This document shows, one piece after another, positions 1 to 42,228 of a stretch of 42,228 bases of DNA. The notes under the pieces are model-generated. The model did no database searches and was not told the DNA's origin. It saw only the letters and a program-made list of their open reading frames with translations. Positions within the stretch are counted from its first letter, which is position 1. The number at the start of each line of letters is the position of its first letter. Location: positions 1 to 42,228 of the forward strand of contig DAHUXE010000078.1 of assembly GCA_027307325.1 (NCBI GenBank), written 5' to 3'. This stretch comes from Gammaproteobacteria bacterium (lineage in GTDB: Bacteria > Pseudomonadota > Gammaproteobacteria > Steroidobacterales > Steroidobacteraceae). The translations under genes and the position numbers were made by a program.

Positions 1-873
1 CTCGGCAAGCCGCGGCAGATTCGCCTGTGCCTCGCGTGCCTGCTGGCGCGCGGCCACCTGCTGATCGAGGACGTGCCGGGCGTGGGCAAGACCACGCTCG
101 CCCACGCGCTCGCCCACGTGCTCGGACTCGCGTGGCAGCGCGTACAGTTCACGAGCGACCTGCTGCCGGCGGATATCATCGGCGTCTCGATCTTCGATCG
201 CGCGCATCAGCGCTTCGAGTTCCGCCGCGGCCCGGTCTTCACCCAGCTGCTGCTCGCGGATGAGGTCAACCGCGCGAGCCCGCGCACGCAGAGTGCGCTG
301 CTCGAGGCGATGGAGTAGCGCCAGGTGAGCGCCGATGGCACCACCTACCGCCTGCCGGACGTGTTCTTCGTGGTCGCAACGCAGAACCCGCACGAGCAGC
401 TCGGCACGTTCGCGCTGCCCGAGTCGCAGCTCGACCGCTTTCTCATGCGCGTGACACTCGGCTATCCGGACGCGGCGCACGAGCGCGAGCTGTTGCGCGG
501 CGGTGAGCGGCGTGAACTGCTGCCGGAAATCCCGCCGGCGCTCGACGCGGCCGCAGTGCTGCGCGTGCAGCACGAGGTGCGCGCCGTACACGTGGCGGAT
601 GCGCTGCTGGACTACTGCCAGGCGCTGATCGCCTGCACGCGCGAGCGCAGCGATCTCAAGCTCGGCCTCTCGCCGCGCGCCGGTCAGGGGCTGCTGCGCG
701 CGGCCCAGGCGTGGGCCTATCTCGCCGGGCGCGCCGCGGTGCTGCCCGAGGACGTGCAGGCGGTGCTGCCCCCGGTGGTCGCGCACCGCCTCGAGCGCCG
801 CGAGCCCGGCGGCAGCGCCGACGGCGAGCTCATCGCCGCAGAGATCCTGCGCGCCGTCCCGGTACCACTCTGA
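1..873 (+). pseudogene. MoxR-family AAA+ ATPase, 5' truncated by the window and broken by an in-frame TAG
   Basis: The frame is open from base 1, so the true start lies to the left. It carries a Walker A motif GVGKTT near base 79, a Walker B-like stretch [11 protein letters not shown] near 250-280, and the sensor-1 region VVATQNPHEQ near 370. MoxR ATPases are chaperone-like and usually act with von Willebrand-type or DUF58 partners in the maturation of enzymes or envelope proteins; the DUF58 and transglutaminase genes that follow are the usual company. The frame is interrupted at 316-318 by TAG exactly where the family has Glu in the conserved LLEAMEER stretch, so a single G-to-T change of a GAG codon explains it. 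Downstream the same frame resumes with intact family sequence to the stop at 871-873. Either the gene is a recent pseudogene or this is a base-call error; the rest looks undegraded. Confidence 0.85.
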
Positions 874-910
874 CACGGGTCGCGCGCTGCCAGCGCGGAA
901 CTCCCGGGGG

Positions 911-1071
911 AGACTCGCTTGGAAAGGCATTTCCCGGGGCGTGAAAAACAGGGGCCCGGCGCATGCGGCGAGCGGGCGGCCAGGGATGGCCGCCCGGGGC
1001 TTGCGCGGAGCAGGGACTGGGCAGCGCAATGGATTTACGGCGTCCCGGGAAATGCCTTTCCAGGCGAGGCT
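911..1071. repeat. 161-bp element with 29-bp inverted termini and a central hairpin (MITE- or REP-like)
   Basis: Bases 911-939 and 1043-1071 are inverted copies of each other, matching at 26 of 29 positions, with a perfect core GGAAAGGCATTTCCCGGG. Between them, 973-982 and 987-996 form a perfect 10-bp hairpin with a GGGA loop. The element fills most of the gap between the moxR-like gene and the DUF58 gene, which in such operons normally lie close together. The right arm supplies the GAGG (1065-1068) that serves as ribosome binding site for the next gene. No transposase is encoded and I could not see a clear target-site duplication. It could be a non-autonomous transposon, a REP-like unit, or a large RNA hairpin in the operon mRNA. 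Confidence 0.65.
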
Positions 1072-1076
1072 CGCCC

Positions 1077-2105
1077 ATGAGAGTGCCGTTCGCGGCGACG
1101 GTGCGCGCCCGTCTCAGCGCCCGCCTGGCCGCCTGGGTGCGCCGCCGCCAGGGAGCGGACGCGCTGCCCGTGACGCTCGCGCGCCGCCGCCTCTACATCC
1201 TCCCGACGCGCGCGGGTCTCGGCTTCGGGTTGCTGTGGGTCATGATGCTGCTCGCGGGCCTCAACTACGGCAACAGCCTCGCGCTGTTCTTCACGTTCCT
1301 GCTGGCCGGCTTCGCACTGGTCGCGATGAACGACTGCCATCGGAACCTCCTCGGCATCACGCTCGTCGCGGTGAGCGCGCCGGCGATGTTTGCCCGCAGA
1401 GCGGGCGTCCTCGAGCTCGTCCTCGAGCACACCGCGCCGCGGGCGCGGCCCGCTGTGCAGGCCGCGCTCGACGAGCAGCCGCCCGCCGGCGTCGAGCTTC
1501 CGCCTCACGGTCGCGCACGCCTTACGCTGCCGCTTACAGCCGCGCGCCGCGGCATCGTGCGCATCGACCGGCTGCTTCTCGCGACCTCGCATCCTTTCGG
1601 GCTGTTTCGCACCTGGACCTGGGTGCACCTGGCCGTTGAAGTAGTGGTGTATCCGCACCCTGCCGGCTCACTGCCGCGGCCCGTCACGAGCGGCCATACC
1701 CCGGGCGCGAGCTCGCGCGACGGCTCGGGCCTCGACGAGTGGATGGGCCTGAGGCCCTTTCGTGACGGCGACTCTCCGCGCCAGGTCGCCTGGAAGGCGT
1801 ATGCGCGCGGGGCGCCGCTGCTGGTCAAGGAATACAGCCCCGCGGGAGCAGACCTGTGCCTGTTCGACTTCGCACAGCTCAGGATTCCCGACGTCGAGGC
1901 GCGGCTCTCGCAACTCGCCCGCTGGGTGATTGACGCCGAGGCGGGCGGCGAGCGCTACGGGCTGACGCTCCCGGGCGTTACGCTCGCGCCGAATCGCGGA
2001 CCCGAGCATCGTCACCGCTGCCTGGCGGCGCTCGCGCTCTACGGAATCGAAGCGTCGGCTGCGTCAGGCCCGCAGCCGGCCGCCGCGGCTCCACTCCATG
2101 CCTGA
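1077..2105 (+). CDS. DUF58 domain membrane protein
   Basis: This 342-residue protein belongs to the DUF58 family, which is almost always encoded beside MoxR ATPases and often beside TgpA transglutaminases; its biochemical role is not settled. Two hydrophobic segments lie at about residues 40-85 (GFGLLWVMMLLAGL and LALFFTFLLAGFALV), then an extracytoplasmic-type beta-rich region. The DUF58 signature follows at about residues 215-250, with DEWMGLRPFRDGDSPRQVAW and VKEY. I chose the ATG at 1077 because GAGG lies just upstream and the family begins near there; the reading frame is open further back (to 963), but that part runs through the inverted-repeat element and is unlikely to be coding. Its last 8 bases overlap the start of the transglutaminase gene, so the two are translationally coupled. 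Confidence 0.8.
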   Translation: MRVPFAATVRARLSARLAAWVRRRQGADALPVTLARRRLYILPTRAGLGFGLLWVMMLLAGLNYGNSLALFFTFLLAGFALVAMNDCHRNLLGITLVAVSAPAMFARRAGVLELVLEHTAPRARPAVQAALDEQPPAGVELPPHGRARLTLPLTAARRGIVRIDRLLLATSHPFGLFRTWTWVHLAVEVVVYPHPAGSLPRPVTSGHTPGASSRDGSGLDEWMGLRPFRDGDSPRQVAWKAYARGAPLLVKEYSPAGADLCLFDFAQLRIPDVEARLSQLARWVIDAEAGGERYGLTLPGVTLAPNRGPEHRHRCLAALALYGIEASAASGPQPAAAAPLHA

Positions 2106-4176
2106 AGGCCAAGACCAGCGCGCGCTCCTCTGGGCGACGGCTGCCTTCGCGGGCGGAATGCTGCTGCACGTCGACCGTCAGCCCACGTGGGTTTCGGCCG
2201 CGGCCCTGGTGCTCGTGGTGTGGCGCCTGGCAGCCGCGCGCGGCCGGGTGCCGCTGCCCGGCGTCGTCGCCCGCACGCTGCTCGCCGCGGCGGTCGTGAT
2301 CGCAGTCCTCGTGCGCTTTCGCACCCTGAACGGCCTCCCGGCCGGCACCGCGCTGCTCGCCCTGATGGCAGGGCTCAAGCTACTCGAGACCCACCGGCGG
2401 CGCGACCGGTTCGTGCTGGTGGGCGCGGGGCTGTTCCTGTTGCTGGCCGCGTGTCTCGACCGCCAGAGTTTGGTACGCGCGCCGCTCTACCTCGGCGAGG
2501 CGTGGCTCGCCTGCGCGGCGCTCGCCGTGATCGCCTCCGCGCGTCTCCCGGGGCGCGCGGCGGTGGTGCTCGCCGCCCGCACGCTGCTCCTCGCTCTACC
2601 GCTCGCGGTGCTGCTGTTCCTGTTCTTCCCGCGCCTCGCGGGCTCCTTCTGGGCGGTGCCGCGCGGTGACGAGGCGGTCACCGGGCTCTCCGACACCATG
2701 AGCCCGGGCGGCATCGGCAAGCTCTCGACTTCCTACGACGTCGCCTTCCGCGCCCGGTTCGAGGGCGAGCTGCCTCCGAACGAAGAGCGCTACTGGCGCG
2801 GCCCGGTGCTGCATTATTTCGACGGCGCTACCTGGTCGCGCGGAGCGGGGGGCTGGCGCACACGCGCGGCTCTGGAATTCGCCGGGCGCCCCTACCGCTA
2901 CCGCGTGGCGCTCGAGCCGAGTCGCCTGCACTGGTGGTTCGCCCTCGACACGCCCGCGCAGTCGCCCGATCCCGGCGTGGCGCTCACGCGCGATTACGAG
3001 TTGCTCGCCGCACGGCCGGTCTCGGATCCGATCAGCTTCGAAGCGCTGTCGTACACTGCCACGCGGGGTGCCGGGCCGCTCACCGCGTGGGAGCGGCTCG
3101 AGAACACCGCCTTGCCGCGCGGGCGCAACCCGCGCACGCTCGAGCTCGCGCGTGATCTGCGCGCACGCGCCGCAAGCGATGCGGCTGTCGTGACGGCCAC
3201 GCTCGGGTTCCTGCGCAACGGGGGCTTCGTGTATTCACTCGAGCCCGAGCGCCTCGGGACCGAGCAGGTGGACGACTTCCTGTTCCGCACGCGCACCGGC
3301 TTCTGCGGCCACTATGCCTCGGCATTCGTGGTGCTGATGCGCGCGGCGGGCGTGCCGGCGCGGGTCGTGACCGGCTACCTCGGCGGCGAGTGGAACCCGA
3401 GCGGCGGCTATCTGATGGTGCGGCAGGCGGACGCGCACGCCTGGGCGGAGGTGTGGCTCGAGGGACGCGGCTGGACGCGGGTCGATCCGACCGCGGTGGT
3501 CGAGCCCGAGCGCCTTCAGCGTGGGGCGCTCGAGCTGCTGCCCGAGGCGATGGCGGCGACGACGCGGCTGCTGCGCGCAACGCCCTGGCTGGTGCATCTG
3601 CTGCAGCGCTGGGACGCGGCCAACGCCTGGTGGAACGACCGGGTGGTGAGATTCGACTACGCGGCGCAGATCGATGTGCTCGAGCGGCTGGGCATCCGCT
3701 CCCCCGATGCGCGCACGGTCGGCTGGGCGTTCGTGCTCGTGCTCCTTGGCTGGCTCGGGCTCATCGCCTGGCACCTGGGAAGGTCGATGCGCCCGCGCCG
3801 CCCCGACGCGGTCGCGCGGGCGTACGCGCTGCTGTGCCGCAAGCTCTCGCGCACCGGTCTCGTCCGCGCCCCGCACCAGGGCCGCTCGCCTACGCGGAGG
3901 CGCTGCGCGCCGCACGCCCCGCGCTCGAGGAGGGCGCGCACGCGCTGCTCGCGCAATACGCGCAGCTGCGCTACGGCGTGCCGCAGCCCGCCACGCGCGC
4001 GCGCGACATCGGGGAGTTCGCGGGCGCCGTGCGGCGGCTGCGGGTGGCGCGGGGCTGACCGGATGTCACTACGCCCTATACCCACGTGGCCTCCAAGCGA
4101 CGGCGCGAGGCTCGAAGGCGAACAGGCGAGTGGCTTGAAACGGACCCTTAAGAGCCGTTCGGGGGTCTACCGCTGA
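2098..4176 (+). CDS. tgpA: TgpA-type transglutaminase membrane protein (DUF3488/TgpA N-terminal, transglutaminase core), frameshifted near its C-terminus
   Basis: The N-terminal third (about residues 10-190) contains several membrane helices ending in the LFFPRLAGSFW motif typical of TgpA/DUF3488 proteins. A periplasmic transglutaminase-like domain follows, with catalytic Cys403 (FCGHYAS), His447 (DAHAWAEVW) and Asp463 (VDPT) all present. A last membrane helix lies near residues 540-560. After RAPHQG (about residue 595) the frame loses family resemblance: it reads an Arg-rich tail to a stop at 4174-4176. In the third frame the expected DUF4129-like tail (LAYAEALRAARPAL through GAVRRLRVARG) runs on to a stop at 4056-4058. 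Restoring one C in the short C run at 3882-3883 would join the two, so the ancestral gene was about 2098-4058. The catalytic core is untouched, so the product may still fold, but its cytoplasmic tail is replaced. Confidence 0.85.
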   Translation: MPEGQDQRALLWATAAFAGGMLLHVDRQPTWVSAAALVLVVWRLAAARGRVPLPGVVARTLLAAAVVIAVLVRFRTLNGLPAGTALLALMAGLKLLETHRRRDRFVLVGAGLFLLLAACLDRQSLVRAPLYLGEAWLACAALAVIASARLPGRAAVVLAARTLLLALPLAVLLFLFFPRLAGSFWAVPRGDEAVTGLSDTMSPGGIGKLSTSYDVAFRARFEGELPPNEERYWRGPVLHYFDGATWSRGAGGWRTRAALEFAGRPYRYRVALEPSRLHWWFALDTPAQSPDPGVALTRDYELLAARPVSDPISFEALSYTATRGAGPLTAWERLENTALPRGRNPRTLELARDLRARAASDAAVVTATLGFLRNGGFVYSLEPERLGTEQVDDFLFRTRTGFCGHYASAFVVLMRAAGVPARVVTGYLGGEWNPSGGYLMVRQADAHAWAEVWLEGRGWTRVDPTAVVEPERLQRGALELLPEAMAATTRLLRATPWLVHLLQRWDAANAWWNDRVVRFDYAAQIDVLERLGIRSPDARTVGWAFVLVLLGWLGLIAWHLGRSMRPRRPDAVARAYALLCRKLSRTGLVRAPHQGRSPTRRRCAPHAPRSRRARTRCSRNTRSCATACRSPPRARATSGSSRAPCGGCGWRGADRMSLRPIPTWPPSDGARLEGEQASGLKRTLKSRSGVYR

Positions 4177-4270
4177 ATGCCCGCTCTCGGTGCCTATGTC
4201 CGATGACGACGGTAACACGGAGCGTTGTTGGCTTCTCAGGCGTTACTCTTGGGTCTATCGTCCTCAAATC

Positions 4271-5383
4271 ATGAAAGCGGCTGTTATCACACGTTACGGA
4301 TCACCGGACGTCATAAAGATACTTGATGCGCCGAAACCGGCTCCCAGAGTGGGCGAGGTCTTGATCCGGGTCCATGCAACGACGGTCAACCGGACGGATT
4401 GTGGTGAGCTCCGACCCCGCATCATCGGGCGGTTCTTTTTCGGGCTGCAGCGGCCGAGGCGCACAATTTTCGGACTGGATTTCGCCGGCGTGGTTGAAGA
4501 CGTGGGGGGCGAAGTCATGTCGTTTAGGCCGGGCGATCGCGTCTTCGGCATGTGCCCCTCGCGGAGCAATGGCGCTCACGCGGAATACGTCTGCATCCCC
4601 GAAAGAGCGCCAATCGCCATCATGCCGGCAAACACGCACTTTGACGAAGCGGTGGTCTGCGAGGGCGCTTTCTATGCGAACTCGGGGCTAAGAAAATTCC
4701 ACGTAGGGCGCGGCCACAAAATCCTGATCTACGGCGCCTCAGGCGCAATCGGCTCGGCGGCGGTGCAGCTTGCTAAGGCCTATGGCGCCGAGGTAACCGC
4801 GGTCGTCGCCACGCAACACCTGGAGCTGGTCAAATCCCTCGGCGCGGCCCGCGCCATCGACTATACCGCAGAGGATTTCACCCGCATCGGCGAGACTTTC
4901 GATTTCGTCTTCGAGGCGGTCGGGAAAACCAGCTTCTTTGGATACCGCAGACTGCTGAAACCCAAGGGGACGTTTATGGCGACAGACGTCGGACCCTGGG
5001 GGCAGTACCTGCCGCTGATACTCTGGTCGTCGATCGCAAGAAACAACAGGGTTCTCGTTCCCCTGCCGCCCCGAGGCAGCGGACACGCATTTGTCGAGTT
5101 CCTGAGAGCCCGCATGGAGGCGGGCCAGTTTCGCGCGGTCGTCGATCGAAGATATCCCCTCGATGCGATCGCCGACGCTTACCGCTATGTTGAGACAGGG
5201 AAAAAAGTAGGCATCGTTGTGATTGATGTCGCGGCCGCCGACGAAAGCGCACACGTCGCGCAAGAAGGACGAATCTTGTGCAAGCCAACGCGGGATGCCA
5301 GCGATGTGGGAAATCGGCGCAACCCGTCCAAGGCGAGCCAGAGTGAGACCTGCTTTCCGCTACTGGGGGCATCTGCGCAGTAA
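4271..5383 (+). CDS. Zinc-independent MDR-family oxidoreductase (quinone reductase / alcohol dehydrogenase-like)
   Basis: This 370-residue protein has the medium-chain dehydrogenase/reductase fold: an N-terminal GroES-like domain starting MKAAVITRYGSP, the LIRVHATTVNRTD segment, and FGLDFAGVVEDVG. A Rossmann fold follows with the NAD(P)-binding motif GASGAIGSAAVQLAKAYGAEV. The GHE motif and cysteine lobe of zinc-dependent members are missing, so I infer an NADPH-dependent quinone or enone reductase; the substrate cannot be read from sequence. The family normally ends shortly after GKKVGIVVI, but here about 45 further residues of unpatterned sequence follow, which suggests that the original stop was lost. 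The ATG at 4271 fits the family start; the longer frame from 4190 adds unrelated residues. Base composition is visibly less G+C-rich than its neighbours, suggesting acquisition by transfer. The roughly 210 bases between the ancestral transglutaminase stop and this start hold no recognisable gene. Confidence 0.75.
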   Translation: MKAAVITRYGSPDVIKILDAPKPAPRVGEVLIRVHATTVNRTDCGELRPRIIGRFFFGLQRPRRTIFGLDFAGVVEDVGGEVMSFRPGDRVFGMCPSRSNGAHAEYVCIPERAPIAIMPANTHFDEAVVCEGAFYANSGLRKFHVGRGHKILIYGASGAIGSAAVQLAKAYGAEVTAVVATQHLELVKSLGAARAIDYTAEDFTRIGETFDFVFEAVGKTSFFGYRRLLKPKGTFMATDVGPWGQYLPLILWSSIARNNRVLVPLPPRGSGHAFVEFLRARMEAGQFRAVVDRRYPLDAIADAYRYVETGKKVGIVVIDVAAADESAHVAQEGRILCKPTRDASDVGNRRNPSKASQSETCFPLLGASAQ

Positions 5384-5401
5384 CAGCCCGCAGAGCGCTG
5401 C

Positions 5402-7399
5402 TCAGGAAGAGTGGAACCCGATCTTCGCGTGGGTTCCGTCACAGAAGGGCTTGTTGGCGCTGCCGCCGCACCTGCAGAGGCTCGCCGACTCGACGCGCGC
5501 CACGACGCGGCCGGTGCCGCTCACGATCTCGAGATTGCCGCGCACCCGCAGTGGCCCATTGGTCTGCGGGTCGATCCGGAGCGCACCGTCGCGCACTGGC
5601 AGCGTGTCGGTCTTGCCGCTCGACGGCTCGCCGCTCGCGGTGAAGCCGATGTCGTGATGCGAGCCATCACAGTAGGGTTTGTTCTTCGAGGCGCCGCAGC
5701 GGCACAGGGTCGCACGAAAGCCGGCCGGGATGCCGTCGATCACCAGGCGCGCGCGGAAGGCGTAGGGTCCGCCTTCGCGCACCGTGGCGAGGTTGACCGG
5801 CGGCGCGGACTCGTCCGGCTCCCCGTCGAGACGGCGATAGCGGATCGCGCCCGAGGGGCAGGCGTGCGCCACTTCCACCAGGCGCTCCACCGGCATCGCG
5901 TCCGGATGGATCCAGGGACCCTTCACGTTGGCGAGAAAGACCTGCGGCGCCCAGGTCACGCAGAAGCGCGAATGGATGCAGCGCCTGGCCTCGAAGCTGA
6001 GCTCGAGCTTCTCACCACGCACCCGCTCGATGCCGTCCGCGACCTGCGCGGCAGGCGCTGCCACGGGAGCAGGCGCTGCGACCGGAGTGCGCGGTGCAGG
6101 CGCGGCGGACGGCTGATCCGCCGCCGACGGATCGGGCGCACTCAGGTCGAAGCCCCGCTGCGCACGTGCGGCAAGAGCGGCCAGCTGATCGGCGGCGGCG
6201 CGCGCGCGGCGCTCGCCGCTCGCCCGCAGCACGGCAGCTCCCTCGGCGAGCTGCGCGAGGCGCTCGACGAAGACGCGCCGGGCCGCCGGCCCAGGCGGCA
6301 GCGGGCTCGAGTCCCTGAGGGTGATGAACGTGACGCCCGCGTTACATTGTGGATTCGAGGGTCCGGCCGGCAGCCGCTCCGCTCGCTCGGCTAGCGGCGC
6401 GAGCGCCTGCATGAGGCCGATGGCGAGATCGACCGCGAGCGCCTTTTCGCTGCTTGGCCCCCGTACGCCGTACGAGTAGCCGAGGAGGCGCAGCATGAGC
6501 GCGTAGCAGGCATTGGCGAGATCGACGGTCGCGAAGGCGTCCGGGTTCTCGAGCCACACTCGCCCCTCCGGGCGCGGCGGCCGGCGCAGCACCGGATTGG
6601 TGGCCGCCGGGAACGCGGGCGCGAAAGCCGGGTTCTTGTCCTTGAGCGCGCGCAGCTCGGTGCGAATGCCGAGGAACTTCTGGTAGTGGGAGCCCGTCGA
6701 GTCGCGTGGCGCGCCCTCACCCTGCTGGACAATGGCTGCAAAGGCCGCGAGCGCGGTCTTGAGGCAGATGACCGGCTTGCAGCCGGCGAGGCTCACCTCC
6801 GCCGGCGAGAGCTGCAGCGCGCCGTCGCCGTCGAAGGCGACCGCTTCGCCGTGGTGACGCACGAAGGCCTGCAGCCCCTCGCCGAGCTGCGCGTAGAAGT
6901 CACCCACCGTGTCGTAGTCGCGGCCCATCGGTGTCAGGTGCGGCAGGTCCGTCCCGCGCACGTAGACGCGCTCGGAGACGAAGCCCGCGCCCTCGGGCTC
7001 GGTCGACTCCCGCGGCCGCTCGAGGAACACGAAATGCTGCAGCGTCTCGGCGTTGAACGGCGCGAGCTTCACCGTGATGCTGGCCGGCAGCAGGCCGGGA
7101 TCCAGCGGGAAGTTCGCGCGGCCGAAGCGCGGGGTCGCGCCGAGCGCCGACGTGATGTTCCATACCGCCGCGAGGTGTCCCATCTCCTCGATCGCGACGC
7201 CGAGGAGCACCTGGCGCCAGCGCTCGACCGCCGCCGCCTCCTCGGCATTCAGGCCCTCGCCCTCCCCGTCCTTCAGGCTGAAGGCGGCGTAGAGGTACGT
7301 GCACATCAGGTTGTGCTCGAGCTCGGAAGCCTCGTACAGCCGGTTGATGAGGATCTCGCGCTGCGTGATCGGCGCGGCGACCGCGGGGACGTCGTTCAT
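5402..7399 (-). CDS. Ferritin-like diiron domain fused to a Fer4_19-type iron-sulfur domain and two CDGSH domains
   Basis: The 665-residue product joins four metal sites. Residues 15-180 form a ferritin-like helical domain of the VioB/iminophenylpyruvate-synthase type, with ELEHN at 26-30 and EEMGH at 71-75 as likely iron ligands. A further helical part runs to about 415, then an Ala-Pro-rich linker (about 422-455). Residues 465-525 resemble the divergent 4Fe-4S domain of the YjdI type, with Cys474, Cys480 and Cys514. Two CDGSH 2Fe-2S sites follow: Cys566, Cys568, Cys577, His581 and Cys642, Cys644, Cys653, His657. The ATG at 7399 has a GGAGGT ribosome site 4 bases upstream; the longer frame to 7522 has none and no conserved sequence. 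I infer a cytoplasmic iron or redox enzyme; the substrate is unknown. It is transcribed away from the heme-porin gene. Confidence 0.8.
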   Translation of the reverse strand: MNDVPAVAAPITQREILINRLYEASELEHNLMCTYLYAAFSLKDGEGEGLNAEEAAAVERWRQVLLGVAIEEMGHLAAVWNITSALGATPRFGRANFPLDPGLLPASITVKLAPFNAETLQHFVFLERPRESTEPEGAGFVSERVYVRGTDLPHLTPMGRDYDTVGDFYAQLGEGLQAFVRHHGEAVAFDGDGALQLSPAEVSLAGCKPVICLKTALAAFAAIVQQGEGAPRDSTGSHYQKFLGIRTELRALKDKNPAFAPAFPAATNPVLRRPPRPEGRVWLENPDAFATVDLANACYALMLRLLGYSYGVRGPSSEKALAVDLAIGLMQALAPLAERAERLPAGPSNPQCNAGVTFITLRDSSPLPPGPAARRVFVERLAQLAEGAAVLRASGERRARAAADQLAALAARAQRGFDLSAPDPSAADQPSAAPAPRTPVAAPAPVAAPAAQVADGIERVRGEKLELSFEARRCIHSRFCVTWAPQVFLANVKGPWIHPDAMPVERLVEVAHACPSGAIRYRRLDGEPDESAPPVNLATVREGGPYAFRARLVIDGIPAGFRATLCRCGASKNKPYCDGSHHDIGFTASGEPSSGKTDTLPVRDGALRIDPQTNGPLRVRGNLEIVSGTGRVVARVESASLCRCGGSANKPFCDGTHAKIGFHSS

Positions 7400-7598
7400 A
7401 GCACCTCCATGATCCCGCCTGTGTCGCACAAGAAGCGCGGGCATCATTTGCGATGTTCCTACCGTACCACCCGACAACCCAGGCGAGCCAGAGCGCTGGA
7501 CGGCAATTGCCAGATTCGACAAACGGCGCGGACTGGTCCCGCGGAGCGCCAGGCGCCCGCGCCTCCAGCGCGATGCCGGCGCAGACTCGAGATTGAAC

Positions 7599-7711
7599 GG
7601 AACGGTTCCCGGCGGAACCTCTCCTCGCCCTGCGACTACGTACCTACAGAAGGTGGTCGCGCGGGTTTCATACCGCGCGAGAAGTTTCTTCGTCGCCGCG
7701 GCGAAGCCGCG
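7599..7711 (+). promoter_or_regulatory. Cluster of dyads in the 330-bp divergent intergenic region upstream of the heme-porin gene
   Basis: The gap 7400-7729 between two divergent genes holds no gene but several perfect inverted repeats. GGAAC-G-GTTCC lies at 7599-7609, and it shares a half-site with GGTTCC-cggc-GGAACC at 7604-7619, giving three alternating half-sites that look like an operator. Then TCGCGCGG/CCGCGCGA (7657-7664 with 7673-7680) and CGCGGC/GCCGCG (7697-7702 with 7706-7711, loop GAA) form two hairpins; the second ends 5 bases before the AGGGAGGAG ribosome site at 7716-7724. I see no convincing -35/-10 pair. A regulator binding site plus leader hairpins is an inference. Confidence 0.4.
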
Positions 7712-7729
7712 TCTCAGGGAGGAGTTGGT

Positions 7730-9064
7730 ATGTCTCGCGTTCTTAGAGCTTCGGTCGGTACTCTTCTTGCGTTCCTGGTTCTCAACATCGGTCTGCCGAG
7801 CGCCTACGCGGTCCCGGTATTTGCGCGGCAGACCGGCCTGCCCTGCCAGTCATGCCATACCGTCGCGCCCGAGCTCACTCCTTTCGGACGTGATTTCAAG
7901 CTGCGCGGTTTCGTCCTCTCAGCGTTACCCAAGATCGAGAGCAAGACCTCCACGCCATTGAGCCTCAACCGCATGCCGGCGTTTGCACTGGAGGTCGACC
8001 TGGCCGACAGCTTCACCCAGACGAGTCAGCCGGGTACGCAGAACGGCAACGTGCAATTTCCATCCAAGTTGAAGTTGTTCGCCGCCGGCGCCCTCGGGGA
8101 CAACGTCGGCATGTTCTCGTATCTCGAGTACACACAGCCAGACGACCACTTCTCCATCGACCTCACCGACATTCGCGTTGTCGGCAGCGGCGAGATCGCG
8201 GGCAAGGACGCAATCTACGGGCTCACGATCAACAACGCACCGACGCTCGAGGACCCGTGGAACACACTCAACGTCTGGTCCTTCCCTCATGTGCACTCCG
8301 AGGTTGCGCCCACGCCGGCTACCGCCGCGCTTCTGGGTGGAACCCTGGCCGATTCCGGATTGGTCGCCGGTGTCGGCGGCTATATCCTCTGGGACAATCA
8401 CTGGTATGCCGACGTCACGCTCTACCGCTCGGCGCCCACCGGCGCGGCCCAGCCGATAGTCAAGCCCGGCGCCACGGAGGGTCTGGTGCCTTACGCAAGA
8501 TTCGCGTGGCAGAGCACCCTGGGGCCGGACTACCTGGAACTCGGCGCTTCGGCGATCCAGGCGAAGTTCATCCAGGGCATCTCGGGTGCGGGTGCCGGCG
8601 GTCTTGACGATCGCTACCGCGATATCAGCGCCGACGCGCAGTTCGAACACCCCGTGGGCGACAACCTGCTTACCCTGCATGCCGCCTACATCCGTGAGCA
8701 GCAGACCCTCGATTCGAGCTCCGCCGCAAGCCTGTCCAACCCGGCTGATTCGCTGAATACCCTGCGAGCGGACGGAACCTTCCTGCTGCGGCCGTTCACG
8801 GCGTTCTCTCTGGCTTACTTCTCTACCACCGGCAGCCGGGACCCGCAGCTCTACACCGCCGCACCGATCACCGGCTCTGCGGGCAAACCGGACAGTGATG
8901 GATGGATTCTGCAGGTGGATTTTCTGCCATTGCAGAACATACAGCTCATCGTGCAGTACACCCTCTACGACAAATTCAACGGCACCCGCAACAACTACGA
9001 TAGCGCGGGCCGCAGCGCGGCCGACAACGACACGCTATTCCTGCTGGCGATGTTCGATTTCTAG
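7730..9064 (+). CDS. Outer-membrane porin with an N-terminal c-type heme motif (Cyc2-like fused cytochrome-porin)
   Basis: The 444-residue protein starts with a signal peptide (cleavage expected after AYA27). The mature protein begins VPVFARQTGLPC and carries one heme motif CQSCH at residues 39-43, then PELTPFGRDFKL. The rest is a series of amphipathic beta strands ending in Phe (AMFDF), as outer-membrane barrels do. This order, a single small heme segment followed by a porin of about 400 residues, is that of the Cyc2 family, whose characterised members oxidise Fe(II) at the cell surface. The same FARQTG-CxxCH-ELTPFGR start also occurs in porins of bacteria not known to oxidise iron, so the function remains inferred. 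Start ATG 7730 follows a strong AGGGAGGAG site. It sits divergent from the iron-sulfur/ferritin fusion, which would fit a shared redox or iron theme, and convergent with prfC. Confidence 0.75.
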   Translation: MSRVLRASVGTLLAFLVLNIGLPSAYAVPVFARQTGLPCQSCHTVAPELTPFGRDFKLRGFVLSALPKIESKTSTPLSLNRMPAFALEVDLADSFTQTSQPGTQNGNVQFPSKLKLFAAGALGDNVGMFSYLEYTQPDDHFSIDLTDIRVVGSGEIAGKDAIYGLTINNAPTLEDPWNTLNVWSFPHVHSEVAPTPATAALLGGTLADSGLVAGVGGYILWDNHWYADVTLYRSAPTGAAQPIVKPGATEGLVPYARFAWQSTLGPDYLELGASAIQAKFIQGISGAGAGGLDDRYRDISADAQFEHPVGDNLLTLHAAYIREQQTLDSSSAASLSNPADSLNTLRADGTFLLRPFTAFSLAYFSTTGSRDPQLYTAAPITGSAGKPDSDGWILQVDFLPLQNIQLIVQYTLYDKFNGTRNNYDSAGRSAADNDTLFLLAMFDF

Positions 9065-9131
9065 CGCGCCGTGCGGCCGCGCAGAGCGCGGGCATCTGGT
9101 ACGTGATCCCCCGGCAGCGCCGGACGAAATT

Positions 9132-10721
9132 TCAGGACAAGGCGTGCTCGCGGGTCTCGTGGAAGACGATCCCCGGCCAGCGCTCGATCGTCAGCTGGAG
9201 ATTGACGCGCGAGGGCGCGAGATACACCAGCGCGCCGGCGTGATCGACCGCCAGGTGCTCGTAGGCGCGGGCGCGGAACTCCTCGAGGCGCTGCGCGTCG
9301 GCGCCGTCGATCCAGCGTGCGGTATGCACCGTGACCGGCTCGAACACGCACTGCACGCCGTACTCATCCGCGAGACGGAAGGCCACCACCTCGAACTGCA
9401 GCTGGCCGACCGCGCCGAGGATCAGCTCGTTGTTGCGCAGCGGCCGGAACAGTTGCGTCGCCCCCTCCTCGCACAGCTGCGACAGGCCCTTCTGCAGCGC
9501 CTTCATGCGCAGCGGATCCCTGAGCACCGCGCGCCGGAAGATTTCCGGGGCGAAGTTCGGCACACCGGTGAATGCGAGCCGCTCGCCCTGGGTGAAGCTG
9601 TCCCCGATGTTGATGGTGCCGTAGTTGTGAAGCCCGATGATGTCCCCGGCCCAGGCCTCCTCGGCCTGCGTACGATCGGCCGCCATGAAGGTGAGCGCAT
9701 CGGCGACCCGCACCTCCTTGGCCATGCGCACGTGGTAGAGGCGCATGCCGCGCGTGTACTTGCCGGCGCACAGGCGCAGGAACGCGATCCGGTCCCGATG
9801 CTGAGGGTCCATGTTGGCCTGGATCTTGAAGACGAAGCCCGCGAGCGCTGGCTCCTCGGGGGCGACGGTGCGCTCGCGCGCGGCGCGCGGCAGCGGTCCC
9901 GGAGCGTGTGTCACGAAGGCCGCGAGCAGCTCCTCGACCCCGAAGTTGTTGATGGCGGAGCCGAAGAATACCGGTGTCTGCCGTCCGGCGCGGTAGGCCT
10001 CACGGTCGAAGCTCCCGGTCGCCCCCTTCACCAGCTCGATCTCCTCGAGGAAGGCTGGCGCCATATCCCCGAGAAACTCGCGCGCGGCGGCGCTCGCGAG
10101 GCCGTCGATGGTGCGGTTCTCGCCGACCCGGCCGCGCTCGCCCGCCGCGTAGGCGTAGATGCGGTCCTCGGCGAGGTGGTAGATGCCGCGCAGCTCGCGC
10201 CCCATGCCGATCGGCCAGGTCACGGGCGCCGTGCCGATGCCCAGCACCTTCTCGATCTCGTCCAGCAGCTCGACGGGAGGACGCCCGTCGCGGTCGAGCT
10301 TGTTGATGAAGGTCATGATCGGCGTGTCGCGCAGCCGACAGACCTCCATGAGCTTGATGGTGCGCTCCTCGACCCCCTTGGCGCAGTCGATCACCATGAG
10401 CGCCGAGTCCACCGCGGTGAGCGTACGGTAGGTGTCCTCGGAGAAGTCCTCGTGCCCCGGCGTATCGAGCAGGTTGACGACGCAGTCGCGATACGGGAAC
10501 TGCATCACCGAGGAGGTCACCGAGATGCCGCGCTGCTGCTCGAGCCGCATCCAGTCGGAGGTGGCGTGGCGGGCGGCCTTGCGGCCCTTGACGGTGCCCG
10601 CCATCTGGATGGCGCCGCCGAACAGCAGCAGCTTCTCGGTGAGGGTGGTCTTGCCCGCGTCGGGGTGCGAAATGATCGCGAAGGTTCGTCGCCGATGGAT
10701 TTCGGCAGCCGGATCGGCCAT
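9132..10721 (-). CDS. prfC: Peptide chain release factor 3 (RF3)
   Basis: RF3 is a translational GTPase that removes RF1/RF2 from the ribosome after peptide release. The 529-residue product (the E. coli length) begins [20 protein letters not shown], with the G1 loop HPDAGKTT at residues 19-26, the switch region around RGISVTSS, the G3 motif DTPGHEDF and the G4 motif NKLDRDG, followed by the domain II and III sequence typical of RF3. I chose the ATG at 10721 because the family begins there; the longer frame to 10763 would overlap rimI. It is the last gene of a minus-strand run pssA, uracil-DNA glycosylase, rimI, prfC, lying 16 bases after rimI. Confidence 0.96.
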
Positions 10722-10737
10722 GAGGATTGCCTGCGTC

Positions 10738-11235
10738 TCAGCCCGAGCGGCTGCGTGAGGCACGCAATCCGAGCCGCAGCACGGCCGCGTCCTCGCGCCC
10801 AGCGACGGCCTGGTAATAGCCGCGCCGCATGCCGACCTGCTCGAAGCCGTGTGCCAGGTAGAGCCGGATGGCCGCGGTATTGGACGGACGCACTTCGAGG
10901 AACGCCTCTTTCATGCCGGCGGCCGCGGCGCGCTCGACCAGGAGCGTCAGCAGCCGCGCCCCGAGGCCCTGGCAGCGGAACGCCTCGGCGACGCACAGAT
11001 TGAGAATGTGCGCCTCGCCGGCGCCGACGCTCATCACGGCGTAGCCCGCGACTTGCTGCCCGAGAGTCGCCACGCGGCAGGTGTACCCGACCCGCAGGCA
11101 ATCCCGGAAGATCCCCTCGCTCCAGGGAAACTGGTACGAGGAACGCTCGATCGCGACGACCTCGGGAACGTCGGCGTCGCGCATCGCGCGCATCGCATCC
11201 GGCGATCCGCCGAGCAATTCAGGAGCGGTGGCCAT
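10738..11235 (-). CDS. rimI: Ribosomal protein S18 alanine N-acetyltransferase
   Basis: This 165-residue GNAT acetyltransferase matches RimI, which acetylates the N-terminal alanine of ribosomal protein S18 using acetyl-CoA. Visible marks are [17 protein letters not shown] near the start, the acetyl-CoA loop [10 protein letters not shown] at about 87-96, and LEVRPSN (Glu114) with LYLAHGF (Tyr126), which correspond to the catalytic Glu and Tyr. The ATG at 11235 is preceded by GAGCGAGGACCG, a usable ribosome site, and overlaps the end of the glycosylase gene by 17 bases, indicating coupled translation. A downstream start at MRAMRD is possible and would give a protein closer to the 148-residue E. 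coli enzyme. Confidence 0.92.
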
Positions 11236-11932
11236 CGGTCCTCGCTCCCTGCGTGAGCTGTTGATACAGGTTGCGGGCAAACTTGAGGTCCTCCCATGCC
11301 TTGCGCTTCTCGCCGGGTGAGCGCAGCAGATAGGCGGGATGATACGTTACGACGAGCGGGGTATTCAGCTCGCCGAAGGAATGGACGCGGCCCCGCAGCT
11401 TTCCTAAGGGGGCGTCGGTGCCGAGCAGGCTCTGCGCCGCGATCCGTCCGACCGCGAGCATGATCTTCGGCTGCAGCAACGCGATCTGCCGCACGAGATA
11501 CGGCAGGCACGCCGCCACCTCCTCCGGCTTCGGATCGCGGTTGCCGGGCGGCCGGCTCTTCAGCACGTTGGCGATGTAGACGTTCCGCGCGCGGTCGAGC
11601 CCGATGGCGCGCAGCATCGCATCGAGCAGCTGCCCCGCGGCGCCCACGAACGGCTCGCCGCGCCGGTCCTCCTCGGCGCCCGGTGCCTCCCCGATCACCA
11701 GCCAGTCCGAGCGCATCGGCCCCACTCCGAACACGCCCTGGGTGCGGGTGAGATGCAGCGGACAACGCGTGCACTGAAGCACTTCGGCGCGCAGCGCCTG
11801 CCAGCGCTCAGACGCCTCGCCCGCGGCTTCCCGGGGCGGCGGTGCGGCTGGCTGCGCTGCCGGCGGCGTGCGCGGCACCCACACGTCGATGCCGATCGCC
11901 TCGAGATATTCCCGGCGCCGCTCGGTCGCCAT
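11219..11932 (-). CDS. Family-4 uracil-DNA glycosylase
   Basis: The 237-residue protein removes uracil from DNA in base-excision repair. After an N-terminal Ala-Pro-rich stretch it has the CTRC pair (Cys54, Cys57), motif [10 protein letters not shown] at 81-89, [10 protein letters not shown], the [13 protein letters not shown] segment, and the C-terminal motif [11 protein letters not shown]. These are hallmarks of the family-4 enzymes related to an SPO1 phage polymerase segment. Only one further cysteine, Cys142, is present in the whole protein, although family-4 enzymes are described with four cysteine ligands for a 4Fe-4S cluster. The ATG at 11932 ([18 protein letters not shown]) is chosen on family similarity; the frame is open to 12001 inside pssA. 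It lies 11 bases after pssA and overlaps rimI. Confidence 0.92.
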
Positions 11933-11943
11933 GCCCGCAGCCC

Positions 11944-12762
11944 TCAGCCGCTCGGCGCGGGCGCGCCGCGCACCGCGCGCCGGATGCGCCGGCCCACCCA
12001 CAGGAGCGGCGCGGACAGCGCGTACACGCCGAACATCGCGAGCAGGATGCTCGGCGGATCGATGGCGATCGCCACGAAGAACAGCAGCACGAACAGCATG
12101 TAGACGAATTTGATGCGCCGGTCGAGGTTGAACTGCTTGAAGCTCGGATAGCCGAAGCGGCTCACCATCAGTGCACCTGCGGTCGCGGTCACGACGAAGG
12201 CGGCGATCAGCCCCGTGAGGCCCGGCTCATGCCACTCGCTGCTGAACCAGACGAAAGCCGCGACGATGGCCGCGCCCGAGGGGCTCGGCAGACCCTCGAA
12301 GAAGCGCTTGTCGGCGGTCGCCGCCCGCGCGTTGAAGCGTGCCAGGCGCAGCCCGGCCGCTGCCGTATAGAAGAAGCACGCCAGCCAGCCGAAGCGCCCC
12401 CACAGGTGGCCGAACTCCATGATGCGCACCACGCCCCACTGGTACGCCACGATCGCCGGCGCGACCCCGAAGGCCACCATGTCGGCGAGACTGTCGTACT
12501 CCTTGCCGAAGGAGCTCTCGGTGTGCGTCAGCCGCGCAATGCGCCCGTCCAGGGTGTCGAAGATCATGGCGGCGAACACGGCCATGCCGGCCGGTGCGAA
12601 GTGCTTGTCGATCGCCGCCACCACCGCATAGAAGCCCGAGAACAGGCAGGCGGTCGTCAGCAGGTTCGGCAGCAGGTAGATTGCCCGGCTGCGCGGCCGG
12701 GCGTGGGGGTCGGGCTGTGTCTCCACCGGGTTCGGCTCGTCAATGGACCGGGATCCGGTCAA
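11944..12762 (-). CDS. pssA: CDP-diacylglycerol-serine O-phosphatidyltransferase (phosphatidylserine synthase)
   Basis: The enzyme makes phosphatidylserine from CDP-diacylglycerol and serine, the precursor of phosphatidylethanolamine, in the inner membrane. The 272-residue protein shows the CDP-alcohol phosphatidyltransferase signature with Asp69, Asp72, Gly73, Ala76, Arg77, Gly86, Asp90 and Asp94 in the right spacing, preceded by [18 protein letters not shown], typical of the Bacillus-like (membrane-integral) PssA group. Several hydrophobic helices follow to about residue 260. The start is uncertain: the frame opens with TTG at 12762 and the next candidate is GTG at 12726; neither has a strong ribosome site. 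It is divergent from proS, with only 68 bases between, and heads the operon with the glycosylase, rimI and prfC. Confidence 0.93.
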
Positions 12763-12830
12763 TCGGCGGGCATTTTATCAGGGGCCTCCTGCTAAGATGC
12801 CAACTCCTTGTTTTTTTGGCCCCAAGAGCG

Positions 12831-14537
12831 ATGCGCCTTTCCCACTACCCCATCAACACCGTGAAAGAGACCCCCGCCGAGGCGGAGGTCGTGAGCCATC
12901 AGCTGATGCTGCGCGCCGGGCTGATCCGGCGCCTGGCGGCGGGCCTCTATAGCTGGCTGCCACTCGGCCTGCGCGTGCTGCAGAAGGTCGAGCGCATCAT
13001 CCGCGAGGAGATGAACCGCGCCGGGGCGTTCGAGCTCGTGATGCCGGTGATCCAGCCGGCCGAGCTCTGGCAGGAGTCCGGGCGCTGGACCAAATACGGG
13101 CCGGAGCTGCTGCGCATCAAGGACCGCCACCAGCGTGATTTCGTGGCCGGCCCGACCCATGAAGAGGTGATCACCGACATCGCCCGGCGCGAGCTGAAGA
13201 GCTACCGGCAGCTGCCGGTGAATTTCTACCAGATCCAGACCAAGTTCCGCGACGAGGTGCGGCCGCGCTTCGGCGTCATGCGCGCCCGCGAGTTCATCAT
13301 GAAGGACGCCTACTCGTTTCACCTCGACGAGGAGTCGCTGCGCGAGGGCTATCGCGCCATGTATGACGCCTACACGCGCATCTTCACGCGCACCGGTCTG
13401 AAGTTCCGCGCGGTGCGCGCCGACTCGGGCGCGATCGGCGGCGACGTCAGCCAGGAGTTCCACGTGCTCGCCGAATCGGGCGAGGACGCGATCGTGTTCT
13501 CCGACGCGGACGACTACGCGGCGAACCTCGAGGCCGCCGCGGCGTTGCCTCCCACCGAGCCGCGCCCGGCCGCACGCGAAGAGCGGCGCAAGGTCGCGAC
13601 GCCGGGCGCACGCACCATCGAGGACCTGGCGCGCTTCCTCAAGGTCGATCCCGCGCGCTGTGTGAAAACCCTGATCGTCGAGGGTACCGAAGGCGCCGTG
13701 GTAGCGCTGGTGGTGCGCGGCGATCACGAGCTGAACCAGCTCAAGGCGCAGAAGTTGCCGGGCGTGGCGAGCCCGCTGCAGCTGGCGAACGCCGCGCGGG
13801 TACAGGCAGCCACGGGCACCGAGCCGGGCTACGTCGGCCTCGTGGGGCTCGAGTGCCGCATCTACGCCGATCATGCGGCGCTTGCGCTCGCCGACTTCGT
13901 GTGCGGCGCCAACGAGAAGGACCAGCATCTCACCGGCGTGAACTGGGACCGGGACGTCCCGGGCGCCACGCCCGCCGACCTGCGCAAAGTGGTGGAGGGC
14001 GATCCGAGCCCTTCGGGCCGCGGGCGCCTGAAGATCGCGCGCGGCATCGAGGTCGGCCATATATTCCAGCTCGGACGCAATTACAGCGAGCCGATGAAGG
14101 CCCTGGTGCTCGATGAGGCAGGACGCGAGACCGCCCTTTACATGGGCTGTTATGGCATTGGTGTGACGCGTATCGTGGCCGCGGCCATCGAGCAGAATCA
14201 CGATGAGCGCGGCATCATCTGGCCGGATCCGATCGCTCCCTTCCAGGTGGTGCTGGTTCCACTCAACCTGCAGAAGTCCGACCGTGTCCGCGCCGCCACC
14301 GATCGCCTGTACGCCGAGCTCACCGATGCCGGGATCGAAGTACTGCTCGACGACCGTGACGCCCGCCCCGGCGTCAAGTTCGCCGACGCGGAGCTGCTCG
14401 GCATTCCGCATCGGCTGGTGGTGGCGGAGCGCGGCCTCGAAGCCGGCAGACTCGAGTACCGGCACCGGCGCGACCGGGAGAGCACCGAGTTCCCCGCCGG
14501 CGAGGCGCTCAGCTTCATACGCGCTCGTCTGGGGTAA
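12831..14537 (+). CDS. proS: Prolyl-tRNA synthetase (bacterial type with editing insertion)
   Basis: This 568-residue class II synthetase charges tRNA-Pro. It begins [20 protein letters not shown] and shows motif 2 around [25 protein letters not shown], and motif 3 [17 protein letters not shown] with [12 protein letters not shown], then the anticodon-binding domain to the end. The long insertion between motifs 2 and 3 (about residues 220-400) is the YbaK-like domain that hydrolyses mischarged Ala-tRNA-Pro, as in E. coli (572 residues). The ATG at 12831 matches the family start; the frame is open further upstream through the pssA promoter region, which is not coding. Confidence 0.97.
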
Positions 14538-14541
14538 GGCG

Positions 14542-15150
14542 ATGCGGCTGGCAGGCGCGGCGTTCGTGGCCGCCCTGGCGCTCGGCGGCGAGCGCGCGCG
14601 TGCCGATCAGCAACTCGATCCGGCGCTGCGCGAGGTGGTCACGCACGCGATCGCCGAGGCGCAGTGCTTCACCGACCAGTACGATTCGGCGGTCTGGTAC
14701 ACCCTCATGGAGCCGCGGCTGCGCCCGATCGTGAAGAATGAGTCCGAGCGGCTCGAGATCCTCAAGCAGGTCTATTGCGAGACGCACCGCACCGGCGAAG
14801 CGCGCCTGCCGCCGGGCCTGGTGATGGCGTTGATCGCGATCGAGAGCCGCTTCGACCGCTGGGCGGTGTCCGCCACCGGGGCGGTGGGCCTCATGCAGGT
14901 GATGCCCTTCTGGCCGGAGAAGCTCGGGATGCGCCGCTACGAGCTGGTGCGCGTCGCGCCGAACGTGCGCATGGGCTGCGCGATCCTGCGCTACTACCTC
15001 GGCCACGAGCACGACGACGTGCGCAAGGCGCTCGCGCGCTACAACGGCAGCCCGGGCAAGCGCGACTACCCGGACCGCGTGCTCACCGCGTGGAGACGCT
15101 GGAGCGGCGCGGACGACCTCGGCTTTCCGGCCACCGCGACCGCGCGCTAG
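14542..15150 (+). CDS. Lytic transglycosylase (SLT domain), exported
   Basis: The 202-residue protein has an N-terminal hydrophobic signal (about residues 1-21, ending near RARA) and an SLT-type lysozyme-like domain. The catalytic Glu is Glu101 in ALIAIESRFDRWAVS; ATGAVGLMQVMP (111-122) and YNGSPGKRDYP further on are the other family motifs. Such enzymes cleave peptidoglycan between MurNAc and GlcNAc with 1,6-anhydro ring formation in the periplasm. It starts 4 bases after the proS stop, so the two probably share a transcript; a comparable pairing of proS with a transglycosylase gene occurs in other gammaproteobacteria. No lipobox is visible. A stem-loop region follows the stop. Confidence 0.88.
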   Translation: MRLAGAAFVAALALGGERARADQQLDPALREVVTHAIAEAQCFTDQYDSAVWYTLMEPRLRPIVKNESERLEILKQVYCETHRTGEARLPPGLVMALIAIESRFDRWAVSATGAVGLMQVMPFWPEKLGMRRYELVRVAPNVRMGCAILRYYLGHEHDDVRKALARYNGSPGKRDYPDRVLTAWRRWSGADDLGFPATATAR

Positions 15151-15180
15151 ACGTCCGCCAAAATCACTCGCCGATGCGCA

Positions 15181-15208
15181 GCCGGCAAAAGCGACGCTTT
15201 TTGCCGGC
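15181..15208 (+). terminator. Stem-loop after the lytic transglycosylase gene
   Basis: GCCGGCAAAA at 15181-15190 pairs with TTTTGCCGGC at 15199-15208 across a short GC-containing loop. It lies 30 bases past the transglycosylase stop, between convergent genes. The A/T part of the stem gives U-rich RNA on either strand, but no long T run follows, so termination efficiency is uncertain. Confidence 0.55.
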
Positions 15209-15228
15209 GTCAACCGAAGTAATGTCCG

Positions 15229-15253
15229 CCCAAATCACTTCCTGTGATTTGGG
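15229..15253 (-). terminator. Perfect 10-bp hairpin at the 3' end of ggt
   Basis: CCCAAATCAC (15229-15238) pairs perfectly with GTGATTTGGG (15244-15253) around a TTCCT loop. It spans the stop codon of ggt at 15235-15237. Its left arm, in the sequence GTCCGCCCAAATCACT, is repeated directly as GTCCGCCAAAATCACT at 15153-15168, just after the transglycosylase stop. I infer a bidirectional transcription end for the two convergent operons. Confidence 0.5.
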
Positions 15254-17202
15254 CCAATCGAATGAGTACGCGGCGCCAGCATGCCCGCCACGCCCTCGCG
15301 GCGCGAATCCGCTGCCCCGTCGTAGGTGCCGTCGGGGAGCCGCACGATGCCCTGAATCCCCGAGTTCTCAGCGCGGCCTAACTTCAGCAGCATGCCGCGC
15401 TCGCGCAATCCCGCGAGCACTTCGGGCGTGAACTTGGCGAGCTCGCCGGTGAAAGCCTCGCCGCGCGCGATCAGGTTCGGCAGCTCGATCGCCTGCTTGA
15501 TCGTGAGCTTCCAGGCGAGCAGTCCGAGGAGCGCCTTGGCGTTGTACTCGGTGATGGCCGAGCCGCCCGGCGAGCCGAGCGCCGCCACTAAATTGCCGTC
15601 GCGATCGAGCACGATGACCGGCGCCATCGAGGAGCGCGGGCGCTTGCCGCCGTGCACCGCGTTGGCGACGGGCTGGCCATTGTCGGTTGGAGTGAAGGAG
15701 AAATCCGTGAGCTGGTTGTTGAGCACGAAACCGCCAACGATGCGCCCGGAGCCGAATACCGATTCGATCGTGGTGGTCATGGACACGACGTTGCCGTCGG
15801 CGTCCACCACGACGAAATGACTGGTGCCCTGCGACTCGGTGGTGGCATCCCGGCCGCGCGGCACCGCGATGTCACCCGGCGACGGCGCAGGTCCCGCGTG
15901 CTCGCCGATCAGCTGCGCACGCAGGCGCAGGTACGCGGGATCGAGCAGCCGCTCGACCGGCACGGCGACGAAATGCGGATCGGCGACGTAACGGTCGCGG
16001 TCCGCGTAGGCGAGACGGCTCGCCTGCGCAAACAGGAACCAGGCCTGGGGATCGTTCGGGCCGCGCTGGGCAATGTCGGTCTTCTCCAGCACGCCGAGGA
16101 GCTCCAGCAGGGAGACGCCGCCGGCCGGCGGCGGCGGAGCACAGACGGAGTAGTGGCGGAACGGACGGCACAGCGGCTGGTCCCACTCGGGACGATAGGA
16201 AGCGAGGTCTTGCAGGGTCATCGTTCCGGGCAGAGGCTCGGCGTGCGTCGCGTTGACGATGGCGCGCGCGATCGGGCCCGAGTAGAAGCCACGCGGGCCT
16301 TCCTGCGCGATGCGCTGGAGGGTCTTGGCGTACTCCGGGTTGCGAGCCAGATCGTCCGCCTCGAGAGACTCGCCGTCGGGACGCGCGAACAGCGTGCGGA
16401 TCTCGTTGGTCGGCGGGAACGGCGATCCTTCGCCGAGAAACATCGCCAGCCGCGCCGGCACGCGGAAGCCCTGGCTCGCGGCGCGGATCGCCGGCTGAAA
16501 CAGCTCCTTCCAGCGCATCGAGCCGTATTTCGTATGCGCCGCGTACAGCATGGCGATCACCCCCGGCACGCCGGTGGAGCGGCCGCTGCGCACCGCCTCG
16601 AAGAACGGCAGCGGCTTGCCGTGCTCATCGAGGAACATGTTGGCGGGCGCGCCCGCCGGCGCCTTCTCGCGCCCGTCGAGCGCGCTGACCTCGCGGCTGC
16701 GCGCATCGTAGTACATGAGGAAGGCACCGCCTGCTATCCCTGAGCTCTGCGGCTCGACCAGCCCGAGCATGGTCTGCACCGCGACGGCGGCATCGATCGC
16801 ATCGCCCCCCCTGGTGAGAATCTCGAGCCCCGCCTGGACGGCGAGCGGACTGGCAGCCGCCACCCAGGCCTGCCCCTTCGGATGGTGATGAAAGAAGCCG
16901 ACCCGCGGCGCGGCGAGCGGCTGCGCCGGTGCCAGCGGGGCGGCAGCCGGTGGCGGCTCGGGCGTGGCCGGCTGCGCCGTGGCCGGTGCGGCGGTGACGG
17001 GCACGGCGGCGGGGGATTCCGTGGCGGGGACTTCCGTGGCGGTCGGCCCCGCAGACGCTGGCGGCGGCGGGACCGGCTGCTCCTGCGCGGGCTGCGTGGG
17101 CTTCGCCTCCGGAGCGGGCTGCGCGCCTGCAGGCGCAATGACGCCGCCGCTCGTCGCAACGGCGAGCAGAGCCAGCAGCAGTCCGTGCCTGCGCATCACC
17201 AT
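15235..17202 (-). CDS. ggt: Gamma-glutamyltransferase / glutathione hydrolase precursor
   Basis: GGT cleaves the gamma-glutamyl bond of glutathione in the periplasm. The 655-residue precursor has a signal peptide (about 1-28), an unusual Pro-Ala-rich spacer (about 29-97), then the catalytic region. The autoprocessing and catalytic Thr is Thr460 in GTSHFVVVDADGNVV, which starts the small subunit; GSGRIVGGFVLNNQLTDFS and GSPGGSAI are the other substrate-site motifs. Family members are usually about 560-590 residues, and the Pro-rich spacer accounts for the excess. Start could be ATG 17202 or the ATG two codons on. It begins 7 bases after the acylphosphatase stop, so the two form an operon. Confidence 0.94.
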   Translation of the reverse strand: MVMRRHGLLLALLAVATSGGVIAPAGAQPAPEAKPTQPAQEQPVPPPPASAGPTATEVPATESPAAVPVTAAPATAQPATPEPPPAAAPLAPAQPLAAPRVGFFHHHPKGQAWVAAASPLAVQAGLEILTRGGDAIDAAVAVQTMLGLVEPQSSGIAGGAFLMYYDARSREVSALDGREKAPAGAPANMFLDEHGKPLPFFEAVRSGRSTGVPGVIAMLYAAHTKYGSMRWKELFQPAIRAASQGFRVPARLAMFLGEGSPFPPTNEIRTLFARPDGESLEADDLARNPEYAKTLQRIAQEGPRGFYSGPIARAIVNATHAEPLPGTMTLQDLASYRPEWDQPLCRPFRHYSVCAPPPPAGGVSLLELLGVLEKTDIAQRGPNDPQAWFLFAQASRLAYADRDRYVADPHFVAVPVERLLDPAYLRLRAQLIGEHAGPAPSPGDIAVPRGRDATTESQGTSHFVVVDADGNVVSMTTTIESVFGSGRIVGGFVLNNQLTDFSFTPTDNGQPVANAVHGGKRPRSSMAPVIVLDRDGNLVAALGSPGGSAITEYNAKALLGLLAWKLTIKQAIELPNLIARGEAFTGELAKFTPEVLAGLRERGMLLKLGRAENSGIQGIVRLPDGTYDGAADSRREGVAGMLAPRTHSIGPNHRK

Positions 17203-17209
17203 TTCTCTT

Positions 17210-17482
17210 TCAGACGGTATGAAAGCCGGCCGGGAGCGGCGCGTTCACCGGAGCCTCGCTCGCCTCGACCGAGGTCACCTTGCAGGCGGACGAGCCGATC
17301 CACAGCCAGCTGACGAATGCCTCAACCGCCTCGCGGTCGCCGCACGCCAGTACTTCCACCCGGCCATCCGGCAGGTTGCGGGCGTGCCCGCTAATCCCCA
17401 GCTCCCCGGCGCGCCGCGCCGCGGTGGCGCGGTAGAACACGCCCTGGACACGGCCGCCCACCAGGCACTTCTTGCAGATCAC
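17210..17482 (-). CDS. acyP: Acylphosphatase
   Basis: This 90-residue enzyme hydrolyses acyl phosphates. It carries the full signature: VGGRVQGVFYRA with phosphate-binding Arg18, and GHARNLPDGRVEV with Asn36, the two catalytic residues. The start is GTG at 17482, with AGGGGA about 10 bases upstream. A possible promoter for this strand lies in the gap to wrbA (TTGTCA near 17530), but no good -10 is spaced from it. Confidence 0.94.
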   Translation of the reverse strand: MICKKCLVGGRVQGVFYRATAARRAGELGISGHARNLPDGRVEVLACGDREAVEAFVSWLWIGSSACKVTSVEASEAPVNAPLPAGFHTV

Positions 17483-17510
17483 ACCCAGTTTGCGTCCCCT
17501 ACAGCAATAA

Positions 17511-18846
<1,336 letters not shown>

Positions 18847-18851
18847 CGGAC

Positions 18852-19400
18852 TCAAGCGGGGCGCGCCGGTGTCCATACCCGACGCGTGAAGCTAACGACG
18901 TAGTGCAGCCCCGAGAGTACCGTGCTCGCGAGCGTGAGCGCCGCGGCGGCGTCGAGCATCTCGCGCGGTGGCACCGCGGCCGCGGCGTCCAGCGTCACCA
19001 GCATCACGTACCCAAGCTGCAGCGCGGTGTTGATCTTGCTGAGCACGGTCGGGCGGCCGCGCAGCGGCCCGAACCACAGCCGGTAGACCAGGGCGCCGAG
19101 CCCGATCATCATATCGCGTGCCACCACGGCCGCGGTCAGCCACCAGGGGATCAGCTCGAGCCAGGCCGCCTCGACGAACACCGTCACCAGCAGCAGCTTG
19201 TCGGCCAGCGGATCGAGAATCTTGCCGAGCTCCGAGGTCCAGTTGAAGCGCTTGGCAAGATAGCCGTCGAGGCCGTCGGAGACCGCCGCCGCCGCAAACA
19301 GCACGAGCGCCGTCGGCATCGCGCGGGCGGCGAGTGCCGCGGCGATCGGCCAGATCAGCGCGATGCGGATCAGGCAGATGAGGTTGGGGAGGTGGCGCAC
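18852..19400 (-). CDS. CDP-alcohol phosphatidyltransferase, PgsA-like
   Basis: The 182-residue membrane protein shows the CDP-alcohol phosphatidyltransferase signature with Asp42, Asp45, Gly46, Ala49, Lys50, Gly59, Asp63 and Asp67. The start RHLPNLICLIRI resembles PgsA, which makes phosphatidylglycerol phosphate from CDP-diacylglycerol and glycerol 3-phosphate. Hydrophobic helices fill most of the rest. The head-group acceptor cannot be proved from sequence; another PgsA may exist elsewhere, since genes of this type beside hda are often a second copy. The start is GTG at 19400. It lies 34 bases after the DUF2066 gene and 5 bases before hda, within one operon. Confidence 0.85.
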   Translation of the reverse strand: MRHLPNLICLIRIALIWPIAAALAARAMPTALVLFAAAAVSDGLDGYLAKRFNWTSELGKILDPLADKLLLVTVFVEAAWLELIPWWLTAAVVARDMMIGLGALVYRLWFGPLRGRPTVLSKINTALQLGYVMLVTLDAAAAVPPREMLDAAAALTLASTVLSGLHYVVSFTRRVWTPARPA

Positions 19401-19434
19401 GATGCGGCGGGGCGGGACGTCGGTGCGCCTGTCG

Positions 19435-20418
19435 TCAACCCTGCGGCTGGTAGCGATACACGAGCGGCGCGCCGCCGGAGGTGCTGCGCAGCATGTGTGC
19501 CGAGCCCGAGAGCCCGTGCTCGAGGGCGGCGGACCCGCCGCGTATTTCCACCGCGAAAGTGACGTTGCCGCCGTCGATCTCGGCGACCTGTGCGCGGCGC
19601 ACGCCGGGAATGCTCTGCAGCAGCCGCTCGACGGCGGCGTAATCGGCGAGTGCCGCGACGCCCTCGATGCGCACGCGCGCGGGAGCCTCGGCCTCGCCCG
19701 CCGCTCCCGGCGGCGGCGCCTCGAGATCGACGGCGTGATCGATGCCGGCGCTCAGGGGGCCGGTCCAGCTCGCGCTCTGCGCGCGCGTGTACAGCGTCCA
19801 CTGCAGCTGCCCGGCGGCTACGCCCGCCGCATCCGCACGGCCCACCAGCACCTGGTCGCCCCCATAGCGCTGCGCCGACTGCATCAGCGCGCTCGCATCC
19901 AGCGTGTTGCCGGCGGCATCGACCACCGTCAGCGGTATCACACTGATCGGCAGCCCGCGCTCGGTCGCGGCGCGCTCGAGCTCGGCGCGCGCCGCGTCGG
20001 CGTCGGCGCGCCCGAGGGGCGGATACAGCACCACCAGCGTGAACGGACGCTCGCGGTCCCAGACGCTGCGGCCCGCCGTGTCGATGGCCTGCGCGACCGC
20101 CACGCCGTCGAACACGACCTGCGGCTCGCCGCGCGGCCCGGATGCGTAGCTCTTCACGTATCTCGCGGCGTCGGCGATCAAGGCGGCGAGCGCCGGATCG
20201 TCGGCGGACTCGCGCCGGCCGGTGGCGCGCACCAGCGCCTGGCGCATGGCGTTCTGCACCGCGGTCGGCGACTGCTCCTCGAGATCGACTTCGTAGATGC
20301 GCACCGGCCGCAGCGCCCACGCGGACAAGGGCAGCGCGCCGAGGAGCGCGACGAGGGCCGCGAGCGCTGCGCGCACGCGTCGGTCTGCGGCAGTTGGGCT
20401 TGGACAGGGTTGCGACAT
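19435..20418 (-). CDS. DUF2066 domain protein, exported
   Basis: The 327-residue protein has a signal peptide (hydrophobic core ALAALVALLGALPLSAWA, about residues 17-35), then RIYEVDLEEQSPTAVQNAMRQALVRATG, the start of the DUF2066 domain found in gammaproteobacteria between purM and hda. Its function is unknown; location is expected to be periplasmic or membrane-attached. The ATG at 20418 is chosen because the longer frame (to 20529) would run into purM on the other strand. The conserved linkage with purM/purN in the opposite direction is also known from Pseudomonas. Confidence 0.82.
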   Translation of the reverse strand: MSQPCPSPTAADRRVRAALAALVALLGALPLSAWALRPVRIYEVDLEEQSPTAVQNAMRQALVRATGRRESADDPALAALIADAARYVKSYASGPRGEPQVVFDGVAVAQAIDTAGRSVWDRERPFTLVVLYPPLGRADADAARAELERAATERGLPISVIPLTVVDAAGNTLDASALMQSAQRYGGDQVLVGRADAAGVAAGQLQWTLYTRAQSASWTGPLSAGIDHAVDLEAPPPGAAGEAEAPARVRIEGVAALADYAAVERLLQSIPGVRRAQVAEIDGGNVTFAVEIRGGSAALEHGLSGSAHMLRSTSGGAPLVYRYQPQG

Positions 20419-20453
20419 CGTCCGGATCGCACACGCGGGCGGTGGACGGAATG

Positions 20454-20459
20454 TACAAT
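20454..20459 (+). promoter_or_regulatory. Putative -10 box (TACAAT) for purM
   Basis: TACAAT differs by one base from the sigma-70 consensus and stands out in very G+C-rich DNA 51 bases before the purM start. No good -35 lies at the usual distance. It is in the 91-base gap between the divergent DUF2066 and purM genes. I see no PurR-like operator that I would defend. Confidence 0.4.
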
Positions 20460-20509
20460 AGCACACGCGCCCCTTACCCGACGGCGCCGGTGCGCTGCGC
20501 GCAAATCTT

Positions 20510-21541
20510 ATGACTGAGCGTCCTGGCATTACCTATCGTGATGCCGGCGTCGACATCGACGCCGGCGATGAGTTGGTCGAGCGCATCAAGCCGCTGGTGC
20601 GACGCACGCAGCGCCGCGAGGTGCTCGCCGGCATCGGCGGCTTCGGCGCGCTGGTCGAGCTGCCGGCGGGCTACCGTCAGCCGGTGCTGGTCGCCGGCAC
20701 CGATGGCGTCGGCACGAAGCTGCGCCTCGCGATCGACACCGGCCGCCACGACACCATCGGGATCGACCTGGTGGCGATGTGCGCCAACGATGTCGTGGTG
20801 CAGGGAGCGGAGCCGCTGTTCTTCCTCGACTACTACGCCACCGGCAAGCTGCGCGTGGCGGTGGCCGAGGCCGTGGTGCGCGGCATCGTCGAAGGGTGCG
20901 TGCTGGCGGGAGCGGCGCTGGTGGGCGGGGAAACCGCGGAAATGCCGGGCATGTACCACGGCGAGGACTACGACCTCGCGGGATTCTGCGTCGGCGTAGT
21001 CGAGAAGGATGCGATCATCGACGGCACGCGCACCGCACCCGGCGACGCCATCATCGGCCTCGCCTCCTCCGGACCGCATTCCAACGGTTACTCGCTGATC
21101 CGCAAGCTGGTGGCGGCGGCCGGCGCCACTGCCGCGACGATGCTCGAAGGCCGTGCGCTCATCGAGCGGCTGCTCGCGCCGACGCGCATCTACGTGAAGC
21201 CGCTGCTGGCGCTGCTCAAGGCGCTGCCGGTGCACGCGCTGGCGCACATCACCGGCGGCGGCCTGACCGACAACGTCCCGCGGGTGCTGCCCGCGGGGCT
21301 CGAGGCCGTGCTCGAGCGCCGCCGCTGGCACCGCGACCCGGTGTTCGAGTGGCTGCAGCACGCCGGCAACATCGACCAGGCGGAGATGTACCGCACCTTC
21401 AACTGCGGCATCGGCATGGTGGCGGTGGTACCTGCGGAGCGCGCCGCCGCGGCGGTCGAATTGCTCGGCGCCCAGGGCGAGACCGCGCGCATCATCGGCG
21501 AGGTGCGCGCCGGCGCTCGCGGCGTGTACATCCAGGAATGA
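20510..21541 (+). CDS. purM: Phosphoribosylformylglycinamidine cyclo-ligase (AIR synthetase)
   Basis: PurM closes the imidazole ring in the fifth step of purine synthesis, using ATP. The 343-residue protein has [20 protein letters not shown] at the start, the GTDGVGTKL motif, [23 protein letters not shown] and [14 protein letters not shown], all signature PurM segments, and ends close to the E. coli length (345). Its stop overlaps the purN start as ATGA, so the two are coupled. Confidence 0.97.
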
Positions 21542-22203
21542 GCGCCGCCACGCCCCTCAGCATTGCCATATTGATATCGGGGCGCGGCTCCAACATGGAG
21601 GCGCTTGCCGAGGCCTGCGCGAGCGGCGCCCTCGCGGCGCGCGTCGCGGTGGTGATCGCCGATCGCGGCGGCGCCCCCGGACTCGACGCGGCACGCGCGC
21701 GCGGCCTCGAGACCCGCGCGCTGGTGCACCGGGGCGAGCGGAGCGCCTTCGAGCACGAGCTCGGCGCCGCCCTCGAGCGGCACCGCCCTGGCGCCGTGGC
21801 GCTCGCCGGCTTCATGCGGGTGCTGTCGGCGGAATTCGTGGCGCGCTATCTCGGCCGGATGTTCAACATCCACCCGTCGCTCCTGCCGAAGTACCGCGGC
21901 CTCGACACCCACCGCCGCGTGCTGGCCGCCGGGGATGCGGTTCACGGCGCGAGCGTTCACTTCGTAACCCCGGAGCTCGACGCCGGACCGGTAGTGCTGC
22001 AGTCGCAGGTCGCGGTCGCGCCCGGCGACACCGAGGCGACCCTCGCCGCGCGCGTGCTCGCCACCGAGCACGTCATCTACCCGCGCGCGCTCGGCTGGTT
22101 TGCCGACCGGCGGCTCGCCTGGCGCGACGGCGCCGCGTGGCTCGACGGGCGGCGGCTCATGGCGCCGCTGCTGGAGGATTTCCGTGCCGTCGTGGCGCCG
22201 TGA
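21538..22203 (+). CDS. purN: Phosphoribosylglycinamide formyltransferase
   Basis: PurN transfers the formyl group of 10-formyl-THF to GAR, the third step of purine synthesis. The 221-residue product has the phosphate-binding [11 protein letters not shown] near residues 13-23 and the catalytic trio Asn110 and His112 ([12 protein letters not shown]) and Asp148 (ELDAGP). Start ATG 21538 overlaps the purM stop by 4 bases. The 3' end overlaps the next gene by 20 bases. Confidence 0.96.
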
Positions 22204-22936
22204 CGCGGCCGCAGCCCGGCGGGCGCTGAGCGTGCGCAGCGCGCTGCCGCTCCTCGCTCTCGCGGGCGCGGCCGTGACGGGCACGGCCGGGGCAGAGGAG
22301 CTCAAGCCCTACCAGGCGAGCTACTCCGGGGTCTGGCATGGCATGGTGGTCGCCGTCTCCGACCTCACGCTGGAGCACAGCGGCGACACATGGACCACCA
22401 GCTCGAGCAGCGCGCCGCGCGGCATCGGCCGGCTCGCCGCCGGGATCTTCCCGCCGCGCCAGGTGAGCGTCGTGCGGCTGACGGAATCCGGCGTGCTGCC
22501 GTTGACTTTTCGCTCCCTGGGCGGCGAGCGCGCCAGGTCCACCGACCTGAGCTACGACTGGGGAACCGCCCGGGTCACCGGCACACTCGAGGGCGCGCGG
22601 GTGGACCAGCCGCTTCTGCCGGGTATGCAGGACGACGGCTCGGTGCAGCTCGCGCTCATGGTCGAGCTGCTGGCGGGCCGTACCCCGGGCAGCTTCCGGA
22701 TGCTCGACAAGAGCGGCACGCGCGAGTACCAGTTCGCGCGCGACGGCGTTGCCACGCTGCAGACACCCTTCGGTTCCGTCGCCACGGTCGTGTACCGCGC
22801 GCAGAAGGCCGGCTCGCCGCGCATCACGCGCTTCTGGTGCGCGCCGCAGCAAGGCTACATCCCGATGAGGGTCGAGCAGACCAGGGGCGACGACGTGCAG
22901 TGGACCATGGAGATCCGCAGCCTGAAGCGCGAGTGA
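22184..22936 (+). CDS. DUF3108 domain protein, exported
   Basis: This 250-residue protein has a hydrophobic signal sequence (ALPLLALAGAAVTGTAGA, about residues 18-35) and then YQASYSGVWHGMVVAVSDLTLE, a beta-rich DUF3108 domain; family members are exported proteins of unknown function, often downstream of purN. I chose the GTG at 22184: GGAGG lies 6 bases upstream, inside purN, and no ATG gives a plausible signal peptide. The 20-base overlap with purN indicates coupling to the purine operon. Confidence 0.78.
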   Translation: MPSWRRDAAAARRALSVRSALPLLALAGAAVTGTAGAEELKPYQASYSGVWHGMVVAVSDLTLEHSGDTWTTSSSSAPRGIGRLAAGIFPPRQVSVVRLTESGVLPLTFRSLGGERARSTDLSYDWGTARVTGTLEGARVDQPLLPGMQDDGSVQLALMVELLAGRTPGSFRMLDKSGTREYQFARDGVATLQTPFGSVATVVYRAQKAGSPRITRFWCAPQQGYIPMRVEQTRGDDVQWTMEIRSLKRE

Positions 22937-22981
22937 GAGTCGCACGCGCACCGCGGCACAGCTTGCTGCGCGCCCTGCGCC

Positions 22982-23548
22982 TCAGGTCTTCGGCAGCGTC
23001 ACTCCCCGCTGGCCCTGGTACTTGCCGCCGCGGTCCTTGTAGGAGGTGGCGCACACCTCATCCGACTCGAAGAACAGCATCTGCGCCACGCCCTCGTTGG
23101 CGTAGATCTTGGCGGGGAGCGGCGTGGTGTTGGAAAATTCCAGCGTCACGTGACCTTCCCATTCGGGCTCCAAAGGCGTTACGTTCACTATGCACCCGCA
23201 ACGCGCATACGTGCTCTTGCCGAGAGTTACAACCAACACGTTGCGCGGGACTCTGAAATACTCCACCGTGCGCGCCAGCGCAAACGAGTTGGGCGGAATG
23301 ATGCACACCTCACCGCGGAAATCGACGAAGCTCTTCTCGTCGAAGTTCTTCGGATCGACGATGGTCGAGTTGATGTTGGTGAAGATCTTGAACTCGCTGG
23401 CGCAGCGCACGTCGTAGCCGTAGCTCGAGGTGCCATACGACACGATTCTGCGACCGTTCGCCTCGCGCACCTGTCCGGGCTCGAATGGCTCGATCATGGC
23501 GTGCTCGCGCGCCATGCGCCGGATCCAGTTGTCGGACTTGATGCTCAT
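22982..23548 (-). CDS. dcd: dCTP deaminase
   Basis: Dcd converts dCTP to dUTP, feeding thymidylate synthesis. The 188-residue protein begins [13 protein letters not shown] and includes [37 protein letters not shown], and [20 protein letters not shown] containing the catalytic Glu of LEFSNTT, ending [16 protein letters not shown]. The length matches the Pseudomonas enzyme. It starts 8 bases after the apbC stop and forms a two-gene operon with it; it is convergent with the DUF3108 gene. Confidence 0.97.
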
Positions 23549-23556
23549 GAGCGCCT

Positions 23557-24654
23557 TCAATTCTCCTCGATGACGATCTTGGGAAATACGCGGCTGCGAT
23601 CGCGCGCGCGCACCGCGAGCGCTCCGGCGGTGCGGCGCGCCATCTCCAGGTAGCAGCGCGCGCGTGGCGACTCGGGAGCCGCGATCACCGTCGGCCGGCC
23701 GCCGTCGGCCTCCTCGCGGACGCGGACATCGAGCGGCAGCTCGCCGAGCAGCTTCACCCCGTAGTCGCCGGCCATGCGCGCCCCGCCACCGGCGCCGAAT
23801 ATGTGATCGGTGTGCCCGCATTTCGGGCAGACGTACACGCTCATGTTCTCCACGACGCCGAGCACCGGCACGGCGACCTTCTCGAACATCTTGAGCCCCT
23901 TGCGGGCGTCGGCGAGCGCGATGTCCTGGGGCGTGGTCACGATCACCGCGCCCGCGACCGGCACCTGCTGGGCGAGCGTCAGCTGGATGTCGCCGGTGCC
24001 GGGCGGCATGTCGACCACCAGATAGTCGAGCGCTCCCCACTGCGTCTGACCGAGCAGCTGGTTGAGCGCCTGGGTAACCATCGGTCCGCGCCAGATCATC
24101 GGCTGCTCGGCATCCACGAGGAACCCGATCGACATGGCGCTCACGCCGTGGGCGGCGAGCGGCTGCAGCAGCTTGCCGTCGGCCATGGCCGGCCGCTCGC
24201 CCGCGAGCCCGAGCATCAGCGGCTGGCTCGGCCCGTAGATGTCGGCGTCCAGTATCCCGACCCGCGCGCCCTGGGCCGCCCAGGCGAGCGCCAGATTGAC
24301 CGCCACGGTGGACTTGCCCACGCCCCCCTTGCCGGAGGCAACGGCGACGATGTTCTTGATCTCACCGAGCGGCTTCAAGCCGCGCTGTACGGCGTGAGCG
24401 CCGATCGCCGCCTCGAGCTCGATCGCGAGAGGGGCGTCGATTCCCGCCGTGGCGAGCGCTCCAGTCAGTGCCGCGGCGAGCTCTTCCCCGTAGCCACCGA
24501 CGGGATACCCGAGGACGATCTTCGCCTGGTAGCCTCCGCCGTCGGCGCGCACGTCGCGCACCGCCTGCGCCGAACCGAGCGTCTCGCCGAGGTACGGATC
24601 GATGTAGGCGTCGAGCGCGGTGCGCACGGCGTTCACGGGGGCTTCGGGGGTCAT
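23557..24654 (-). CDS. apbC: Iron-sulfur cluster carrier protein ApbC (Mrp family P-loop ATPase)
   Basis: ApbC/Mrp binds and transfers 4Fe-4S clusters to target enzymes. The 365-residue product has an N-terminal MIP18/DUF59-like domain (about 1-85), the deviant Walker A motif GKGGVGKS at 108-115, [23 protein letters not shown], and the cluster-binding CPKC pair (Cys276, Cys279). The ATG at 24654 fits the family; the frame remains open upstream through the promoter region. In Pseudomonas, apbC is divergent from metG; here a kinase-pilT-pilT block stands between them. Confidence 0.95.
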
Positions 24655-24663
24655 TTGTTGAGG

Positions 24664-24690
24664 GTCCGGTGAATCCGGACACGAATTGTA
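24664..24690 (-). promoter_or_regulatory. Putative apbC -10 box and leader dyad
   Basis: On the minus strand TACAAT (24690-24685) is a near-consensus -10 box 30 bases before the apbC ATG. Between it and the start lies a perfect dyad GTCCGG-TGAAT-CCGGAC (24664-24680), which could be an operator or a leader hairpin. No -35 box is evident. Confidence 0.35.
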
Positions 24691-24716
24691 CCTAACCCGG
24701 CCGCCTTGCTGGGCTG

Positions 24717-24725
24717 TGGCATAAT
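24717..24725 (+). promoter_or_regulatory. Putative extended -10 promoter (TGG-CATAAT) for the HEAT-kinase operon
   Basis: TG at 24717-24718, one spacer base, then CATAAT at 24720-24725 forms an extended -10 element on the plus strand, rare in this G+C-rich context. It would give a leader of about 135 bases before the kinase start at 24869. No matching -35 is seen, which extended -10 promoters can do without. Confidence 0.4.
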
Positions 24726-24868
24726 TGCCCGAGCCGTCGCTCTGCGCCCTTGAATTACATCCGCGCCCCACATTGGACCCGCCAGCGCCTGCCCGGCCGC
24801 ACGGGTAACCACTTGCGCGCGGTGCATGCAGGAGCCCGCCGCTGCGGCCCGGGAGCCGGACTGACCGC

Positions 24869-27313
24869 ATGAGCTTTTTCACAAATCTGCGCGCCGACCG
24901 GCTGATCCACGAGATCCGCACCTCCAGCGACGCGGCGAGCCCCGCGACGCAGAAGGCAGTGGCGGGGCTCAAGCAGGTCGGCCCGGGCGCCATCGAGTCG
25001 ATATTTGCGGCGCTCCCCGAAGCCGACAAGGCCGCGACCATGTCGCTGGTCGAAGTGCTCGCGGCGCTCGTCAGTCAGAAGACCTTCCCCCAGTTCATGC
25101 AGGGGCTGATCGAGGGCAGCACGCGGGTCATCTCTGCCATCTCCTGGGCGCTCACCAGCAACCGCAACTATCCCGCGCACCTGCTGCTCGATGCGCTCAA
25201 TACCCAGGGTATCTCCAAGTCGGCTCTGCTCGAGGTCATCACTGCGCAGAAAGCGCGCTTCACCGTGCGCGAGCTCCTCACCGCGGCCTACGTCCAGGAG
25301 CCGAACGAGAAGGCGGCGCTGTTCCGCATCATCGGCGAGATCGCCGACCAGAGCGCGCTCCCGGAGCTCATCGGCCGGGTACAGGGCAAGGACCCGATCG
25401 CACGCGTGCACATCATCAACACGCTCGGGCGCTTCAACACCCCGGAAGTGCAGAGCACCCTGCAGGGACTGCTGAAGGATTCCAACAAGCTGATCCGCAG
25501 CGCGACCCTCTCGGCGCTGCAGCGCATGGACGGTCCCATCGACGTGGAGCGGGTGTGCGCGCTGCTGCGCGATCCGGAGATCGACGTGCTCAACAAGGCG
25601 GTGGACGTGGTCATCAAGGCCAACCACCCGGACACGATCCGCTACCTGATCGAGGTGCTCAAGGACGAGAACGAGAACTCGCGCCGCGCCGCCGTCGAGG
25701 TGCTGAACGAGGTCGGTGACGCCAGGTCGGTCAAGTACCTGCTGGGGGCACTCAAGGACAGCGACTGGTGGGTACGCAGCCGTGCCGCGGACGCGCTCGG
25801 CAAGATAGGCGGCCCGAAGGTGATCGACGCGGTGCTGCAGCTGGTGCGCGACAAGGACGAGGACATCCGCCGGGCCGCCATCGAGATCCTCAACCAGACC
25901 AAGGACGAGCGTGCGGTCGACTCTCTCATTCAGGCTACGCGCGACAGCGACTGGTGGGTGAGCGAGCGCGCCGTGGACGCGCTCGCCGAGATCGGCAGCA
26001 AGCGCGCCGTGCCGCGCCTGATGGAAATGCTGCATACCGGCAGCCACGGCAAGGCCCTGCCGATCGTGGTGCGCGCGCTCGGCCGGCTGGGCGACAGCAA
26101 GCTGGTCGGGGAGCTGCTGCCGCTGGTGTCGCGTCCCGAGCGCGAGATCCGCATCGAGGCGATGCAGGCGCTATCCAAGGTCGCCGACGAGGCCCAGGCC
26201 GAACAGGTGCGCAAGGAGCTGCAGGCCCAGGCCGCCTCGCAGGACCAGACCATCTCGCGCATGGCGGCCGCGGCGGTCACCGCGCTCGACAACCGCATCG
26301 CCGGCATCCTCACCCCGGCGCCGGGCGCCCCCGGCTCCGCGTCGCTCCCCCCGCCCGCCATGCCGGGCGCGCCGGCGCAGGGCGGCGTGCGGCCGCCGCC
26401 GGGCGCCGGCCCCGAGTCCACCCGCACGGTGGTGATCAACGACCAGGCGCGGCGTCAGGCCGAGGCCGCGGCGCGGCTCGACATAAACACGCTCAAGCCC
26501 GGGGAGATCCTCGAGGGACGCTACAAATACATCGACCGCATCGGACGCGGCGCCTTCGGCACCGTGCTGCTGATGGAGGACACGGTGGTCGACGAGCGCC
26601 TGATCCTCAAGTTCCTCAACCCGAACGTCTCGCAGGACGAGGAAGTGATGAAGCGCTTCGTCCACGAGCTGCGCTACTCGCGCAAGATCACCCACAAGAA
26701 CGTCATCCGCATCTACGACTTCCTCTACATCCAGGGAAATTACGCCATCTCGATGGAGTACTTCCCCTCGCACACGCTCGGCGGCGAGGTGGTCAACGAG
26801 AAGCCGGTCGAGCTGAAGCGCGCCATGGGCTTCGCCATCGACATCTGCATCGGCATGACGGTGGCGCACCAGCAGGGCATCGTGCATCGCGATCTGAAGC
26901 CCGCCAACGTGCTCATCAACCAGGAGGGGCTGCTGAAGATCGTGGACTTCGGCGTCGCGGCGGCGCAGCGCGAGGGCGACACGCAGCTCACCAAGACCGG
27001 CTACGTCATCGGCTCGCCGAAGTACATGGCGCCCGAGCAGATCCTCGGCAAGAAGGTCGACGAGCGCGCCGATATCTACGCGCTCGGCGTGATGCTCTAC
27101 GAGATGCTGACCGGCGTGCCGCCCTACTCGCGGGGCGATCACATGTCGGTGATGTACCAGCACGTGCAGGGCAAGGCGCGCATTCCGCAGGACCTGAATC
27201 CCAACCTGCCGCCGGGCCTTTCGGACCTGGTGATGAAGGCGATGGCGGTCGACAAGAACAAGCGCTTCCAGACCATGGACGAGCTACGGGTCGCGCTCGA
27301 GCGGTACCGTTAA
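24869..27313 (+). CDS. HEAT-repeat protein fused to a Hanks-type Ser/Thr protein kinase
   Basis: The 814-residue protein has no signal peptide or membrane segment. Residues about 1-475 are helical, with clear HEAT/PBS-lyase-type repeats from about 150; two repeats share DSDWWV at 297-302 and 359-364. A Pro-Ala-Gly linker (about 480-525) leads to a complete kinase domain (about 550-814): glycine loop IGRGAFGTV (558-566), ATP-anchoring Lys581 in LILKFL, catalytic HRDLKPAN with Asp675, DFG at 693-695, and MAPEQ. All catalytic residues are present, so I expect an active kinase. HEAT repeats usually bind proteins and may position substrates. Two PilT-type ATPase genes follow in the same direction, so control of type IV pilus retraction is the likely role, by inference. 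The gap to the next gene (169 bases) contains one GC hairpin (27348-27362) and no T run. Confidence 0.9.
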   Translation: MSFFTNLRADRLIHEIRTSSDAASPATQKAVAGLKQVGPGAIESIFAALPEADKAATMSLVEVLAALVSQKTFPQFMQGLIEGSTRVISAISWALTSNRNYPAHLLLDALNTQGISKSALLEVITAQKARFTVRELLTAAYVQEPNEKAALFRIIGEIADQSALPELIGRVQGKDPIARVHIINTLGRFNTPEVQSTLQGLLKDSNKLIRSATLSALQRMDGPIDVERVCALLRDPEIDVLNKAVDVVIKANHPDTIRYLIEVLKDENENSRRAAVEVLNEVGDARSVKYLLGALKDSDWWVRSRAADALGKIGGPKVIDAVLQLVRDKDEDIRRAAIEILNQTKDERAVDSLIQATRDSDWWVSERAVDALAEIGSKRAVPRLMEMLHTGSHGKALPIVVRALGRLGDSKLVGELLPLVSRPEREIRIEAMQALSKVADEAQAEQVRKELQAQAASQDQTISRMAAAAVTALDNRIAGILTPAPGAPGSASLPPPAMPGAPAQGGVRPPPGAGPESTRTVVINDQARRQAEAAARLDINTLKPGEILEGRYKYIDRIGRGAFGTVLLMEDTVVDERLILKFLNPNVSQDEEVMKRFVHELRYSRKITHKNVIRIYDFLYIQGNYAISMEYFPSHTLGGEVVNEKPVELKRAMGFAIDICIGMTVAHQQGIVHRDLKPANVLINQEGLLKIVDFGVAAAQREGDTQLTKTGYVIGSPKYMAPEQILGKKVDERADIYALGVMLYEMLTGVPPYSRGDHMSVMYQHVQGKARIPQDLNPNLPPGLSDLVMKAMAVDKNKRFQTMDELRVALERYR

Positions 27314-27482
27314 CCAGCGCACAGTTGAGGCAAGCTGAGGAGCGCTTCCGCCGCGCCGGCGGCGCCCCCCGCGTGCGCCTTGCGAAACTTCGTGCGTTAC
27401 GTCAAATTTCCGCCTTCAAGCTGTTGATCCTGCGGCCCGCGGCGGGCTAAACAGGTCGACAGTCCTGGTCCGGAGTGATCGC

Positions 27483-28598
27483 GTGGCACGTATAGATGCG
27501 TTCCTGAAGCTCGGCACGCAGCAGGGGTGCTCGGACGTGCACCTGGCGGTCGGGGTGCCGCCGATGCTGCGCATGCACGGCGACCTGCTGCCGATCAAGT
27601 TCCGCGACCTGCGGCCCGGGGAGCTGGAAGGCTACATCGCCGAGATTCTCACCAACTCCCAGAACGAGACTTTCGCCAAGGGCAACGACCTCGACTTCTC
27701 CTACGTGTCCGCCGAGGGCGGCCGCTTCCGCGTCAACGTCTACCGCAAGGACACGGGCATCGGGGCGACCTTCCGCGCCATTCCTTCGACCGTGCCGACG
27801 CTCGCCAGCCTTGCTCTGCCGCCGATCGTCACCAGGCTGTGCGACTTCCACCAGGGCATGGTGCTGGTGACCGGCTCCACCGGCACCGGCAAGTCGACCA
27901 CGCTCGCGGCGATGATCGATCACCTGAACTCCACCCGTAAGCTCAACATCATCAGTCTCGAGGATCCGATCGAGTTCGTGCACACGAGCAAGCAGAGCCA
28001 GGTCATACAGCGCGAGCTCGGTACGCACATTCCGAGCTTCGCCGAAGGGGTGCGCGCGGCCATGCGCGAGGACCCGGACGTGATCCTGGTGGGCGAGTTG
28101 CGCGACGCCGAGACGATCTCGATGGCCATGACCGCGGCCGAGACCGGCCACCTGGTGCTCGGTACCCTGCACACGACCGGGGCCGTCAAGACCATCGACC
28201 GCATCATCGACGCGCTGCCGGTCGAGGAGCGCGAGCAGACCAAGAGCTTCCTGGCGCAGAGCCTGCTCGCCGTCGTGACCCAGGTGCTGGTGAAGACCGC
28301 CGACGCCCACGGCCGCCGCGCCGTGTGCGAGATCCTGATGATGACCAAGGCGATCGCCAAGCTCATCCAGACCGAGCAGACCCACCAGATCCCGAGCCAG
28401 CTGCAGATGGGCCGCGACCTCGGCATGCAAATGCTCGACCAGGCGCTGCTCGCCGCCATCAGCGCACGCACCATCGATCCCGACGACGCCTACAACTACG
28501 CCACCGAGAAGCGCAACTTCCAGAAGTTCGTGACCGACACGAGCATGCTGCCGAAGATGGACAGCGCCCCGCCGGCGGCCACCCAGGCGTCCGGCTAG
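27483..28598 (+). CDS. pilT: PilT-family type IV pilus retraction ATPase (first copy)
   Basis: PilT hexamers power pilus retraction and twitching motility from the cytoplasmic base of the pilus. The 371-residue product has the N-terminal PAS-like domain (GCSDVHLAVGVPPMLRMHG), Walker A GSTGTGKS at 131-138, the Asp box LEDPIEFVH, Walker B DPDVILVGELRD with Glu205, and the His box GHLVLGTLHT with both His223 and His230. The segment matching the C-terminal AIRNLIRE motif of PilT reads AIAKLIQTE here, and the C-terminus is extended by some 20-30 residues relative to classical PilT. Start is GTG at 27483. It lies 20 bases before the second copy. Confidence 0.92.
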   Translation: MARIDAFLKLGTQQGCSDVHLAVGVPPMLRMHGDLLPIKFRDLRPGELEGYIAEILTNSQNETFAKGNDLDFSYVSAEGGRFRVNVYRKDTGIGATFRAIPSTVPTLASLALPPIVTRLCDFHQGMVLVTGSTGTGKSTTLAAMIDHLNSTRKLNIISLEDPIEFVHTSKQSQVIQRELGTHIPSFAEGVRAAMREDPDVILVGELRDAETISMAMTAAETGHLVLGTLHTTGAVKTIDRIIDALPVEEREQTKSFLAQSLLAVVTQVLVKTADAHGRRAVCEILMMTKAIAKLIQTEQTHQIPSQLQMGRDLGMQMLDQALLAAISARTIDPDDAYNYATEKRNFQKFVTDTSMLPKMDSAPPAATQASG

Positions 28599-28617
28599 GC
28601 CAGCCGAGGGAGCCACC

Positions 28618-29676
28618 GTGGCACAGATCGACCCCTTTCTGATCGAAATCGTCGAGAAGCGCGGCTCGGACCTGCACTTCATCGCCGGCGATCCGCCGCG
28701 CATCCGCGTGTACGGCGATCTGAACCCCCTGCGGCCGGACAAGCTGTCCGCCGACTACGTCAAGACGGCGCTCTACGAGGTCATGCCGAAGACCGCGGTC
28801 GACCGCTTCGAGAAGAAGGACGGCGCGGACTTCGCCTACACGCTCGAGGGCCGGGGCCGCTTCCGCGTCAACGTCATGCGGCAGCTGAACGGCATGGGAG
28901 GGGTGTTCCGGGCGATACCCTCCAAGGCGCTGACGCTCGATGAGCTGAAGCTCCCCGAGGCGGTGCGGCAGCTGTGCCGCGCCAACAGCGGGCTGATCCT
29001 CGTGACCGGCAAGACCGGGTCGGGCAAGTCCACCACGCTCGCCGCGATGATCGACGACATCAACCAGCGCGTGAAGGGCCACATCCTCACGGTCGAGGAC
29101 CCGATCGAGTTCGTGCACGAGAGACAGAACTGCCTCATCAGCCAGCGCGAGATCGGCGTGCACAGTCCGAGCTTCGCGGCCGCGGTCCTCTCCGCCCTGC
29201 GCGAGGATCCGGACGTGGTGCTGGTCGGCGAGCTGCGCGATCTCGAGACCATGAGCATCGCGGTCACCGCCGCGGAGATGGGCATTCTGGTGATGGGGAC
29301 GCTGCACACCAACGGTGCCGCCGCCACCGTCGACCGCATGGTGAACGTCTTCCCCTCCGACAAGCAGTCGCACGTGCGCACCATGTTGTCGACTTCGCTG
29401 CGCGGCGTGGTCTCGCAACAGCTGCTGCAGCGCGCCGACCACCAGGGCCGGGTGGCGGCCCTCGAGATCCTGGTCAACACGCCCGCGGCCGGCAACCTCA
29501 TCCGCCAGGGCAAGCTCGATCAGCTCGATAACGCCATGCAGACCGGCGGCCAGTTCGGCATGCGCACCATGGACACGGCGATCCAACAGTTGCTCGATTC
29601 GCGCCAGATCACCGGCAAAGAGGCCTACAAGAAGGCCATCAACAAGGCGAAGTTCGAGGAGTTCCGCGAGGCCTAG
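28618..29676 (+). CDS. pilT: PilT-family type IV pilus ATPase (second copy, altered His box)
   Basis: The 352-residue paralogue of the preceding gene shares the same domain order: GSDLHFIAGDPPRIRVYGD, Walker A GKTGSGKS at 131-138, VEDPIEFVH, Walker B DPDVVLVGELRD, and a C-terminal AAGNLIRQGK resembling the retraction motif. The His box reads GILVMGTLHT: the first conserved His of PilT is Ile223, while His230 is kept. It lacks the long C-terminus and motif pattern of Pseudomonas PilU, so I call it a PilT paralogue, not PilU. Start is GTG at 28618 with GAGGGA upstream. It is the last gene before metG (44 bases). Confidence 0.9.
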   Translation: MAQIDPFLIEIVEKRGSDLHFIAGDPPRIRVYGDLNPLRPDKLSADYVKTALYEVMPKTAVDRFEKKDGADFAYTLEGRGRFRVNVMRQLNGMGGVFRAIPSKALTLDELKLPEAVRQLCRANSGLILVTGKTGSGKSTTLAAMIDDINQRVKGHILTVEDPIEFVHERQNCLISQREIGVHSPSFAAAVLSALREDPDVVLVGELRDLETMSIAVTAAEMGILVMGTLHTNGAAATVDRMVNVFPSDKQSHVRTMLSTSLRGVVSQQLLQRADHQGRVAALEILVNTPAAGNLIRQGKLDQLDNAMQTGGQFGMRTMDTAIQQLLDSRQITGKEAYKKAINKAKFEEFREA

Positions 29677-29720
29677 CTGACAGCGCGGCGCACCGCCCGC
29701 CGGGACGGTAGACTAGCCGG

Positions 29721-31850
29721 ATGACCCGGCGGATCTTCGTCACCACGGCGCTCCCGTACGCCAACGGCCCGTTCCACATCGGGCACATCATGGAGTACAT
29801 CCAGGCGGACATCTGGGTGCGATTCCAGCGCATGCAGGGACATCAGCTGCACTTCGTGTGCGCCGACGACGCGCACGGCGCCCCGATCATGCTCAAGGCC
29901 GAAGCCGAGGGCGTGACCCCGCAGCAGCTGGTGGCGCGCATCGCCGCCGGCCGGCAGCGCTACCTCACGGGCTTTCACCTCAGCTTCGATCACTGGTATT
30001 CGACCGATTCGCCGGAGAACACCCGCCTGTCGCAGGACGTCTATGCGCGTCTGAAGAGCGCCGGCCTCATATACAAGAAGGACATCGAGCAGTTCTTCGA
30101 CCCGGTCAAGGGCATGTTCCTGCCCGACCGCTACATCAAGGGCGAGTGCCCCAACTGCCACTCGCGCGATCAGTTCGGCGACGCGTGCGAGGTGTGCGGC
30201 ACGGTGTACGCGCCCACCGACCTCATCGACCCCTACTCCGCGCTCTCGGGGGCCACGCCCGTGCTGAAGAGCTCGGAGCACTTCTTCTTCCGGCTGTCGG
30301 ACCCGAAATGCGTCGGCTTCCTCGAGTCGTGGCTCGCCGCTCCCGGGCGGCTGCAGCCGCAGGTGGTCAACAAGGCGCGCGAGTGGCTCTCGGGGAGCGG
30401 CGACCGCGGCTTGAGCGACTGGGACATCTCGCGCGACGCCCCCTACTTCGGCATCCCGATCCCCGATGCGCCGGGGAAGTATTTCTACGTGTGGCTGGAC
30501 GCGCCGATCGGCTATCTCGCGGCGCTGCAGAACTACTTCACCAGCGGCAAGGCGCGGGCCAACGGCGAGACGCGCGGCTTCGAGGAGTTTCTGGCCGCGC
30601 CCGACACCGAGCAGATCCACTTCATCGGCAAGGACATCATCTACTTTCACACCCTGTTCTGGCCGGCGATGCTCAGGTTCGCGGGCGCGCCGTACAAGGT
30701 GCCGAACCACGTGTTCGTGCACGGCTTCATCACCGTCTCCGGCGAGAAAATGTCGAAGTCGCGCGGCACCGGCATCAGCCCGCTGCGCTACCTCGAGGTC
30801 GGCATGAACGCCGAGTGGCTGCGCTATTACATCGCCGCCAAGCTCAACGCCAGTGTCGAAGACCTCGACTTCAACGCGCAAGACTTCCTGGCGCGCGTCA
30901 ACAGCGATCTCGTCGGCAAGTACGTCAACATCGCGAGCCGTGCGGCCAGCTTCATCACCCGGCACTTCGGCGGCGCGCTGCGCTACGGCGGCGACACCGG
31001 GCAGCTCACCGCGCGGGCGGCGGCGCAGGCGGCACTGGTTCGCGAGAGCTACGAGAGCCGCGAGCTCGGCAAGGCCATGCGCGACGTCATGGGCGTCGCC
31101 GACCACATCAATCAGGAATTCGATGCGCGGCAGCCCTGGGTGCTGGCGCGCGATCCCGAGCGCGCCGCGGAGCTGCAGGACGTGTGCTCGCGCGCGCTCG
31201 CAGGCTTCAAGCTCCTCTCCGTGCGGCTCGCACCGGTGCTGCCCGCGGTCGCCGAGCGCGTCGCGCGGCAGCTGTTCGGGCTCGAGCGGCCGTTCCGCTG
31301 GAGTGATGCGGCGGTGTTGCCCGAGCGCGTCAACCCCTACGAGCACCTCATGACGCGCGTCGAGCCGCGGCAGCTCGAGGCGCTGTTCGAGAGCGATGTG
31401 CCTGCCGCCGCCGCCAGCCCTGCCACGACGGCGGGCAGCTCGAAGACCGCCGCGACGCGCGCCGCGCCCGCGTCCGCGTCCGCGTCGGCGTCGGCGTCGG
31501 CGTCGGCATCCGGCCTCGCCGGCACCGCCATCTCCATCGACGAGTTCCGGCGCGTCGACCTGCGCGTGGCGCGCATCGTGCACGCGGAGGCGGTCGCCGG
31601 CGCCGACAAGCTGCTCAAGCTCACGCTCGATCTGGGAACGGAAACCCGCAACGTGTTCGCGGGCATCAAGTCGGCCTACGATCCGGCGGCGCTCGAGGGC
31701 AGGTTGACCGTGATGGTCGCCAACCTGGCGCCGCGCAAGATGAAGTTCGGGGTGTCCGAGGGCATGGTGCTGGCGGCGAGCGGCGCGGGTCCGGGCCTCT
31801 ACCTGCTCGCGCCGGACAGCGGCGCGGCGCCCGGCATGAAGATCACCTGA
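29721..31850 (+). CDS. metG: Methionyl-tRNA synthetase with C-terminal tRNA-binding domain
   Basis: The 709-residue class I enzyme charges tRNA-Met. It has HIGH at 19-22, a zinc knuckle with Cys143, Cys146, Cys156 and Cys159, the KMSKS loop at 343-347, an anticodon-binding helical domain to about 560, and a C-terminal EMAPII-like tRNA-binding and dimerisation domain (about 600-709, [14 protein letters not shown] through GAAPGMKIT). The linker contains seven Ala-Ser pairs (584-597) coded by a hexanucleotide tandem repeat. The size and architecture are those of the E. coli type enzyme. Confidence 0.97.
31470..31511 (+). repeat. Hexanucleotide tandem repeat (7 units, GCGTCS-type) inside metG
   Basis: Seven in-frame hexamers, two GCGTCC, four GCGTCG and one GCATCC, encode (Ala-Ser)7 in the flexible linker before the tRNA-binding domain. 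A change in unit number would keep the frame and only alter linker length. Confidence 0.85.
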
Positions 31851-31883
31851 GGCGCGGCGCTGCGAGCCTCGCGGTCGCCGGAC

Positions 31884-32429
31884 ATGGTCCGCGCGCACGA
31901 CATCGACGCCCTCCTGCCGCAGACCCAGTGCACGCGCTGCGGGTACGACGGCTGCCGGCCCTACGCCGCGGCCATCGCAGACGGGCTCGCCGAGATCAAT
32001 CAGTGCCCGCCCGGAGGCGCCGCCACCATTGCCGCGCTCGCCACGCTGCTCGCCCGAGCGCCGCTGCCGCTCAATCCGGCCAACGGCAGCGAAGGGCCGG
32101 AGCTCGTGGCGCAGATCGACGAAGAGGCCTGCATCGGCTGCGCCCGCTGCCTGCCGCCTTGTCCGGTCGATGCGATCGTAGGGGCTGCCAAGCAGATGCA
32201 CACCGTGGTGCTCGCCCTGTGCACCGGCTGCGAGCTGTGCGTCGCGCCCTGCCCCGTCGACTGCATCGCGATGGTGCCGCGCGGCAGCCTCGCCGCGGCC
32301 CCGCCGGCACCCGCTCCCGAGGACAACCGCGCACGCTCCGCCGCCCGCGGCGCGCGCATCGCGGCGCGCTCCGGGCAGCGCGCCTCACTCGTCGCCGCGC
32401 GCAAGCAGGCGGGCCAGGGTCACCTGTGA
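31884..32429 (+). CDS. RnfB-like soluble ferredoxin (stand-alone)
   Basis: The 181-residue protein has the RnfB-type 4Fe-4S segment with Cys16, Cys19, Cys24 and Cys41 ([20 protein letters not shown]). Two bacterial ferredoxin sites follow: Cys83, Cys86, Cys89, Cys93 and Cys113, Cys116, Cys119, Cys123. Full RnfB proteins begin with a membrane helix; it is missing here, and no other rnf genes are nearby, so this is probably a cytoplasmic electron carrier. The C-terminal tail is Ala-Arg-rich and unconserved. Its stop overlaps the nth start (TGATG), and linkage of a lone RnfB-like gene with nth recurs in beta- and gammaproteobacteria. Confidence 0.85.
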
Positions 32430-33121
32430 TGCGACCCGCCACGCGCGCCGCTATCTTTCGCCGCCTCCGGGCCGCGAACCCCACGCCGACGACCGAGCTC
32501 GTGCACGCTTCGCCGTTCGAGCTGCTGGTCGCCGTGATGCTCTCGGCGCACACCACCGACAAGAGCGTGAACGCCGCCACCGCCGTGCTGTTCCCGGTCG
32601 CGAACACGCCCTTAAGGATCGCGGCTCTCGGTGCGGAGGGTGTGAAGCCTTACATCCGCAGCGTCGGGCTCTACAACACCAAGGCCGCGAATCTGGCGGC
32701 GCTCGCCCGGCAGATCGTGGAGCGACACGGCGGCGAGGTGCCTGCCGATCGCGCCGCGCTCGAGGCGCTGCCCGGCGTCGGCAGAAAGACCGCCAGCATC
32801 ATTCTCAACATGGTGTTCGGTCAGCCCGAGATCGCGGTCGACACCCATATATTCCGGGTCGCCAACCGCACCGGGCTGGCCCCGGGCAAGACGCCGCGCG
32901 TAGTCGAGGCGGGCCTCATCGCCGCAACGCCGCCGGAGTTCCGCAAGGATGCGCATCACTGGCTGATCCTCCACGGGCGCTATGTGTGCACCGCGCGCAC
33001 ACCGAAGTGCCCGACGTGCATCATTCGCGATCTTTGCAAGTACAAGCACAAGACGCCGGCGGCGAAGCGCAGCGGGATCAGTGCCGCCATCCGCCGCGGC
33101 GGCAAGCGCGCACGGCGCTGA
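32429..33121 (+). CDS. nth: Endonuclease III (DNA glycosylase/AP lyase)
   Basis: Nth removes oxidised pyrimidines and nicks abasic sites. The 230-residue protein has the helix-hairpin-helix LPGVGRKTA with catalytic Lys120, the catalytic Asp138 in AVDTHIFRVANR, and the C-terminal 4Fe-4S loop with Cys187, Cys194, Cys197 and Cys203 in the C-x6-C-x2-C-x5-C spacing. A basic tail of about 20 residues follows. The ATG at 32429 overlaps the stop of the RnfB-like gene, showing translational coupling. Confidence 0.96.
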   Translation: MRPATRAAIFRRLRAANPTPTTELVHASPFELLVAVMLSAHTTDKSVNAATAVLFPVANTPLRIAALGAEGVKPYIRSVGLYNTKAANLAALARQIVERHGGEVPADRAALEALPGVGRKTASIILNMVFGQPEIAVDTHIFRVANRTGLAPGKTPRVVEAGLIAATPPEFRKDAHHWLILHGRYVCTARTPKCPTCIIRDLCKYKHKTPAAKRSGISAAIRRGGKRARR

Positions 33122-33180
33122 AGCGGCGCTCGCCGCCGCACGGGCATTCGGTAACATCCGAAGTAACACCGAGGGGGCAC

Positions 33181-35097
33181 ATGAAGACCGCATACCACCA
33201 CGTCGCAGCAGCCGTTTTGCTGGCCGCGTTCGCCATGTTGGCAGCGCCTCGCTCTCCGGCATCTCCACAGCCGGAGATTGCGGCGCCCGTGGATCGAGCC
33301 TTTGCCGGCGAGATTCAGCTCAGCGCAGATGCCAGCGACGTCGAGCGACGCATCGTCCACGTTCACGAGCACATAACCGGTCTCGGCGCCGACCCCGTTC
33401 TGTGGTATCCAAAATGGCTGCCCGGCACCCACGCGCCCGAGGGCCCGATCGATCGGCTTGCCGGCATGAGCGTGACGGCAGACGGCAAACCGATCCGCTG
33501 GGCGCGCGACACCGTGAATGTCTATGCCTTCCGGCTCGCCCTGCCTGCCGGATCGCACGGTGTGGACATTGACTTCGATTATCTCTCCCCGACGAGCGCC
33601 AGGGTCGGCATGCAGCAGATGAGCCGCGAGCTGTTGATTCTCGAATGGAATGATGTCGTCCTGTATCCCGCCGGGCATTACGCCCGCCAGGTGCCCGTCG
33701 CGGCCAGTCTGACCGTGCCGGCCGGATGGACGATAGGGACCGCATTGGACGTGCAGGCTCGCGACGGCGCGCGCACCACGTTTGCGCGCGTTTCGCTCGA
33801 GAAGCTCATCGATAGCCCGGTGTTTGCCGGCCACTATGCGGATCGCATCGAGCTCGATGCGGCCACCGGGGTGCACCTGGACGTGTTCGCCGACCGGGCG
33901 GACCTGCTGCCCACGGATTCCGCGGCGATCGCCCGCCATCGCGCTCTGGTGACCCAGGCGTACAAGCTCTTTGGCTCGCGCCACTACGCCCACTACGACT
34001 TCCTGTTTGCGTTGACGGACCAGATTCCCTGGAGTGGCCTCGAGCACCACGAGTCCAGCGAGGACGTCACCGACGCCAACTACTTTGCCGACTGGGACGG
34101 AACACCCCACGGTCGCGACCTGCTCGCGCACGAATACACTCATTCCTGGAACGGCAAGTTCCGCCGCCCCGCCGATCTGTGGACGCCGAGCTACGAAGTG
34201 CCCATGCAGAACAGCCTGCTGTGGGTATACGAGGGGCAGACGGAGTATTGGGGCTTCGTGCTGACCGCGCGGGCGGGTCTGTGGAGCAAGGCACAGGCGC
34301 TCGACGAGCTGGCTGACTTTGCCGCGTACTACTCGACGCTCCCCGGCCGCCGCTGGCGTCCGCTGCAGGACACGACCAACGACGAGATCATCAATCTGCG
34401 CCGCCCCTTATCCTGGGACACATGGCAGCGGTTCGAGGACTACTACGACGAGTCGGCATTGTTCTGGCTGGAGGCGGATACCCTGATCCGCGAGCGCTCG
34501 CACGGGCAGCGGTCGCTCGATGATTTCGCCAGGCGATTCTTCAGTGTGGACGACGGCCGCGTTGCACCACTGACCTACACATTCGCCGATATCGTCGCGG
34601 CGCTGCAGGCGGTCGAGCCGTACGATTGGTCATCGTTTCTTCGCGAGCGCCTCGACGCGGTCGATCGCGCCGCACCACTCGATGGGTTCAGGCGTGGTGG
34701 CTACGAGCTCGTATACGACGACAAGCCGAGTGACCACTGGAAGGCAACAGAGACCCAGCGCAAGGTCGTCCTGCTGCGTTATTCCATCGGCATGGACATA
34801 GACGACAAGGACGGCACATTGACCTCCGTCACCTGGAAGAGTCCCGCGTTCAAGGCGGGCCTCAGGGAGGGGATGCAGATCCTGGCCGTCAATGGGGCGG
34901 CTTACAGTGCCGATCTGCTGAAGCGCACGATCGCGGCGGCGCAGCGTTCGCCCGCGCCGATAGGGCTCATCCTCAAGGCCGCCGATCGTTATGTGGTCGC
35001 CAGCGTGGATTACCAGGGAGGGCTTCGATACCCGCACCTGCAGCGCATTGCGGCCGGGCCGGCGCTCCTCGATGACATTCTTGCGGCGCGTCCCTGA
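33181..35097 (+). CDS. M61-family metallopeptidase with PDZ domain, exported
   Basis: The 638-residue protein has a signal peptide (MKTAYHHVAAAVLLAAFAMLAAP), an N-terminal beta domain, and the M61 glycyl-aminopeptidase catalytic region: HEYTHSW at 317-323 with zinc ligands His317 and His321 and general base Glu318, and the third ligand Glu351 in VYEGQTEYWG. A PDZ domain lies at about 535-610 (SPAFKAGLREGMQILAVNG). It probably acts on peptides in the periplasm. The ATG at 33181 follows AGGGGG. Just upstream is a small dyad TTCGG-TAACAT-CCGAA (33147-33162), possibly regulatory. It is convergent with the giant membrane protein gene, 15 bases apart. Confidence 0.9.
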   Translation: MKTAYHHVAAAVLLAAFAMLAAPRSPASPQPEIAAPVDRAFAGEIQLSADASDVERRIVHVHEHITGLGADPVLWYPKWLPGTHAPEGPIDRLAGMSVTADGKPIRWARDTVNVYAFRLALPAGSHGVDIDFDYLSPTSARVGMQQMSRELLILEWNDVVLYPAGHYARQVPVAASLTVPAGWTIGTALDVQARDGARTTFARVSLEKLIDSPVFAGHYADRIELDAATGVHLDVFADRADLLPTDSAAIARHRALVTQAYKLFGSRHYAHYDFLFALTDQIPWSGLEHHESSEDVTDANYFADWDGTPHGRDLLAHEYTHSWNGKFRRPADLWTPSYEVPMQNSLLWVYEGQTEYWGFVLTARAGLWSKAQALDELADFAAYYSTLPGRRWRPLQDTTNDEIINLRRPLSWDTWQRFEDYYDESALFWLEADTLIRERSHGQRSLDDFARRFFSVDDGRVAPLTYTFADIVAALQAVEPYDWSSFLRERLDAVDRAAPLDGFRRGGYELVYDDKPSDHWKATETQRKVVLLRYSIGMDIDDKDGTLTSVTWKSPAFKAGLREGMQILAVNGAAYSADLLKRTIAAAQRSPAPIGLILKAADRYVVASVDYQGGLRYPHLQRIAAGPALLDDILAARP

Positions 35098-35112
35098 AGG
35101 CCGGCCTGGCAG

Positions 35113-38100
35113 CTAAGCGGCCGTGCGCCACAGGCCGTCGCGCGCATAGACCTCCCAGGCCCATTTGAGCCAGCGTGTCAGCACGAACGACAGCCACAGT
35201 GCCCAGGCGAGCATCGCGATCTTGTACCACCACAGCGAGACTGACACTACGGCGGGGCGTGGCAGAGTATCCCGCGTCTGGTCCACGAACCACCCGAGTG
35301 CGCCGTAGTCACCGCCACCGCTGATACGCATGTCGGGTCGCGCGAGCAGTCCCCCCGGCACCGCCGCCACCACGGCGAGCACCGCGGCGACCGCCAGCAC
35401 TGCGAGTCCCACCTGCATGAGATTGAAGCGGTGCAGCTCCGCCGGCGGGCTGCTGCGCGCGCGCCACTGGAACAGCGCGACGAAGAGCACGAACAGCCCG
35501 AACACCGACCACGACAAGGTCGACAGCCCGAGCCCGAGGAGCAGCCAGTCGCGCGCCGGCAGCGGCGTGAGCCGCGAGCGCCCGAGAAGCCAGGCGACGG
35601 CGATGAAGACGACCAGCTCGCCCCAGTAGAGGATCGCCGGACCTACGCCAGCGCCGAAGGCGTACAGCACCCAGCGGTCTGCCGGAACGCGCAGGTCGAT
35701 ATGCAGGTTGCTGGCCGGCGCCGAGAGGGCCACTGCGGGCGCGCGGGTCACGACCGCCGCGCCCCCGGCGCTGCGCCAGTTGACCGTCCAGGTATGTCGG
35801 CCCGGCAGGGCGGGCAGCGACAGCTCCCCGTTCTCCGGCCGCAGTCCGAGCGTGTCGCCGTCACTGCGCACCAGCGTGACCTCGGCGTCGGCCGGCAGAC
35901 GCAGGAGCTGCCGTCCGCCCTGCGTGCTGCGGTACGACAACACCAGGCCGGCATCTGCGGAGCGCTTACCGGCGTTCAGCGTGAGCTCGACGCGATCGAA
36001 GGCAAGCGTGCCGCCGGCGACCGGCTCCGGGCGGGTGACCTTCACCGCGAGATGCTCGCCCGGGCGCGGGTAATACTCATACGTCGCGTCCCTGTCCTCG
36101 CCGGGGGCAACCGCTGGCACTCCTGTCACGTCCACGTGCCAGGTCGGCCCGACGGCAAACCTCCAGTGCTCGCTGTAGGCTGCGCCCTCGGGCGCGACCA
36201 GCCCGAGCGTATCGCTGATCGGGATGATCGAGCTGAACGCGGTCTGGTCCTCGTTTGCCGCGAGACCGAGAGTCACACCGTTGTCCTTCGCTTCGAGCCC
36301 GGCGCTCGTGACCGACTCCTGTGGCAGCAGCGGCAGGCGCACCGTAAAAGCGCTCGATGGCGGCGCGACGCGCTCGACACTGGTATCGATGGTCCAGTCA
36401 TGTGCCAGGTGAAAGGTGCGTGTGACCTCGACGAACGGGAGGAACTCCTCCTGGCGCGCGCCGCCGCCGCTTTCCTGCGCGGCACGCCGGCGCACGAGCC
36501 CGACAGCCCCGCTCACCAGACGCCGTGCGTTCACCCCCGAGACGTCCCAGCCGGTGGCGCTCACCTCGATGACGTGCGGGGCCATCGGGAAGGCGAGCGC
36601 GAGGCCCTGCAGCCCCTCGAGGGAGCCTGCGATACGTACCGTGTGCTTCCCCGTCGGAACGCTCACGTAGCGCACGCCGCCGGCACCGCGATAGACCCAG
36701 CCCGCCGCCGCGCCGTCGACCTGCACGGTATCCGGCACCCAGTTCGGCTCGGCGCCCGGCAGGGCGATGCCGAGCGGGTCGAGCACGCTCACGGTGAGCG
36801 CGATCTGCAGGCGCGATGAGTCGGCGCTCACCTGTGCGTCGAGCACGTCGGCACAGTCGGGCGCGCACTTCGGCGGCTCGAGCAGCCGCGATTTCAGCTC
36901 CCCGAGCAGCGCCGGAGCCGGCGTGCTGTCGGCGCGCGCCTGCGGCGCGGCCCCAAGCGCCGCGGCCGCGGTAAGCGCCAGCAGGGCAGCCGGGCCGGGC
37001 CGCAGACGGCGCAGCCACTCCGGAAGCCGTGCGATGTCACCACGCGTGAGCTCGAGAATGAGCAGAACCGAGAGGGCGATGCCCGCGATGCGCCACAGCC
37101 GCGTGAGCCACGGGGGACTGAGAAGGAAGCGCGCGGTGGCGTTCGGCTCGAGCGGGCCGCTCCAGCTGTACGCGTAGACGTGGTAGCGCCATTGCGGCAG
37201 GCCGGGGCCCGCCTGCACGAGCACACCCGGCTCGTAGGCGGCGGACGGCTCGCGGCGCATACCGGCAACCGCAAGCTCCTCGACGGGGAGAGACATGGCG
37301 GACACGCTGCCAGCCAGCTCCGAGGCGGCTGCCGCCGGGGCCTCAGCCTGGGCAGGAGGCGGCGCGCCGGCACGTTTCGCTTCGACCGGGACATTAGTCA
37401 CCTTCGCGGCTCGCTGTCGCTCGTACCTCTGCGCAGTGGCGCCCAGCCCGCCCGAGAGATAGGTCTCGAGCTGTGGATAGACCGCGAGCCGCGCCTGACC
37501 GATGAGGAACGGCACCAGCGCGACCACGAGCAGCGCGAGGGCGAGCACGCGGTAGGCGGCGACCAGCCGGCGCAGCCGGCCCTCCGGTATCGCGCGCATG
37601 AGGGCGAGCGCCACCAGCACGTTCAGCCATAGCCATACGGGAGCGCCAAGATCCTGGTAGGTGAGAACCACCGCCGCGATGGCGACCGCCGCGACCCGCA
37701 GACCGATCAGCCTTCCTGCGGCAGTCGCGATGAGCAGCACCGCGAAGATGTCGAGCAGCCGCCAGCGCTCGAGCCATGCCTGCGGCGCCGAGTCGGGGCC
37801 GACGGCCGCGAGCAGGCGGTAGCCGGGCCCGACGACCAGCTGTCCCGACGCGTTGGTGAAGCGCTGGCGCCAGCCGGTGGCGGGCAGTGCGCCGCCCGCG
37901 CGCGGCACCCGCGCGACGGTGGTCAGATCCACTTGAGGCTGCCGCACTTCGACGCCCGTCGCGCCGGGTGCGATGCCGGAAGTCACCAGCAGGGACTCGT
38001 CCGCTGCCGTGCGCACGCTCGCGAGCGCAAACGGCTGACTCATCTCGAGCCGCCAGCCCTGGCGCATCTCGCCGGCGATGTGGTCGACGGCGGTGAAGCC

Positions 38101-39207
38101 GGCGCCGGAGAAATCCAGCCACACCGTGCGCTCGAGTCGCAGCTGGTTGGCATCCTGAGGAGACATGCCGCGGCTGCGCTCGAGGAGCCGCAGCACCGCG
38201 CCTGCATGCATGCGGTAGGCGGGCAGCCCGCGCCAGTCGGAGGGCACGTTGGCCTGCGCCGGATCGGTGGGCGGCACGCCCTCGACGGCGGCCACACGCA
38301 ATCGGTCGTTCCCGCGGAAACTCCAGATCTCCTCGGCCGGCCAGGGGGCAGCGCGCGGGCCGAGGCGCACCTCGGCGAGCGGACTCGGTCCGCGCGCCGT
38401 CAGCGTGATGCCGTACTCGCCGGGCCGCACCTGCACGCGCAGCGTGTTGTCGGCATCGAGACGCGCGGGAAGCTCGCCCTCGAGTGAGGTAGGAACGAAC
38501 CCCTCGGGAAGCGAGCTCGCCAGGCGTACTTCGCGCGCCTCGCCTGCGACTGCCAGATGAACCTGCGTGGTCAGAACGCCGGGCAGCTCGTCACTCAGCA
38601 GCCGGAAGACGCGCACATCGACGCGGTTGTCCTGGCGCGCGACCGGCTGCGCTCCGAGCACGAGGCCCGTGGCGTTGCGCTGCGGGATGGAGATGCGCGC
38701 GCCGTCGATCGTGAGAGCCACGAGCGCGACGTCCGCCGGGAGCGGCAGCACCTCGGGGCGCCGCGCCCAGGCGAAAATGCCCGCGACCGTGTGCGCGCCG
38801 GCCGACACACGCAGCGCGGGGACGCCCTTACGGGCGACCGGCGAGGCCGGTTTACCGTCGAGCGTCGGCTCCTGCGGCCATTGCTCCGGGCCTCCCGGCA
38901 GCAGCAGCCAGCCGTCGGTGCCCATCTGCCAGCGCTGGCTGAAGCGGCCGCCGCGGCCGTCAACCTGCAGTTCCAGCGTGCCCGGCCATGCACAGATCCG
39001 CGCATCGTCGACGGCGCGGCCCGGCGCGAGCCACGGACAGCGGTGATTCTCGTGCCCGTGCAGCACCCAGATCTCCCAGCCGTGCAGCGCCGGGGGCACG
39101 CTCTCCTCGGCCGCGGCGGCGGCGGCGGCGGCGATCGTGAGCAGGGTGAATCCGCAGCGCAGTGACGCGCGCCGGCGGCTCCGCATGGCTTCGAGACGTG
39201 TCGGCAT
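35113..39207 (-). CDS. Very large membrane protein of unknown function (1364 residues)
   Basis: I do not recognise this gene by name. The product has a signal-like N-terminus (FTLLTIAAAAAAAAEE, about 20-35), then a long extracytoplasmic beta-rich part (about 36-480). A first helix cluster follows (about 484-585: LLDIFAVLLIATAAG, AVAIAAVVLTY, LALALLVVALVPFLIG). Next come a short loop with an Ala-Pro stretch, further helices near 700-755, a second beta-rich domain (about 760-1170) and four to five helices at the C-terminus (about 1175-1350). The sequence HGWEIWVLHGHENHRCPW near residue 42 is a conspicuous His/Trp/Cys patch. No catalytic motif is evident. The ATG at 39207 precedes the signal sequence; the second Met at residue 8 is an alternative. 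It may have its own promoter in the 109-base gap after lpdA, but none is convincing. Confidence 0.7.
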   Translation of the reverse strand: MPTRLEAMRSRRRASLRCGFTLLTIAAAAAAAAEESVPPALHGWEIWVLHGHENHRCPWLAPGRAVDDARICAWPGTLELQVDGRGGRFSQRWQMGTDGWLLLPGGPEQWPQEPTLDGKPASPVARKGVPALRVSAGAHTVAGIFAWARRPEVLPLPADVALVALTIDGARISIPQRNATGLVLGAQPVARQDNRVDVRVFRLLSDELPGVLTTQVHLAVAGEAREVRLASSLPEGFVPTSLEGELPARLDADNTLRVQVRPGEYGITLTARGPSPLAEVRLGPRAAPWPAEEIWSFRGNDRLRVAAVEGVPPTDPAQANVPSDWRGLPAYRMHAGAVLRLLERSRGMSPQDANQLRLERTVWLDFSGAGFTAVDHIAGEMRQGWRLEMSQPFALASVRTAADESLLVTSGIAPGATGVEVRQPQVDLTTVARVPRAGGALPATGWRQRFTNASGQLVVGPGYRLLAAVGPDSAPQAWLERWRLLDIFAVLLIATAAGRLIGLRVAAVAIAAVVLTYQDLGAPVWLWLNVLVALALMRAIPEGRLRRLVAAYRVLALALLVVALVPFLIGQARLAVYPQLETYLSGGLGATAQRYERQRAAKVTNVPVEAKRAGAPPPAQAEAPAAAASELAGSVSAMSLPVEELAVAGMRREPSAAYEPGVLVQAGPGLPQWRYHVYAYSWSGPLEPNATARFLLSPPWLTRLWRIAGIALSVLLILELTRGDIARLPEWLRRLRPGPAALLALTAAAALGAAPQARADSTPAPALLGELKSRLLEPPKCAPDCADVLDAQVSADSSRLQIALTVSVLDPLGIALPGAEPNWVPDTVQVDGAAAGWVYRGAGGVRYVSVPTGKHTVRIAGSLEGLQGLALAFPMAPHVIEVSATGWDVSGVNARRLVSGAVGLVRRRAAQESGGGARQEEFLPFVEVTRTFHLAHDWTIDTSVERVAPPSSAFTVRLPLLPQESVTSAGLEAKDNGVTLGLAANEDQTAFSSIIPISDTLGLVAPEGAAYSEHWRFAVGPTWHVDVTGVPAVAPGEDRDATYEYYPRPGEHLAVKVTRPEPVAGGTLAFDRVELTLNAGKRSADAGLVLSYRSTQGGRQLLRLPADAEVTLVRSDGDTLGLRPENGELSLPALPGRHTWTVNWRSAGGAAVVTRAPAVALSAPASNLHIDLRVPADRWVLYAFGAGVGPAILYWGELVVFIAVAWLLGRSRLTPLPARDWLLLGLGLSTLSWSVFGLFVLFVALFQWRARSSPPAELHRFNLMQVGLAVLAVAAVLAVVAAVPGGLLARPDMRISGGGDYGALGWFVDQTRDTLPRPAVVSVSLWWYKIAMLAWALWLSFVLTRWLKWAWEVYARDGLWRTAA

Positions 39208-39316
39208 GTGGAGTGACCCCCCGGGACGTGCGCCGCCGCAGCGCGCATAGCTTAGGCTGCGCGCCGGCCAAATGCTCCTGACACTTGAGCGTTCGAGGCA
39301 ACGCCCGGGGGTTAGA

Positions 39317-41152
39317 CTATTTCTTCTTCGGCACGTAGAGATCCGTGAGCGTGCCCTCGAACGCTTCGGCCGCCCCGGCTACGGTCTCCGAGAGCGTCGG
39401 ATGCGGGTGAATCGTGAGACCGATGTCGGCGGCGTCGCAGCCGGTCTCCACCGCCAGCGCGATCTCGCTGATCAGCTCGCCGGCGTTGGTGCCGACGATG
39501 CCGCCGCCGAGCACGCGATGGGTCGCGGGATCGAACAGCAGCTTGGTGAAGCCTTCTTCGCGGCCGAGCGACAGGGAGCGGCCGTTCGCCACCCAGGGAA
39601 AATTGCCTTTGGCGAAGGCGATACCCTTCTCCTTCGCCTCGGTCTCGGTGAGTCCCGCCCACGCGATCTCCGGATCGGTGTAGGCCACGGACGGAATCAC
39701 CCGGGCATCGAAGGCGCGCTTGTGTCCGGCGGCTACCTCGGCGGCGACCTTGCCCTCGTGCATCGCCTTGTGCGCCAGCATTGGCGGGGCGGCGATGTCG
39801 CCGATCGCGAATATGTGCGGCACGTTGGTGCGCATCTGCCTGTCCACGGGGATGAAGCCGCGCTCGGACACTTTCACCCCGGCGAGCTCGGCGCCGACGC
39901 TGTGGCCGTTCGGCGCGCGCCCGACCGCGACCAGCACCCGGTCGAAGATCTGCGGCTCCGGGGCCTTCGCGCCCGCGAAGCTCACGCGCAGTCCCGCCGG
40001 CTGCGCATCCACTGCGGACACCCTGGTGCCGAGCAGGACCTGCTGGTAGCGCCCGCGGATGCGCCGCTCGAGCGGCCGCACCAGATCCGGGTCGCAGCCC
40101 GGCATGAGCTGCGGCGTGAGCTCGACGACGCTCACGCGCTTGCCGAGCGCGTCGAACACACAGGCCATCTCGAGTCCGATGATGCCGCCGCCGACGACCA
40201 GCAGCCCGCCGGTGAATTCCGGGAGCTCGAGGGCGTCGCTCGAGTCGAGGACGCGCGGATCGGCGGGCAGGCCCGGCAGCCCGATCGGCTCGGACCCCGC
40301 GGCGACGATGCACTGCTCGAAGCGGATGCGTTGCGAGCCGCTCGTGCCCATGACCTCGAGCACGTTCGGGCCGACGAAGCGCCCGCTCCCCTGCACCACC
40401 TCCACCTTGCGCTGGCGCGCGAGCACCCGCAGGCCGCCCGTCAGCTTGCGCACCACCGAGGTCTTCCACTCGCGCAGCTTCCCCGGATGGATGTCGGGGG
40501 CCCGGAACACAATGCCGCGCCCCGTCATCTCGGCGGCGTCCTCGATCACCTTGGCGGCGTGCAGCAGCGCCTTCGAGGGAATGCAGCCGACATTGAGGCA
40601 TACGCCACCGAGCTCCGGCCAGCGCTCGACCAGCGTTACCTTCATACCTAAGTCCGCGGCCCGGAACGCCGCCGTGTATCCGCCGGGCCCGGCGCCGAAT
40701 ACCAGCAGCTCCGTCGAGCTGTTGTAGTCGGTGCCGGCACGCTCGCCGGGACCGCCCTTCTGCGAAGGCATGCGCACCGTATCGCCCGCGGCCTCGATGC
40801 GCGCGGCCGGCGGTGGCGCCGGCGCACGCGCGGCGGGCGCGGTGGGCGCAGCTGTTGCCGGTGCGGTCGGCGTCGCGGCTGGTGCGCCGTCGGTGGCGGA
40901 GCGCGCCGCGGCAGCCCCGGTCTCGACGCGCGCGAGAACCGAGCCCTTGGAAACCTTGTCGCCACGTTTCACCAGCACCTCGGTGAGGGTGCCGGCGGCG
41001 GTCGAGGGCACGTCCATCGAGGCCTTGTCGGTCTCGAGCGTGACCAGCGGCGTGTCGACGGCGATGGCATCGCCGGGTTTCACCAGCACGTCGACGATGT
41101 CGACGTCGCTGAAGTTGCCGAGATCGGGAACCAGCAGCTCGACGCGGCTCAC
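39317..41152 (-). CDS. lpdA: Dihydrolipoyl dehydrogenase (E3) with N-terminal lipoyl domain
   Basis: E3 reoxidises dihydrolipoamide of the pyruvate dehydrogenase complex with NAD+. The 611-residue product starts with a lipoyl domain whose Lys43 (ETDKASM) is the lipoylation site, then an Ala-Pro linker (about 79-118). The flavoprotein disulfide reductase follows: FAD loop GAGPGG (153-158), redox pair Cys185 and Cys190 in GGVCLNVGCIPSK, NAD-binding VVGGGIIGLEMA, FAD motif IFAIGDIA, and the catalytic His-Glu pair in HPHPTLSE near the end. Start is GTG at 41152, overlapping the aceF stop as GTGA, so E2 and E3 are translationally coupled. The lipoyl-E3 fusion is seen in several proteobacterial PDH operons. 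Confidence 0.96.
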   Translation of the reverse strand: MSRVELLVPDLGNFSDVDIVDVLVKPGDAIAVDTPLVTLETDKASMDVPSTAAGTLTEVLVKRGDKVSKGSVLARVETGAAAARSATDGAPAATPTAPATAAPTAPAARAPAPPPAARIEAAGDTVRMPSQKGGPGERAGTDYNSSTELLVFGAGPGGYTAAFRAADLGMKVTLVERWPELGGVCLNVGCIPSKALLHAAKVIEDAAEMTGRGIVFRAPDIHPGKLREWKTSVVRKLTGGLRVLARQRKVEVVQGSGRFVGPNVLEVMGTSGSQRIRFEQCIVAAGSEPIGLPGLPADPRVLDSSDALELPEFTGGLLVVGGGIIGLEMACVFDALGKRVSVVELTPQLMPGCDPDLVRPLERRIRGRYQQVLLGTRVSAVDAQPAGLRVSFAGAKAPEPQIFDRVLVAVGRAPNGHSVGAELAGVKVSERGFIPVDRQMRTNVPHIFAIGDIAAPPMLAHKAMHEGKVAAEVAAGHKRAFDARVIPSVAYTDPEIAWAGLTETEAKEKGIAFAKGNFPWVANGRSLSLGREEGFTKLLFDPATHRVLGGGIVGTNAGELISEIALAVETGCDAADIGLTIHPHPTLSETVAGAAEAFEGTLTDLYVPKKK

Positions 41153-42228
41153 AGCACCGCCTCGAGCAGGCCGCGCGGCTCGGCCAGCGTCTGGGCGAGG
41201 TAGGTGGTGAAGCGCGCCGCCATCGCGCCGTCGATCACGCGGTGATCGTACGAGAGCGACAGGGGCAGCATCAGGCGCGGCACGAAGCCCGAGCCGCGGT
41301 ACACCGGCCGCATGACGGAGCGCGAGACTCCGAGAATCGCCACCTCGGGCGGGTTGATGATGGGCGTGAAGGCGGTGCCACCGATGCCACCGAGGCTCGA
41401 GATGGTGAAGCAGCCGCCCTGCAGGTCGAGTGGCGGCAGCTTCCCGGCGCGCGCCTTCTCCGACAACTGGCCGAGCTGCCGTGCGAGCTCATAGACGTCC
41501 TTGCGGTGCGCATCGCGCACCACCGGCACCACGAGGCCGGTGGGCGTGTCGGCGGCGAACCCCATATGGATGAACTTGCGCACGATGAGGTTGGCGCCCT
41601 CGGCATCGAGCGCGGAATTGAAGCGCGGGAACTCGAGAAGCGTCCTGACGCAGGCGCGCATGATGAAGGCGAGCGGCGTCAGCTTGACCCCGGCGGCCTG
41701 GGCCTTGTCCTTGAGACTCGCGCGCAGCTCCTCGAGCTCGGTGATGTCCGCCTCGTCGAACTGGGTGACGTGCGGGATGTTCACCCAGGCTGCCTGCAGG
41801 CGCGGACCCGAGATCTTCTGGATACGCGTGAGCGGCTGCGTCTCGACGGGACCGTACTGCGCGTAATCGACGACCGGAAGGGCGGGGAGCGCCGGCCTCG
41901 CGCCCGCCGCCAGGACGGCCGGCGGAGCGGCCGGCGGAGCTGCAGGAGCGGCGAGCGCACGCTTGACGAAGGCCTTGACGTCCTCGTGAGTGATGCGGCC
42001 CTTGAACCCCGTGCCCTCGACCCGCGCGAGGTCCACGCCGAGCTCGCGGGCGAACTTGCGCACCGAGGGGCCCGCGTGCGCACGCGAGAATCCGGGCTCG
42101 TCGATGGCCGGCAGGTCGGGACGGTAGGAGGTGGGAGTTCCGAGCTGCGAGAAGGGCACGAGCTTGCCCGGCCGCTCACCGCCCGCCGCAGCAGCGGCCG
42201 GTTCAGGCGCGGCCGGCGGCGCGCTCGC
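41149..42228 (-). CDS. aceF: Dihydrolipoyllysine acetyltransferase (E2 of pyruvate dehydrogenase), 5' part outside the window
   Basis: E2 transfers the acetyl group from lipoamide to CoA and forms the core of the complex. The frame is open to the right edge, so the lipoyl domain(s) and the start are missing. Visible parts are an Ala-Pro-rich linker at the edge, the peripheral-subunit-binding domain (GPSVRKFARELGVD, GFKGRITHEDV), a second Ala-Pro linker, and the catalytic domain ending with SYDHRVIDGAMAARF. Its HRVIDG (41227-41244) holds the catalytic His and Asp. aceE is expected next, beyond the window. The stop overlaps the lpdA start. Confidence 0.95.
   Translation of the reverse strand, partial: ASAPPAAPEPAAAAAGGERPGKLVPFSQLGTPTSYRPDLPAIDEPGFSRAHAGPSVRKFARELGVDLARVEGTGFKGRITHEDVKAFVKRALAAPAAPPAAPPAVLAAGARPALPALPVVDYAQYGPVETQPLTRIQKISGPRLQAAWVNIPHVTQFDEADITELEELRASLKDKAQAAGVKLTPLAFIMRACVRTLLEFPRFNSALDAEGANLIVRKFIHMGFAADTPTGLVVPVVRDAHRKDVYELARQLGQLSEKARAGKLPPLDLQGGCFTISSLGGIGGTAFTPIINPPEVAILGVSRSVMRPVYRGSGFVPRLMLPLSLSYDHRVIDGAMAARFTTYLAQTLAEPRGLLEAVL

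Follow-up and report, generated by a model that had tools for sequence, protein, structure and literature searches.

An open reading frame of a Steroidobacteraceae bacterium (contig DAHUXE010000078.1, assembly GCA_027307325.1) was found to encode a Cyc2-family cytochrome-porin, designated here P0001, which lies outside Cyc2 cluster 1. We consider it fairly likely that this protein passes electrons from dissolved Fe(II) inward and that its gene entered the lineage by lateral insertion. The window, i.e., the whole stretch of DNA analyzed, comprises 42,228 nucleotides, and the features discussed below are collected in Table 1.

Table 1. Features of the window and of related loci in the same genome; positions refer to the window unless a locus is named.
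Feature	Position	Strand	Length, basis or remark
Cyc2-family fused cytochrome-porin, orphan copy	7730-9064	+	444 aa
Signal peptide, approximately residues 1-26, cleavage inferred before Ala27	7730-7807	+	read by eye
Cytochrome motif: AVPVFARQT (27-35), CQSCH heme site (39-43), PEL (47-49)	7808-7876	+	criteria of PMC8406198
Predicted beta barrel with 16 strands (residues 84-441) and a C-terminal Phe	7979-9061	+	low-confidence model
Gene with ferritin-like, divergent 4Fe-4S and two CDGSH stretches	5402-7522	-	neighbor; VioB match weak and well under the cut-off
prfC (peptide chain release factor 3)	9132-10763	-	neighbor, converging on the Cyc2 gene
MtoAB/MtrAB-type cluster	L206 4055-12776 (own contig C45)		profile matches
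Second Cyc2-like gene: FASQT motif, GPAL after the heme site, one in-frame TAG	L069 4612-5991 (own contig C165)		
Azurin, directly after the second Cyc2-like gene	L069 6018-6512 (C165)		TIGR02695 over cut-off

The frame opens with ATG, preceded just 5' by GGGAGGAG, a ribosome-binding-like sequence; the longer in-frame ORF at 6686-9064 is merely an upstream open frame. The protein ends in ...LAMFDF and carries CQSCH as its single CXXCH. The preliminary description had given the same coordinates, a signal-like start, this heme site and the terminal Phe, and it was correct in each. Published criteria for Cyc2 comprise at least 365 residues, a CXXCH motif with AXPXFAR[Q/K][T/Y] upstream and PXL downstream, and a 16-stranded porin (PMC8406198). 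P0001, with 444 residues, one CXXCH, the upstream motif in the form AVPVFARQT and PEL four residues past the heme site, is a member of the Cyc2 family by these published sequence criteria. The spacing between its FARQTG motif and CXXCH is identical to that in Mariprofundus erugo. In the alignment of 23 rows (A1), 53 columns were invariant, C39, C42 and H43 among them, and the FAR...CXXCH...PXL...FGR.FK block was conserved, which excludes a porin with an accidental CXXCH; a chance ORF is excluded by the conservation over the full length. No Pfam or NCBIfam model matched P0001 at E ≤ 1 and phmmer found no PDB match at E ≤ 10; the Cyc2-type family seems to lie outside the coverage of the Pfam and NCBIfam libraries.

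Of 100 genomes of the GTDB family to which the window belongs, 41 (the own genome included) had homologues at E ≤ 1e-3. The best foreign match in that set (1.1e-110) shared 44% identity, the identity to the FAR-type loci of the family being 36-44%, and among 217 family genomes the closest foreign match, in G016, was also at 44%. Of the 58 genomes of the genus, 40 (counting the own one) had a homologue at E ≤ 1e-20, and all near-full-length matches besides the own copy were at most 41% identical. Nine named plasmid records, from Caballeronia, Ideonella, Methylocystis and others, matched over at least 80% of the query with 27-36% identity. Identical Cyc2-like match values were noted for L065 (CP084173.1, a plasmid labelled Acidithiobacillus ferrooxidans) and H7 (NC_009469.1, Acidiphilium cryptum), which may mean plasmid DNA in common or a mixed culture.

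AF2 supplied with 23 distant relatives predicted 16 strands after an N-terminal helical segment, at low confidence (mean pLDDT 56, pTM 0.60); from the single sequence, pLDDT was 32. Foldseek returned 663 PDB matches at E ≤ 10, of which 39 were at E ≤ 1e-3 (best E 9e-7). By title these 39 were porins or engineered porins, with the exception of 9j9n, titled only artificial metalloprotein; their TM-scores were 0.32-0.45 relative to query length and 0.35-0.55 relative to target length, with rmsd of 7-12 Å. The model and the Foldseek matches support a predicted porin barrel. Of the 16-stranded barrel with an internal heme plug that had been anticipated, the strand number appears in the low-confidence model, and the plug position is not discerned at pLDDT 56.

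The placement of P0001 among the Cyc2 clusters was then examined by phylogeny. A scan of genome contigs for cluster-1-type Cyc2 yielded 301 confirmed loci, and the best 80 of the 301 were retained; named references among these best 80 include M. erugo, M. micogutta, Ghiorsea and Candidatus Thiodiazotropha. Twenty-eight of the 80 were offered to the tree, 27 were recovered and 20 entered the careful tree, as did seven of the ten FARKY loci recovered, which serve as an inferred stand-in for cluster 3. The first tree had 86 rows; the careful tree has 75 and omits near-duplicates, unnamed zetaproteobacterial rows, the long row L136 and the broken L002 and L010, as well as L046, missed by the extraction pattern. 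It was built without the chromosomal Cyc2 of A. ferrooxidans, Cyt572, Cyc2-PV1 or rows labelled Gallionellaceae or Chlorobi. In the 75-row tree, cluster 1 was supported at 100/99 and the zetaproteobacterial FARKY group at 100/100, and the other 48 rows, among which are P0001 and the two proteins of G745, formed one clade (99/98). Within this clade P0001 paired with L003, weakly (89/70), and the two were joined by L034 (90/87). The identity of P0001 to cluster-1 proteins was only 16-21%, and a cluster-1 neutrophile Cyc2 is excluded, P0001 being outside that clade. The preliminary description had named placement outside the Cyc2 clades as an argument against its reading; phylogeny put the protein inside the family and outside cluster 1.

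The meaning of the 48-row clade was approached via rusticyanin. Among 369 genomes of the class, 64 had a rusticyanin match, and one (G691) lay above the curated cut-off. When the four strongest of these genomes were searched with A1, Cyc2 matches were found only in G745 (two); G691, the sole genome above the cut-off, had no match to A1. One of the two G745 loci runs from cyc2 through a cupredoxin-like gene and cox-like and assembly-like genes (these middle ones named by eye) to the rusticyanin match, which scores 137 bits, below the cut-off of 146.7. Such rus operons have been described in Acidithiobacillus, Acidiferrobacter and Acidihalobacter (PMC10654088). In the tree, P0001 is accordingly a Cyc2-family protein on the side of the Cyc2 of rusticyanin-type operons and outside cluster 1; a possible grouping with cluster 2 is suggested by the clade shared with G745, whose rusticyanin is sub-cut-off, and cluster 3 enters only via the inferred proxy. 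Clusters 1 and 3 have both been reported in Zetaproteobacteria (PMC7029218), and a FeGenie-based study assigned the Cyc2 of all its 25 Cyc2-bearing MAGs to cluster 3 (PMC13264449). The authors of the reference tree expressed higher confidence for cluster 1, of which Cyc2-PV1 was tested biochemically, and regarded cluster 3 as the most uncertain (PMC8406198). P0001 is not of the cluster in which Fe(II) oxidation is safest to infer. The preliminary description is therefore partly supported: the Cyc2 class stands, given the sequence criteria and the clade common with rusticyanin-type-operon Cyc2, and Fe(II) oxidation by P0001, whose gene also lacks the usual adjoining cytochrome, is a putative activity.

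P0001 differs from most of its relatives in lacking an adjoining cytochrome, cupredoxin or oxidase gene. For the neighbor count, family loci from the 100-genome search were taken, L010 (in-frame stop) being left out and L030 and L031, of another subclade, counted apart. In 25 of the 26 usable FAR-type loci a two-heme cytochrome ORF follows directly downstream on the same strand; L003, which is most closely related to P0001, is the one locus that departs from this. L034, from another family of the class, and P0001 itself likewise have no adjacent downstream diheme cytochrome. On the plasmids, an annotated c-type cytochrome was the next gene in six of the seven loci examined (of the nine matches); in the seventh, from Paraburkholderia, it lies two genes upstream. 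For Acetobacteraceae, Cyc2 with a mono- or diheme cytochrome next to it has already been published (PMC10715153).

A cupredoxin-linked variant does occur in the genome and pertains to the paralogue on C165, not to P0001. Upstream of that gene, on the same stretch (L069 1-6512), are an 11-heme frame truncated at the contig edge and a SPOR/TPR protein. In the same subclade a cupredoxin-like gene was seen by eye downstream in L030 and L088, and none was flagged for L031.

The surroundings of the Cyc2 gene were compared with 13 prfC stretches of relatives. In three of them prfC lies directly beside the ferritin/CDGSH gene, at 73 bp in G889, 55 bp in G845 and 107 bp in G069 (between match ends); in the window the two are 1609 bp apart, and the Cyc2 gene lies in this interval. 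In G852 the pair is separated by other ORFs, and in the remaining 9 of 13 stretches, some of which end soon past prfC, prfC has no ferritin/CDGSH match next to it; the site is therefore variable within the genus. A Cyc2 match at E ≤ 1e-8 was absent from all 13 stretches. The GC content of the Cyc2 gene is 62.2%, against 69.5% for the window. Three short repeat matches were detected around the site, none of them flanking the gene. Since the Cyc2 gene splits a pair adjacent in three of 13 relatives and is low in GC, it probably arrived there by lateral insertion, without its usual partner gene; insertion into this lineage is the simplest reading of the interrupted pair and the GC content taken together.

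Two further observations concern this region. The zinc-type alcohol dehydrogenase gene at 4190-5383 of the window (60% GC) is as GC-poor as the Cyc2 gene. L310 and L312 show no match to it in the interval from the transglutaminase-like gene to the ferritin/CDGSH gene, and it is a probable second insertion near the Cyc2 gene. In G852 the stretch between prfC and the ferritin/CDGSH gene (L311 1887-4448) holds other ORFs, one of which appeared TIR-domain-like by eye, so repeated insertion at this spot is possible.

The rest of the genome (completeness 97.88, contamination 1.44) was searched for components with which P0001 might work. The sampled contigs have a GC content of 0.68-0.70, which speaks mildly against mis-binning. 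A lack of c-type cytochrome maturation genes, another argument foreseen against the Cyc2 reading, was not encountered: two PF01578 matches lie side by side, the larger being CcmF/NrfE over the NCBIfam cut-off. The Cytochrom_C profile gave 26 matches at E ≤ 1, 25 of them over the cut-off, and the cbb3 subunits CcoO and CcoP and a HiPIP were found. A search for RuBisCO in the same genome gave no match, therefore no sign of the Calvin cycle. On contig C45 lies a multiheme cluster with an MtrB/PioB porin (PF11854, 1.7e-97; TIGR03509 over cut-off), a DmsE-family decaheme cytochrome (TIGR03508 over cut-off), NapC/NirT tetraheme, monoheme, diheme and hexaheme cytochromes, and then NrfD. With a single decaheme gene and without another of MtrC size on the contig, the cluster looks MtoAB-like. 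An MtrB-type porin was detected in 16 of the 58 genus genomes (12 over cut-off), and 10 of the 12 MtrB-type stretches of genus relatives (L273-L282) were MtrCAB-like by heme-motif counts: all ten carry a ten-heme ORF with a length of some 800 aa or above, which in nine of them (not L274) is joined by a second ten-heme ORF and in eight by a seven-heme ORF.

The search for periplasmic cytochrome partners, proposed at the outset as a check, brought up a candidate, a diheme protein encoded on the Mto-like contig (L206 9028-9657). Among 44 own cytochrome entries (21 distinct sequences) it was the top match for all 32 Cyc2-partner cytochromes of other loci, scoring 90-249 bits, the next own protein reaching 54-83 bits. 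Its identity to the partners was 31-61%, and 42-61% within the family. In a quick tree it formed one clade with seven partners (SH-aLRT 98), and the other own dihemes were placed apart from it, in part on long branches. Two-heme ORFs of 170-280 aa were absent from the 12 MtrB-type stretches of the genus relatives, of which the Mto-like L271 and L272 end at contig edges.

Alongside the observed sequence anatomy, family placement, interrupted gene pair and accompanying components, we infer the fold details, heme loading, substrate, direction and partner as follows. P0001 would be exported and heme attached at CQSCH by the Ccm system; the barrel would sit in the outer membrane, plugged on the periplasmic side by the single-heme segment. 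Dissolved Fe(II) would enter the pore and give an electron to the heme, by analogy with the tested Cyc2 proteins, and from the heme it would reach a cytochrome in the periplasm, for which the diheme protein of the Mto-like locus is the probable candidate, and from this carrier the cbb3 oxidase. Most probably, then, the protein serves dissolved Fe(II) as an electron port. More tentatively, a Cyc2 inserted without its partner may have been wired into a pre-existing MtoAB-type system via the Cyc1-like diheme of the Mto-like locus, a proposal that we regard as possible rather than probable. If true, it would place electron inlets for dissolved and for solid Fe(II) in one organism without detected RuBisCO. 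The surface electron-transfer role put forward in the preliminary description is plausible and is strengthened by the MtoAB-like cluster.

The direction of electron flow and the substrate both admit other readings. Under low oxygen the same protein might run mainly outward, with Fe(III) or some other acceptor receiving the electrons, as is suggested by the Cyc2 isoforms placed in a ferric iron reduction pathway of acidithiobacilli (PMC10715153), by the MtrCAB-like look of 10 of the 12 MtrB-type loci of genus relatives and by the failure to find RuBisCO. However, the multiheme contig of this genome, with its one decaheme gene, is MtoAB-like, and cbb3 oxidase subunits are present, so that we find outward flow unlikely. 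About as improbable, in our view, is a redox-active surface protein with a use outside iron respiration, be it another metal, a donor of organic or humic nature, or the sensing of iron. Many organisms that carry members of the family are not known to oxidize iron, and other functions have been left open (PMC8406198), iron sensing has been mentioned (PMC12016527), and an orphan gene would fit such a use; yet positive evidence points to no alternative substrate, and the co-occurring MtoAB-like cluster favors iron.

A recently acquired gene that is decaying or unexpressed would also account for an orphan of low GC content. The other Cyc2-like gene of the genome has an in-frame TAG, and a scan of 7500-9200 for sigma-70-like promoters gave none, where 0.2 was expected in shuffles. 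That scan covers one promoter type only, though, and the frame of 444 aa is intact, with conserved heme and motif residues and a ribosome-binding-like sequence, which makes decay a very improbable explanation. The inward transfer of electrons from dissolved Fe(II) remains the reading that we prefer.

Microbial iron oxidation is commonly called from genomes by means of Cyc2, and the least certain calls are those of a lone Cyc2 outside cluster 1 in a genome with no obvious carbon-fixation pathway. The mere occurrence of Cyc2 here is not new: Cyc2-like genes have already been reported from a Steroidobacteraceae MAG (MAG 28; PMC8357290), and Cyc2 together with MtoAB is known from Sideroxydans (PMC12016527). 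The genome is a useful case because a separable-looking acquisition stands beside an MtoAB-like route and a candidate shared carrier, and it can therefore be tested with defined proteins whether a partnerless Cyc2 still oxidizes iron, and via which periplasmic protein.

Compared with the Cyc2 loci of the same GTDB family and of the named plasmids, P0001 shows the same full-length homology, but the downstream cytochrome is theirs and not its own. With the cluster-2 Cyc2 of the Acidithiobacillus and Acidiferrobacter rus operons it shares the signal-like start, the FAR motif, one CXXCH, PXL and the predicted barrel, whereas it is a lone gene without cup, cox or rus neighbors. The domain order and the FARQTG motif with its spacing to CXXCH are as in cluster 1 (Mariprofundus, Gallionellaceae, Chlorobi), from which P0001 is set apart by its separate, strongly supported clade and the low identity given above. 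A parallel at the level of the genome is offered by Sideroxydans lithotrophicus ES-1, which likewise combines Cyc2-type and MtoAB-type routes (PMC12016527). The Mto cluster of ES-1, as described there, consists of MtoA, MtoB, CymA/ImoA and MtoD, and that of C45 is similar, with extra cytochromes. ES-1 is, however, an iron-oxidizing isolate with three Cyc2 copies (PMC12016527), while the present organism is known here from its sequence, with no match to RuBisCO.
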